Below, in pieces: positions 1 to 45,047 of a stretch of DNA of 45,047 nt. A program made the translations under genes and the position numbers. The stretch lies in NCBI GenBank assembly GCA_001794025.1, contig MGJA01000010.1, positions 26,288-71,334 on the forward strand. Reading direction: 5' to 3'. Each line of letters starts with the position of its first letter. Position 1 is the stretch's first letter. A model generated the notes under the pieces. It searched no databases and was not told the DNA's origin. It worked only from the letters and a program-made list of their open reading frames with translations. The DNA comes from Candidatus Yanofskybacteria bacterium RIFCSPHIGHO2_01_FULL_41_21 (GTDB lineage: Bacteria > Patescibacteriota > Minisyncoccia > 2-02-FULL-40-12 > GWA2-44-9).

Positions 1-1779
1 ATCGCCTGGTCTGTCAACTGTAGAGTTGGTATTTAAATCAGAACTGTTAACAACAATATTCTGTTGAGTGAAACTATCAACACCGGAAAAAGTCGCATTC
101 GTAAGGACTGGGGCAAAGGCACCGGCTTGGGTTGATGATGGATTGATAGCTACTTGAAAGATTAGTTCATAAGCCAATGTTCCACCGGTACCGATACCGT
201 ATGGCAAGGTACCAATATTCCAAACAATTTGAGAATTACTTTTGTTGAAGGTCGGTTGGGTTTGACCACTGCCAACACTAACCACGTTTTTCCAAGTAAC
301 CCCTTGGGGTAACGTCCCGACTATTTTAGTATTTGAAAGTGCATTGCCCGGATTCGTCACCAGCCAATGAATAGTGAAGGTTGTACTCTTGCCAACTTGA
401 GGCGGCATCGGACCGGATGAGCCAAACGATGCATCGTTGTAATACATTTTTTGAGAAAATGTCGGTTGGCTCGTAATTTTGGTGATAATATCATCAACGA
501 CACTAATTTTATTAATATCAATCGTATCGGGAACATTCTCTGTTTCTAAAGCAATAGTCGCATGGACCAAGGTATTGCCAGAACCAGAACCTGACGTTTG
601 TTTTAATTTTACAGAAAAGACAACTGTACCAGTGGCTCTGGGCGCCAATGAATTAAAATCCGGAACCACGGTTGAATTCCAGTTAATAGTTCCCGTTGAA
701 GAATCGTAAAATCCACCACGCGTATCAAGCGACGACAAATCATACATACTACCGGCCAGTTTGACCGTTAAATTCAGTCCGCTGAATGTGAGGTTAGAGG
801 CGTTGGTATATTTGATTGAATATAAAAGTATATCGCCACCGTGAGAAATATAATTGGCGCTTCCATTAACTGTTGTGTTGATGTTAAGTAATGGTGTTGA
901 AATAACAGTGGTTACGGTTGTTTTCTCGTAGTCAACGTATGTTCCATTGATATTTCGTTGCAAGGTTACATTGACGGCCTTTGATTCGCCTTGTCGGCCA
1001 GTAAGAGTCCCCTGAATCGTAATTCTGGAACCTGAATCTTTTTTCACAATTGGCAAACTCCAAACTGTATTACCGGCAGTAGCATTAGGTGAGACCTTTG
1101 TTACCTTAAAACCATCCGGATAGGTCAATACAAATTGCAAGTCCGAAATATCATCTCCGCTTTGATTCCTGTAATCAAGGATATACGTTACCGCTTGACC
1201 CGATACTGAAGTCGGCGGACCGACAAGGGTCAGGGCAACTGGCACATCGGAAATAGTAGTTGAAAGTTGAGCCGATTTTTCAAATTTTGATTTCAAATCC
1301 CCTGCGTCAAATGTAAGTTTCGCAAACGCAACTTTAATATTACCCTTATCACCGACAAGAAATGAGTGAAATTCTTCATCTTTTGAAGCGCCAGGTTCAA
1401 GGTCGGGTTCATCTACAACTTGAACATTACCGTTACTGGTTACAATCTGGCCATCTTTTACAATCGCTGAACTTTGGGGATAGTTAAACGAAAGTTTTAC
1501 ATTACGAAGTGTTGTCTTGGTTTTGTTTTGATAATTAACTTTATAAACAATCTCATCCCCAACCGAGGCCTGAGTCGGACCATCTATAGTTAAAACAACA
1601 CCGCTCTCAGTAAACGAAGAGCCACCATACAAAAATAAAAGAACGCTAATTATCCCCAACACAACTGCGGTAATAGTAGACCAAAAAAGAGCCCTCCGCG
1701 ACATATGTGAAGTCGGTTTTGGCATTGCTGGTGGAACAGAATAAAGTGGAGTTTGGGTAAAAGTGGGTAAATCAGACAT
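1..1779 (-). CDS. DUF11-like repeat surface protein, 3' end outside window
   Basis: This open frame is absent from the ORF track because its stop lies beyond base 1. It starts MSDLPTFTQTPLYSVPP and runs 593 codons without a stop to the window edge. A short polar N-terminus is followed by one hydrophobic segment at about residues 30-50 (STITAVVLGIISVLLFLYGG). Repeated beta-rich blocks follow, with phrases such as SVGDEIVYKVNYQNKTKTTL, VSGQAVTYILDYRNQSGDDI and KSTFTIHWLVTNPGNALS. These resemble the DUF11/conserved-repeat (Ig-like) domains of bacterial surface proteins. It is probably a membrane-anchored extracellular protein with several such domains. It begins 18 nt downstream of the recO stop on the same strand. 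Its partner or ligand cannot be inferred. Confidence 0.8.
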   Translation of the reverse strand, partial: MSDLPTFTQTPLYSVPPAMPKPTSHMSRRALFWSTITAVVLGIISVLLFLYGGSSFTESGVVLTIDGPTQASVGDEIVYKVNYQNKTKTTLRNVKLSFNYPQSSAIVKDGQIVTSNGNVQVVDEPDLEPGASKDEEFHSFLVGDKGNIKVAFAKLTFDAGDLKSKFEKSAQLSTTISDVPVALTLVGPPTSVSGQAVTYILDYRNQSGDDISDLQFVLTYPDGFKVTKVSPNATAGNTVWSLPIVKKDSGSRITIQGTLTGRQGESKAVNVTLQRNINGTYVDYEKTTVTTVISTPLLNINTTVNGSANYISHGGDILLYSIKYTNASNLTFSGLNLTVKLAGSMYDLSSLDTRGGFYDSSTGTINWNSTVVPDFNSLAPRATGTVVFSVKLKQTSGSGSGNTLVHATIALETENVPDTIDINKISVVDDIITKITSQPTFSQKMYYNDASFGSSGPMPPQVGKSTTFTIHWLVTNPGNALSNTKIVGTLPQGVTWKNVVSVGSGQTQPTFNKSNSQIVWNIGTLPYGIGTGGTLAYELIFQVAINPSSTQAGAFAPVLTNATFSGVDSFTQQNIVVNSSDLNTNSTVDRPGD

Positions 1780-1797
1780 AGGGGTTTATTAATTATA

Positions 1798-2508
1798 TCA
1801 TTTTATAACCTGATAGAGAAAACCGAGGGATGATATTTTGCGCCCGACAGTGTATTCAAAAAAGGTATCTAAAGTGGAATGTTTAGTCGCTGGGGCTAAA
1901 CTTGTACCAATTAAAGAGTTTAAATCATTCTTTTCAAGCAATACACCTTGCCCACCCGCCAAAAAACAATCTGCGCACATCACTCCACCAAGTTCGGTGC
2001 TCAAGGCAATCATCCGTTCAGTCCCGACCATGGGATCGGTTGAGCAAACCACACATCTTTCAATTTGAGGTGCATATCCTAAAACTTTCAAAAAGCCCGC
2101 TTGATGTTTTCGAAATAACGGAAGAATGCCATCCGAAGACACATCATCAAAATCAACCAGCATCGTATTTAAAAATTCCCAGAGATGAGCATCTTTTTCA
2201 TTTTCAAAAGCAATCTTGTCCAGCACTTCGGTAAAAAATTGAACCGCCACCAGTTTGGGCAATGATTCCTTAATATTTAAATGTTGGTGAGACATCACCG
2301 CCGAAGAAATAATCGGCATTGATTTTCCATGAATCACTTCAAACTCCACGGTATTTAATAATTCCAAATGCATTGACTGCACCGAAGTCGGCTTGCACAC
2401 TCCCCTCGCCATCGCCCGCATCGTCCCATAATCCTCCGAATACAAAGTCACAATCTGATCGTATTCATTGGCCTGCTGTTTTTTAATCACAATCGCTTTA
2501 GTCCTCAT
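1798..2508 (-). CDS. recO: DNA repair protein RecO
   Basis: RecO works in RecFOR recombinational repair: it binds ssDNA and SSB and helps load RecA. The 236-residue product has the usual length. The N-terminus (MRTKAIVIKKQQANEYDQIVTLYS) matches the RecO OB-fold, where a self-contained start and the GTMRAMARGV region are typical. The middle is helical. A CxxC pair (CVVC, about residue 150) and a second (CADC, about 178) form the zinc-binding site found in many RecO proteins. The gene lies 39 nt downstream of the hydrolase gene on the same strand, and a heptamer array fills that gap. The family assignment is strong. The ATG at 2508 is the only sensible start. Confidence 0.9.
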   Translation of the reverse strand: MRTKAIVIKKQQANEYDQIVTLYSEDYGTMRAMARGVCKPTSVQSMHLELLNTVEFEVIHGKSMPIISSAVMSHQHLNIKESLPKLVAVQFFTEVLDKIAFENEKDAHLWEFLNTMLVDFDDVSSDGILPLFRKHQAGFLKVLGYAPQIERCVVCSTDPMVGTERMIALSTELGGVMCADCFLAGGQGVLLEKNDLNSLIGTSLAPATKHSTLDTFFEYTVGRKISSLGFLYQVIK

Positions 2509-2513
2509 GCGGG

Positions 2514-2543
2514 AGTTTCTAGTTTACAGTTTCTAGTTTACAG
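2514..2543 (-). repeat. Heptamer tandem array between hydrolase gene and recO
   Basis: On the minus strand this reads GTAAACT-AGAAACT-GTAAACT-AGAAACT, four exact-period heptamers (two 14-nt units). It sits 5 nt upstream of the recO start. It belongs to the GNNAAYT heptamer family found elsewhere in the window. Confidence 0.8.
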
Positions 2544-2547
2544 AAAA

Positions 2548-3123
2548 TTATTTAGCCATTTTTAATAATTCTTCCAAGACAACTGGTAATTCTTTTATTC
2601 CAGTTTCTTGACTGAAATGTCCCTTGCCATGCTCAATAAGTGTCCTAGCTCCTAATTTTTCTTTAAATGCATCCAAATTATCCAATGATACAAATTCATC
2701 GTCGTCAGAAAAAACAGCAACAATATTTTTTGTATGGTTTTTAACACTTTCAAAATCAATGGGTGTTTCTACCCATGGTCTCGCAATCTCAATTTCATTT
2801 TCGTCATAAACACCAATCAATTTTTTAATCCATCCGGCGACAAACACAACACCACCTATTTTCGCGTCTTCTTTTAGATCTCCCAAATATCTCAAAATGG
2901 CTTGGCAACCAATACTGTGACCGATTAAATACGTATTTTCATCTGGTTCCCCTACTAATTTTTCTAAAAACGGAACCCACTCCTCAATCCTAGGTTCATC
3001 TGTATTCGGCATAGCCGGCACCTGCACTTCAAATCCATTATTTTCCAACTCTTTTTTCAACCATGGAAACCAACCCTCTTCAGGAAACCCGCTCCAACCA
3101 TGAATAATAAATACTCGTTTCAT
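2548..3123 (-). CDS. RBBP9/YdeN-family alpha/beta hydrolase
   Basis: This small serine hydrolase (191 residues, normal for the RBBP9/YdeN family) opens with the beta1-loop signature VFIIHGWSG. The nucleophile elbow is GHSIG with Ser70. An acidic cluster (SDDDEF, about 140-144) and HGKGHFSQ (His169) supply the remaining triad members. No signal peptide is visible, so it should be cytoplasmic. Its ATG directly abuts the TAA of the preceding gene (TAAATG), so the two are almost certainly co-transcribed and coupled. Family members act on small esters or unknown substrates, so no specific substrate is claimed. Confidence 0.85.
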   Translation of the reverse strand: MKRVFIIHGWSGFPEEGWFPWLKKELENNGFEVQVPAMPNTDEPRIEEWVPFLEKLVGEPDENTYLIGHSIGCQAILRYLGDLKEDAKIGGVVFVAGWIKKLIGVYDENEIEIARPWVETPIDFESVKNHTKNIVAVFSDDDEFVSLDNLDAFKEKLGARTLIEHGKGHFSQETGIKELPVVLEELLKMAK

Positions 3124-3732
3124 TTATTCTATTACATGCTTTTCAAGAAAAACCGGCTTATTCTGACTAAGAGTTTTTTCCACAGTATCACCAACACCTT
3201 CACTTGCATTAACCTGAAACCCTACCAAGGCATCTGAAGCATTTACAACTTCGGTATTTCTTTCAAAATAGGTATTGGGGTCAACTACGGTATTTTGTTT
3301 ATTTTCTATCAATGCCTGAGGATTTGCTTTTCTTAACGCTTCCAATTGAGTTATTAATAACCCGGCTTGTTCTGAAGTTATCACTCCTTCCGTCGCCCGT
3401 TTGCGATAATGGGCAGAATAAAGTTCAAGAATAACTGGTAAGAATATTTTTATATATTTCGCTTCTGGATCTAACTTAAGGGCTTCATCCGTTGCGAACC
3501 AGTCGACATTTAAGGCCCCACCCGAAACAATACCGTCTCCTCGTTCTATTATTTTTCTCACCGCATTTCTAACTCCAATTTCTATCTCAGGACTAGTTTT
3601 TCTCCAACTACCGGATATTCCAAACCACAAAGTGCCTTTCCGGCGCTTTAAACTATCTAAACGAGTAAACAATTCCTCCAACGACCCAGCAAGTAATGAT
3701 TCTTTTTTATTTTGTGGAAGTTCTGTCGTCAT
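3124..3732 (-). CDS. SLOG/DprA-like Rossmann-fold hypothetical protein
   Basis: This is a 202-residue protein of unknown function. Two glycine-rich stretches, GISGSWRKT (about 38-46) and GIVSGGALNVDWFATDEAL (about 72-90), resemble the nucleotide-binding loops of the SLOG superfamily (LOG/lysine decarboxylase-like, DprA-like, TIR-associated sensors). The C-terminal part has NTYFERNTEVVNASDALVGF and a final VEKTLSQNKPVF strand, as in proteins that bind a nucleotide-type ligand and store a phosphate loop. It abuts the downstream hydrolase gene without a gap and follows ileS by 13 nt on the same strand. SLOG membership is inferred from motif shape only. Confidence 0.6.
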   Translation of the reverse strand: MTTELPQNKKESLLAGSLEELFTRLDSLKRRKGTLWFGISGSWRKTSPEIEIGVRNAVRKIIERGDGIVSGGALNVDWFATDEALKLDPEAKYIKIFLPVILELYSAHYRKRATEGVITSEQAGLLITQLEALRKANPQALIENKQNTVVDPNTYFERNTEVVNASDALVGFQVNASEGVGDTVEKTLSQNKPVFLEKHVIE

Positions 3733-3745
3733 TTTATTAAAAACC

Positions 3746-6700
3746 TTACTTTTTAATTCCTAAGTAAATCTTTTTATCTGGTCCCAATAAGGATTCCTTA
3801 TACAGGTCGTAGTCGCCGTGTTTCTCTTTTTGTTCAAGCGATTTTAAAACCGTATCTTTTTTAATTTCTTCGGACCATTCGGTGATGGCGGAAATTATTT
3901 CTTTGTCTTCACTATACCAATCAACCATGACAGAATCATCCATCTGGTATTTGGCTTCTTTGCGCATATCTTGAATTTGACGCATCAGTTCTCGCGCATA
4001 ACCTTCGCGAGTTAATTCCGGCGTAAGTTCCCATTCAAAATCCATTTTCGGTAAACTCTCGTCAGGTTTTATGTATTTTATTTTTTTAACATTTAACTCT
4101 TCCCTTATTAAATCTTCCAGATTCCCAAATTCTTCGGTAGATTTAAATATAGAAAGAGGTTGACGAACCTTAATTTGTTTATCCTTTCTCAATTTAAGGC
4201 CAACGGCTATGGCTTCTCTCGCTAAATTCATCCTTAATTCTAATTTATCATCCACATATTTCCTATGAAATTTCGGCCAATCAGTTAAATGAACGGATTC
4301 GGGTTCATTCATTGAAAATTGTAAATTGGTAACTGATAATTGTCGATTGCTTTGCAATCGGTGGTACATATCTTCCGCCATAAAAGGTGTAAATGGAGCA
4401 AGGAGTTTAGATACTTCTATTAATACATTTCTCAATAATGGCAATGCTTCTTTTCGACGACGCGAACGGCGCAACCACCAATTAGATAAATCATCAGTTA
4501 AAAATTGATCAATGGCTCGGCCTGCCGAAGCGACATCATATTTATCCAAATTATCGGTCACGGAAGAAATTGTCCGATGTAGACGAGACATCAGCCATTT
4601 GTCTAATAAGGTAAAAGTCAAAAGCCCTAAGTCATAAGTATCAGAATTATTACTTTTTGCTTCTTCCTTTTTACTTTCTGCGTAGAGTTCATAAAAACGA
4701 ATACAGTTTTGAAGTGTGAAGAAAAAACCTTTCAATTTATCTTCAATCTCCCGAGGGATTACGGCTTTACTTTCCCCAGCCGCAACAGTGGACATAAAAT
4801 ACCAACGAATAACATCCGTACCGTATTTATCCATCAGTTCCATCACGGGCACAAAGTTACCTTTTGATTTAGACATTTTCTGGCCTTTCTCATCTAGGGT
4901 GTGTCCAAGAACTAAAACATTTTTATAAGGAGCACCCCGACCAAGCAAAGTTGAAATACCTAAAAGTGTCCAGAACCAACCACGGGTCTGGTCAACGGCT
5001 TCCACAATAAAATCGGCCGGAAATTGTTTTTTAAAAACATCTTTATTTTCAAACGGATAATGCCATTGAGCAAAGGGCATCGCGCCGGAATCAAACCAGA
5101 CATCAATGAGGTCGGGAATCTTTCTCATTTTTGACTTACACTTTGGACATTTAATGACGACGTCATCAATAAATGGCCGGTGTAAATCCAATTCGCCGTA
5201 TTCATTGCGCGGAATTTTGCGCCATTCCAGTTTACGAATTTCCGCAAGATTAGGAGCAAAATACGGGAAGACATCGGGATTTTTCAATTCGTCTCCGGAA
5301 TATCCATGAGCAATGGCCTGAAAGAAATACATCGGCTGACCATGAGTAACTATCAAAATTTTCTTGTTGCGGTGCTTTGATTCCATATCTTTCATAAAAT
5401 CAGTCACTCGTGTCCTTATTGATTCCGCGCTTTCGGTTCCTTCCGCATACTGCATGGTTCCGGTATCCGATTTACCCTCAAATTCAAGAAGGTATTCCTT
5501 CTCAACTAATCTTTCATCTGTTTCGACTTTATGGTGCAAAACCTGACCCGCTATTTCCGCGGTCTCCTTAGTTCTAAAAAATGGTGAGGCATAAATCGCA
5601 TCAATGCCATCTAGTTTTAAAAGTTCCAATGAACGCTCCACACCCTCTCGACCTTCATCTGTAAGGTGGTAGGTGTCTAAACTAAGTTGTGAATTGACAA
5701 TTGGTTTATCACTACTTTCATTACGAGTCGTCGCTCCATGACGCATTATGTAATAAGTATTTTTAGAACCGAGAGACAGTTTCTCCAGTTCTTTAATAGA
5801 GCCAATGGCGGTTTTGTGGTCACACTGACCGCACTCCCAAATTGGGAGTGGTGTCCCCCAATATCTTTCACGGGATAGTGTCCAGTCCCTTCCTTCTCGC
5901 AACCATCCGCCAAATCGTCCATCTTTAATATGTTCAGGAACCCAATTGACGGTTGCATTATTGGCGAGCAATTCTTTGTTAAGCGCAGATGTTCGTATAA
6001 ACCAAGACGTTTTGGCGTAATACAACAAAGGCGTATTACAACGCCAACAGAACGGATAGTCGTGCTCATAGTCCTCAATTTTTAAAAGTTGATTTCTTTC
6101 CTGAAGTTTTTCAAGAATTAAATCTTCAACGGCCTTGTTCTTTTTTCCGTTCTCAATAATAGCTTTTCCGCCGAGTCCGTCACCCAGAGAATCAATAAAC
6201 TTCCCCTGTTCGGTAACAGTATGAATTTTTGGTAAGTTTAATTTTGTACCAAGAATATAGTCATCTTCACCATACATCACCGCCGTATGAACCACGCCCG
6301 TTCCGTCTGTTGTAGAAACAAAATCTGCTGGATAGACCTTATATGATGTATCGGATTTCAGTTCCGGCACATCAAACAATGGTTCATATTCTAAACCAAC
6401 CAGTTCACTGCCTTTGTAGTTCTTGGCCATTAGCGAATAGCCATTAGCCGACCCAAATACTTTTTCCACCAAATCCTTCGCTAGGATTAATTTTTCTCCA
6501 TCAAGTTCAACGGTCGCGTAATCAATTTCGGGTCCCACCGCTAAAGCAACATTGCCCGGTAACGTCCACGGGGTAGTCGTCCATGCAAGAATATACACCG
6601 GCGAATTTCCAATTTCCAATTTCCAATTTCCAATTTTGGAATGCGGACCTATAACTTTAAATTTAAGGTAGACGGACCTCTCCGTCGTCAGTTTATATCC

Positions 6701-7288
6701 TTGAGAAACCTCATGGGCCGAAAGAGCTGTTCCGCATCGGACACAAAGAGGCACAATCTTGTGGGCCTGATAAAGCAAGTCCTTATCCCAAATCGTCTTA
6801 AGAATATTCCAGACCGATTCCATATATCCCGTTTCGTAGGTAACATACGGATGATCCAGATCCAGCCAAAAACCCATCCGCCGCGTCATGTCTTCCCATT
6901 CTTTGGTATACTTCCAAACACTTTGTCGGGCTTTGCGATTAAACTTAGCAATACCGTATTCTTCAATCTGTTTTTTATTACTAAAACCCAGTTCTTTTTC
7001 AATTTCAATTTCCACGGGTAAACCATGGGTATCCCAACCGGCTTTTCGGAGAACAAAAAAGCCCCGCATGGTTTTATAGCGTCCGTATAAGTCCTTCGGC
7101 AAACGAGTTAAAAAGTGACCGATATGGGGCTTGCCATTGGCGGTGGGCGGACCTTCCCAAAACACAAAACGCTTCCCCTCCCGGCGAAGCTCAAGTGATT
7201 TCTCAAAAATAGCATGATCGTCCCAAAATTTCCGGACCTTATCCTCCGTATTCTTGAAGTCGTACACCAGGTAGTAGAAATCCGACAT
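3746..7288 (-). CDS. ileS: Isoleucyl-tRNA synthetase with inserted histidine-phosphatase domain
   Basis: IleRS charges tRNA-Ile. The 1180-residue product has the class I signatures HIGH (PHIGHFL, His55-His58) and KMSKSKGN (about 802), the CP1 editing region (TTPWTLPGN), and cysteine pairs CVRC, CWRC, CGQC and CPKC. The catalytic core is interrupted at about residues 505-700 by a complete histidine-phosphatase (phosphoglycerate-mutase-like) module: YIMRHGATTR near 513, ASPFFRTKETAE in the middle, and VTHGQPM near 649. Normal IleRS resumes at DLHRPFIDDV and DVWFDSGAM. The insert is in frame, and both RHG and THG histidines are present, so it may be active. Residues 1-8 (MSDFYYLV) come from the leader hairpin; conventional IleRS homology begins near YDFKNTEDKVRKFW. 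Two heptamer-derived segments (GNWKLEIGN and NRQLSVTNLQFS) also sit in the frame. Confidence 0.95.
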   Translation of the reverse strand: MSDFYYLVYDFKNTEDKVRKFWDDHAIFEKSLELRREGKRFVFWEGPPTANGKPHIGHFLTRLPKDLYGRYKTMRGFFVLRKAGWDTHGLPVEIEIEKELGFSNKKQIEEYGIAKFNRKARQSVWKYTKEWEDMTRRMGFWLDLDHPYVTYETGYMESVWNILKTIWDKDLLYQAHKIVPLCVRCGTALSAHEVSQGYKLTTERSVYLKFKVIGPHSKIGNWKLEIGNSPVYILAWTTTPWTLPGNVALAVGPEIDYATVELDGEKLILAKDLVEKVFGSANGYSLMAKNYKGSELVGLEYEPLFDVPELKSDTSYKVYPADFVSTTDGTGVVHTAVMYGEDDYILGTKLNLPKIHTVTEQGKFIDSLGDGLGGKAIIENGKKNKAVEDLILEKLQERNQLLKIEDYEHDYPFCWRCNTPLLYYAKTSWFIRTSALNKELLANNATVNWVPEHIKDGRFGGWLREGRDWTLSRERYWGTPLPIWECGQCDHKTAIGSIKELEKLSLGSKNTYYIMRHGATTRNESSDKPIVNSQLSLDTYHLTDEGREGVERSLELLKLDGIDAIYASPFFRTKETAEIAGQVLHHKVETDERLVEKEYLLEFEGKSDTGTMQYAEGTESAESIRTRVTDFMKDMESKHRNKKILIVTHGQPMYFFQAIAHGYSGDELKNPDVFPYFAPNLAEIRKLEWRKIPRNEYGELDLHRPFIDDVVIKCPKCKSKMRKIPDLIDVWFDSGAMPFAQWHYPFENKDVFKKQFPADFIVEAVDQTRGWFWTLLGISTLLGRGAPYKNVLVLGHTLDEKGQKMSKSKGNFVPVMELMDKYGTDVIRWYFMSTVAAGESKAVIPREIEDKLKGFFFTLQNCIRFYELYAESKKEEAKSNNSDTYDLGLLTFTLLDKWLMSRLHRTISSVTDNLDKYDVASAGRAIDQFLTDDLSNWWLRRSRRRKEALPLLRNVLIEVSKLLAPFTPFMAEDMYHRLQSNRQLSVTNLQFSMNEPESVHLTDWPKFHRKYVDDKLELRMNLAREAIAVGLKLRKDKQIKVRQPLSIFKSTEEFGNLEDLIREELNVKKIKYIKPDESLPKMDFEWELTPELTREGYARELMRQIQDMRKEAKYQMDDSVMVDWYSEDKEIISAITEWSEEIKKDTVLKSLEQKEKHGDYDLYKESLLGPDKKIYLGIKK
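4314..4348 (-). repeat. Degenerate heptamer array inside ileS
   Basis: Five consecutive heptamers are visible on the plus strand: GAAAATT, GTAAATT, GGTAACT, GATAATT, GTCGATT. They encode part of the C-terminal region of IleRS (RQLSVTNLQF) without breaking the frame, although 7 is not a multiple of 3. Confidence 0.7.
6427..6450 (-). repeat. GCCATTA/GCGAATA heptamer array inside ileS
   Basis: On the plus strand it reads GCCATTA-GCGAATA-GCCATTA-GCC. It is the second heptamer type (GNNATTA) and encodes GYSLMA in a predicted surface segment of the IleRS editing region. Confidence 0.65.
6604..6638 (-). repeat. Perfect (GGAAATT)4 heptamer array inside ileS
   Basis: Four exact copies of AATTTCC (GGAAATT on the coding strand) are followed by a degenerate fifth. 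Translation gives IGNWKLEIGN, an insertion just before PVYILAWTTTPW in the editing domain. It is the cleanest example of the heptamer type in this gene. Confidence 0.9.
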
Positions 7289-7403
7289 GCACCTTAGGTT
7301 TTAGACCCAAGCCACAACATCGGACTTTCTTGTTATCTTTATGTCCCGAGGCAGTTAATCTAATCGGTGTAACTAAAACCCGGTCGGATTTTCACTACCT
7401 GGT
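7266..7403 (-). promoter_or_regulatory. ileS leader: structured RNA candidate shared with tsaD
   Basis: On the minus strand a 20-21 nt arm CCAGGTAGTGAAAATCCGAC (7403-7383) pairs with GTCGGATTTCTACTACCTGG (7286-7266) with two non-pairing positions. After CG on the left, an inner 8-bp stem GGTTTTAG/CTAAAACC (7380-7373 with 7304-7297) closes a loop of about 68 nt. On the right side a 10-nt bulge TAAGGTGCAT separates the stems, and the ileS ATG overlaps the bulge and outer stem. The tsaD leader has the same design with a different inner stem. The right arm is translated as the first residues of IleRS. Folding would hide the start codon, so translational control is the natural inference. Confidence 0.8.
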
Positions 7404-7416
7404 ACATATCCTCTTT

Positions 7417-7444
7417 ACTATACCTTATTTTGATTAAAATTCAA
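7417..7444 (-). promoter_or_regulatory. Promoter of ileS
   Basis: On the minus strand TTGAAT (7444-7439), a 16-nt spacer and TATAGT (7422-7417) form a sigma70-type promoter. The expected start of transcription is near 7410, so the mRNA would begin a few bases before the leader hairpin. Confidence 0.6.
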
Positions 7445-7674
7445 CTTGATTTTATGTAAAAAGAAGCCCTTAATACTCTCGAGAGTAGGCTACTGTATTT
7501 CGAATCAAGGTCCGGAATCGCCGAAATCCCAAATTCCTAATCCTGCCAGAATTGTGAAGATCAAGGTCTTTGCAAGCGTGCGGATAAATTTGTGACACTC
7601 CTTATCTGTCTTTAATGCGGATGTTTAGCTGCCGCAACAAAAACCGTAGCCAAAGAAGAAGCCAGATAATAAAT
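7445..7674. other. Intergenic stretch before the DGR template repeat
   Basis: About 230 bases separate the ileS promoter and the template repeat. I see no convincing gene, RNA or long inverted repeat in it. The short ORFs read here by the track are antisense shadows of the template repeat. Confidence 0.5.
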
Positions 7675-7795
7675 GACGCGGTATGACTCCGACAACGTGC
7701 CGTACCTGTACCTCAACGACGACGAACCGGCGCTGAACGCGAACTGGAACGACAATGCCAATCCGAAGTGGGGTGCCCCGTCCTTCGGTAGTGTC
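7675..7795 (+). repeat. DGR template repeat (TR)
   Basis: This 121-nt segment matches the 3' end of the target gene (9350-9470, opposite strand). From 7675 to 7790 I count 23 differences, every one at a template adenine (to G, T or C) and none at any other base. The last 20 bases (TGGGGTGCCCCGTCCTTCGG) are identical and would be the homing-initiation region. The only non-adenine change is T to G just after it. The template is rich in AAC/AAT codons, as expected for adenine-directed variation. It is much more GC-rich than its surroundings. Upstream of 7675 the match decays. Confidence 0.92.
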
Positions 7796-7797
7796 CA

Positions 7798-7834
7798 TAA
7801 ACTTAAAAACGGCTTCATGCCGTTTTTAAGTTTA
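7798..7834 (-). terminator. Hairpin between TR and avd
   Basis: A perfect 16-bp stem TAAACTTAAAAACGGC/GCCGTTTTTAAGTTTA with loop TTCAT. It overlaps the last codons and stop of avd and can terminate avd transcription (the U-run is in the stem). It also ends 3 nt from the TR, so it may mark the end of the template RNA. Confidence 0.7.
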
Positions 7835-8186
7835 GTGATTTCATCCAGCCACCAAGTTGTTTGCCAATATCTTGAATTTTAGATTCAAGAGAAAGATATT
7901 TTTTGTTATCAATTATCCTTAGTTCTCTAGCTGAACGTAGTAGAAACTTTAATACTTCAAATTTATTATTGGCGACAATAAGAATTGGCAATCTCTCATC
8001 TTTTGAAACCGCGACTGCCCCATAAATTTGCTCTATAAAATCCAACAAGTAATCTTCACAGCGTTTACCCAAAAGATACTGATCCTGTTTGGGGAACATT
8101 TTTAAGTAACCATAAAACTCTTTGTATAAATCGGCGGTCTTTTGGACTATTGGCGCTTCTTGGTCAATTTGCTGTATATTGTTCAT
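7815..8186 (-). CDS. avd: DGR accessory protein Avd (four-helix bundle)
   Basis: Avd proteins form basic four-helix barrels that bind the DGR reverse transcriptase and template RNA and are required for mutagenic cDNA synthesis. This 123-residue product has the expected size, is helix-rich throughout and contains the family-type segments LYKEFYGYLKMFPKQDQYLLGKRCEDYLL and FLLRSARELRIIDNKKYLSLESKIQDIGKQLGGW (S23/bAvd-like). It is transcribed away from the reverse transcriptase: its ATG at 8186 lies 3 nt from the RT ATG. Avd is usually co-directional with RT, so the divergent arrangement is unusual. The adjacent RT and TR make the identification much firmer than sequence alone would. Confidence 0.82.
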   Translation of the reverse strand: MNNIQQIDQEAPIVQKTADLYKEFYGYLKMFPKQDQYLLGKRCEDYLLDFIEQIYGAVAVSKDERLPILIVANNKFEVLKFLLRSARELRIIDNKKYLSLESKIQDIGKQLGGWMKSLNLKTA

Positions 8187-8189
8187 GTT

Positions 8190-9238
8190 ATGAAAATTAA
8201 TTTATTTGAAAAAACTATTTCCATGGAGAGCTTACTGGAAGCTTGGGATAAATTCAAGGCCGGCAAGAGACGAAGAACCGACGTTCAAATATTTGAGAAA
8301 AGGCTTGAAGATAACCTTTTTAAACTACACGGGGAACTCAGTAGTAAAACTTACCGTCATGGTCCGTACGAAAAATTCTATATTCGCGATCCAAAAGTTC
8401 GGCTCATACACAAGTCCAGTGTCAGAGATCGAGTTGTTGACCATACTATTTTCAAAACCCTAAACGAAATCTTTGAACCCACATTTATTAACGAATCTTA
8501 CTCGTCCAGAATTGGTAAAGGCACCCATCGAGGTATTAAAAGTTTAAAAGAATATCTTATAGAGACACAAAAAGTGTATGGCAAATGTTTTGTCTTAAAA
8601 TGTGACGTTAAAAAGTTTTTCCATTCAATCAATCACAATATTTTAATTTATATCATTCAAAGAAAAGTTACCGATCTAAACATGATCTGGCTCATCAAAC
8701 TACTACTGAAAAGCTTCCCGATTCGGGCGCAATTCGAGAGAGAGAGAGAGAGAGTAAAGCGTGCCCTATCGGTAATTTAACCTCTCAACTATTTGCTAAC
8801 ATATATTTGAACGAGCTTGATCAATACATAAAAAGAGAATTGCATGTAAAAAATTACATCCGTTACACTGATGATTTTATTGTCGTCCACCATAACAGAG
8901 AGTTTCTAGCTCAATTCATAACAACTATCAGAGTTTTTCTTCACGTAGAGCTAGGGCTGAAATTACACCCGAACAAAGTTGGCATCCGTAAGTATCGCCA
9001 AGGCATAGACTTTTTGGGCTATGTCGCTCTGCCTCGGGCCACGGTTTTACGGACAAAAACTAAAAATCGAATCCTGCGAAAAATCAAAGAAAGATTACTG
9101 CAGTTAAAAGAAGGCAAAATTACAGAAGAAAAATTTATGCAAACACTAAATTCTTATTTGGGAGTTTTAAGTCATGCCAACAGCCACAAATTACGATCAG
9201 AGATTATGGATTATATTTGGAAAAATTTGAATGAGTGA
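8190..9238 (+). CDS. DGR reverse transcriptase, interrupted by a frameshift at a (GA)n tract
   Basis: The reading frame from ATG 8190 (MKINLFEKTISMESLLEAW) breaks after LKSFPIRAQFERERER. It resumes two bases out of phase at CPIGNLTSQLFANIYLNELD. Removing one GA unit joins the halves into 348 residues, a typical DGR-RT length. Motifs in order are KTYRHGPYEKFYIRDPKVR and RVVDHTIFKTL (RT1-2), FVLKCDVKKFFHSI (motif A, catalytic Asp), IGNLTSQ (motif B, with the SQ that marks DGR RTs), RYTDDFIVVH (motif C, YTDD rather than YMDD/YVDD) and GIDFLGY. It copies the template repeat with errors at adenines. Whether the break is a real phase-variable state, a decayed gene or a sequencing error cannot be told here. 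Confidence 0.88.
8736..8754 (+). repeat. (GA)9.5 dinucleotide tract at the RT frameshift
   Basis: An uninterrupted GAGAGA run of 19 nt (8736-8754) lies exactly where the two RT frames meet. Loss of one 2-nt unit, or gain of two, restores the full-length reading frame, which is the classic form of a slippage-prone contingency tract. Confidence 0.85.
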
Positions 9239-9256
9239 GTTTATTAAAATTAAATG

Positions 9257-9284
9257 CCCCCGAGTGCGCACGCGCACTCGGGGG
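9257..9284. terminator. GC-rich hairpin between RT and target gene
   Basis: A perfect 13-bp stem CCCCCGAGTGCGC/GCGCACTCGGGGG with a 2-nt loop lies between the convergent RT and target genes. It can terminate the RT transcript. It also lies about 65 nt beyond the VR in the VR's own direction, where DGRs often carry a stem-loop that promotes retrohoming. Confidence 0.75.
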
Positions 9285-9337
9285 ATAAAACCTCAACCCC
9301 CAACCATCAACAACCAATCAGGTCAAAAGGTCAAGGA

Positions 9338-9982
9338 TCAACCTTCAATGACACTCCCGAAGGACGGGGCACCCCACCCCGGAAAGGCACCGTCGCTCCA
9401 GTCCGCGAGCAGCGCCGGCTCGCCGCCGCCGAGGCACAGGCACGGCACGCCGCCGGAGACAAACCGCGACCGGACGAGATCCATATAGTGGTGGTTCAGC
9501 ACCTCGCTGAACACCATCAAGTGGATGTACCCCGCCCACAACCCGTAGCCGAACCGACCTGCCGACTCGATATTGGACTGCGCGACTGACGGCTTGGTGT
9601 TGAGACGCTGACGCCCATCTTCGACGCCGACGAGCATCCGCGGAACGGTGACGAGCGGGTCGAGGTCGCTCAGCGCCGAGACGGTCAAGAAGTTCTGTCC
9701 CATCTTGCCATTGAGCTGAATCCTGGCCATGTACTCGTTCCAGTCCATCTCACTGACCGGCCGCGGCTGGGGCGGCACGAGCAGGAACGGCGTGCCATCG
9801 GCGGGAAGCCGGTCGGCGAACCGGTCGAACATGTCGGCTGTCGCCAGTTTGGCGTCAGCGAGACGTGCCCGCGAGATTTCGAAAACCTCGACGGGTGTCA
9901 GCTGACGAAGTGGCGGAGCGAACAGCGCGCCGATGTCGTCAGACGAGAAGGCCTTGCGGGTTGTCGCGGTCTGCGTGGTCAT
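9338..9982 (-). CDS. DGR target protein with C-terminal variable region
   Basis: This 214-residue protein has no recognised N-terminal family. It lacks a signal peptide and membrane segments (MTTQTATTRKAFSSDDIG). The middle carries SEMDWNEYMARIQLNGKMGQNFL and SAGRFGYGLWAGYIHLMVFSEVLNHHYMDLV. The last 45 or so residues (CLCLGGGEPALLADWSDGAFPGWGAPSFG) are the variable region. Diversified positions correspond to template Asn, Asp and Tyr codons, and the W-G-APSFG end is fixed, resembling the C-type-lectin-like ends of other DGR targets. The gene is strikingly GC-rich compared with the AT-rich RT and avd beside it. AAAGGTG 7 nt before ATG 9982 supports this start. It converges with the RT. Confidence 0.85.
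   Translation of the reverse strand: MTTQTATTRKAFSSDDIGALFAPPLRQLTPVEVFEISRARLADAKLATADMFDRFADRLPADGTPFLLVPPQPRPVSEMDWNEYMARIQLNGKMGQNFLTVSALSDLDPLVTVPRMLVGVEDGRQRLNTKPSVAQSNIESAGRFGYGLWAGYIHLMVFSEVLNHHYMDLVRSRFVSGGVPCLCLGGGEPALLADWSDGAFPGWGAPSFGSVIEG
9350..9470 (-). repeat. DGR variable repeat (VR)
   Basis: This is the 121-nt counterpart of the template repeat on the opposite strand, ending 12 nt before the target stop codon. Differences from TR over the first 116 nt are all at template adenines. TR codons AAC-GAC-GAC became GGC-GGC-GGC here. Confidence 0.92.
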
Positions 9983-10051
9983 GGGACACCTTTCTGGCGC
10001 CTCTGGCGCCTCTTGAAGTTGAATATGATTGTAAAGCTAATCCTACTCTAA

Positions 10052-10080
10052 ATTATACGCCTATCTTATATAAAAGTCAA
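10052..10080 (-). promoter_or_regulatory. Consensus promoter of the DGR target gene
   Basis: On the minus strand TTGACT (10080-10075), exactly 17 nt, then TATAAT (10057-10052). It is near-perfect sigma70, about 70 nt upstream of the target ATG. The 5' UTR holds a short direct repeat (GGCGCCAGA twice) before the ribosome-binding site. Confidence 0.8.
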
Positions 10081-10122
10081 GGTGTAGTTTTTACGGCTTT
10101 ATAACTTGATTTTCGAGCTATT

Positions 10123-11808
10123 TTATATCCGTTCTAATGTCTCAATACCCAACAATCCAAGGCCATCTTTGAGAGTACGAGCGACGGTTTTAATGAGTAT
10201 TAGGCGGGCATCACGGCGAGCAATATCATCGTCATCAAGCACTCGGACATTTTCGTAAAATTGATTAGCAATAACGGCCAACCAATATAAGTAGCCAGTC
10301 AAATAATGAGGGTCAATTTTCTCAACACTTTCTCTGACACTATCTGGAAAATCTAAAAGGTATTTCATCGCCACCGTTTCCCACTTACCTTCCATTTTTG
10401 AAAAATCGGGTTTTGCTTGTTCGCCGGCCTTTAATAAAATACTATGCAACCGAGCATAGGTATACTGAAGGTATGGCCCGGCATCCCCGGAAACAGAAAG
10501 TGATTTTTCAAAATCAAAAATTATATCTTGACCGATGCCCTGTCTTAAAATTGAATATTTAATAGCTCCGACGGCAATCTTTTCTTTATTCTTGTCAGAG
10601 GTTGATTCAGGCAACCTGGAGATAGTTTGTTCTATCAATGATTCAGCCGTGATTACATCTCCGGTTCTGGAAGACATTTTTCCGGTTGTTAATCGGAGCA
10701 TCCCATGACCGACATGTTTCGTTCGCGAAGCGACTTCCGGCATTGTCAGCTCCATAACTTTCAGCAACACTTTGAAATAATCGTTAATTTCATTCCCAGT
10801 AACAATAACGGACAGGTCGGGATGATAAAGATCAAATTTATCCTTATTCACGCCTAGCTCTTTGGTTTCATAAGTTGGAAGACCTTTAGCATTGACGAAA
10901 ACACGAGTGTGGAAACCATAATCTTCACCCCTAAAAATAACGGCGCCGTTCTCCCCGGCCACAAATATATCCGGGTGTGCTTTAACGATTTCCAATCCGG
11001 CCGGTCCGACCTCGCTTTCAAAAAAATAATGGTCAAACTTTGTACCAAGCTTTTTATAAATATTATCAAAGTAATTTAAACTTTCTTCCCGACCTTTTTG
11101 ATAGAGTTCATTTATCTCTGAGTCGCTTTTATCATAAATCTTCTGATTAATTTCGTTAATCTCATCTTTTATTACACTTTCTTCTTCCGCATCTTCATAA
11201 GATTTGGACCCAAAAGAATACGCTTGAGCAATTTTTTCCATTACTAAATCGCGGGATAATGTTTTTTCTTTCTTCATGGCCCAAATCGCTTTTGCGACAT
11301 GGAGACCGACATCGCCCTGGTAATTAACCCTGACAACTTTCGCTTCAGAAAATTCATACAACCGAGCCACCGCCTCTCCGATAATATTCGGCATCAAGTG
11401 GCCGATATGAAAAAGCTTGAACGGATTTGGATCTGTATATTCAACGATAATTGTTTTCTTGGCAAAATCTTTATTTTTCCCATAATTACTATCTTCATAA
11501 ATTATTTCTAATTGTTTCTGTAAAAATTCCGATTTCGCATAAAAATTCAAAAACCCATTCGGCGCAACCTGAATATCAAACATCTCCGCCAATATATTCT
11601 TAGAAAGTTTGTTTTTTATATCACCAGCGACATCAGCTGGTTTATTTCCTTGTTTTTTAGCCAAGACAAAAGCGATATTAGTAGAATAGTCCCCCAGCTT
11701 GGAATCGGGCGGAATGAGAACATCAAAAGAAAGTCCCTCCATAAGACCACTTAATTCTTCCCTCAGTATTTGCCTTGTTGTTTTATCCATTGTTTTGCTT
11801 CTAGTCAT
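10123..11808 (-). CDS. argS: Arginyl-tRNA synthetase
   Basis: ArgRS charges tRNA-Arg. The 561-residue product has the ArgRS N-terminal domain (LGDYSTNIAFVLAKKQ), the class I HIGH signature FHIGHLMPN, the Arg-specific KMSSRTGDVITAESL, and the C-terminal DALR anticodon-binding domain (YLQYTYARLHSILLKAG to the end). Length and domain order are normal. Two nearby in-frame ATGs (11808 and 11790, MDKTTRQIL) are possible starts, and neither has a decisive ribosome-binding site. The gene diverges from htrA, and the two start regions are close. It converges with nothing: the DGR target lies downstream on the same strand with its own promoter between. Confidence 0.95.
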   Translation of the reverse strand: MTRSKTMDKTTRQILREELSGLMEGLSFDVLIPPDSKLGDYSTNIAFVLAKKQGNKPADVAGDIKNKLSKNILAEMFDIQVAPNGFLNFYAKSEFLQKQLEIIYEDSNYGKNKDFAKKTIIVEYTDPNPFKLFHIGHLMPNIIGEAVARLYEFSEAKVVRVNYQGDVGLHVAKAIWAMKKEKTLSRDLVMEKIAQAYSFGSKSYEDAEEESVIKDEINEINQKIYDKSDSEINELYQKGREESLNYFDNIYKKLGTKFDHYFFESEVGPAGLEIVKAHPDIFVAGENGAVIFRGEDYGFHTRVFVNAKGLPTYETKELGVNKDKFDLYHPDLSVIVTGNEINDYFKVLLKVMELTMPEVASRTKHVGHGMLRLTTGKMSSRTGDVITAESLIEQTISRLPESTSDKNKEKIAVGAIKYSILRQGIGQDIIFDFEKSLSVSGDAGPYLQYTYARLHSILLKAGEQAKPDFSKMEGKWETVAMKYLLDFPDSVRESVEKIDPHYLTGYLYWLAVIANQFYENVRVLDDDDIARRDARLILIKTVARTLKDGLGLLGIETLERI

Positions 11809-11836
11809 TTCTTTTTACTATGATACTATAATAAAC

Positions 11837-12898
11837 ATGAACAGCGAACAATACGACGCATTACCAATCGAAGCAGTCAAAAAGGTCTATCCCGGAGTGG
11901 TCAGCATTGTTATCTCCAAATACATGCCGACAATTCAAGGCAATATGCCTCTACCATTGATGCCATTCCCAAATCCTTTTGGACTTGGTCAAACACCAAC
12001 CGAAGGAACACCCCCAACGAGTGGAGAAAAAGTAAAAGTCGGAGGTGGTTCGGGCTTCGTGGTTCAGTCCGATGGCTTGATCCTCACCAACAAACATGTT
12101 GTTTTTGATACCGATGCCGACTACACTGTCGTCACTAATGACGGGAAAGAATATATTGGCAAAGTTATCGCCCGTGACCCGATTAGTGATATTGCTGTAG
12201 TTAAAATTGAAGCTACCGATTTGCCTGTAATCAAGCTCGGTGATTCCACCAAACTGGAACTAGGTCAGACCGTCATCGCCATTGGTAATGCTCTCGGTAT
12301 GTTTCGAAATAGTGTTTCCAAAGGTATCATTTCGGGCATGTCCCGTTCTATTTCAGCCGCCTTGGGCACCGATGGAGAAATGGAGCACCTCCGCGGTGTC
12401 CTCCAAACCGACGTCGCTATTAACCAAGGTAATTCCGGCGGACCACTCATTAATTTAGACGGCGAAGCCGTCGGTATTAACACCGCCATTATTTTCGGAG
12501 CCCAAAACATTGGTTTCGCTATTCCTATCAATTGGGCTAAACAAGATTTGGACGATATTCAAAAGCACGGCCGAATTATAAAACCATTTTTAGGTCTTCT
12601 TTGTTTGCCTCTCAATAAAAAATTCCAAAATCAATATCACCTTGCTCGTGATAAAGGGGCCTTGGTCGTCCGTGACCATCGTCCAAATTCCGTCGCCGTC
12701 GTCCCCGGCTCTCCGGCCGACCGTGCAGGCATTAAGGAAAATGACATCATCACCCACGTTAACGGCGAAGAAATTCCCGAAGACACCGACTTAATAGAAT
12801 TACTCAAAAAACTCAAAGTTGGCGACGAAATTGAGCTCACCCTCCTACGAGCCGGCCAAGAACTCAAAGCCAAAACAATTTTGGAAGAACGCAAATAG
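11837..12898 (+). CDS. htrA: HtrA/DegP-type trypsin-like serine protease with PDZ domain
   Basis: HtrA proteases degrade misfolded proteins. The trypsin-like domain has the triad His (LTNKHVV, about 86), Asp (DPISDIAVVKI, about 117-119) and Ser (NQGNSGGPL, about 199). A C-terminal PDZ follows (PGSPADRAGIKENDIITHVNGEEI). The ORF track starts at 11699, adding a hydrophobic stretch (ICLVVLSIVLLLVISFYY) read antisense to argS. I prefer ATG 11837 (MNSEQYDALPIEAVKKVYPGVVSIV), since TATAAT lies only 4 nt before it and the upstream part overlaps the argS coding start. With this start there is no membrane anchor. If the longer form is made, it would be membrane-tethered. Confidence 0.9.
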   Translation: MNSEQYDALPIEAVKKVYPGVVSIVISKYMPTIQGNMPLPLMPFPNPFGLGQTPTEGTPPTSGEKVKVGGGSGFVVQSDGLILTNKHVVFDTDADYTVVTNDGKEYIGKVIARDPISDIAVVKIEATDLPVIKLGDSTKLELGQTVIAIGNALGMFRNSVSKGIISGMSRSISAALGTDGEMEHLRGVLQTDVAINQGNSGGPLINLDGEAVGINTAIIFGAQNIGFAIPINWAKQDLDDIQKHGRIIKPFLGLLCLPLNKKFQNQYHLARDKGALVVRDHRPNSVAVVPGSPADRAGIKENDIITHVNGEEIPEDTDLIELLKKLKVGDEIELTLLRAGQELKAKTILEERK

Positions 12899-12908
12899 TC
12901 GCTCCCTC

Positions 12909-13069
12909 CACCCCAACCCCCGACTCGACCGATAATAAACCTGCTCCAGCGGCAGGTTTTTATCTAGACCGCTCGGTTCCTCACCAAGCACCTCGGATTA
13001 TGTCTTCCGCACCCATCGACATAATCCTAGCTTCGGAACCTCCGCGACTTCTCGCTGGGGGTTAGGGTG
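12909..13069. other. Multi-stem palindromic region after htrA
   Basis: There is no gene here. An outer pair CACCCCAACCCCC (12909-12921) and GGGGGTTAGGGTG (13057-13069) encloses the htrA terminator. It also encloses a second stem GGATTATGTC/GACATAATCC flanked by GGTTCC/GGAACC. The whole segment could fold as one branched structure. Confidence 0.55.
12937..12961 (+). terminator. Terminator of htrA
   Basis: AAACCTGC/GCAGGTTT stem with 7-nt loop followed by TTT, 38 nt after the htrA stop. Confidence 0.75.
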
Positions 13070-13164
13070 TTAGTCGCTTGGGTTTGTTTCTAACCAATCG
13101 TGCAGATTGAGAAAAATAGTGAGGGCTTCGCTCATCTTCCTAAATCCTATATACTAGAGATGGT

Positions 13165-13217
13165 TGTTAGTTTTTCGCTAATGGCTAAGTTCTAATCGCT
13201 AATTACTATCTAATGGC
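13165..13217 (+). repeat. Heptamer array running into the smpB start
   Basis: TAATGGC-TAAGTTC-TAATCGC-TAATTAC precede TATC and another TAATGGC that contains the smpB ATG. These are reverse complements of the GNNATTA type heptamers, and the start codon is embedded in one unit. Confidence 0.7.
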
Positions 13218-13659
13218 GGAATACGTGAATAATTCTAAGGCGGGGTTTGATTATGAAATTCTTGAGACATTAGAGGCGGGTTTGGTTTTGAAAGGCACGG
13301 AAGTTAAATCCATCAAAACCGGCAAGGCCTCTATTAAGGGCTCATTTGTAAAAATTATAAACGGCCGACCTCAACTTATCGGCGCCACTATCTCACCTTA
13401 TCAACCCAACAATACTCCCCCCGATTATGATCCGACCGCCACCCGCATGCTTTTATTATCCAAAAAACAAATCAATGTTATTGTTGGTCTCGCCCAATCC
13501 CAAGGCCTGACTCTGATTCCCTTAAAAATATACGACAAAAAAGGAAAACTGAAACTCCTTATCGGTATCGCCCGTGGAAAGAAAAAATACGACAAACGCT
13601 CCACATTAAAAATCAAAGATTCAGCGCGCCGAAAACAAAGAGGGCTTAGTGAGGACTAA
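13213..13659 (+). CDS. smpB: SsrA-binding protein SmpB
   Basis: SmpB binds tmRNA and brings it to stalled ribosomes for trans-translation. The 148-residue product has the normal length and characteristic segments: NSKAGFDYEILETLEAGLVLKGTEVKSIK (OB-fold start), LIPLKIYDKKGKLKLLIGIARGKKKYDKR and a basic tail. The ssrA gene itself lies about 380 nt downstream on the opposite strand. The ATG at 13213 is the only good start and lies in a heptamer repeat. The stop is inside a small hairpin GGCTTAGT/ACTAAGCC. Confidence 0.95.
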   Translation: MAEYVNNSKAGFDYEILETLEAGLVLKGTEVKSIKTGKASIKGSFVKIINGRPQLIGATISPYQPNNTPPDYDPTATRMLLLSKKQINVIVGLAQSQGLTLIPLKIYDKKGKLKLLIGIARGKKKYDKRSTLKIKDSARRKQRGLSED

Positions 13660-13663
13660 GCCA

Positions 13664-13936
13664 TTAGAGATTTTTATACTCTAATTCTTTTAAAATATCT
13701 TGAAGTTGAATCTTGAGTTGAGCCCTTCCATTACCACCCTTAAGATAACTTTCTCTTCTTTTTGCATCGGACCATTTTAAATACGTTTCATAATAAATAA
13801 GTTTGAGAGGTATCCTATTTCTTGTTGCTATATTCTTGCCACTAAAATGTTCTCTCATTCTTCTTTCTAGATTATTAGTATAGCCAGTATAGAGTTGTCT
13901 GTCTTTTATACTAAATAAAATATAGACGTAATACAT
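13664..13936 (-). CDS. GIY-YIG domain protein (UPF0213/YhbQ type)
   Basis: A 90-residue single-domain GIY-YIG nuclease-fold protein. Visible signatures are MYYVYILFSIKDRQLYTGYTNNLERRMREHF (variant YVY...YTG core with conserved Arg) and IYYETYLKWSDAKRRESYLK with the conserved Glu. Such stand-alone proteins may act in DNA repair or as mobile-element nucleases; their role is uncertain. It is squeezed between smpB (4 nt after its stop, convergent) and the tmRNA terminator. A second copy of equal length lies at 24829-25098, interrupted by a stop. Confidence 0.85.
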   Translation of the reverse strand: MYYVYILFSIKDRQLYTGYTNNLERRMREHFSGKNIATRNRIPLKLIYYETYLKWSDAKRRESYLKGGNGRAQLKIQLQDILKELEYKNL

Positions 13937-13955
13937 TATTCAAAGCTAAGCTTTG

Positions 13956-13992
13956 TAAAAAATAAAATCAAGCTTGTGCTTGATTTTATTTT
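13956..13992 (-). terminator. Bidirectional terminator downstream of ssrA
   Basis: A 16-bp AT-rich stem (AAATAAAATCAAGC/GCTTGATTTTATTT core) with loop TTGT, giving a U-run on both strands. On the minus strand it lies 48 nt after the tmRNA 3' end. Confidence 0.8.
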
Positions 13993-14039
13993 TGCCCAGC
14001 TAAGCTGGGTCTGCTCGGAAGGGACCGAGCTGAGCTCGG

Positions 14040-14417
14040 TGGAGATGGGCGGAGTTGAACCGCCGTCCAAAGGTTTATTACAATGACGTGTACTGAGGTA
14101 GCGCATTTGATATTTCGCGAGCGGTTAAAAAATGAACAAAATAAACGCCCACTAGCCCTTACAATTTTTCGGCAGAATTCGGAAGGACAACGGTTCTGCT
14201 AAAGTTCGCTTATGACACTCCAGAATCCGCTAGCGAGCATCGCGGTAGAATGGCTTCCTACTTAACCTTGACCAGCTAAGCTGGTTGAATTAGGCGAAAG
14301 CGTAATTGGTATTTTGATTGCCAGTTACAAGATTTAGTCGAGAAATTAAAGTGGTTAACAACCATCCACTCTCAGCGTCAATTGTAAAAAGAACCAATGT
14401 CGAGGCCTTTCATCCCC
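14040..14417 (-). ncRNA. ssrA: Transfer-messenger RNA (tmRNA)
   Basis: The tRNA-like ends are clear: 5' GGGGATG pairs with 3' CATCTCC plus discriminator A, and the T-arm is GGCGG-TTCAACT-CCGCC. CCA is not encoded (CCG follows). The resume frame ends TGNQNTNYAFA followed by TAA, so the degradation tag probably ends in AFA instead of the common ALAA. Several pseudoknot-forming pairs lie between, for example CCAGCTTAGCTGG after the tag. SmpB, its partner, is encoded close by. It tags incomplete proteins on stalled ribosomes. Confidence 0.93.
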
Positions 14418-14425
14418 AGACCTTA

Positions 14426-14454
14426 AGTATAACAGAAAACGTGATAAAAATCAA
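14426..14454 (-). promoter_or_regulatory. Promoter of ssrA
   Basis: Minus strand TTGATT (14454-14449), 17-nt spacer, TATACT (14431-14426). The start of the mature 5' end follows 8 nt later. Confidence 0.8.
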
Positions 14455-14461
14455 GACCTAA

Positions 14462-15124
14462 TTAATCTAGTATTTCGCTGAATTCTTTGGGTATTTCAAT
14501 AGAAACTTTTATGTCCTCATCTGTAGTTGCGGTTTTAAAAAGAAGCTCGGTGGCGCAGAGAGCCAAAACGTTGTCGGGCAGTGTTTCAGGAGCGCCATAC
14601 TTCATATCCCCCACAATCGGGTGGCCAATTTCGGAAAGCTGAACTCTGATCTGATGGAATCTCCCTGTTTCAAGTTGAATCCGAAGCAAGGAATTTTTTG
14701 AACCGGATTTTACAGTCTCATAATATAAAATTGCAACATCGCCTTCTGGGTCAACGACAGATTGTCTGGAACTTTCATCTTTTGTTAAATGATGTTCAAG
14801 TATTCTGGATGCGGGCTCGGGTTTGCCAATCACGACCGCATGATAAATCTTTTTAATTGTTCGCTCGCGGATCTGTTCCGAGAGCCGGGCTGCGCCCTTG
14901 GATGTTTTGGCAAAAAGAATTATGCCCGACACATTTCTGTCCAGACGATGCAGGACACCTAGAAAAACATTTCCCGGTTTTTTATCCCGCTCTTTTAAAA
15001 ACATTTTTACCTGCCAATAAAGAGTATCATCATCAAGTTCTGGCCCGTCCCCTTTCTGAACCAAAACACCTGCCGGTTTGTAAACGGCAATGAGATGATT
15101 GTCTTCGTATAAAACTTTTATCAT
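14462..15124 (-). CDS. RluA-family 23S rRNA pseudouridine synthase
   Basis: The enzyme isomerises specific uridines in rRNA (RluC/RluD-like). The 220-residue product opens with IKVLYEDNHLIAVYKPAGVLVQ, and the catalytic motif HRLDRNVSG contains the active Asp. GRFHQIRVQLSEIGHPIVGDMKYG is the conserved RluA C-terminal motif. No S4 domain precedes the catalytic domain, so it is a short form. I chose ATG 15124 over the track start because homology begins at MIKVLYED and AGGA lies about 8 nt upstream. A second family member is at 38889-39608, so the two likely modify different sites. Confidence 0.9.
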   Translation of the reverse strand: MIKVLYEDNHLIAVYKPAGVLVQKGDGPELDDDTLYWQVKMFLKERDKKPGNVFLGVLHRLDRNVSGIILFAKTSKGAARLSEQIRERTIKKIYHAVVIGKPEPASRILEHHLTKDESSRQSVVDPEGDVAILYYETVKSGSKNSLLRIQLETGRFHQIRVQLSEIGHPIVGDMKYGAPETLPDNVLALCATELLFKTATTDEDIKVSIEIPKEFSEILD

Positions 15125-15161
15125 TATATTAATCCTACCTGTTATTAATGTAGTCCACAAT

Positions 15162-15209
15162 AAAAAAGCGGTTAGGAGCGGACGGTGCGTTCACCGGCCG
15201 CTCCTAACC
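15162..15209 (-). terminator. Terminator of the KGG operon
   Basis: On the minus strand GGTTAGGAGCGG pairs with CCGCTCCTAACC over an inner CGGTG/CACCG stem. GC and six T residues follow. It is a strong rho-independent terminator 6 nt after the KGG gene. Confidence 0.85.
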
Positions 15210-15215
15210 TTTTGC

Positions 15216-15437
15216 TCACATCCCTGGAGGATCATCGGGGATCAGTTTCTTCAACCGCCGGCGTTTGGCCTGTGTTTTTTTCCCGCCTCGACGTCCGGCC
15301 TCGCGGGCTTCTTCCACCGTCCATTCATGACATGTCTTCTTCTTGTGAGCGGCCCGACCGCCCTTACTTGAAACTTCGTGCCTTTCCCTTAGCGACAATG
15401 AATGGAATCCTCGTCGCCCTCCTTTTTCAGTATTCAT
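15216..15437 (-). CDS. Small KGG-repeat (stress-protein-like) protein
   Basis: This very basic 73-residue protein has two KGG-like units: EVSSKGGRAAHKKKT and EAREAGRRGGKKTQAKRR, preceded by NTEKGGRRGF. This resembles the KGG/Em-like repeat of bacterial general-stress proteins, which are probably disordered and nucleic-acid or protein protecting. I chose ATG 15437 because GGGGGAAGGT lies directly before it and homology starts there. The start overlaps the end of the upstream gene by 11 nt, so translation is likely coupled. It is followed at once by a strong terminator. Base composition is more GC-rich than the neighbours. Confidence 0.65.
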   Translation of the reverse strand: MNTEKGGRRGFHSLSLRERHEVSSKGGRAAHKKKTCHEWTVEEAREAGRRGGKKTQAKRRRLKKLIPDDPPGM

Positions 15438-15810
15438 ACCTTCCCCCTTCATACCGCCCTGATAAGCCATCATCTCCCGTGATTCTGTCTTGTTCAAAAT
15501 CCGCTTTCATTCCCTTGACTTCTGACCCGACATAAAAGTCGGGCTGAAGATCGTCCACCTCTGAAAAATCCTCAAATGTCGGCAACGATGGCAACCTGTG
15601 TCGCCGCTCCTTGTCGGTCTCCATCTTTTTTTTCTTGCTACCAACCCAATTCAATCGGGTTGGTTTGGTAGCAACGGTGGGTTGGGCCATCGTTGCCTTC
15701 TTCACTCTGGTTCTTGAGAAACACCTCGCGGACCTCCTGGCTACCGCCCCATCCCTCTTCAAACACGGCTTCTTCACCTTCTTGAGAAGAACCACTCTCT
15801 TTTTTCCCAT
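15427..15810 (-). CDS. Hypothetical protein upstream of KGG gene
   Basis: Not recognised. The N-terminal 60 residues are strongly basic (MGKKRVVLLKKVKKPCLKRDG, SKKKKMETDKERRHR). The last 50 are acidic and aromatic (TFEDFSEVDDLQPDFYVGSEVKGM, ending GRYEGGRYEY). This gives a bipolar, probably disordered 127-residue protein. The start is set at ATG 15810 by AAGGAGG 11 nt upstream and by a consensus promoter whose start point excludes the longer track start (15891). A small palindrome (GCTACCAACCC...GGGTTGGTTTGGTAGC) lies inside the frame before a possible internal start at 15627. It forms a two-gene unit with the KGG gene. Confidence 0.6.
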   Translation of the reverse strand: MGKKRVVLLKKVKKPCLKRDGAVARRSARCFSRTRVKKATMAQPTVATKPTRLNWVGSKKKKMETDKERRHRLPSLPTFEDFSEVDDLQPDFYVGSEVKGMKADFEQDRITGDDGLSGRYEGGRYEY

Positions 15811-15861
15811 GTGTGCAGGGGCCTCCTTGACCCACAACCAACAGGAAAAACCTTCGTTCAT

Positions 15862-15891
15862 ACTATACAACCATCCGATGATAAGTGTCAA
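15862..15891 (-). promoter_or_regulatory. Promoter of the KGG operon
   Basis: Minus strand TTGACA (15891-15886), 18-nt spacer, TATAGT (15867-15862). Its -35 box is 6 nt from the hairpin element that precedes infC, so the two divergent units share a control region. Confidence 0.75.
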
Positions 15892-15897
15892 CCCCGT

Positions 15898-15963
15898 CCC
15901 GTTAGAGAAAAGTCGCCCCTAGGCGGCTGAAGCCGTGCCTTCGGCAGGGCGTTCTCTAACGGG
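15898..15963 (+). promoter_or_regulatory. CCCGTTAGA-type hairpin upstream of infC
   Basis: CCCGTTAGAGAA (15898-15909) pairs perfectly with TTCTCTAACGGG (15952-15963). The GC-rich interior can form further stems (GGCGGCTGAAGCCG, GCCTTCGGC). The arms match those before hsp20, ftsH and the 24832 gene, but here they are followed by ATC, not ATG, and the start codon lies 17 nt or more downstream. Confidence 0.65.
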
Positions 15964-15980
15964 ATCAATAAAATTGGTAA

Positions 15981-16553
15981 ATGTTGTATTTTCCAGATAG
16001 ACATGATATTATAAACTCCGATAGAAATTTCAACACGTTGGTAAAACATCTTCAACTCAACAATCAAATTCGAGCCCTTCAAGTTCAAGTAATTGATTCT
16101 GAAGGTAAACAGCTGGGCGTTATGACCATCCAGAAAGCGCTTCAGATGGCTCGAGATAGTGATTTAGACCTTGTTGAAGTTGGACCAAATGCCGTTCCTC
16201 CAATTACAAAAATAATGGACTACGGCAAGTATATTTACCAGAAAGAACGTCAGGAAAAGAAAACCGGCGGTGCTAAAAAACAGCGCGTTGAACTGAAAAC
16301 AGTGAGAGTTGGTTTCAAGACCGGCGCTCACGATATGGCCTTCAAGGCAAAAAAGGCCCTTGAATTTTTAGAAGAGGGCCATATTTTAAAGTTAGAGTTA
16401 ACCCTCCGTGGACGAGAAAAAGCCCTCGCTCCGATGGGGAAGGAAAAACTTCTCCAATTCCTCACAAACATCACCGTCCCCTATACTATACAGGAACAAA
16501 TCAAACGAGGGCCCTACGGTTGGGTAATTACTATAAAAAAAGATATTAAATAG
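15981..16553 (+). CDS. infC: Translation initiation factor IF-3
   Basis: IF-3 monitors start codon selection on the 30S subunit. The product contains the N-domain LNNQIRALQVQVIDSEGKQLGVMTIQKAL, the linker KERQEKKTGG and the C-domain VRVGFKTGAHDMAFKAKKALEFLEEGHILKLELTLRGREK. The start is uncertain. ATG 15981 adds 19 atypical residues, while TTG 16038 (VKHLQLNNQIR) fits the family better. A candidate promoter (TTGTAT, 17 nt, TATTAT) lies between the two. Non-AUG starts are a known feature of infC autoregulation. It heads the usual infC-rpmI-rplT cluster. Confidence 0.93.
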   Translation: MLYFPDRHDIINSDRNFNTLVKHLQLNNQIRALQVQVIDSEGKQLGVMTIQKALQMARDSDLDLVEVGPNAVPPITKIMDYGKYIYQKERQEKKTGGAKKQRVELKTVRVGFKTGAHDMAFKAKKALEFLEEGHILKLELTLRGREKALAPMGKEKLLQFLTNITVPYTIQEQIKRGPYGWVITIKKDIK

Positions 16554-16570
16554 CTCCCCTTTCCAACATT

Positions 16571-16598
16571 GAAAATTGGAAATTGATAACTGAAAATT
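16571..16598 (+). repeat. Heptamer array between infC and rpmI
   Basis: GAAAATT-GGAAATT-GATAACT-GAAAATT, four in-register units of the GNNAAYT type. It fills most of the gap and ends 8 nt before the rpmI ATG. Confidence 0.75.
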
Positions 16599-16606
16599 TT
16601 ACCAAT

Positions 16607-16804
16607 ATGGCACACGCAGGAAAAACAAACAAATCATTTGCCAAGCGAATTAAAATGAGCGGCACCGGCAAAGTTATGAAACGACCACCGGGGCAGAATC
16701 ATTTTAATTCCAAGGATACCGGCAATCAGTCCCGTAACAAGCATGGTGACAAAGTTGGCCCACACGAACTTACCGATAAAGTTAAGGCATTAATATTTAA
16801 CTGA
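16607..16804 (+). CDS. rpmI: Ribosomal protein bL35
   Basis: A small basic large-subunit protein of 65 residues: KTNKSFAKRIKMSGTGKVMKRPPGQNHFNSKDTG is the family signature with the usual SGTGK turn. ATG 16607 gives the canonical start (MAHAGKTNKSFAKR); the track's earlier start reads through the heptamer array. It lies between infC and rplT as in most bacteria. Confidence 0.93.
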   Translation: MAHAGKTNKSFAKRIKMSGTGKVMKRPPGQNHFNSKDTGNQSRNKHGDKVGPHELTDKVKALIFN

Positions 16805-16826
16805 TTACCCAAGAACGAAGTGATTG

Positions 16827-16889
16827 GTTGTAAGAAGTTACCCCCTCACTCAATTTAAAAAGTGAGTGAGGGGGTGGCAAGTTTACAAC
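16827..16889 (+). promoter_or_regulatory. Hairpin between rpmI and rplT
   Basis: A perfect 13-bp stem ACCCCCTCACTCA/TGAGTGAGGGGGT (16840-16852, 16863-16875) is topped by a 10-nt A/T-rich loop and flanked by GTTGTAA/TTACAAC. L20 autoregulates this operon in other bacteria by binding an mRNA structure, so this hairpin is a candidate target. No U-run follows. Confidence 0.6.
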
Positions 16890-16918
16890 TATTCGCTACA
16901 CTCATAGGTAAACATCCC

Positions 16919-17263
16919 ATGACCAGAGTTAAACGAGGTGTAAGAGCCACAAAACGAAGAAAACGACTTCTTGAACACACCAAGGGTTTTTTGTGGACCC
17001 GTAAAAACAAATATCGCCAAGCTAAAGAAGCATTATTGCATGTTTGGAGTTTCCAGTTTGCCGACCGCAAGAAAAAGAAACGCACCATGCGTAATCTTTG
17101 GACCATTAAAATCAATGCCGCTGTTCGCGAACACGGTGTCACCTATTCCAAGTTCATTAATCAATTACTCAAAGCCGACGTCGCCATTGACCGTAAAATC
17201 CTCGCCGACCTCGCCGAACACGAACCCAAAGTGTTTGAACATATCTTCAAATCAGTTCAGTAA
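16919..17263 (+). CDS. rplT: Ribosomal protein bL20
   Basis: L20 is an early assembly protein of the 50S subunit. The 114-residue product shows TRVKRGVRATKRRKRLLEHTKGFLWTRKN, the basic N-terminal extension, then the globular domain (FADRKKKKRTMRNLWTIKINAAVREHG). The start is ATG 16919 (MTRVKRGV) rather than the track's 16862, which runs through the upstream hairpin. It is followed by a strong terminator. Confidence 0.94.
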   Translation: MTRVKRGVRATKRRKRLLEHTKGFLWTRKNKYRQAKEALLHVWSFQFADRKKKKRTMRNLWTIKINAAVREHGVTYSKFINQLLKADVAIDRKILADLAEHEPKVFEHIFKSVQ

Positions 17264-17273
17264 ATTCTCAATT

Positions 17274-17300
17274 AAAAACCCGCCAATAAGGCGGGTTTTT
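17274..17300 (+). terminator. Terminator of infC-rpmI-rplT
   Basis: AAAAACCCGCC/GGCGGGTTTTT with loop AATAA, followed by AATTTTT, 11 nt after the rplT stop. It also ends just before the convergent tRNA-Glu. Confidence 0.9.
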
Positions 17301-17309
17301 AATTTTTAG

Positions 17310-17381
17310 CAGCGCCACGGAGAATCGAACTCCGATTGACGGCTTGAAAAGCCGCTGTCCTAACCGTTAGACGATGGCGCC
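17310..17381 (-). tRNA. tRNA-Glu(UUC)
   Basis: Full cloverleaf on the minus strand: acceptor GGCGCCA/TGGCGCT, anticodon arm GCGGC-TTTTCAA-GCCGT with anticodon TTC, T-arm CGGAG-TTCGATT-CTCCG. CCA is not encoded. Confidence 0.93.
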
Positions 17382-17409
17382 AAACAACAGAACTATTATC
17401 GCATAAAAG

Positions 17410-17438
17410 TTGAGGAATGACAATAAAAATGATAAGAT
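17410..17438 (+). promoter_or_regulatory. Promoter of tsaD
   Basis: TTGAGG (17410-17415), 17-nt spacer, TAAGAT (17433-17438). The leader hairpin begins 13 nt after the -10 box, the same geometry as in ileS. Confidence 0.6.
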
Positions 17439-17451
17439 CTAATCCTAATGG

Positions 17452-17590
17452 CCAGGTAGTGAATATCCGACTGGATTGTATCTAGCGCCGAATTTTACTA
17501 CTTCTCGGTTGATTAATTTATATCTTAATAATATTTGGTACTACGCATCCAGATACAATCTGAGGCGTATGTCGGATATCTACTACCTGG
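17452..17590 (+). promoter_or_regulatory. tsaD leader: structured RNA candidate shared with ileS
   Basis: CCAGGTAGTGAATATCCGAC (17452-17471) pairs with GTCGGATATCTACTACCTGG (17571-17590), 18 of 20 positions. TG precedes an inner 10-bp stem GATTGTATCT/AGATACAATC (17474-17483, 17551-17560). The right-hand bulge TGAGGCGTAT differs from the ileS bulge TAAGGTGCAT by three transitions. The inner stems of the two leaders differ on both strands yet pair in each, which is compensatory change. The right arm ends one base before the tsaD ATG. An ATG inside it opens a 13-codon frame (MSDIYYLDDYSGN) overlapping the tsaD start out of frame. Confidence 0.82.
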
Positions 17591-18721
<1,131 letters not shown>

Positions 18722-18751
18722 AAGTGGGATTTTGTAGTAATATAAATATAA

Positions 18752-20899
18752 ATGTCCGAAGAACTACCAAAGACCTACAATGCCGGTGAAGTAGAGGGTA
18801 AGATTTATAGACACTGGGAAGAGAGCGGTTTTTTTAATCCCGACAATCTGCCCGGGAAACGTGAAGAATCATTTTCAATTATTCTGCCTCCCCCAAATGT
18901 AACGGGTATTTTACATATGGGCAGTGCCCTAATGCTGGCCGTAGAAGACATCCTTATTCGTTACGCCCGAATGAGAGGGAAAAGAGCCCTTTGGGTTCCC
19001 GGTACTGACTCGGCAGCCATTGCCACTCAGACAAAAGTTGAAAAAGAAATTCAAAAAAAGGAGGGTAAAAATCGTCATGATCTGGGTCGTGAAGAACTTT
19101 TAAAGCGAATTGATAAATTCATTGAAGAAAACAAGACCACAATCCTGACTCAAATCAGGGCAATGGGAGCTTCGGTTGATTGGAGTCGCTATGCCTACAC
19201 AATGGATAATGCCCGTTATCGGGCGGTTATGACCGCGTTTATTAGAATGTACGAAGAAGGATTAATTTATCGCGGTAATCGTATTGTTAACTGGGACCCT
19301 AAAGGTCAAACGACCATTTCTGATGATGAAATTGTTTATGAGGAACGAAAAGCAAAGTTTTATACTTTTCGTTATACAAAGGACTTCCCTATTTCTATAT
19401 CTACTACCCGTCCTGAAACAAAGGTTGGTGACACAGCTGTAGCGGTCCATCCCGATGATCCACGATACAAAGAATATGTCGGCAAAGAATATGATTTAGA
19501 ATTTGTGGGTGTTCCTCTCCATATTAAAATTATCGCTGATAAATCAGTGGACCCGGAATTTGGCACTGGTGCCTTGGGGGTTACTCCAGCCCATTCAATG
19601 ATTGACTGGGAAATCGCGGAACGTCATGGTCTACCCGTGAAACAAGTTATCAATGAATATGCCCGCATGACGGTGGGTGGAGACAATTTATTGGATAAAA
19701 AAGTAGCCGAGGCAAGAGAATTTATTGTTCAGTGGCTTGAAGATAATAATCTTTTGGAGAAGACAGAGGAAATAACTCAAAACATCAGTACCGCTGAAAG
19801 AACCGGTGGTATTATTGAACCGCTTCCAAAACTTCAGTGGTTTGTGAATGTTAATAAAGAAATTCCCGGTCGTGGTAAAACACTCAAAGATATTATGCGC
19901 GACCCGGTTGCCAATAATGAAATCAGAATAATCCCCAATCATTCTACAAAAACATACTTCCATTGGATTGATAATCTCCGGGACTGGTGTATCAGTCGGC
20001 AAATTTGGTTCGGACATAGAATTCCAATTTGGTATCGTGGCGAAGAAATAAAATGCGGTCTAGAAAAACCGGAAGGTGAAGGATGGGAACAAGATCCCGA
20101 CGTATTAGATACGTGGTTTTCTTCGGCCCTTTGGACTTTTTCCACCCTTGGCTGGCCCGATGAAACACCGGATCTTTTGTCATACCATCCAACCACGGTT
20201 CTTGAAACCGGGTACGACATTTTATTTTTCTGGGTTGCCCGAATGATTATGATGAGCGGTCTTCATCTTAAACAAATCCCTTTTAAGACAGTGTACCTGC
20301 ATGGATTAGTACGAGATGAACAAGGAAGAAAAATATCAAAGTCATTAGGAAACAATCTGGATCCTTTGGAAATGATCGCCAAGTATGGAGCTGATTCGGT
20401 TCGGATGTCACTAATCATCGGCACCGCCGCCGGAACAGACAGTAAAATATCGGAACCAAAGATTAAGGGATATCGAAATTTCTCCACAAAACTTTGGAAC
20501 ATATCTCGCTTTGTCCTTATGAGCATTCCTGATCCAATAGAATTAGAAAAAATATCATTAGTACCCGAAGACCAAAAGTTATTGGACGAACTTTCAATTA
20601 TTGCCAAAGATATTACCAAGGATATGGAAGAGTTTAGATTTTATCTGGCCGGTGAAAAAATCTACCATTATATCTGGCATACTTTTGCCGACAAAATTAT
20701 TGAAGAAAGCAAAACAAAACTTGCAAGTGAAAATCCGGATATTAAGACATCAGCCCAACGAATGTTACTTGAAATACTTATCACCTGTCTTAAACTTCTC
20801 CACCCATTTATGCCTTTCGTTACCGAAGAAATTTATTCTAAACTACCCATCACCAACAAAAAGTTGTTGATGATTGAGACCTGGCCGAGTATACTGTAA
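18752..20899 (+). CDS. valS: Valyl-tRNA synthetase, short form
   Basis: ValRS charges tRNA-Val. Class I signatures: LPPPNVTGILHMG near the N-terminus, ISTTRPETKVGDTAVAVHP (editing), WCISRQIWFGHRIPIWY, DTWFSSALWTFSTLGW and KISKSLGN. At 715 residues it is clearly shorter than the usual 850-950, because it ends after the anticodon-binding domain and has no C-terminal coiled-coil arm. Two normally conserved histidines differ: HIGH is HMGS (LHMGSALML), and the usual PGTDHAGIATQ reads PGTDSAAIATQ. Two tRNA-Val genes (UAC, GAC) are in the window. It precedes prsW by 3 nt. Confidence 0.93.
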   Translation: MSEELPKTYNAGEVEGKIYRHWEESGFFNPDNLPGKREESFSIILPPPNVTGILHMGSALMLAVEDILIRYARMRGKRALWVPGTDSAAIATQTKVEKEIQKKEGKNRHDLGREELLKRIDKFIEENKTTILTQIRAMGASVDWSRYAYTMDNARYRAVMTAFIRMYEEGLIYRGNRIVNWDPKGQTTISDDEIVYEERKAKFYTFRYTKDFPISISTTRPETKVGDTAVAVHPDDPRYKEYVGKEYDLEFVGVPLHIKIIADKSVDPEFGTGALGVTPAHSMIDWEIAERHGLPVKQVINEYARMTVGGDNLLDKKVAEAREFIVQWLEDNNLLEKTEEITQNISTAERTGGIIEPLPKLQWFVNVNKEIPGRGKTLKDIMRDPVANNEIRIIPNHSTKTYFHWIDNLRDWCISRQIWFGHRIPIWYRGEEIKCGLEKPEGEGWEQDPDVLDTWFSSALWTFSTLGWPDETPDLLSYHPTTVLETGYDILFFWVARMIMMSGLHLKQIPFKTVYLHGLVRDEQGRKISKSLGNNLDPLEMIAKYGADSVRMSLIIGTAAGTDSKISEPKIKGYRNFSTKLWNISRFVLMSIPDPIELEKISLVPEDQKLLDELSIIAKDITKDMEEFRFYLAGEKIYHYIWHTFADKIIEESKTKLASENPDIKTSAQRMLLEILITCLKLLHPFMPFVTEEIYSKLPITNKKLLMIETWPSIL

Positions 20900-20902
20900 G
20901 TA

Positions 20903-21661
20903 ATGTCTCTCATGACTGCCGGTTTACTTGTCGCCCTTGGTCTTCTGCCCAGTTTGATCTGGATGTTTTTCTTTTACCGTCAGGACTGTCATCCAGAACC
21001 AAAATATCTCATCACCAAGACATTTTTGATGGGAATCATAATCTCTCCCCTTGCGGTACTCCTTCAATTGGGATTTAAACAAATTGATTCTTGGACACCC
21101 TTCAATACCTTAATCGCTCAAGGGTCATTGTTTTTTCTGTGGGCCGCCTTCGCCGAAGAATTTATAAAATATTATGCGGTTCGAACAATTGCCCTCACTG
21201 ATTCGGCTTTTGATGAACCGGTTGATGCCGTAATTTATATGATAGTAGCTGGTCTTGGATTTGCAGCAATTGAAAATATCCTTTACCTCTTTACATCTAT
21301 TGTCAGTAATGGAACCCAAACAACCTTGCTCCTTTGGGGTATGCGTTCGGTTGGTGCCACTCTTCTCCACGCTTTATCATCAGGTATTATCGGTTATTTT
21401 TTGGCTCTATCTTGGTTCTTCCAAAATCATCGCAAAAAATTACTTTTTGTCGGATTGGCTGTTGGAACATTATTCCACTTCTCATTCAATGCTTTTTTGG
21501 CCAATGCCGATAACCAATTCCGAGGATTAATGTTATCGGTTGGCCTCCTGTGCGTAATGGCGTTTCTTGTTTTCTTGTTGTTTGTTAAAATAAAGGAAAG
21601 GTCTTCAAGCGCTATTCCTCGTTTATCAGTGGCAACCGAAAAAGAAATATCATCTGCATAA
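20903..21661 (+). CDS. PrsW-family intramembrane protease
   Basis: PrsW-type proteins are multi-pass membrane proteases (CPBP/glutamic-type clan) known to cleave anti-sigma factors in Bacillus. The 252-residue product has about eight hydrophobic segments. The family motif FAEEFIKYYAV carries the EE pair, and GFAAIENILYL, LLHALSSGIIGYF and HFSFNAF carry the other conserved Glu and His residues. It starts 3 nt after valS. A plausible client, inferred only from the window, is the DUF5667 putative anti-sigma protein at 40448-41599. Confidence 0.85.
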   Translation: MSLMTAGLLVALGLLPSLIWMFFFYRQDCHPEPKYLITKTFLMGIIISPLAVLLQLGFKQIDSWTPFNTLIAQGSLFFLWAAFAEEFIKYYAVRTIALTDSAFDEPVDAVIYMIVAGLGFAAIENILYLFTSIVSNGTQTTLLLWGMRSVGATLLHALSSGIIGYFLALSWFFQNHRKKLLFVGLAVGTLFHFSFNAFLANADNQFRGLMLSVGLLCVMAFLVFLLFVKIKERSSSAIPRLSVATEKEISSA

Positions 21662-21666
21662 CCCAT

Positions 21667-21776
21667 CCCGTTAGAAATGAACCCTACGGGTATATATATG
21701 AAAATCAATAATATAAAAATGATTGTAACTAGCCACCACCCCAAGACGGTGGACGGTTTGCTACATTTCTAACGGG
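21667..21776 (+). promoter_or_regulatory. hsp20 leader hairpin (CCCGTTAGAAAT type)
   Basis: CCCGTTAGAAAT (21667-21678) pairs perfectly with ATTTCTAACGGG (21765-21776), and the hsp20 ATG follows with no gap. The left arm can instead pair locally with CTACGGG 5 nt downstream, freeing the start. A second hairpin CCACC/GGTGGACGG is shared with the ftsH leader. Confidence 0.75.
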
Positions 21777-22190
21777 ATGCAGGACTTTTTTCCAGACGAT
21801 AATCAAGATTCCATGTATCCCGTTTCACTGACGGTAAGCAAGAAAGATGCCAAAACAAAAGACGAAGGTCATTTGACCGTTGACGTTTATCAGACCGACG
21901 ATGATATTGTTATCCGCTCAACCATTGCTGGAGCCAAAATAGAAGATATAGATATCCAGGTTACCCAAGACATGATTACCGTTAAAGGCACACGTAGGGC
22001 TGAGGAGCAAATCAATGCTGAAAGTTTTTTTCATCGTGAACTTTATTGGGGCGCATTCTCACGAGCTATCATTCTCCCCGTGGATGTTGACCCTGAAGGT
22101 GCTAAAGCCAGTTATAAAAATGGTATTCTGACTGTTCGCCTCCCTAAACTAGAAAAAAATCGGACCAAAAAACTTAAAATATCCGGCTGA
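21777..22190 (+). CDS. Small heat-shock protein Hsp20
   Basis: Hsp20 holds unfolding proteins in solution. The 137-residue product has a short N-terminus and an alpha-crystallin domain: LTVDVYQTDDDIVIRSTIAGAKIEDIDIQV, then WGAFSRAIILPVDVDPEGAKASYKNGILTVRLPK, where the A-x-x-x-NGILT-V motif is diagnostic. The start ATG directly abuts the leader hairpin. VanW follows 8 nt downstream. Confidence 0.9.
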   Translation: MQDFFPDDNQDSMYPVSLTVSKKDAKTKDEGHLTVDVYQTDDDIVIRSTIAGAKIEDIDIQVTQDMITVKGTRRAEEQINAESFFHRELYWGAFSRAIILPVDVDPEGAKASYKNGILTVRLPKLEKNRTKKLKISG

Positions 22191-22198
22191 TTCCTCAA

Positions 22199-23362
22199 AT
22201 GTTTCGCTCACCCTCTTTTAGAACTCTCATCTCCCGGCTCATAATCGCCGGGGCTGTTATCCTCATCGGCTTTCCGCTTGGGATGCTCGCCTATCTTCGT
22301 ACCCTTGCTCCCCCACCGCCTGTACCGGTTAAAAATATCGCGTCACTTGTTGAACAATCTTCAAGTCACGATACGACCATAATTGTCGGTAATAAAAAAT
22401 TTGTTATTAAAAAAGGTACGGTAGCCAACTGGACAGAATCATATACCCGCAACTATACGGGTGAAAAAGACGTCCGCTTTACTGATGCCATTGCTGACTA
22501 TGTTTCCAAGTTGGCCAAAACTGCAAACCGGGTTCCTGTTGATGCTAAGTTTACTATCAATGATGGCAAGGCCATTATTTTGACGCCGGCTCAAAATGGC
22601 CAAGAACTCAATGTTCTTACCGCCACAACAGAACTTCGCCAAGGTCTCCTCGCCAATAAGTCGGAAGTAGAACTTGCACTAGAAATTACCGAACCGGCGA
22701 TAACAGAAGAAAAAATAAGCTCCCTTGGTATTAATGACCGTCTTGCTATTGGTGAGTCCAATTTTACCGGCTCAACTACCGCCCGAATTCAAAATATTAA
22801 GGTTTCTTCAAAAAAATACAACGGCTTTATTATTAAACCCAATGAAACATTCTCTTTCAATACCATTCTCGGCGATGTGGTCGCTTCTACTGGCTATGCT
22901 CCGGAAAAAGTTATTAAGAATGGCCAAATTATGTATGAATACGGCGGGGGTATTTGTCAGGTCTCAACCACGCTTTTCCGAGCCGCTATTATGGCCGGTT
23001 TCCCCATTGTTGAACGTAAGCCCCACGCCTTTCCTGTTCATTATTATGAACCCCAAGGATTTGATGCCACTATTTATCCCGGCTCAAGTGATCTGAGATT
23101 TATAAATGATACTGCCGGTCCAGTTCTTATCCAAACCCATATCGTTGGCAAAAATATATATTTTGAGATATATGGCAAGAGTGACGGCAGAACAGTAACC
23201 ATGAACGGACCATATCAATACGATATCCAACCGAACGGCGCCATGAAGGCCTATTTCACCCGCACAATTAGTTTCGCCGATGGCGCCAGCACCAGTAAAA
23301 CCTTTTATTCAAACTACAGATCGCCAGCACTATATCCCACCGAACCGAATCCTTACCAATAA
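22199..23362 (+). CDS. VanW-family membrane-anchored protein
   Basis: A 387-residue protein with one N-terminal membrane segment (LIIAGAVILIGFPLGMLAYL, about 14-34), so it faces the outside. A putative peptidoglycan-binding-like domain is followed by the VanW domain: FIIKPNETFSFNTILGDV, GYAPEKVIKNGQIMYEYGGGICQVSTTLFRAA (highly conserved GGGICQVSTTL) and HYYEPQGFDATIYPGSSDLRF. VanW proteins occur in vancomycin clusters and widely elsewhere; their activity is unproven, and a cell wall role is likely. It ends the plus-strand run from tsaD. Confidence 0.9.
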   Translation: MFRSPSFRTLISRLIIAGAVILIGFPLGMLAYLRTLAPPPPVPVKNIASLVEQSSSHDTTIIVGNKKFVIKKGTVANWTESYTRNYTGEKDVRFTDAIADYVSKLAKTANRVPVDAKFTINDGKAIILTPAQNGQELNVLTATTELRQGLLANKSEVELALEITEPAITEEKISSLGINDRLAIGESNFTGSTTARIQNIKVSSKKYNGFIIKPNETFSFNTILGDVVASTGYAPEKVIKNGQIMYEYGGGICQVSTTLFRAAIMAGFPIVERKPHAFPVHYYEPQGFDATIYPGSSDLRFINDTAGPVLIQTHIVGKNIYFEIYGKSDGRTVTMNGPYQYDIQPNGAMKAYFTRTISFADGASTSKTFYSNYRSPALYPTEPNPYQ

Positions 23363-23422
23363 ATAAAATAGAACTTTACCCGCACCTACTGGTGCAGGGC
23401 ACTGCACTCCTCTTTAGTCGCT

Positions 23423-23507
23423 TGGTGCCCTCGAGAGGATTTGCACCCCTACGCCTTTCGGCACCGCCTCCTAAGGGCGGCGTGTCTGCTAGTTTCACCA
23501 CGAGGGC
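23423..23507 (-). tRNA. tRNA-Leu(UAG)
   Basis: Class II tRNA on the minus strand: acceptor GCCCTCG/CGAGGGC, anticodon arm CCGCC-CTTAGGA-GGCGG (anticodon TAG), long variable arm TGCCGAAAGGCGT, T-arm ending GAGG, CCA encoded. It sits between convergent vanW and the pilin operon. Confidence 0.93.
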
Positions 23508-23590
23508 AATATTCTTTTTTTACTTTTGGCTTATTACTTATACCTTTTGTCATAGTGTACCGATTTTCTGTCTTTTTTTCAATCAAGCAT

Positions 23591-23621
23591 AAAATCCGTC
23601 GAGCTAAGCTCGACGGATTTT
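23591..23621. terminator. Hairpin downstream of the pilin operon
   Basis: A 14-bp perfect stem AAAATCCGTCGAGC/GCTCGACGGATTTT with a 3-nt loop. It can act as a bidirectional terminator for the minus-strand operon and the plus-strand vanW. A second small palindrome TTACGCATGCGTAA follows at 23624-23637. Confidence 0.7.
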
Positions 23622-23665
23622 AACTTACGCATGCGTAACTAACTCGCTAAAGGACAGTCAAGAAC

Positions 23666-23965
23666 TTAACCTCTGAAAGTAATAACGTATCCGATTGTTT
23701 GTAAGATAATACCGACAGCCAACACAATCGCTGCTCCAACAATACCATTCCAAACAATCTTTTTTGCTTCGGCCGGGTCAGATGCCATCATCCAACGAAT
23801 ACCGCCATAAACAATAACTATAACGGCGATAACCATACTGGCAACAATCAAGAATTGGGCAACTGAAGTAAGGATATTCTGAATTGCTGGAAGCGTTATT
23901 GCTGACCCACCCACAATAGGAGTTGGCGCAACAATCGCTAATTTTTGTAATTTATTCATAGCCAC
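23666..23965 (-). CDS. VirB2/TrbC-like two-helix pilin protein
   Basis: A 99-residue protein with two long hydrophobic helices: ILTSVAQFLIVASMVIAVIVIVYGGIRWM (about 30-59) and IVWNGIVGAAIVLAVGIILQTIGYVI (about 70-95). A short polar loop (ASDPAEAKK) joins them, the standard VirB2/TrbC pilin plan. It is the last gene of a minus-strand operon with several related proteins. The gene has its own good ribosome-binding site (AAAGGGGGTGG) before ATG 23965. Function as a surface filament subunit or secretion channel component is inferred. Confidence 0.75.
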   Translation of the reverse strand: MAMNKLQKLAIVAPTPIVGGSAITLPAIQNILTSVAQFLIVASMVIAVIVIVYGGIRWMMASDPAEAKKIVWNGIVGAAIVLAVGIILQTIGYVITFRG

Positions 23966-24017
23966 CCCCTTTCATATAATTATAAATTTTCATTTATTAA
24001 TTTTGACTGGTTACTAT

Positions 24018-24404
24018 TTACGGAATTATACAAATTCCCCAAAAACTTATCTGACAAAAGAATGTACCATCCACTATTGAATACACGGTGGCCAGGATCA
24101 CACCAGTCGCCAAGATCACACCCGCACCAATCGTGGCATGTTTCAGCCGTAACAGCCCGTTCGTGAACTTGCTTGGATTGGCCTGAGCCATCATCGTCAT
24201 TATACCACTCAAAACAATAAAAATCACGGCCAAAATCATGCTTGTTATAATCATAAACTGGGCGATATTGGTAACAATAACGGTTATAACATCTGTGGTA
24301 ATTGGATTTCCAGCTGGCAAGTTAGCAAGAGCTGAAGTTGCCATAAAAATAATCAATAAGACGGCCGGAATTGCAAAAAAATATTTTTTTAACTTTTTAA
24401 TCAT
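24018..24404 (-). CDS. VirB2-like pilin-domain membrane protein
   Basis: A 128-residue protein starting MIKKLKKYFFAIPAVLLII with a signal-peptide-like N-terminus cut near ALA-NLP. It has two more hydrophobic helices (VTNIAQFMIITSMILAVIFIVLSGIM and HATIGAGVILATGVILATVYSIV) around a polar loop QANPSKFTNGLLRLK. The C-terminal end has paired cysteines (FFCQISFWGICIIP). I chose ATG 24404, two nt after the stop of the preceding gene, over the track start 24425. It belongs to the pilin-like set of this operon. Confidence 0.75.
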   Translation of the reverse strand: MIKKLKKYFFAIPAVLLIIFMATSALANLPAGNPITTDVITVIVTNIAQFMIITSMILAVIFIVLSGIMTMMAQANPSKFTNGLLRLKHATIGAGVILATGVILATVYSIVDGTFFCQISFWGICIIP

Positions 24405-24406
24405 TG

Positions 24407-24832
24407 TTATGGCGTATTTGGGCAACTAAGTGGTGTGTAATCCAGCCAAGATGTAGTACTTGGACCGGTATCGGCACTGCTGATTGCATTACCCACTGTC
24501 GCGATAATCGTATAAGCACCCAAAACCACAATCATACCCACCACGGCGTAACCCAAACTCTTTCTGGCAGTTGTAAATTTTGTTTCATTTCCTTGAGCAG
24601 CCATCATCTGAAATCCATACCAAACAATCATCACCACCATAACTATGGTTACAAAGCGGGTACTCCAACAGGCCAGACCGGTTACAATTCCAAATAAACT
24701 TTGAATCGTCAGATTAATACCCGGCGCATTTTGAAGGCCTCCACCAACAGTAGATGTGGCCGCCATCATCGGCACCGCCGGTAAAAACAATCCCCCCATC
24801 CCCGAAAATAACTGTATAAGATATTTTTTCAT
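24407..24832 (-). CDS. VirB2-like pilin-domain membrane protein with signal peptide
   Basis: A 141-residue protein with an N-terminal signal-like segment (YLIQLFSGMGGLFLPAVPMMAAT) and the two-helix VirB2-type module (LFGIVTGLACWSTRFVTIVMVVMIVWYGFQMM, loop AAQGNETKFTTARKS, YAVVGMIVVLGAYTIIATVG). The C-terminal tail carries a proline-rich CPNTP end. Its ATG is overlapped by the stop of the GIY-YIG frame (ATGA). The sequence before it, TCTAACGGG, is the same start context as hsp20 and ftsH. Confidence 0.75.
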   Translation of the reverse strand: MKKYLIQLFSGMGGLFLPAVPMMAATSTVGGGLQNAPGINLTIQSLFGIVTGLACWSTRFVTIVMVVMIVWYGFQMMAAQGNETKFTTARKSLGYAVVGMIVVLGAYTIIATVGNAISSADTGPSTTSWLDYTPLSCPNTP

Positions 24833-25098
24833 CCCGTTAGAGCCAGGAAGCGCTTAATCCTGTTTTGGATATAACGCTTGCCCATGCCAGTTTTAAGATA
24901 CACTTCTCTATCTCGTGCATCTGTTTTATTAATACACATTTCATAATATATTAGTTCAAATGGGCCTCTTCCTTTCGTCTACGAAGTATACTTTCCGTCG
25001 TTGTGTTCCTGAAAGCGCTTCCGTAAATCCACCGTAAACCCTGTATACCAACGTTTATCTTTAGTACTTTGTATAATATAGACATAGTAGCATGTCAT
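24829..25098 (-). pseudogene. GIY-YIG domain gene with in-frame amber stop, between inverted repeats
   Basis: The frame reads MTCYYVYIIQSTKDKRWYTGFTVDLRKRFQEHN, GKYTS, then TAG (24979-24981), and continues in the same frame TKGRGPFELIYYEMCINKTDARDREVYLK to a TGA at 24829-24831. Without the stop it would be 89 residues, matching the intact GIY-YIG gene at 13664. Only a nonsense change separates it from an intact gene. It is bounded by CCCGTTAGAGCC at its start side and GGCTCTAACGGG at its end, and these 12-nt arms are perfect inverted repeats. It interrupts the pilin-like operon. TAG is an ordinary stop elsewhere in the window, so recoding is unlikely. Confidence 0.75.
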
Positions 25099-25110
25099 GG
25101 CTCTAACGGG
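24833..25110. repeat. Inverted-repeat-bounded GIY-YIG element
   Basis: Terminal repeats 24833-24844 (CCCGTTAGAGCC) and 25099-25110 (GGCTCTAACGGG) are exact reverse complements and enclose only the GIY-YIG frame. The arms belong to the same CCCGTTAGA family as the infC, hsp20 and ftsH leaders. Confidence 0.65.
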
Positions 25111-25118
25111 ATTCATGG

Positions 25119-26564
25119 TTAATTGCAAATAGTCGGATCGGCTGTGCATGATACTCCCGGCTTGTTCGTACAGAACCCGTTTACGCACAACGATTGGGTC
25201 GGTGGCGGATTGGTTCCACCAAGTTCAATAACGCTGATAATCAAACTTATGAATCCTTTGCCGATGAATATAATCGCTAGACCCATAACAGTGTACTTGA
25301 GAATATCTCTCCCTTTTTGAAAGTTAGCCGGTACCGGCCCGGCTGTCAACATTAAGAAACCCGCATACATAATCCAAAGCACCGCCAACGGCACGGAAAT
25401 ATAAATAATCCATTGAGTGACAATGTCTATAACATCAAACAAATCATTCGGTCCGCCCGCCAGTGGATTATCAATTGAAAACGTAAAAGATTGCGCTTCT
25501 GTCGCCGCAGTGCATTGATAATCACAATAGGAATTAGTATATGTCCCGCTTGTATCTGCAGTACATGCATTATTTACGCACTTGTATTTAGTTCCACTAC
25601 CAGGAGGTGTAACGGCATCAATGAGAGCGCCGCCGGTATGATCCTTGCAAACCACCTGACAATCAGAGTGGGTCAGAGGGTCTGATATGATATTACCGCC
25701 ACCGCCAATATATCCATCAGCACAATGGCATGGTTTTGGGTTTATACTTGAATAACAATTAAGACAGCCGTTTTGCGAACCATAAACTATTTCTTGTCTT
25801 GAGCTTTCTACATTCTGACCGCCGGCCCCGGCATAAGCTACAAAATAAAACTGAAACGTATTCGCATTTACACTAGGAGAACCCACGTTCCATCTTGTTG
25901 ACAATGAACCATCTGCTCTCCAAACCACATCAGCAACAGTTCCGGCTGAATTAAATGTGCCTTGGACTTGGGCAAGAATTGGATCTACTCCCGTCACATC
26001 GTCATAAATGACATAATTGACCCCATTATTTGAACAACCAGTGCCAGAAACTTTCATATGCAAAGGTGATCCCATTATTGCTACCCCACTAAAGAGTGTG
26101 CTCCATTGGGCAGACGTTAATGTGCAGCTACCGCCAGTAGCGGTTAACTTTACAGTTAAATTAGGAGAGGTTATCTGGTTACTTGAACCATCTTGAGCTT
26201 TGATTTTCAGATAAACTGTTTGGTCGCCACTACGTCCTGAAAAATCTGAAGCGCTAAATGATGTCTGAAAAGAAATATTGCCTCCACCGCCAGTGGTTGC
26301 TGTAACCGTCAAAGTTCTAATACGAAAATCAACCCCGCTTTTTCCATAGACCTCTACAGTAAAAACCTGGCTATCACAACCGGTATTCCCCCCGAGTGTA
26401 TATGGGACATTCTCTCCGAGAGTAATGGTGTCTTTACCCCACGTTCCAGTGCCTCCGCCGCTACTAAGAACACAGGCAGCACTGACATTATTTTTGGGGA
26501 AAAATAAAAATACTGCTAAAGCGCCAATGATCAATAAGAATCTTAAAAACTTCATTGGTTTCAT
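25119..26564 (-). CDS. Secreted/membrane protein with Ig-like N-terminal part and VirB2-like C-terminal helices
   Basis: A 481-residue protein. The N-terminal signal anchor is LRFLLIIGALAVFLFFP. A beta-rich extracellular part follows with Thr/Gly-rich strands (TLTVTATTGGGGNISF, SGDQTVYLKIKAQDG). A cysteine-rich block comes next (NGCLNCYSSINPKPCHCADGY, SDCQVVCKDHTG, CVNNACTADTSG). Two membrane helices near the C-terminus (VTQWIIYISVPLAVLWIMYAGFLMLTAGP and YTVMGLAIIFIGKGFISLIISVI) resemble the VirB2-type module. The start overlaps the previous stop (TAATG), so it is translationally coupled. It is probably a surface-displayed component of the same secretion or pilus system. Confidence 0.7.
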   Translation of the reverse strand: MKPMKFLRFLLIIGALAVFLFFPKNNVSAACVLSSGGGTGTWGKDTITLGENVPYTLGGNTGCDSQVFTVEVYGKSGVDFRIRTLTVTATTGGGGNISFQTSFSASDFSGRSGDQTVYLKIKAQDGSSNQITSPNLTVKLTATGGSCTLTSAQWSTLFSGVAIMGSPLHMKVSGTGCSNNGVNYVIYDDVTGVDPILAQVQGTFNSAGTVADVVWRADGSLSTRWNVGSPSVNANTFQFYFVAYAGAGGQNVESSRQEIVYGSQNGCLNCYSSINPKPCHCADGYIGGGGNIISDPLTHSDCQVVCKDHTGGALIDAVTPPGSGTKYKCVNNACTADTSGTYTNSYCDYQCTAATEAQSFTFSIDNPLAGGPNDLFDVIDIVTQWIIYISVPLAVLWIMYAGFLMLTAGPVPANFQKGRDILKYTVMGLAIIFIGKGFISLIISVIELGGTNPPPTQSLCVNGFCTNKPGVSCTADPTICN

Positions 26565-27295
26565 TATATCGGATTTTGTGGATTAGGGGGAGGCGGTGTA
26601 TCAACATTATTTGGAGGTGTGCCCGCCCGACCGGACGACGCCGGTCGTTCGGGCGGGGGTAAAGAAGTAGTATTTTTGCGTCGTTTGAAGAACCACCAAG
26701 CCAGACCGGCTAGTATCAATCCGCCTAGAGTGTAGAGGATACCGGACCAGAGTCCATTTGATCCACCAGTCGACGGAGTCGGTGTCGCGGTTGGTGGAAC
26801 GGGCAATGATTGTTTGCAATCTTTGGGACAACTTAATGAATCCTCGCCCCGATCGGCGTTACAAACACCGTCATCATCACAAAATGAACTGTCGCTAACC
26901 GGAATGGTTAAGATCGGTTGGTTTTGAGAATCATAAAATATAACTTTCTGGCCATCGGCGACATATGGCGCTTTGACCGAAATTTTTCCTTTCATGAAAT
27001 TAACATCGCCTTGTTTTGGGTCAAATATGAAATGGTCCGCAATCTCACCGAGCACATTAATAATCTCCCCCCGATATGGAAACTGGGTTGTAAGTGGACC
27101 CTGAATAAATTCTTCACTTATAATATCATATTTAAATTGAAAATCCCGATCAGCATTCAACTGGCCGTTGTCATAATAGAGGTGGAATAGATACTCCGCC
27201 TTCGGAATTTGTTTATCAGCTATTCCTTCGGCACCCACTACCAGCGGGACTAGTATTAATGATATAAGTAATATTTTTTTAATCATTGATAGCAA
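26564..27295 (-). CDS. Exported protein with C-terminal membrane anchor
   Basis: A 243-residue protein: N-terminal signal peptide (ILLISLILVPLVVGAEG) and an extracellular domain of unknown family (YLFHLYYDNGQLNADRDFQFKYD). A calcium-type or dockerin-like CDDDGVCNADRGEDSLSCPKDC motif follows, then a proline-rich linker. One transmembrane helix (GILYTLGGLILAGLAWWFF) is followed by a basic stop and a proline-rich tail. It overlaps the preceding gene by 13 nt and the next by 1 nt. The topology resembles a sortase-independent surface protein. Confidence 0.7.
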   Translation of the reverse strand: MLSMIKKILLISLILVPLVVGAEGIADKQIPKAEYLFHLYYDNGQLNADRDFQFKYDIISEEFIQGPLTTQFPYRGEIINVLGEIADHFIFDPKQGDVNFMKGKISVKAPYVADGQKVIFYDSQNQPILTIPVSDSSFCDDDGVCNADRGEDSLSCPKDCKQSLPVPPTATPTPSTGGSNGLWSGILYTLGGLILAGLAWWFFKRRKNTTSLPPPERPASSGRAGTPPNNVDTPPPPNPQNPI

Positions 27296-28941
27296 GCGTT
27301 AAATTGTTGAACATAATCTCTAGTTTCCACAAAACCAGTATTGCATGTCGTGTGACTAAGATTATTAAATACGCACTCATACCGCAGAGTGGGGCGTCCA
27401 CTACAATCTGTTTCGTATTTATTGACAGCCGTGCTTGAACTGCTACAACTCTCGCTTAAAGCGAGGGCATTATCAGGATTTATACTCACATTACACCCAT
27501 CACCTCCATTATACCCCGCCGCAATATCTCTTACTTGACCACCATAACAACGTCCGCCTTTAATTGATTTTGCGTATTCCGCCGCCATACAAATGTCCGC
27601 TTGGGCTACCATCTCAATAGTTTCGCCCGCTTGAAGCGCTTTTCCTTGAAGCCAGTCGCAGGTAACAGCATGATTAATACCGCACTGCTGGCGAAACATG
27701 TTTGCAGTCCCCGCTTGCATTTGCGTTAGTCCGCATGAAGGGGGCGTGCTACCGCTCTGCCGAGCGATTTTCCCTTGGGACTCAGTCCTTATAATTGCCT
27801 CAAGAAACTTTGCCGTATCTACACCAATGATTTGATGTTGACTCGCCACCGAAGAAATTAAGTATGTCCAGTCGGTTTTCCCGGGTGGAAGGGCTGGGTC
27901 ACTTATAAACGGTTTACAGGTGGAAGCGCTGCACACTGCGGCCATGTTGCCACATTGTGTCCCTGCCACTGTCGTATTTACTTTAATCGTCAATCCTTTT
28001 GTCGCTGATTGTTTGGCTGAAGAAGAGTCCTCAACTTTAACAGTAAAGGTTGCGGTACCGGTTGTGGTTGGTGTTCCGGAAATATTGGAACCGGAGATAG
28101 CGAGACCAACTGGTAATGTTCCGGAAGATAGGGTCCAAATATATGGAGCCGTGCCACCGGTAGCGGATAAAGATTGGGTATAAGCCGTATTCTGAACGGC
28201 ATCGGGTAGTGAAGCGGTAGCAATAGCAAGGACACCCCCTGTTGGCGCTTGGCAATTACCACTACAGACATTGGAGGTATATTGACCATTAGGGTCTAAA
28301 ACACACCTATTACTGCTATTGCATGAGTATTTGGGTACGACCGTACTTGGAGGTGGTGGTGTTGTCCCATCTACTACATCTTTCAATGTCCCCGTAGTGC
28401 ATTGAATTTGGTACCAAGGTGTACCTGGACACTCAGTATTAGTTGTGCAAGTTTTTGACGCATCTGTGTCACATACACCACTTTGCAGACAAACTCCAGC
28501 CGCTTGATTGGGGGCTAAACTCTTTAAAATAAAATTGGTAATGAGCCAGGCCCCGAGAATAATGGCAATACCGATAGCCGTATCCTTCATTATTTGTCGG
28601 CCCTTGGTCACCCCGCTGGAGTTGCCCTCGCGAGCATTGAAAAGAATAATAAAACCAGCAATAAGAAACATCAGCGTACCAACGGCTGGGACAATACCAA
28701 AAAATGTAAGGTCAATAACATTTTTCCCAAGTTCAATCAAAAGACACCGATTACAGGGTTGGGTATAATCGTGTGGAACTTGCGTACCATCAGGCAAAGT
28801 GTCCATCCGAGTCGCATTAGCTGGTTTATTGTTGAGACCGCACGGAACTATCGGAAACCAATCCACTGCTGAAGCAGTACGTGGCAATGTAAACAATAAC
28901 GAAACCAACAGAACGATAATTGTGAGATATTTTTTGGCCAC
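27283..28941 (-). CDS. Fusion of VirB2-like helices, Ig domain and lytic transglycosylase
   Basis: A 552-residue protein with four parts. (1) Signal peptide (YLTIIVLLVSLLFTLPRTASA). (2) Two VirB2-type helices (LTFFGIVPAVGTLMFLIAGFIILF and DTAIGIAIILGAWLITNFILK) joined by a polar loop. (3) A putative Ig domain (QNTAYTQSLSATGGTAPYIWTL, LPVGLAISGSNISGTPTTTG). (4) A C-terminal SLT-type transglycosylase with FLEAIIRTESQGKIARQSG (catalytic Glu) and CGLTQMQAGTANMF. It would open peptidoglycan for a surface apparatus, like VirB1. GTG 28941 is chosen because TAGGA precedes it and the signal peptide follows directly; the track's TTG lies in the leader hairpin. It heads the operon. Confidence 0.8.
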   Translation of the reverse strand: MAKKYLTIIVLLVSLLFTLPRTASAVDWFPIVPCGLNNKPANATRMDTLPDGTQVPHDYTQPCNRCLLIELGKNVIDLTFFGIVPAVGTLMFLIAGFIILFNAREGNSSGVTKGRQIMKDTAIGIAIILGAWLITNFILKSLAPNQAAGVCLQSGVCDTDASKTCTTNTECPGTPWYQIQCTTGTLKDVVDGTTPPPPSTVVPKYSCNSSNRCVLDPNGQYTSNVCSGNCQAPTGGVLAIATASLPDAVQNTAYTQSLSATGGTAPYIWTLSSGTLPVGLAISGSNISGTPTTTGTATFTVKVEDSSSAKQSATKGLTIKVNTTVAGTQCGNMAAVCSASTCKPFISDPALPPGKTDWTYLISSVASQHQIIGVDTAKFLEAIIRTESQGKIARQSGSTPPSCGLTQMQAGTANMFRQQCGINHAVTCDWLQGKALQAGETIEMVAQADICMAAEYAKSIKGGRCYGGQVRDIAAGYNGGDGCNVSINPDNALALSESCSSSSTAVNKYETDCSGRPTLRYECVFNNLSHTTCNTGFVETRDYVQQFNACYQ

Positions 28942-28949
28942 TTGATTTC

Positions 28950-29031
28950 CTACCAATTACTAATCCTTACAAATGTACGAATAACATCGGCTTCGGTTAT
29001 TTGTATATTCGTATCAATTCGTAATTAGTAG
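28950..29031 (-). promoter_or_regulatory. CTAYYAATTAC-type hairpin before the transglycosylase gene
   Basis: CTACCAATTAC (28950-28960) pairs with GTAATTAGTAG (29021-29031). An inner stem uses ACAAATGTACGAAT and ATTTGTATATTCGT. The minus-strand right arm ends in GGTAGGA, the ribosome-binding site of the gene. The gyrA leader has the same arrangement. Confidence 0.7.
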
Positions 29032-29033
29032 AA

Positions 29034-30338
29034 CTACTTCTGCATCAACACTGTCACCCGAGATTCGGCCCGACTCACTGCATCCCGAATTGGTAATCGA
29101 TTAAAGTTAACATCGTCAATCATATCGGCAAAAATTGTCTCAATGACTATATTGTCGGCTTGATACCAAGAACGAGCTGAAAGGGCTTGAACGGCAAAAA
29201 CACCAAGATCAGGGTCATTACGCTGAAGATCAATTAAATCACGGCGGGCTGATGGTCGTTTTGTAGCATTAAGATAAGTCGTCACTCCTTCCCTGGAAGC
29301 AAGGTAATTTACAAACTTCCAGGCCTCAACCGGATGAGCCGATTTGGATGTCACAGCAACTGCCCAATAATTGGCAAAATTACGAATATCATTCAATGAT
29401 GCTTGGGGCATCGGCGCCACGGCAAAATTTAAACGTGGCGCTTTAGAACGGATCACTTGTGAGTTATGAACATAGCCGACCATCATCGCCAGTGTTCCTT
29501 CCGTAAAGGCATCAATTGAGTAATGTTGGCTATCATTCCAAGAATAATTTGGGTTACGAGGATTGGCAAAGTCCGTATAATATTGCACGGCAATCTCACC
29601 AACATGCTGACCATCTATACCCGAACCAAATGTTGCTGAATGTTGATCAGCTGAAGTCATTTGGACCCCGGATTGAATCATCATGCCCATCAAAATATCA
29701 GTTGAACGATTAATATTGCGGGCTGTGCCCAATGAAAATCCGGATTGAATAATGTTACCGCTCTGATCAGTCCTGGTTAATAATCTAACATCAGCATTAA
29801 CTTCTTCCCATGTTTGAGGTGGCCGAGTGATACCGGCACTATTGAATAGGTCTTTATTGTAATAGAGTCCAAGCGTATCAACATATAGAGGCATACCGTA
29901 AATTTGAGTATTATTATAGACAAGATCTTGATAGGCCACATCAACAAATTGGTCTTTAAAACTCTGAATCGTAAATGGATTCTTTTTATCAGGCACGTCA
30001 GGCGGTAATGGTAGAAATTTATCACCATGTTTTGGTAACCAAGTATTATGAATCATCAAAACATCAGGCCCAGTACCGGCCGCAAGGGCGTTCACAAATC
30101 CTTGTTCGTATTGTTCAAAGGTGAACATCCGATACTCAATATCAATATTACTATTCTGGGCTTTAAAATCAGTAATGACTTTATCAAAAGCGTTGCGATC
30201 ATCAAAGACGCCCCAAAATTCAAGTTTTACCGGAGTTGAACCCCCTCCCCCAATATTCCTCAAAATCAAAACAATAGTAATAAAAACCGCAATCACAATA
30301 ATCCCGACGAGAATGTAAAAAAGTTTATTGCTGTTCAC
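29034..30338 (-). CDS. Membrane-tethered extracellular solute-binding protein (family 1)
   Basis: A sugar-type ABC substrate-binding protein (434 residues): VKLEFWGVFDDRNAFDKVITDFKAQN, GTGPDVLMIHNTWLP, IYGMPLYVDTLGLYYNKDLF, PQTWEEVNADVRLLT and a C-terminal AWKFVNYLASREG. It is anchored by an N-terminal helix (FYILVGIIVIAVFITIVLIL) in place of a lipobox. No permease or ATPase is nearby. It lies directly upstream of the transglycosylase operon, in a genome type with few transporters. A role in binding a surface ligand or polysaccharide rather than import is possible. Confidence 0.85.
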   Translation of the reverse strand: MNSNKLFYILVGIIVIAVFITIVLILRNIGGGGSTPVKLEFWGVFDDRNAFDKVITDFKAQNSNIDIEYRMFTFEQYEQGFVNALAAGTGPDVLMIHNTWLPKHGDKFLPLPPDVPDKKNPFTIQSFKDQFVDVAYQDLVYNNTQIYGMPLYVDTLGLYYNKDLFNSAGITRPPQTWEEVNADVRLLTRTDQSGNIIQSGFSLGTARNINRSTDILMGMMIQSGVQMTSADQHSATFGSGIDGQHVGEIAVQYYTDFANPRNPNYSWNDSQHYSIDAFTEGTLAMMVGYVHNSQVIRSKAPRLNFAVAPMPQASLNDIRNFANYWAVAVTSKSAHPVEAWKFVNYLASREGVTTYLNATKRPSARRDLIDLQRNDPDLGVFAVQALSARSWYQADNIVIETIFADMIDDVNFNRLPIRDAVSRAESRVTVLMQK

Positions 30339-30341
30339 AGA

Positions 30342-30440
30342 AATTTACAATTTACTAATTTACAATTTTCAGTAAATGTATCAATTGATCAATGAATCAT
30401 TGAAAATTTATTGTAAATTGAAAACTGAAAATTGATTATT
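30342..30440. repeat. Opposed heptamer arrays between SBP and methyltransferase genes
   Basis: The right half on the plus strand reads GTAAATT-GAAAACT-GAAAATT-GATTATT (30413-30440). The left half holds GTAAATT/GAAAATT units on the opposite strand (30342-30378). The two can pair, giving a large AT-rich hairpin. The repeat ends inside the methyltransferase stop codon. Confidence 0.7.
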
Positions 30441-30990
30441 ATTTCCGAAAGATCATTCCGTAATGAAATTGACCGGCATTAAATTGTCGGACAAATGTGA
30501 ATCCTTCAGCGACGAATAATGCTTGCATATCGTTGGTATCAGTTCGAAGCTCATTGGGCGGACCTAGGCCACCGCCACTCTTTTTCCATTCAACCAAAAT
30601 TATCGTTCCTTGGGACTTTAAAACTCTTTTTGCTTCTTTTAATATGTCTTGTTTTTTATTTGACTGAAAGAGAATGTTTATGAGTATGACCATGTCTTGG
30701 GATTCATCATTTGCCCCAGTATTTCCAACAATCTCCAAGTTGGCCCGTTTCGTTTCAATATTTTCTAAACCCACTGCTTTAGCTTGGGCTTTAAAACTAT
30801 CCAATTTGTCTTCCATAATATCTAAAGCCAGAACATGACCATCTTTCCCAACTCGCTGAGCAACCAAAATTCCAATGTGGCCCGCGCCACACCCAAAATC
30901 AGCAATATTCATACCTGGGGAAATACCAAACTCCCCGACAATGATGTCGGGGTTAAGAAAACCCTCTGATGAAAACGGGGCCGATTCCAT
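30439..30990 (-). CDS. Class I SAM-dependent methyltransferase
   Basis: A 183-residue protein with the SAM-binding glycine loop ADFGCGAGHIGILVA (motif I), LALDIMEDKLDSF (motif II acidic residue), and MVILINILFQSNKKQDILKEAKRVLKSQGTIILVEW (motifs IV-V). The fold and order are those of Methyltransf_31-type enzymes; the substrate is unknown. Its start is clear at ATG 30990. Confidence 0.85.
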   Translation of the reverse strand: MESAPFSSEGFLNPDIIVGEFGISPGMNIADFGCGAGHIGILVAQRVGKDGHVLALDIMEDKLDSFKAQAKAVGLENIETKRANLEIVGNTGANDESQDMVILINILFQSNKKQDILKEAKRVLKSQGTIILVEWKKSGGGLGPPNELRTDTNDMQALFVAEGFTFVRQFNAGQFHYGMIFRK

Positions 30991-31027
30991 CCTTTAATTT
31001 TATCACTAAAATCACCTAAAGTTATCC

Positions 31028-31140
31028 ACGAATTAGAAACTTGCCCTTTAGCCCCAGACCCACGGAACCAGTCCCGTCGGTTCCCCCGCTTCGCGGGTCC
31101 CCTTCCGCTACTGGGTCTTAAGGGCAAGTTTCTAATTCGT
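31028..31140. repeat. Large hairpin element with AGACCCAGTAGCGG core (copy 1)
   Basis: Perfect 21-bp outer arms (ACGAATTAGAAACTTGCCCTT and its complement) enclose a GC-rich core. On the minus strand this core reads AGACCCAGTAGCGGAAGGGG, then GGAACC-GACGGGACT-GGTTCC and GGGTCTGGGGC. The core matches copy 2 (34211-34313), which lies on the opposite strand with different outer arms. Confidence 0.75.
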
Positions 31141-31170
31141 GTTTATTTTGAAAAATAAATGATCGATTTT

Positions 31171-31326
31171 GTAACTCGCTGGCCCAGCCAAATTCAAGGC
31201 GCGAGCGAGCACCGAAGTGAGCCGTATTTGGAGATACGGCGAACGAGGAGCACAGCGGCAACGCAGAAGTTGGCTGGGAGCCCGCTTCGGCGGCTGAAAG
31301 CCGCAGCGGTGCGGCCAGCGAGTTAC
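31171..31326. other. Multi-stem palindrome overlapping the gyrA stop
   Basis: GTAACTCGCTGGCC (31171-31184) pairs with GGCCAGCGAGTTAC (31313-31326), which includes the gyrA stop codon. Inside are CCCAGCCAA/TTGGCTGGG, GCCGTAT/ATACGGC and GGCGGCTGAAAGCCGC. It is GC-rich, has no U-run, and contains no gene. Confidence 0.65.
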
Positions 31327-33749
31327 GCGACTACAACGGAAGCGAGTTTATCACCAGAGTCAAGACGCATAACTCTTACTCCTTGTGTCGCCCGCCCAAG
31401 GATAGAAATACTCTCAATAGAAGTACGAATTACTTGACCCTTAAGAGAGACGGCGATAATTTCTTTTTGTTCTTCTGAAGTAATATGAGCTGAAACCAAT
31501 TTCCCTGTTTTGGGCGTCAATTTTGCGGTCATAATTCCGTGACCGCCTCGTTTTTGAATTTTATAGGCCCTAAGATCCGAGCGCTTACCATAACCATTTT
31601 CCATGAGCACTAATAAATTAAGACCCTTCTCCGCCCCGGACGGAATAACATCTGCGCCGACAACACGCTGATCCTTGTCCAGACGTACACCAATCACACC
31701 GGAAGCTCCTCTTCCCATTGGTCGGACATCCTTTTCTTTAAATCTAATTGCGTTACCGCCTGATGTTACTAATGAAATTTGATCGTCACCTGATGTTGGT
31801 AAAACCCAGCCCAAACGGTCATCACCATTAAGTTTAATGGCGATCATACCGTTGCGTCGCACCTGTGAAAAAGCGTCCATTTCTACTTTTTTAATCACAC
31901 CATGATCGGTTGCCATGAAAAGGTACATCTGTTTTTGGTCTTTTGGAATCGGCACAATTGCTGTAATAACATCACTGGGTGAGACCTGTAAGAAATTAAC
32001 AATCGCTTTTCCTTTTGATTGTCGGGACGATTCCGGAACTTCATAGCCTTTGGTTTGGAATACCTTACCCGAATTGGTAAAGAATAATATATTATCGTGG
32101 GTGTTGGCGAGGAAAAAATGGGAAATCACATCTTCTTCTTTGGTGGCCATGCCCATCAATCCCTTGCCTCCTCGTTTTTGGGATTTCAATATATCGGGAG
32201 CCATCCGTTTCACATAACCGTCCCGAGTAATCATAAAGAGTGAATTCTCTTCCGGAATCAATTCTTCTTCGCCAATTTCACGAAGAGCGGACTTCACGAC
32301 TTTTGTCCGTCGTTCGTCGCCATATTTTTCCTGAATTTCTTTGAATTCTGTTTTTACCAAGCCCAAAATTTTCTTCGGGCTCTTGAGTAAGTCCTCAAGA
32401 TACGCAATGAGTTTTAATTTTTCAGCCAGTTCTTCTTCAACTTTTTTCCGTTCTAGTCCGGCTAAGGCCTGCAGACGCATATCCAAAATCGCTGCCGTCT
32501 GTTTATCCGAAAGCTTAAACTTTTTCATTAAATTAACCGCGGCATCTTCTTTGGAAGCTGAAGCCCGAATAATTTTGATAACTTCGTCAATATGGTCAAG
32601 AGCTATTTTTAGACCCTCCAAAATATGGGCTCGGTCTTTGGCCTTCTGAAGTTCAAACTTACTGCGCCTAATAATTACTTCTTTGCGATGATCAATGAAT
32701 TTCTCAAGCAAGCCCTTCAAGCCAAGAATCTGGGGTTGAATCCCGTCAACCAAAGCGAGCATATTGAAGTGAAATGCCTTTTGAAGCTCGGTGTATTTAA
32801 ATAACTGATTCAAGACCTTACGCGGAAATGCATCTTGTTTCAAATCAATGGCAATACGCATGCCGTCCTTATCTGATTCATCACGCAAATCTCTAATACC
32901 ATCAATCTTTTTTTCTTTTACCAAGTCGGCAATCTTGATAATCAATTCTGATTTATTTACCTGATATGGAATTTCGGAAATAATAATTTGAAAACCTTTC
33001 TTGGCACTTTCCACGATTTCCGCCTTGCCCCGAGTAATAACCGGTCCCCGACCGGTAGCATAGGCATTAATAATATCTTGTTCATTGTAGATAGTAGCGC
33101 CGGTCGGAAAATCGGGACCCTTCACAAATTGCATCAAGTCCTTAAGATCGGCGTCGGGAACATCAATTAAATGCATCATGGCCGCCAAGACCTCGGTCAA
33201 ATTATGGGGTGGGATATTGGTGGCCATACCAACAGCGATACCCATTGAGCCATTAATTAAAAGATTTGGAACGCGCGTCGGCAAAACAACCGGCTCTTGG
33301 TGGGAGCCGTCATAGTTATCACGAAAATTAACTGTATCTTTATCAATGTCGGCCAAAAGTTGATCGGAGATGCCGGCAAGACGGGCTTCGGTATATCGCA
33401 TCGCCGCTGGCCGATCACCATCAACCGATCCAAAATTCCCCTGACCATCTACTAACGGATAACGCAAAGAGAAATCCTGAGCCATTCTAGCCAATGAGTC
33501 ATAGATGGCAGTATCTCCGTGTGGGTGATAGTTGCCCATGGCATGACCGACGACTTTGGCCGACTTTTGCGGTTTTGAAGAATGACGCAAACCCATTTCT
33601 TGCATGGAATACAAAATACGCCGATGAACAGGTTTTAAACCATCACGCACATCCGGCAAAGCACGATCAATAATCGTGCTCATAGCGTATTCCAAATACG
33701 ATTGCTGGACTTCTTCTACTATTTCTCTTGACTTAACGTTGTCGGACAT
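31323..33749 (-). CDS. gyrA: DNA gyrase subunit A
   Basis: GyrA is the breakage-reunion subunit of gyrase. The 808-residue product has LPDVRDGLKPVHRRILYSM near the N-terminus, the catalytic tyrosine in AAMRYTEARL (about 119), and a beta-pinwheel C-terminal domain with the GyrA-box variant QKRGGKGLMG. The end is short of acidic-tail residues. Gyrase rather than topo IV is favoured by the GyrA box. gyrB is not in the window. The 5' side has the CTACTAATTAC-type hairpin, and the 3' side a GC-rich palindrome that includes the stop codon. Confidence 0.95.
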   Translation of the reverse strand: MSDNVKSREIVEEVQQSYLEYAMSTIIDRALPDVRDGLKPVHRRILYSMQEMGLRHSSKPQKSAKVVGHAMGNYHPHGDTAIYDSLARMAQDFSLRYPLVDGQGNFGSVDGDRPAAMRYTEARLAGISDQLLADIDKDTVNFRDNYDGSHQEPVVLPTRVPNLLINGSMGIAVGMATNIPPHNLTEVLAAMMHLIDVPDADLKDLMQFVKGPDFPTGATIYNEQDIINAYATGRGPVITRGKAEIVESAKKGFQIIISEIPYQVNKSELIIKIADLVKEKKIDGIRDLRDESDKDGMRIAIDLKQDAFPRKVLNQLFKYTELQKAFHFNMLALVDGIQPQILGLKGLLEKFIDHRKEVIIRRSKFELQKAKDRAHILEGLKIALDHIDEVIKIIRASASKEDAAVNLMKKFKLSDKQTAAILDMRLQALAGLERKKVEEELAEKLKLIAYLEDLLKSPKKILGLVKTEFKEIQEKYGDERRTKVVKSALREIGEEELIPEENSLFMITRDGYVKRMAPDILKSQKRGGKGLMGMATKEEDVISHFFLANTHDNILFFTNSGKVFQTKGYEVPESSRQSKGKAIVNFLQVSPSDVITAIVPIPKDQKQMYLFMATDHGVIKKVEMDAFSQVRRNGMIAIKLNGDDRLGWVLPTSGDDQISLVTSGGNAIRFKEKDVRPMGRGASGVIGVRLDKDQRVVGADVIPSGAEKGLNLLVLMENGYGKRSDLRAYKIQKRGGHGIMTAKLTPKTGKLVSAHITSEEQKEIIAVSLKGQVIRTSIESISILGRATQGVRVMRLDSGDKLASVVVA

Positions 33750-33761
33750 AAATTAAATTTC

Positions 33762-33843
33762 CTACTAATTACAGATTACTACAAATATACGAATAACTGA
33801 TTGGGATTGCATTTGTATATTCGTTTAGATTAGTAATTGGTAG
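33762..33843 (-). promoter_or_regulatory. CTAYYAATTAC-type hairpin before gyrA
   Basis: CTACTAATTAC (33762-33772) pairs with GTAATTGGTAG (33833-33843). The inner stem is CAAATATACGAAT with ATTTGTATATTCG (one mismatch, one wobble). The minus-strand right arm runs into GTAGGAAAT before the gyrA ATG. It lies 4 nt after the stop of the upstream gene. Confidence 0.7.
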
Positions 33844-33846
33844 TAA

Positions 33847-34194
33847 CTATCGGTTTCCTGATACTGGTAACGGATGAATCTGATCATCTCCCGTTGTGGA
33901 TTGATTATTCACAACGTCTGTCTGTTTATTGTCTCCAAACAGATTATAAATCTGGGCCTTACCATCACTGAAAACTTGAACAATAGAGCCGAATAGCGAC
34001 TTTGATTCTTCGGCAAATTTCTTATCTTGGGCTTGAGATTGTTCTTCAGGATTCAATAACGCATAAATGTTGCGCTGAAAAGAATTGAACCACACGAAAA
34101 CAACAACCGCAACTACAACGATCGTACAAAGCACTGTTGCCAGTTCACGAACATGGTGAGGTTGTTGTCTGATTTCGTGGATGATGTGTTTCAT
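33847..34194 (-). CDS. Small single-pass membrane protein, unknown function
   Basis: A 115-residue protein with one membrane helix near the N-terminus (LATVLCTIVVVAVVVFVWF, about 19-37). The preceding stretch is His/Arg-rich (MKHIIHEIRQQPHHVRE). A polar, probably flexible C-terminus follows (NPEEQSQAQDKKFAEESKSLFGSIVQVF, then an Asp/Asn/Thr-rich end). No family is recognised. It lies between the MBL-hydrolase and gyrA genes on the same strand and may be membrane-bound with its tail outside. Confidence 0.65.
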   Translation of the reverse strand: MKHIIHEIRQQPHHVRELATVLCTIVVVAVVVFVWFNSFQRNIYALLNPEEQSQAQDKKFAEESKSLFGSIVQVFSDGKAQIYNLFGDNKQTDVVNNQSTTGDDQIHPLPVSGNR

Positions 34195-34210
34195 AATATG
34201 TTTGACGACT

Positions 34211-34313
34211 GATTTACAGCTAACCCTTTAGACCCAGTAGCGGAGGGGGTCCCTCTGGGGGAACCGACGGGACTGGTTCCCCGGGTCTGGGGCGAAAGGG
34301 TTGGTTGTAAATC
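34211..34313. repeat. Large hairpin element with AGACCCAGTAGCGG core (copy 2)
   Basis: Outer arms GATTTACAGCTAACCCTTT (34211-34229) and AAAGGGTTGGTTGTAAATC (34295-34313) pair over 19 bp with two G-U wobbles. The arm includes the stop codon of the MBL gene. The plus-strand core AGACCCAGTAGCGGAGGGGG...GGAACCGACGGGACTGGTTCC...GGGTCTGGGGC matches copy 1 in inverse orientation. Confidence 0.75.
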
Positions 34314-34944
34314 ACAGAGTGAACATTACCAATTTTGTTTCTTCGGCCGGCAGTAATTTTTTAACAATCTTATATTTCTCTACTTTTTCCGGAGTAAGAC
34401 CCAGTTCTTTTACGAATTTTTCCGGAGCTTCTAGTTTATCGTTCAATGAACCATCTTTATAATGCATTGGAATTACAATCTTGGGTTCAATTTGATTAAT
34501 AACCTCAACTGCGGTTTTGGCATCAATTGTGTACGTCCCACCAACCGGAATCATTAAAATGTCTACGTCGCCAATGTCTTCTACCTGATGGTCCGTTAAC
34601 ACGTGACCAAGATCACCCAAATGACAAATATTTAAATCTTCGGCCTTCAATACATAGATAGTGTTCAATCCCCGCTCCGCCCCCTCTTTATTATCATGAA
34701 AGGACTGGATACCACGAATAGCAATGCCATGATTCTCATACTCACCCGGATTCTGAATGATAAATGCCTCCGGATTAGCATCTTCTATATTACTGTGGTC
34801 GTGGTGTTGATGGCTCACCAAAATGATATCATCTTTAATTCTGGGTGGTTTGAGTCCGATTTCTTTGGAAAACGGATCAATCAAAATACTACCCTCTTTG
34901 GCTTCCAATCTGAAACAGGATTGTCCATACCAGGTAATAGTCAT
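34312..34944 (-). CDS. Metallo-beta-lactamase-fold hydrolase (UlaG-like)
   Basis: A 210-residue metal-dependent hydrolase. ITWYGQSCFRLEAKEGSILIDPF, then SHQHHDHSN (the HxHxDH zinc motif as HQHHDH), CHLGDLGHVLT (third metal ligand) and IVIPMHYKDGS near the C-terminus follow the UlaG/YtnP-type pattern. I chose ATG 34944 (MTITWYGQSC) over the track's TTG 34998, because homology begins there. The substrate is unknown. The stop lies within the downstream hairpin arm. Confidence 0.88.
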   Translation of the reverse strand: MTITWYGQSCFRLEAKEGSILIDPFSKEIGLKPPRIKDDIILVSHQHHDHSNIEDANPEAFIIQNPGEYENHGIAIRGIQSFHDNKEGAERGLNTIYVLKAEDLNICHLGDLGHVLTDHQVEDIGDVDILMIPVGGTYTIDAKTAVEVINQIEPKIVIPMHYKDGSLNDKLEAPEKFVKELGLTPEKVEKYKIVKKLLPAEETKLVMFTL

Positions 34945-35140
34945 ATATAACTTGCTGACCGCACGCTCGCCTTTCGGCTTTGAGCGGCTCTCGGCCAATT
35001 CCTTCGTTAAAATCTCCGCTTGATTCTCGGCGTATGTCTATACGCCTCGTCTCAATGCTCGATTTTGCCTCGGACTTGACCAAGTCAGCGGCGTTCTAGG
35101 TACTTTAATTGTAGCAAATTTGAAAGACAAAATCAATGGT

Positions 35141-35175
35141 AAAAAAGAAGAACGCCGCGATATTCTGCGACGTTC
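35141..35175 (-). terminator. Terminator of the RHH gene
   Basis: On the minus strand GAACGTCGC/GCGGCGTTC stem with 8-nt loop, followed by TTCTTTTTT, 19 nt after the gene. Confidence 0.75.
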
Positions 35176-35193
35176 AATGCAATCTGACTCAGC

Positions 35194-35406
35194 TTACTTG
35201 GTCAGGAGCTTGCCCAAAAGCTCGTTGTTCTTTTTCAGTAGCTTATGGGCCTTCTTTCGAAACTCTGGTGCTTGCATTTGCTGCTCAATCTCTTTCCCAA
35301 CGGCAATGCGAATGATCTCGCCGACTGGCTTGCTGTTGACTTCGGCAATTAGCCGAAGTCTTTCCAAGTCATCTACCGGAATTCTTACTGACACTATTCT
35401 GTCCAT
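35194..35406 (-). CDS. Ribbon-helix-helix DNA-binding protein
   Basis: A 70-residue protein with a beta-strand DRIVSVRIPVDDLERLRLIAEVN followed by the helices KPVGEIIRIAVGKEIEQQ, the RHH (CopG/Arc/MetJ) plan. A lysine-rich C-terminal helix follows. AAGGAG 9 nt before ATG 35406 decides this start over the track's 35445. It is a single gene with its own promoter and terminator, and no toxin gene adjoins it. It is likely a small transcription regulator that may bind its own promoter. Confidence 0.75.
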   Translation of the reverse strand: MDRIVSVRIPVDDLERLRLIAEVNSKPVGEIIRIAVGKEIEQQMQAPEFRKKAHKLLKKNNELLGKLLTK

Positions 35407-35458
35407 GAGCTTATACTCCTTGAGAACACCCTCGGCAAACTCCAAGAATGTTGCCCAT

Positions 35459-35487
35459 ACAATACATTGTTACTAATAATAAGTCAA
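35459..35487 (-). promoter_or_regulatory. Promoter of the RHH gene
   Basis: Minus strand TTGACT (35487-35482), 17-nt spacer, TATTGT (35464-35459). It is divergent from the rpsA promoter, with about 23 nt between the -35 boxes. Confidence 0.75.
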
Positions 35488-35509
35488 CCCAGCGTAATGG
35501 TTCAATCGC

Positions 35510-35538
35510 TTGCAAAACTTATTACTTTAGTGTATATT
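35510..35538 (+). promoter_or_regulatory. Promoter of rpsA
   Basis: TTGCAA (35510-35515), 17-nt spacer ending in TG, TATATT (35533-35538). An untranslated leader of about 95 nt follows, containing AGATTCCGAATCT close to the start. Confidence 0.65.
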
Positions 35539-35640
35539 ATTATCACTCTTATTAGGAGAGCTCAAAAATCAATTAACATCGGATTTCTCGTTCAGGACTT
35601 TGATTAAAAGGCCCCGTGGAGATTCCGAATCTTCTTTAGT

Positions 35641-36726
35641 ATGACCGAATCCACGACAGAAATTAAATCAATGAAGGATCTTCTTTTAAAAGAAGAATTT
35701 TTCCTTCCTAAACCCGGCAGTATTTTAGGTGGAACAATTATTAACACTTCCAAGACCAGTGTCATTGTTGACCTTGGTCCCATTGGAATCGGCATCGTTT
35801 ACCCCGGCGAATTTTACGACAATCCGGATCGGATGAAGACACTCAAAGCCGGCGATACAATATCTACCATGCTTATTGAATTGGAAAATGACGAGGGTTA
35901 TCGTGAACTTTCCCTCAAAGCTGCCCAGGTCACAACTGCCTGGCAAGATGTTAAAAAAAAGAGAGAATCAGGTGAAGTTATAGACACCATAATCGTGAAC
36001 ATCAACAAAGGCGGTTTGATTGTTGAGGTTTCCGGTATCCAAGGTTTTCTCCCCTTGTCCCAGCTCGCCGGCGAACATTATCCTAAAGTAGATGGTGGTG
36101 ACACGACTAAAATTGTCCAAGCCCTTCAAAAATTCAAAGGTCAAGTATTTAAGGTCAAAATTCTTGATTTTAATGAAGCCGAAAACAAACTCATCGTCTC
36201 CGAACGGGCTATTCAAGAAGAAGCCGCCAAAGAAGAACTGGGAAAATTGGCTATTGGCGAAACAGTAAATGGTACCGTCACAGAAGTAACGGATTTTGGA
36301 GCATTTGTAAAATTAAGTGACACTTTGGACGGCTTAATACATTCTTCTGAAATTGATTGGAAATTTATTGAAAATCCGCGCGAGATCCTACATATTGGCG
36401 ACACTGTCACCGCCAAGATTATAAGTTTGGATGGCGGTCGGGTTTCTCTTTCCCTCAAAGCCCTCAAAGAAGACCCTTGGATCGGAATTGATAATTTGTA
36501 TCAAGTCGGTCAAAAGATTAGAGGCAAAATATCCAAAGTTCGCAACTCTGGAGCATTTGTGGAATTAGCCGGCGATATCATTGGTTTCGTCCCCCTGGCT
36601 GAACTTGGTGGTCAAACCCCACAAGAAGCCCTGGTTGCCGGACAAGAATATGACATGGCCATTCTTAGTATTGATGCCAAGGATCACAAACTCACTCTTA
36701 CTCTCGACAATAAGGCAAAAGAGTAG
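35641..36726 (+). CDS. rpsA: Ribosomal protein S1-like protein (four S1 domains)
   Basis: S1 domains bind RNA and help mRNA dock to the 30S subunit. The 361-residue protein holds four S1 OB-fold repeats: about 26-95 (GSILGGTIINTSKTSVIVDLGPIGIGIV), 111-190 (INKGGLIVEVSGIQGFLPLSQL), 208-275 (GETVNGTVTEVTDFGAFVKLSDTLDGLIHSSEI) and 292-357 (GQKIRGKISKVRNSGAFVELAGDIIGFVPLAEL). This is fewer than the six in E. coli S1, as is common in small-genome bacteria. The start is ATG 35641. ftsH follows after a 115-nt gap filled by a leader hairpin. Confidence 0.93.
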   Translation: MTESTTEIKSMKDLLLKEEFFLPKPGSILGGTIINTSKTSVIVDLGPIGIGIVYPGEFYDNPDRMKTLKAGDTISTMLIELENDEGYRELSLKAAQVTTAWQDVKKKRESGEVIDTIIVNINKGGLIVEVSGIQGFLPLSQLAGEHYPKVDGGDTTKIVQALQKFKGQVFKVKILDFNEAENKLIVSERAIQEEAAKEELGKLAIGETVNGTVTEVTDFGAFVKLSDTLDGLIHSSEIDWKFIENPREILHIGDTVTAKIISLDGGRVSLSLKALKEDPWIGIDNLYQVGQKIRGKISKVRNSGAFVELAGDIIGFVPLAELGGQTPQEALVAGQEYDMAILSIDAKDHKLTLTLDNKAKE

Positions 36727-36732
36727 TATAAT

Positions 36733-36841
36733 CCCGTTAGAAATTAACCCTAACGGGAGCACGACGGTTAATTATTGATTAAAGCTATCTGCCAGTCCCA
36801 CCACCACAAAGCGGTGGACGGGTAGTAAAATTTCTAACGGG
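36733..36841 (+). promoter_or_regulatory. ftsH leader hairpin (CCCGTTAGAAAT type)
   Basis: CCCGTTAGAAAT (36733-36744) pairs perfectly with ATTTCTAACGGG (36830-36841) immediately before the ftsH ATG. A local alternative CTAACGGG (36750-36757) pairs with the same left arm over 8 bp, so two mutually exclusive folds exist. CCACC/GGTGGACGG is shared with hsp20. Confidence 0.78.
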
Positions 36842-38659
36842 ATGAAATCCTACATTCGTTATTTTTTAATTGTTTTTGGAATCTTAATGATCACAGCTGG
36901 AATTGCTGCTTTCTTTGATTCTTCTTTTAAGAGTCCCCCCGTTATCGCTCTATCTGAATTAGTTACTAAAATCAATGCCGGTGATATTAAAGAAATTAAC
37001 GTTACGGGTGACACTATTAAAATCATTGCCACCAATGGTGACCAATCTTTAACCAAAAAAGAGACGGCTATTTCTGCGTTTGAAACACTCATCAATCTTG
37101 GAGCTGACAAGGCCAAACTTTCAGCGATAAAAATTCAAATCCAAGAGCCGTCGGGTTTTGAATCCATTGTCTCCGGTCTTATTCCAATCGTCCTTCCGTT
37201 TCTTTTTATCTGGCTAATTTTCTGGTTTATGTTCCGTCAGGCCCAGAAGGGCTCAGGTCAGGCAATGTCTTTTGGGAAATCAAAGGCCCAACTCGCCGAT
37301 ACTTCCGGTGGTAGCCGAAAACCGGTAACATTTGCCGATGTCGCAGGACTCATTGAAGCCAAAGCTGAAGTGTCCGAAATAGTTGAATTCCTAAAAGATC
37401 CAAAGAAATTCCAAAAACTCGGCGCCCGAATTCCCCGTGGTGTTTTGTTGGTCGGTTCACCGGGTACCGGCAAGACCCTCCTTGCCCGAGCGGTTGCCAA
37501 TGAGGCCCATGTCCCCTTTTATTATGTCTCGGGTTCTGAATTCGTAGAAATGTTTGTCGGGGTCGGCGCCAATCGTGTTCGTGACACCTTTGAACTCGCC
37601 AAGAAGACAGCTCCCTCTATTATCTTCATTGATGAAATTGATGCCGTCGGTCGTCACCGTGGAGCCGGTCTTGGTGGTGGTCATGATGAACGCGAACAAA
37701 CTCTCAACCAAATCTTGGTGGAGATGGACGGTTTTGATACTAATAATGCCGTCATTGTAATGGGCGCCACAAATCGTCCTGACATTCTTGATCCGGCCCT
37801 ACTCCGTCCCGGTCGTTTTGACCGACGTGTAATTCTTGATGAACCATCGCTCAAAGACCGCGAGGCGATCTTAAAAATTCATGCTATGGACAAACCCCTC
37901 GCCAAAGATGTTAATCTTGTTCCCGTTGCCGAACGCACCGTGGGATTTTCCGGCGCGGAACTGGCCAATCTGTTAAATGAAGCCGCTATCTTGGCCGCCC
38001 GATCTGATCAAAAAGAAATTACCCAAGACAATATCCTGGAAGCAATTGAAAAGGTCATCCTTGGTCCGGAACGACGCAGTCATATTTTAACCAAAAAAGA
38101 AAAAGAGATTACCGCCTATCACGAAGCCGGCCATGCTTTGGTGGCATCATCATTACCTCACTCCGATAAAGTCCACAAGGTCTCCATTGTTTCTCGCGGT
38201 CGGGCTGGTGGCTTTACTATGAAAGTGCCCAGCGAAGATAAATATCTTAAATCCAAACCGGAATTTGAATCGGAACTGGCGGTTCTTTTGGCCGGTTACG
38301 CTGCCGAAAAATTAATCTTTAAACAAGTAACAACCGGTGCTTCCAATGATTTGAAAGTCGCCTCCGAACTCGCCCGCCGAATGATTACCCAATACGGCAT
38401 GTCCGACACCCTTGGCCCCGTCTCCTTTCACGAAAAAGACGACCTAGTGTTTTTAGGCAAAGATCTTTCTTCGGCTAAAAGTTATTCCGAAACAATCGCC
38501 TATCAGATAGATACAGAGATAAAGAAATTTGTCTCTAAGGGTCTTGCCTCCGCCAAAAAAATATTGTCCCAACACATTGATAAACTCAATCTCATCGCCA
38601 AAGAACTCATCAAAAAAGAAACTCTGGAACAAAAAGAGTTCTACGCCCTCGTTAGGTAG
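36842..38659 (+). CDS. ftsH: ATP-dependent zinc metalloprotease FtsH
   Basis: FtsH degrades membrane and regulatory proteins. The 605-residue product has two membrane helices (about 6-24 and 116-136) around an extracytoplasmic domain. The AAA+ domain has Walker A GSPGTGKT (about 204-211), Walker B IIFIDEID (about 260) and the arginine-finger region RPGRFDRR. The zinc protease motif is HEAGH (about 427-431). It ends with a peptidase domain and has no long tail. Its leader resembles that of hsp20. The stop codon starts a heptamer array. Confidence 0.95.
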
Positions 38660-38693
38660 CGAATAGCCAATAGCGGGTAGTGATTAGAACTTA
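38659..38693 (+). repeat. Heptamer array between ftsH and tRNA-Ile
   Basis: GCGAATA-GCCAATA-GCGGGTA-GTGATTA-GAACTTA, five in-register units that begin in the ftsH stop codon. They match the type in ileS (6427) and before smpB. Confidence 0.75.
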
Positions 38694-38722
38694 GTCGGAA
38701 AATATAATAAGCTATGATAGTC

Positions 38723-38794
38723 GGGCGTGTAGCTCAGTGGTAGAGCACGTCACTTATAATGACGCGGTCGATGGTTCGATCCCATCCACGCCCA
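38723..38794 (+). tRNA. tRNA-Ile with anticodon UAU
   Basis: Acceptor GGGCGTG/CACGCCC, D-arm GCTC-AGTGGTA-GAGC, anticodon arm CGTCA-CTTATAA-TGACG (anticodon TAT), variable CGGTC, T-arm GATGG-TTCGATC-CCATC, discriminator A. CCA is not encoded. It reads AUA codons directly. Confidence 0.93.
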
Positions 38795-38811
38795 CAGCAG
38801 TTTAAAATTAT

Positions 38812-38884
38812 GCGCGGTTAGCTCAGTTGGTAGAGCGCTTCCTTTACACGGAAGATGTCGAGGGTTCGAGTCCTTCACCGCGCA
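38812..38884 (+). tRNA. tRNA-Val(UAC)
   Basis: Acceptor GCGCGGT/ACCGCGC, anticodon arm CTTCC-TTTACAC-GGAAG (anticodon TAC), T-arm GAGGG-TTCGAGT-CCTTC. CCA is not encoded. It ends 4 nt before the RluD-like gene. Confidence 0.93.
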
Positions 38885-38888
38885 CAAA

Positions 38889-39608
38889 ATGCAAATCTCC
38901 AAAGTTTACGAAGACGATAATCTTCTTGTTATCAATAAACCGGCGGGACTTATCGTTCATCCTAAAAATGCAAGTGATATTCAGGAAAGTGTCGTCTCTT
39001 GGCTCATTAAAGAATACCCCAACATCGAAAATGTCGGCGAACCTTTTATCGCTTCAGGCACGGAAAGTCCCCGAGCCGGTATTGTTCATCGTTTAGACAA
39101 AGACACCTCAGGTCTTTTGGTTGTCGCCAAAAACAATGAGACCTTTTATTACCTAAAATCCCTCTTCCAGACCCGTAAAATTCAAAAACATTATTACGCT
39201 CTCGTGTATGGCCGACCCAAGGAAGGCCACGGAATTATTGATGCCCCCATGGGTAGAATCGGCCTAAAACGAACCATCAAACTCGATGGCAGCAAGTTAA
39301 TCGATGGTAAATCTGCAATTACTGAATACGAAATTGCCAAGAGTTTTGATAAATTTACCCTATTAGATGTTGCCCCTAAGACCGGCCGAACTCATCAAAT
39401 TCGCGTCCACCTCCAATCTATTGGTTGCCCTATTGTTGGAGATCCCATCTATGGACCAAAGGGTTGGCAAAAACCCGCCGGGCTGACTCGCCTCTTTCTT
39501 CATGCCTACAAACTTGAATTTACCACTCAAGATGGTAAATCGTTAGTATTGGAATGCGAACTCCCTTTAGAACTAAAAACTATACTTGAGGATTTATCCC
39601 GCACATAA
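38889..39608 (+). CDS. RluD-like 23S rRNA pseudouridine synthase
   Basis: A 239-residue RluA-family enzyme: QISKVYEDDNLLVINKPAGLIVHP, the catalytic HRLDKDTSGLLVVAKN, then KTGRTHQIRVHLQSIGCPIVGDPIYG. The N-terminal S4 domain found in RluD is missing, as in the relative at 14462. It isomerises uridines in 23S rRNA. It starts 4 nt after tRNA-Val, so probably on a common transcript. The stop lies in the arm of a perfect 21-bp palindrome. Confidence 0.9.
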   Translation: MQISKVYEDDNLLVINKPAGLIVHPKNASDIQESVVSWLIKEYPNIENVGEPFIASGTESPRAGIVHRLDKDTSGLLVVAKNNETFYYLKSLFQTRKIQKHYYALVYGRPKEGHGIIDAPMGRIGLKRTIKLDGSKLIDGKSAITEYEIAKSFDKFTLLDVAPKTGRTHQIRVHLQSIGCPIVGDPIYGPKGWQKPAGLTRLFLHAYKLEFTTQDGKSLVLECELPLELKTILEDLSRT

Positions 39609-39655
39609 GGAGGACCACCTCTGATGGCCCCGCCGGTCCTCCTTATGTGCGGGAT
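39596..39655 (+). terminator. Long hairpin spanning the RluD-like gene stop
   Basis: ATCCCGCACATAAGGAGGACC (39596-39616) and its exact complement (39635-39655) form a perfect 21-bp stem with an 18-nt loop. The left arm includes the gene's stop codon. No U-run follows, so termination is uncertain. Confidence 0.6.
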
Positions 39656-39683
39656 TTACAGAAAGTCATCTCTGTGCTAGAAT
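39655..39683 (+). promoter_or_regulatory. Promoter of rplS
   Basis: TTTACA (39655-39660), 17-nt spacer, TAGAAT (39678-39683). ATG 39695 follows 11 nt later, so the transcript would have almost no 5' untranslated region. Confidence 0.65.
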
Positions 39684-39694
39684 AACCAAGCATT

Positions 39695-40102
39695 ATGAAT
39701 TCTATATCTAAATTCCGAACCGGCCTGACGGAAACCGACAAATTTGAAACCATTAAACCTGGCTGGACTATTCGCGTTAACCAAAGAATTAAAGAAGGTG
39801 AAAAGACCCGCGTGCAGGCCTTTGAGGGTATGGTTATTTCTCGTAAGCACGGCTCTGAAGCCGGGGGTACCATTACTGTCCGCAAGGTATCTGATAACAT
39901 CGGCGTTGAAAAAACATTCCCAATTTATCTCCCCTCAATTGAGAGTGTCAAAGTTGTCCGCAAGGCCAAAGTTCGTCGCGCTAAACTCTATTTCCTCCGC
40001 GATAAGACCAACAAAGAAATCCGTAAGAAAATCCGCACCGAACAACCAAAAGTCATTACTAAAGTCAGTAAGAAAAAGAAAGCGGTTGAAGTCGCCGAGT
40101 AA
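39695..40102 (+). CDS. rplS: Ribosomal protein bL19
   Basis: L19 lies at the 30S-50S interface. The 135-residue product shows the core FETIKPGWTIRVNQRIKEGEKTRVQAFEGMVISRKHG and IYLPSIESVKVVRKAKVRRAKLYFLRD, followed by a lysine-rich tail (KVSKKKKAVEVAE) longer than usual. Unlike many bacteria, no rimM-trmD genes adjoin. It has its own promoter. Confidence 0.94.
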   Translation: MNSISKFRTGLTETDKFETIKPGWTIRVNQRIKEGEKTRVQAFEGMVISRKHGSEAGGTITVRKVSDNIGVEKTFPIYLPSIESVKVVRKAKVRRAKLYFLRDKTNKEIRKKIRTEQPKVITKVSKKKKAVEVAE

Positions 40103-40145
40103 TCTTCTCAATAAATCTCTTTTCTGTTAGAATTTCTCATACATT

Positions 40146-40232
40146 GCGGACGTGGCGAAACTGGCAGACGCACTACCTTGAGGTGGTAACGGGGGCAACC
40201 CCATGGAGGTTCAAATCCTCTCGTCCGCACCA
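40146..40232 (+). tRNA. tRNA-Leu(GAG)
   Basis: Class II tRNA: acceptor GCGGACG/CGTCCGC, anticodon loop TTGAGGT (GAG) on CTACC/GGTAA with one terminal mismatch, variable arm CGGGGGCAACCCC, T-arm GGAGG-TTCAAAT-CCTCT, CCA encoded. Confidence 0.92.
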
Positions 40233-40292
40233 AGCGACTGAAGAGAAGCGAAGTGCCCTGCTCCAGAAGGAGCGGGTGCAGTTCCTCATGAA

Positions 40293-40368
40293 GCGCGGTT
40301 AGCTCAATTGGTAGAGCGCCACATTGACGTTGTGGATGTTATAGGTTCGAGTCCTATACCGCGCACCA
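40293..40368 (+). tRNA. tRNA-Val(GAC)
   Basis: Acceptor GCGCGGT/ACCGCGC, anticodon arm CCACA-TTGACGT-TGTGG (GAC), T-arm ATAGG-TTCGAGT-CCTAT, CCA encoded. Confidence 0.93.
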
Positions 40369-40377
40369 AAACATAAC

Positions 40378-40411
40378 CAATCAAAAACTCCCTTGAGGGA
40401 GTTTTTGATTG
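40378..40411 (+). terminator. Terminator after the tRNA pair
   Basis: CAATCAAAAACTCCC/GGGAGTTTTTGATTG with loop TTGA, 9 nt after tRNA-Val. The arms are almost identical to the terminator of tRNA-Phe at 42233-42264. Confidence 0.85.
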
Positions 40412-40447
40412 AGGTGTTATTTGACGAGAAATATTTGGTATTTTATT

Positions 40448-41599
40448 TTATAATCCAACGTCAACTTTCACCTCTGTTTCTGACTCAACTTCAATAGAAT
40501 CTTCGGAAGATGTTTCTTGATCTGATTCATTTTCCGTTTCTTCTTTTATTTCTATATCATCATCAACGTCAGGTATCTTCATCTCAAGTTCAATTTTTTC
40601 ATTCATATCCACTAAAAGTTTGGCTTCCTGCGCAATACGAATTGCCTCTTGGAAACTTGCGAAAGCTTCTCCGTACGTTTGCGCTTCTATTTCCGCTTTT
40701 CCGCGAGCAACCACGCTTTCTGCTACTTCAAGTCGGGCTTCCGCCTGCGCGCTAACGCTTGCGCTTACGGATGATTTCATCTGTTCAATAAAGTTGCGAG
40801 CTTCACTGATTTTATTTTCCGCCGCTTTAAGCTTTCCTTCTGCGGCAGATCTAAATTCGCCATTTGCCTCAACGGACACTTTTACTTCAGCGTTACTTCG
40901 AGCTTTCACAGTTGTGTTTAAGAGAGCGCGAACTTCCAATAAAAGGGATTCTACCTCAGCGCGAATGTTCCCTTTTTCGGCGGCTATCCGAGATAATACT
41001 TGTTCATGGGCTTTAAGTGATGCCTCAAAATCTGAATTGATTTCAAGAGAAGCATTTGTATTTTGTTCTGTCTCTATTTTTTTCGTCTGATCTTCAAACG
41101 CCTTAGAATGACCATCTAAACGAGATTCTATTTGAGCGCGCATCTCGGCATTTAAGCGCCCCTCCGCGGCAAGTTTTTCAGCTTCTTCCAAACGTCGCTC
41201 AACTCGGCGCGCATCCCATTTGGCTTGCGCTTCACTAGAAACAGCGAACCAACCACGAACTTCCTCATTAACGCTGACTTTCACTGGGTACAAGACATCC
41301 CCGGTAAGAGCACTTTCAGCGGCAAATGATGTCCCTCCCCCAACAAGTAATGCGATAATTAATATAATAGGCATAGGTTGTAGTTTATTAATTAATATTT
41401 TTTTTAATGTCAATATTTCCACGAAAGAGGAAATATAGGATTTCGACCTTTCCTGCAATATGTGTCGTATAGAGTCCACATTTCTTACAGGGTGTTTTTC
41501 TGTAAATAACAACAACTCCGCCCTCATTTTCTCTTTTTCTATAGACGAGAGCTTTACCAGTTCTACTTTATTAAAAATGTTTAGAGAATTTTTGTCCAT
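40448..41599 (-). CDS. DUF5667-type membrane protein, putative anti-sigma factor
   Basis: A 383-residue protein. A cytoplasmic N-terminal part (about 1-73) is followed by a single membrane helix (PMPIILIIALLVGGGTSFAAE, about 76-96). SALTGDVLYPVKVSVNEEVRGWFA then gives the DUF5667-type motif. A long helical, probably coiled-coil region (about 120-345) is rich in Ala, Glu and Arg, and the acidic Glu/Ser tail is disordered. It sits 12 nt downstream of the ECF sigma gene. The topology and the location suggest an anti-sigma role, which is an inference. Confidence 0.75.
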   Translation of the reverse strand: MDKNSLNIFNKVELVKLSSIEKEKMRAELLLFTEKHPVRNVDSIRHILQERSKSYISSFVEILTLKKILINKLQPMPIILIIALLVGGGTSFAAESALTGDVLYPVKVSVNEEVRGWFAVSSEAQAKWDARRVERRLEEAEKLAAEGRLNAEMRAQIESRLDGHSKAFEDQTKKIETEQNTNASLEINSDFEASLKAHEQVLSRIAAEKGNIRAEVESLLLEVRALLNTTVKARSNAEVKVSVEANGEFRSAAEGKLKAAENKISEARNFIEQMKSSVSASVSAQAEARLEVAESVVARGKAEIEAQTYGEAFASFQEAIRIAQEAKLLVDMNEKIELEMKIPDVDDDIEIKEETENESDQETSSEDSIEVESETEVKVDVGL

Positions 41600-41611
41600 A
41601 ATATTTAATGA

Positions 41612-42118
41612 CTAATCTAGTTCTTTTTCTGTTAATTGCCGCAGTTTGTTCATTCCTCTATGAATACGCACCGATACAACATTTTCTGATACTCCTAGTA
41701 CAGCTGATATTTCTTTCGGAGATAGATCGTCAATAAACCGCATCTGTACAATATTTCTATATGATTCATCCAATAGTTTCAGCTTCTGAACAATACCTTT
41801 CGCCACAAGGCGCTGTTCCAGATTGGACGCATGCTCATCTTCGGGGGAAAACCCTTCTTCCATAAGTTTATCTAACGAAAGGGTCTTTTTCCTTCTTATT
41901 TCGTCCACGATGACATTGTGCAATATGCGGTATAAAAAGGCGCGAATATTTTCAATTTCTTTGCCTTGAGAGAGATATATCCATGTCCTGCAGAATGTCT
42001 CCTGCACCAAGTCCTTTGCCAGCTCTCGGTCATAGATTCTGAAGTAGCAATGACGAAACAACGCATCAGCGTATGCATCGTGCACTGCCAAAAATTGTTC
42101 TTCAATACCGGGCTTCAT
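41612..42118 (-). CDS. ECF-type RNA polymerase sigma factor
   Basis: A 168-residue sigma70-family protein: region 2 (FRHCYFRIYDRELAKDLVQETFCRTWIYL, IRAFLYRILHNVIVDEIRRKK) and region 4 (DESYRNIVQMRFIDDLSPKEISAVLGVSENVVSVRIHRGMNKLRQL) with its helix-turn-helix. No extra domains are present. It redirects transcription to a stress or envelope regulon that cannot be defined here. The DUF5667 gene immediately downstream would be its membrane-linked partner. Confidence 0.9.
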   Translation of the reverse strand: MKPGIEEQFLAVHDAYADALFRHCYFRIYDRELAKDLVQETFCRTWIYLSQGKEIENIRAFLYRILHNVIVDEIRRKKTLSLDKLMEEGFSPEDEHASNLEQRLVAKGIVQKLKLLDESYRNIVQMRFIDDLSPKEISAVLGVSENVVSVRIHRGMNKLRQLTEKELD

Positions 42119-42232
42119 GATAGATGTCGGAAAGAATGCAAAAATCTTACATCAATATTTCTTTAATAGTACCAAAATATTTGGAATTGGAAATAGAAAA
42201 AAGGATCCAATTTCGTCAAACAATCGCACCTC

Positions 42233-42264
42233 AATCAAAAACTCCCAGATGGGAGTTTTTGATT
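42233..42264 (-). terminator. Terminator of tRNA-Phe
   Basis: AATCAAAAACTCCC/GGGAGTTTTTGATT stem with loop AGAT, just past the tRNA-Phe 3' end on the minus strand. Confidence 0.8.
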
Positions 42265-42270
42265 TTCATG

Positions 42271-42342
42271 TGCCGGGTCCCAGAGTCGAACTGGGCACGC
42301 CTGCCTCTTCAGGGCAGCGCTCTACCGATGAGCTAACCCGGC
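42271..42342 (-). tRNA. tRNA-Phe(GAA)
   Basis: Acceptor GCCGGGT/ACCCGGC, D-arm GCTC-ATCGGTA-GAGC, anticodon arm CTGCC-CTGAAGA-GGCAG (GAA), T-arm CCCAG-TTCGACT-CTGGG. CCA is not encoded. Confidence 0.93.
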
Positions 42343-42496
42343 AATCACTAACGGGTCAATCATATCATCTGCCTTATCTTTTTTCAATTGTTATCCCCTT
42401 TTTTGATGACATATGCACTTTTCCACTTTCAAAACCGAACCCGTGTGTTATATTAAAGGTATAAACTACAGACAACTTCTAAAATATATCAACATT

Positions 42497-43156
42497 ATGA
42501 GAAAAGATAAAGTTAGAGTTTATAAATTACGACGAGAGGGTAAGAGTTACAAAGAGATAAGAAAACTCCTAGGTACTCCTTTAAGTACCATCGCTGGTTG
42601 GTTGAAAGATGAGGAATGGTCAAAACAAATAAGAGATGAGTTGGGGGCAAAAGAATCCATGGCATTCCCCTCAAAATTAATTGCTATCCAAAAAGCCAAC
42701 AAAGCCCGATGGATAAAGAAATATAAAGAATACAAGTCAACTGCCGAATTGGAATTTTCTAAGTTTCAAAACGATCCTCTTTTTATATCAGGGCTTATGC
42801 TTTTTTGGGGTGAAGGAAATAAATCCCCCAAAGACAGCACTGTCAGATTGGCCAACAGTGACCCAGCCATGATTAGAATATTTTATAATTTTCTTACCAT
42901 TACCATGAATATTGATCCGGAAAAAATAAAAATACACTTACTGCTATACCCAGATCTTGTAGATGATATGCAAAAATCATTCTGGAGCAAATCTATAGGC
43001 ATTCCACTATCCCAATTTATAAAATCAACCTACATAAAAGGTAAGCATCCGACACGCCGATTATCATATGGGGTTTGTATGATTTACGTATGTAGCCGAG
43101 AGTTGAAAGACAAGATATTGGTTTGGTTAAATCTCTATCAAAAACTTCTTGTCTAA
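42497..43156 (+). CDS. HTH protein with LAGLIDADG-like domain
   Basis: A 219-residue protein. The N-terminus is a resolvase/Hin-type helix-turn-helix (VYKLRREGKSYKEIRKLLGTPLSTIAGWLKD). The middle has FISGLMLFWGEGNKSPKDSTVRLANSDPAMIRIFYNFLT, resembling a LAGLIDADG-type helix followed by the strand and helix of such nuclease folds. The C-terminus has SYGVCMIYVCSRELKDKILVWL. It could be a homing nuclease or a derived DNA-binding regulator. I chose ATG 42497 over the track's 42413 because the HTH begins at MRKDKVRVYKLR. It stands alone between tRNA genes. Confidence 0.6.
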   Translation: MRKDKVRVYKLRREGKSYKEIRKLLGTPLSTIAGWLKDEEWSKQIRDELGAKESMAFPSKLIAIQKANKARWIKKYKEYKSTAELEFSKFQNDPLFISGLMLFWGEGNKSPKDSTVRLANSDPAMIRIFYNFLTITMNIDPEKIKIHLLLYPDLVDDMQKSFWSKSIGIPLSQFIKSTYIKGKHPTRRLSYGVCMIYVCSRELKDKILVWLNLYQKLLV

Positions 43157-43191
43157 TGGTTATTTTTGAGGTAACATACAAAACATAATTC

Positions 43192-43265
43192 GCGGGTATA
43201 ATATAGTAGTAGTATATTTCCTTGCCAAGGAAAAAGCGTGGGTGCAAATCCCATTACCCGCTCCA
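43192..43265 (+). tRNA. tRNA-Gly(GCC)
   Basis: Acceptor GCGGGTA/TACCCGC, anticodon arm TTTCC-TTGCCAA-GGAAA (GCC), T-arm GTGGG-TGCAAAT-CCCAT, CCA encoded. The D-arm is AT-rich (ATAT-AGTAGTAGT-ATAT). Confidence 0.88.
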
Positions 43266-43309
43266 ATACAAAAACAGGCCCTAGGGCCTGTTTTTGTATT
43301 GGAGCGGGT
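43256..43309 (+). terminator. 54-nt perfect palindrome at the tRNA-Gly 3' end
   Basis: From 43256 to 43309 the sequence is its own exact reverse complement around CTAG. The left arm contains the last ten bases of tRNA-Gly (ACCCGCTCCA), and the right arm carries their complement. It is followed by CTTTAT and is probably a terminator for tRNA-Gly and for the convergent gene. Confidence 0.8.
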
Positions 43310-43311
43310 CT

Positions 43312-44931
43312 TTATCTAATAACTCCACCCCACTCAATAACTGTAAATCCTTCCCGTGGAATTGAATGTAACTGGACGGGCTCCACTTGGACTGGTTTAT
43401 TCAATGGAGAAAAGTCCATCAATATGCGAATGATTGTGTCCGGCTTAGGAACAACCAGCATTGGCGCCAAAGTGTCCATCGCCTGAGTGCCGAGGAAACT
43501 AACAAAATAGTACGGGGATCCCTGCATACGTGGCTCCCAAAATTCAACAAAATTAGCAATCTCTTTTGTATTTAATCCAAGCTTAGTTAACGAACTTAAC
43601 AAGAACGTATGAACATTACTTTGAGCCACAACAAACCCTTTCTTCGGTTGCTCATAAATTCCACCCCTTCCCTCCCAGAACAAGTATGGATATTGTTTTC
43701 CCGATTGTATTTCCGTAAGTGTTCCATCCGGCTGGGCTAAAACTTTCCACCCATTATCATACTGGGGTTCCGTATAACTGAAACCTCCTTGGGGCTCAAG
43801 ATACACAGAAACTTCAGTTGCATGTTCCGGATAAAGATAGATTACCGGTTTACCACATTCGGCTTCCGGAACAAATTTTGCGTTTTCAAACTTGATTAAG
43901 CGCTGGAACGGATCCACCCAAAAGAACATCGGGTGAGAATTTATATATTCTTCGTAAGTAAATCTGTCTTTAAGATATTTATTCTCATAACTATCCTTTA
44001 AGAGCTTGTGGTTAGTATCTTTGAGTTGATAAATGGTGTCACCTTTTGAGTTTGTTCCGGCAACAACAAGATCACTTGTTTGATTTATTGTGTCTGTAAC
44101 TACTGAAGCGTAGTTACTACTACCACAACCGGTTACATCTGAATAGTTATATTGATCAGTATTGCGCGAACCACCACTCCAAGTCACTTGGGGTACTCTA
44201 TCATCCCCCACAAAATCAACTACGAGCTTATAGGCAACCTTAGTTCCATCAGGAGCGCGCATATAAAATCCATTTCTAGTTGTAGTATCTTGGACCCTCG
44301 AAGTAAATACATCTCCTTGGGAAATACTGAATGACTTTTCTGAATTTGTAACTAATAAATCAAACATCCCGCGGAAAGTGGAATCACGCTTAAGAATCTG
44401 TCGAGGTTTCAGCCCTTTGATTTCATCAGGAAAAGCTAATCCGGGTAATTCATAGTCCGCGTCTACCGTTACTCCACTATTTAACTTCATATACTGACCG
44501 TCACCAAGTGAATCTGATTGTTTTTTAAGAACATAAATATCTGATCCTCTCGATTGTGAAGACATTAAAACCATTCTATAAATATTTGGACTAAAACACA
44601 TACCGTAACATCCACCTTCCATAACCACAACTCGGCCATCTTTATATTTGCCAGAAAGAACCGTGCCAACATAATAATACTTGTCACTTTGAGTAACCCC
44701 CTGACCCCACCCACTTTCATCAACAACGAAAATACCTAGATTGCCCGTGTCCTGGGGTTCATTCCAGCGGACCTCTTCGTCCCCTGTTATTGAAGAAGGG
44801 ACCGGAGTTGGGGTTATATTATCTGAATTTCTAAAATAACTATAGAAAAAATATCCGGCAGCAGCGCTGGCAACACATAAAATGATTACAACAACTACAA
44901 CTAAAACTGCTTTTGAATTTCGTTGTACCAT
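43312..44931 (-). CDS. Exported protein with KPVIYLYP-type C-terminal domain
   Basis: A 539-residue protein with an N-terminal membrane segment (AVLVVVVVIILCVASAAAGYFFYSYF), a proline/threonine-rich stalk and a large extracytoplasmic part. Near the C-terminus, ECGKPVIYLYPEHATEVSVYLEPQGGFSYTEPQYDNGWKV, then YPYLFWEGRGG and YFVSFLGTQAMDTLAPMLV, mark a domain that recurs in CPR and related bacterial proteins and has no clear function. I chose ATG 44931, since AGGAGG lies 10 nt upstream and the signal anchor follows; the track's 45000 start reads through the untranslated leader. It ends within the palindrome region of tRNA-Gly. Confidence 0.7.
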   Translation of the reverse strand: MVQRNSKAVLVVVVVIILCVASAAAGYFFYSYFRNSDNITPTPVPSSITGDEEVRWNEPQDTGNLGIFVVDESGWGQGVTQSDKYYYVGTVLSGKYKDGRVVVMEGGCYGMCFSPNIYRMVLMSSQSRGSDIYVLKKQSDSLGDGQYMKLNSGVTVDADYELPGLAFPDEIKGLKPRQILKRDSTFRGMFDLLVTNSEKSFSISQGDVFTSRVQDTTTRNGFYMRAPDGTKVAYKLVVDFVGDDRVPQVTWSGGSRNTDQYNYSDVTGCGSSNYASVVTDTINQTSDLVVAGTNSKGDTIYQLKDTNHKLLKDSYENKYLKDRFTYEEYINSHPMFFWVDPFQRLIKFENAKFVPEAECGKPVIYLYPEHATEVSVYLEPQGGFSYTEPQYDNGWKVLAQPDGTLTEIQSGKQYPYLFWEGRGGIYEQPKKGFVVAQSNVHTFLLSSLTKLGLNTKEIANFVEFWEPRMQGSPYYFVSFLGTQAMDTLAPMLVVPKPDTIIRILMDFSPLNKPVQVEPVQLHSIPREGFTVIEWGGVIR

Positions 44932-45047
44932 TTGTCGTTGTCCTCCTGAAGGAGGCGCTTGGTTATGAAAATTCCCCTTTGAAGTGCAACACCAGTACAA
45001 TGGGAAGATGACATATAAACATCTAAATCAGTCAGCTCGGGATCGAA

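Follow-up and report, generated by a model that had tools for sequence, protein, structure and literature searches.

The genome of Candidatus Yanofskybacteria bacterium RIFCSPHIGHO2_01_FULL_41_21 contains short tandem arrays of degenerate 7-nt units, near-fixed in size at four units, which lie in the spacers of core operons, often as inverted pairs, and in frame within essential genes. The arrays may best be understood as class-wide (Paceibacterota-like) small fold-back repeats that arise as blocks of about 30 nt through replication template switching and survive where they are harmless, a reading that is favoured here with slightly less than even confidence.

Sequence data and scoring

The host is a parasite-like, tiny bacterium (Patescibacteria). 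Its genome (G000) is a draft of 704 kb, 97% complete, and the stretch of 45,047 nt analysed here, called the window, is part of it. G001, G002 and G003 are sister species, and the best match of the TsaD protein is from a Candidatus Paceibacterota genome (68% identity). Lag-7 scoring covered 385 of the 704 kb, and searches with the GRWAAYT pattern were genome-wide. The lag-7 background was taken from order-3 shuffles, a loose and a stricter threshold were used, and lags 4-12 were compared at each site. Gene calls are simple ORFs; the genes that carry arrays were named by Pfam, except for the glycosyltransferases, which were named by eye. All genomes used are draft assemblies, one per species, and the class-wide counts (95 genomes) cover the GRWAAYT family alone. 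Three sets of operon spacers, rplB-rpsS-rplV, hrcA-grpE-dnaK and nusG-rplK, were compared in 30 genomes each; hrcA, rplB and nusG were named by eye and the other operon genes by Pfam.

Heptanucleotide arrays of the window

The lag-7 signal of the window exceeded that of shuffled sequence, contrary to the outcome that would have refuted the original prediction: the loose threshold gave 13 segments against 2.4, and the stricter threshold left 6 against 0.3. In the 385-kb sample 64 lag-7 arrays were found for 3.1 expected from the order-3 shuffles, and the stricter scoring gave 45 segments against none. The strongest lags of this sample are 7 and its harmonic 14, with a weak rise at lags 6, 8 and 9. 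A chance origin of the arrays is ruled out by the shuffles together with the reversed-pattern control described below.

The original prediction listed ten arrays of strict 7-nt period. All ten were read in the sequence itself. Seven is the top period at nine of these ten sites, but strictness applies to three of them, because just 6604, 17837 and 18030 are near-perfect (lag-7 scores 26, 26 and 25). Degenerate arrays score 10 (4314 and 16571), 9 (2514), 8.5 (38659), 8 (30342, where lag 7 is level with lag 8) and 7.5 (6427). The tenth site, 13165, fails; its score of 5 is not over background, and what is present is a CTAA-every-7 pattern visible by eye. Five arrays had been placed in the coding frames of ileS and tsaD, and there they are, encoding the peptides IGNWKLEIGN and TGNWKLETGN as claimed. 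Further weak lag-7 stretches that were absent from the earlier list occur in ileS at 4610-4677 (AAGTCAT-like; a Lys/Glu-rich run). The features of the window are listed below.

2514-2543: intergenic array AGTTTCT AGTTTAC AGTTTCT AGTTTAC, just past the ORF 1798-2508; lag-7 score 9
3746-7288, minus strand: ileS (Pfam tRNA-synt_1), 1180 aa, carrying three arrays and a histidine-phosphatase domain
4311-4342, plus strand: ileS array GAAAATT GTAAATT GGTAACT GATAATT, in frame, antisense to the gene; from lag-7 scoring and sister comparison
6423-6449: ileS array of the GCTAATG/GCTATTC family, in frame; from lag-7 scoring and the loops of relatives
6604-6636, minus strand: near-perfect (GGAAATT)4 in ileS, sense, peptide IGNWKLEIGN; +39 nt versus three sister species
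13175-13203: weak CTAA-every-7-nt pattern, intergenic; lag-7 score not over background
16549-16598, plus strand: single-arm intergenic element, core TAGCTCCCCTTTCCAACATT plus (GRWAAYT)4, ending 8 nt upstream of the ATG of rpmI (L35)
17591-18721, plus strand: tsaD (PF00814), 376 aa, carrying two arrays
17832-17864, plus strand: tsaD loop 1, perfect (GGAAACT)4 with a partial 5' unit, peptide TGNWKLETGN; +18 nt versus sisters
18004-18029: perfect fold-back CTCCAATTGG-TT/AA-CCAATTGGAG in tsaD, adjoining the 18030 array
18030-18061, minus strand: tsaD loop 2, perfect (AAATTCC)4.6; +24 nt versus G001 and G003
30342-30435, minus strand: two-armed fold-back element with inverted heptad arrays (30342-30371 and 30410-30435) flanking a spacer, 3 nt upstream of a GTG; belongs to the dispersed family of 82-nt elements
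38657-38685: intergenic array of the GCGAATA family, overlapping a stop codon (ORF ends at 38659; tRNA at 38723)

Unit families and array size

The commonest unit family is GRWAAYT (GGAAATT, GAAAATT, GGAAACT, GATAATT and others). The pattern (GRWAAYT)x3 has 25 matches in the whole genome and its reversed-pattern control has none; GRWAAYT as such is more than 10 times commoner than the reversed control. Two unit types, GNNAAYT and GNNATTA, had been described initially, but GNNATTA is just one among several further families. GCGAATA, AGGAATT/AGAACTT and GCTAATG are such families. In the intergenic GRWAAYT units (n=45) positions 1, 4, 5 and 7 are constant and positions 2, 3 and 6 are variable, a pattern that is suggestive only, because the choice of phase partly used those positions.

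An exact search of 95 genomes of the class gave 282, 117 and 3 matches to (GRWAAYT)x3, x4 and x5, respectively. Since an array of n units yields n-2, n-3 and n-4 matches to these patterns, the counts correspond to about 51 arrays of three units, 111 of four and 3 of five, with none longer, and copy-number variability of the slippage type is not seen among them (one genome per species). Free slippage would predict a falling, open-ended size distribution, unlike this near-fixed size. The flanks of the arrays stand in constant phase, and exactly four units come after a short lead-in such as TT or AYT. Few arrays are present in the relatives G003-G005, and no GRWAAYT array was found in 1.33 Mb of Proteobacterial control loci. 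The operon spacers of G008, G015, G017 and G023 contain similar fold-backs with units of about 8-9 nt (CGAATGACC, GTTCATAAA), so that 7 is the dominant but not the exclusive period.

Intergenic elements and their dispersal

In the 385-kb sample 31 of 65 arrays lie within ORFs, as against an ORF coverage of 88% of the sequence, and the arrays are thus enriched in spacers. Intergenic arrays often form two inverted arms with a spacer between them, giving fold-backs of 60-140 nt. An 82-nt two-armed element, its asymmetric spacer TAGCTCAATTCTCAAAC included, is present at 90-95% identity upstream of rpsG, grpE, dnaK and rplK, and positions 30342-30435 of the window, where one arm only had been noticed before, are a diverged copy of it. 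Single-arm forms with the core of this element are located upstream of rpmI (16549-16598) and of another short ORF elsewhere. The elements of G000 end 3-14 nt upstream of start codons, and elements related to them, with the inner palindrome AATTTTCAAAC..GTTTGAAAATT in common, are found throughout the class.

The spacers of the three operons measure a few nt in some species and hold 60-140-nt fold-backs in others, the arms being built of heptamers that are specific to the species (G009 ATAGGAA, G011 ATCCATA, G013 GTTCATT, G027 CTTATAG, G029 AACCTGT). Most sites of the 82-nt element are short or array-free in the same-genus species G001 and G003, and other genomes carry different heptad elements there. 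Period 7 was the best period in 34 of the 75 spacers that reach 35 nt or more in the three operons, compared with 0.7 per shuffle set; period 8 was best in 7 and period 9 in 5. About 73% of the long spacers fold far better than shuffles, with or without heptads (mean z about -3.6 and -3.8). Hairpin folding was therefore rejected as a mark of heptad elements alone, since long spacers lacking heptads fold equally well.

Other dispersed elements were noticed in these genomes. A double-hairpin element of the form GTCCCGATT-[hairpin]-AATCGAGGATCCTCGATT-[hairpin]-AATCGGGAC, in which the hairpins are variable but self-complementary, has 18 and 24 matches in the two genomes G008 and G026 (L215-L244), and is also found 3' of rplK in G000 (L335); four of the G008 copies sit within AATTTCC arrays, two of these in tsaD and ileS. 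An element of about 105 nt that is not heptad-based, GTTTTTGTCCnAGAGCGAAGCGATTGGTAACAAAAAGTTAC..GATTGCAACCACTCA..TTCGCGGGCAATC, is conserved in two genera in the grpE-dnaK spacer (L314 in G002, L311 in G009), and a part similar to it lies upstream of rplK in G002 (L337). An Rfam search of the window returned the tmRNA and tRNAs only; with no match for the repeat elements there, identity with a known RNA family was discarded.

Arrays within essential genes

Besides ileS and tsaD, the genes of the genome that carry arrays include thrS, lepA, rplC, tpiA, mltG (YceG), a SpoU methylase and glycosyltransferases. Relative to the same-genus sisters, the net gains of the in-gene arrays are +39, +18, +24, +9 and +42 nt, all of which are multiples of three and one a multiple of seven. 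Absence from sister genes had been proposed as a check: four of the five in-gene arrays are missing from at least two of the three sisters, and one sister shares the fifth. With the sisters sharing about 75-80% protein identity, the ancestral loop states can be given only approximately.

Units turn over at the same sites. The ileS array at 4311 has four units in G001 as well, the units having diverged, and is missing (-42 nt) from G002 and G003. The ileS loop at 6423-6449 contains different heptamers in about ten relatives, tsaD loop 1 (17832-17864) contains other heptamers in G025 and G013, and G002 has a GAATTAC array at the site of tsaD loop 2 (18030-18061). Taken over the two TsaD and three IleS loops, the heptamers differ by species and some species have no arrays. 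Alignment with the solved structures of TsaD and IleS puts gaps at the array-bearing loops. In several species the unit of one ileS site is similar to the native codons that flank it, with AAATTCA beside AAATTCAAGG and AGCTACA beside AGCTACAAGG; judged from these letters, seeding of the unit from local native codons is plausible at ileS site 2.

Among 43 four-unit arrays from relatives, a set chosen to be mostly homogeneous, 35 sit in frames that stay open for 130 codons or more. The (GGAAATT)4 arrays, which are stop-free on both strands, show no orientation preference in open frames (8 sense, 9 antisense). All 16 of the (GAAAATT)4 arrays, with TGA in one forward frame and stop-free only in reverse, are antisense, as coding requires. 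From the orientations of these two units, the array-making process appears to take no account of the gene, with the gene then acting as a filter on its products. Selection for the encoded peptide was ruled out, the orientation of the unit that is stop-free both ways being mixed.

Adjoining loop 2 of tsaD, positions 18004-18029, which had gone unnoticed before, are a perfect inverted copy of the flanking codons for SNWL; such a copy is found in tsaD of many relatives. The two arms of this fold-back change together between species, and it is a candidate for template-switch repair within an essential gene. The catalytic core of IleS is split in two by residues 513-673, an inserted domain of the histidine-phosphatase type (PF00300). 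This long form of IleS is shared by most relatives, and the matches in G012, G036, G054 and G056 skip residues 505-690 approximately; a literature search on this insert returned nothing.

Origin of the arrays

According to the template-switching account, the unit of gain would be a block of about 30 nt, made up of a short lead-in and four 7-nt repeats and present either singly or as two inverted arms with a spacer. A replication or repair error in which the nascent strand repeatedly moves back by 7 nt and primes anew, all within one event, would generate the array. Fold-back template switching would copy it into an inverted partner, arms and units staying alike, and some complete elements would then be copied to unlinked loci. 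Arrays would persist only where they are harmless, in short core-operon spacers and in in-frame protein loops, and neither a dedicated enzyme nor a function would lie behind them. Template switching during replication creates, maintains and repairs hairpins in single events (PMC8794818), and the tsaD fold-back, which adjoins an array and whose arms co-change between species, fits such a process. Further support comes from the near-fixed size with its constant flank phase, the dispersed 82-nt family, the sites that are empty in sisters, the fold-back spacers of period 7, the in-gene gains that are multiples of three, the orientations of the two units and the lack of a Y1 transposase gene in array-rich G000. 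Some observations speak against it. The units are not arbitrary, as seen from the excess over the reversed control and from the constant positions, and this looks like recognition or like a few master copies; and the dispersal of a whole 82-nt element is easier to picture with a transposase.

A transposase acting in trans on non-autonomous (MITE/REP-like) mobile elements, with the solitary in-gene arrays as half elements (compare the Rickettsia palindromic elements), would explain the dispersed near-identical copies, the empty orthologous sites, the in-frame insertions in core genes and the class-wide similarity of the inner sequence AATTTTCAAAC..GTTTGAAAATT. This explanation is nevertheless unlikely. 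Each of the unrelated unit sequences would require its own recognition, and G000, which has the highest (GRWAAYT)x3 count, has no Y1_Tnp gene. The Y1 transposase PF01797 is absent from G000 and from the array-rich genomes G079, G080, G034, G052 and G088, and on the strength of these six genomes mobilisation by a RAYT/Y1 transposase was rejected. The flanks of ten G000 elements showed no significant duplication, the mean longest shared string being 3.9 versus 3.6 for mismatched flanks (permutation p 0.16). One G008 element lies between two copies of CAATTTC, but other copies are without such flanks, and 7-bp target-site duplications were not favoured as the origin of the heptads.

Replication slippage had been suggested at the outset. 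Ordinary slipped-strand growth of period-7 microsatellites (a polymerase contact of about 7 nt), a mechanism put forward for heptanucleotide repeats of many bacteria and here combined with selection for +21 nt to keep the frame, is improbable, even though in many bacterial genomes heptamers are reported to outnumber every other class of long SSR (Mrazek 2007, via PMC4679880 and PMC4692102), one unit plus three is the smallest in-frame growth, and the unit is like the flanking native codons at one ileS site. Plain slippage is not supported as a cause that would suffice by itself: the size is cut off at four units, most insert lengths are not divisible by seven, and growth by one unit would shift the reading frame of essential single-copy genes (thrS, lepA, rplC, tpiA, mltG, ileS, tsaD). 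The cut-off is also present outside genes, where the frame is irrelevant; the homologous array of G000 and G001 kept its unit number while the units diverged; and inverted pairing and copying of the 82-nt element are not slippage. The evidence favours block gain with fold-back copying over stepwise slippage.

Functional sites, at which a putative protein would bind unspaced heptads cooperatively, either in DNA or in RNA just before start codons, would suit the constant positions 1, 4, 5 and 7 beside the free positions 2, 3 and 6, the modal size of four units, the location 3-14 nt upstream of start codons in G000 and the precedent of a four-heptad requirement (PMC9499535), but they are quite improbable given that the same spacers are empty in close relatives, many arrays lie within essential reading frames, the unit at one site differs between species and the neighbouring genes share no function beyond being core genes. 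Since the same anatomy is found in several unit families, a single binding motif was discarded as an explanation of all arrays. The data speak neither for nor against a helical-phase protein-binding site, the other suggestion made at the outset; proteins on unspaced 7-bp repeats have a real precedent in omega/ParB of pSM19035 (PMC9499535).

A more far-reaching interpretation, which we consider somewhat unlikely, is that these form an undescribed class of self-propagating fold-back repeats in Paceibacterota-like Patescibacteria, with a near-fixed four-heptad block of variable sequence as the replicating unit and no recognised transposase, adding new peptide loops to essential proteins at recurrent sites; they would then depend either on a dedicated factor that recognises heptads or on a novel way of copying templates.

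Comparison with known heptanucleotide repeats

The parallel with heptamer repeats of other bacteria that was drawn in the original prediction is right, the closest being the Xanthomonas/Nostoc repeats and the TAACTGA repeats of Beggiatoaceae. The GGGAATC repeats of Xanthomonas (GGGGATT in Nostoc), which are the closest known case, occupy about 180 dispersed sites, the majority with four units; the consensus GGGANTN has fixed and free positions, their position is steadier than that of other SSRs, and in 70-75 cases two close arrays are inverted and convergent (PMC4692102). Period 7, dispersal, the four-unit mode and the convergent inverted pairs are common to both systems. The Xanthomonas arrays are G-rich, with G-quadruplex potential, and have 2-26 units, whereas those described here are AT-rich and very rarely exceed four units, belong to several unit families per genome, lie in reading frames (core genes included) in about half of the sampled cases, and include an element copied between operons. 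GRWAAYT, with at most two adjacent G, does not match a GGGANTN unit with G-quadruplex potential.

The TAACTGA direct repeats occur in Beggiatoaceae, some Cyanobacteria and Bacteroidetes, mostly right upstream of start codons; unsplit sets of 2, 3, 4, 5 and 6 units number 68, 40, 19, 2 and 1, about 10 of 170 sets lie within ORFs, and a role at the RNA level has been suggested (PMC4679880). Rotated, TAACTGA reads GATAACT, which belongs to GRWAAYT and is present here as single units within mixed arrays. Both repeats are dispersed, are placed before start codons and are intermixed with related heptamers; in TAACTGA, however, doublets are commonest and no fold-back element has been described, whereas four units dominate here.

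The palindromic elements of Rickettsia place a palindromic sequence in frame in many protein genes. The present arrays, compared with them by description, are alike in being in-frame palindromic inserts in protein genes. Heptad arms are not known from the Rickettsia elements. The cyanobacterial STRR heptamers and the long SSRs of bacteria (Mrazek 2007, as represented in the papers citing it) are likewise heptanucleotide arrays, mostly intergenic. As in bacterial heptanucleotide SSRs and STRR-like repeats, tandem 7-nt units are present here far above chance at many loci. The ribbon-helix-helix protein omega/ParB of pSM19035 binds 7-bp repeats that follow one another without spacing, in direct or inverted orientation, and at least four contiguous copies are needed for full activity (PMC9499535). 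Its parS heptads, WATCACW, serve as plasmid centromere and operator. In the literature searched, no description was found of a near-fixed four-unit size across a class, of presence in frame in essential genes on this scale or of unit replacement at the same site. Similar repeats are known elsewhere, but the near-fixed size and same-site turnover are unusual.

Biological significance

The arrays provide a natural experiment, in which one spacer or loop is empty in one species and filled elsewhere by different heptamers in arrays of equal period and similar size. The question of why bacterial heptanucleotide repeats have a period of 7 thereby becomes directly testable over many genomes, and tandem repeats are linked with hairpin formation. 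For annotation, a hairpin between cistrons of these genomes may represent the remains of a repeat rather than a terminator or riboswitch. The arrays also show how essential proteins of reduced genomes, IleS, TsaD, ThrS and LepA among them, acquire new peptide segments.
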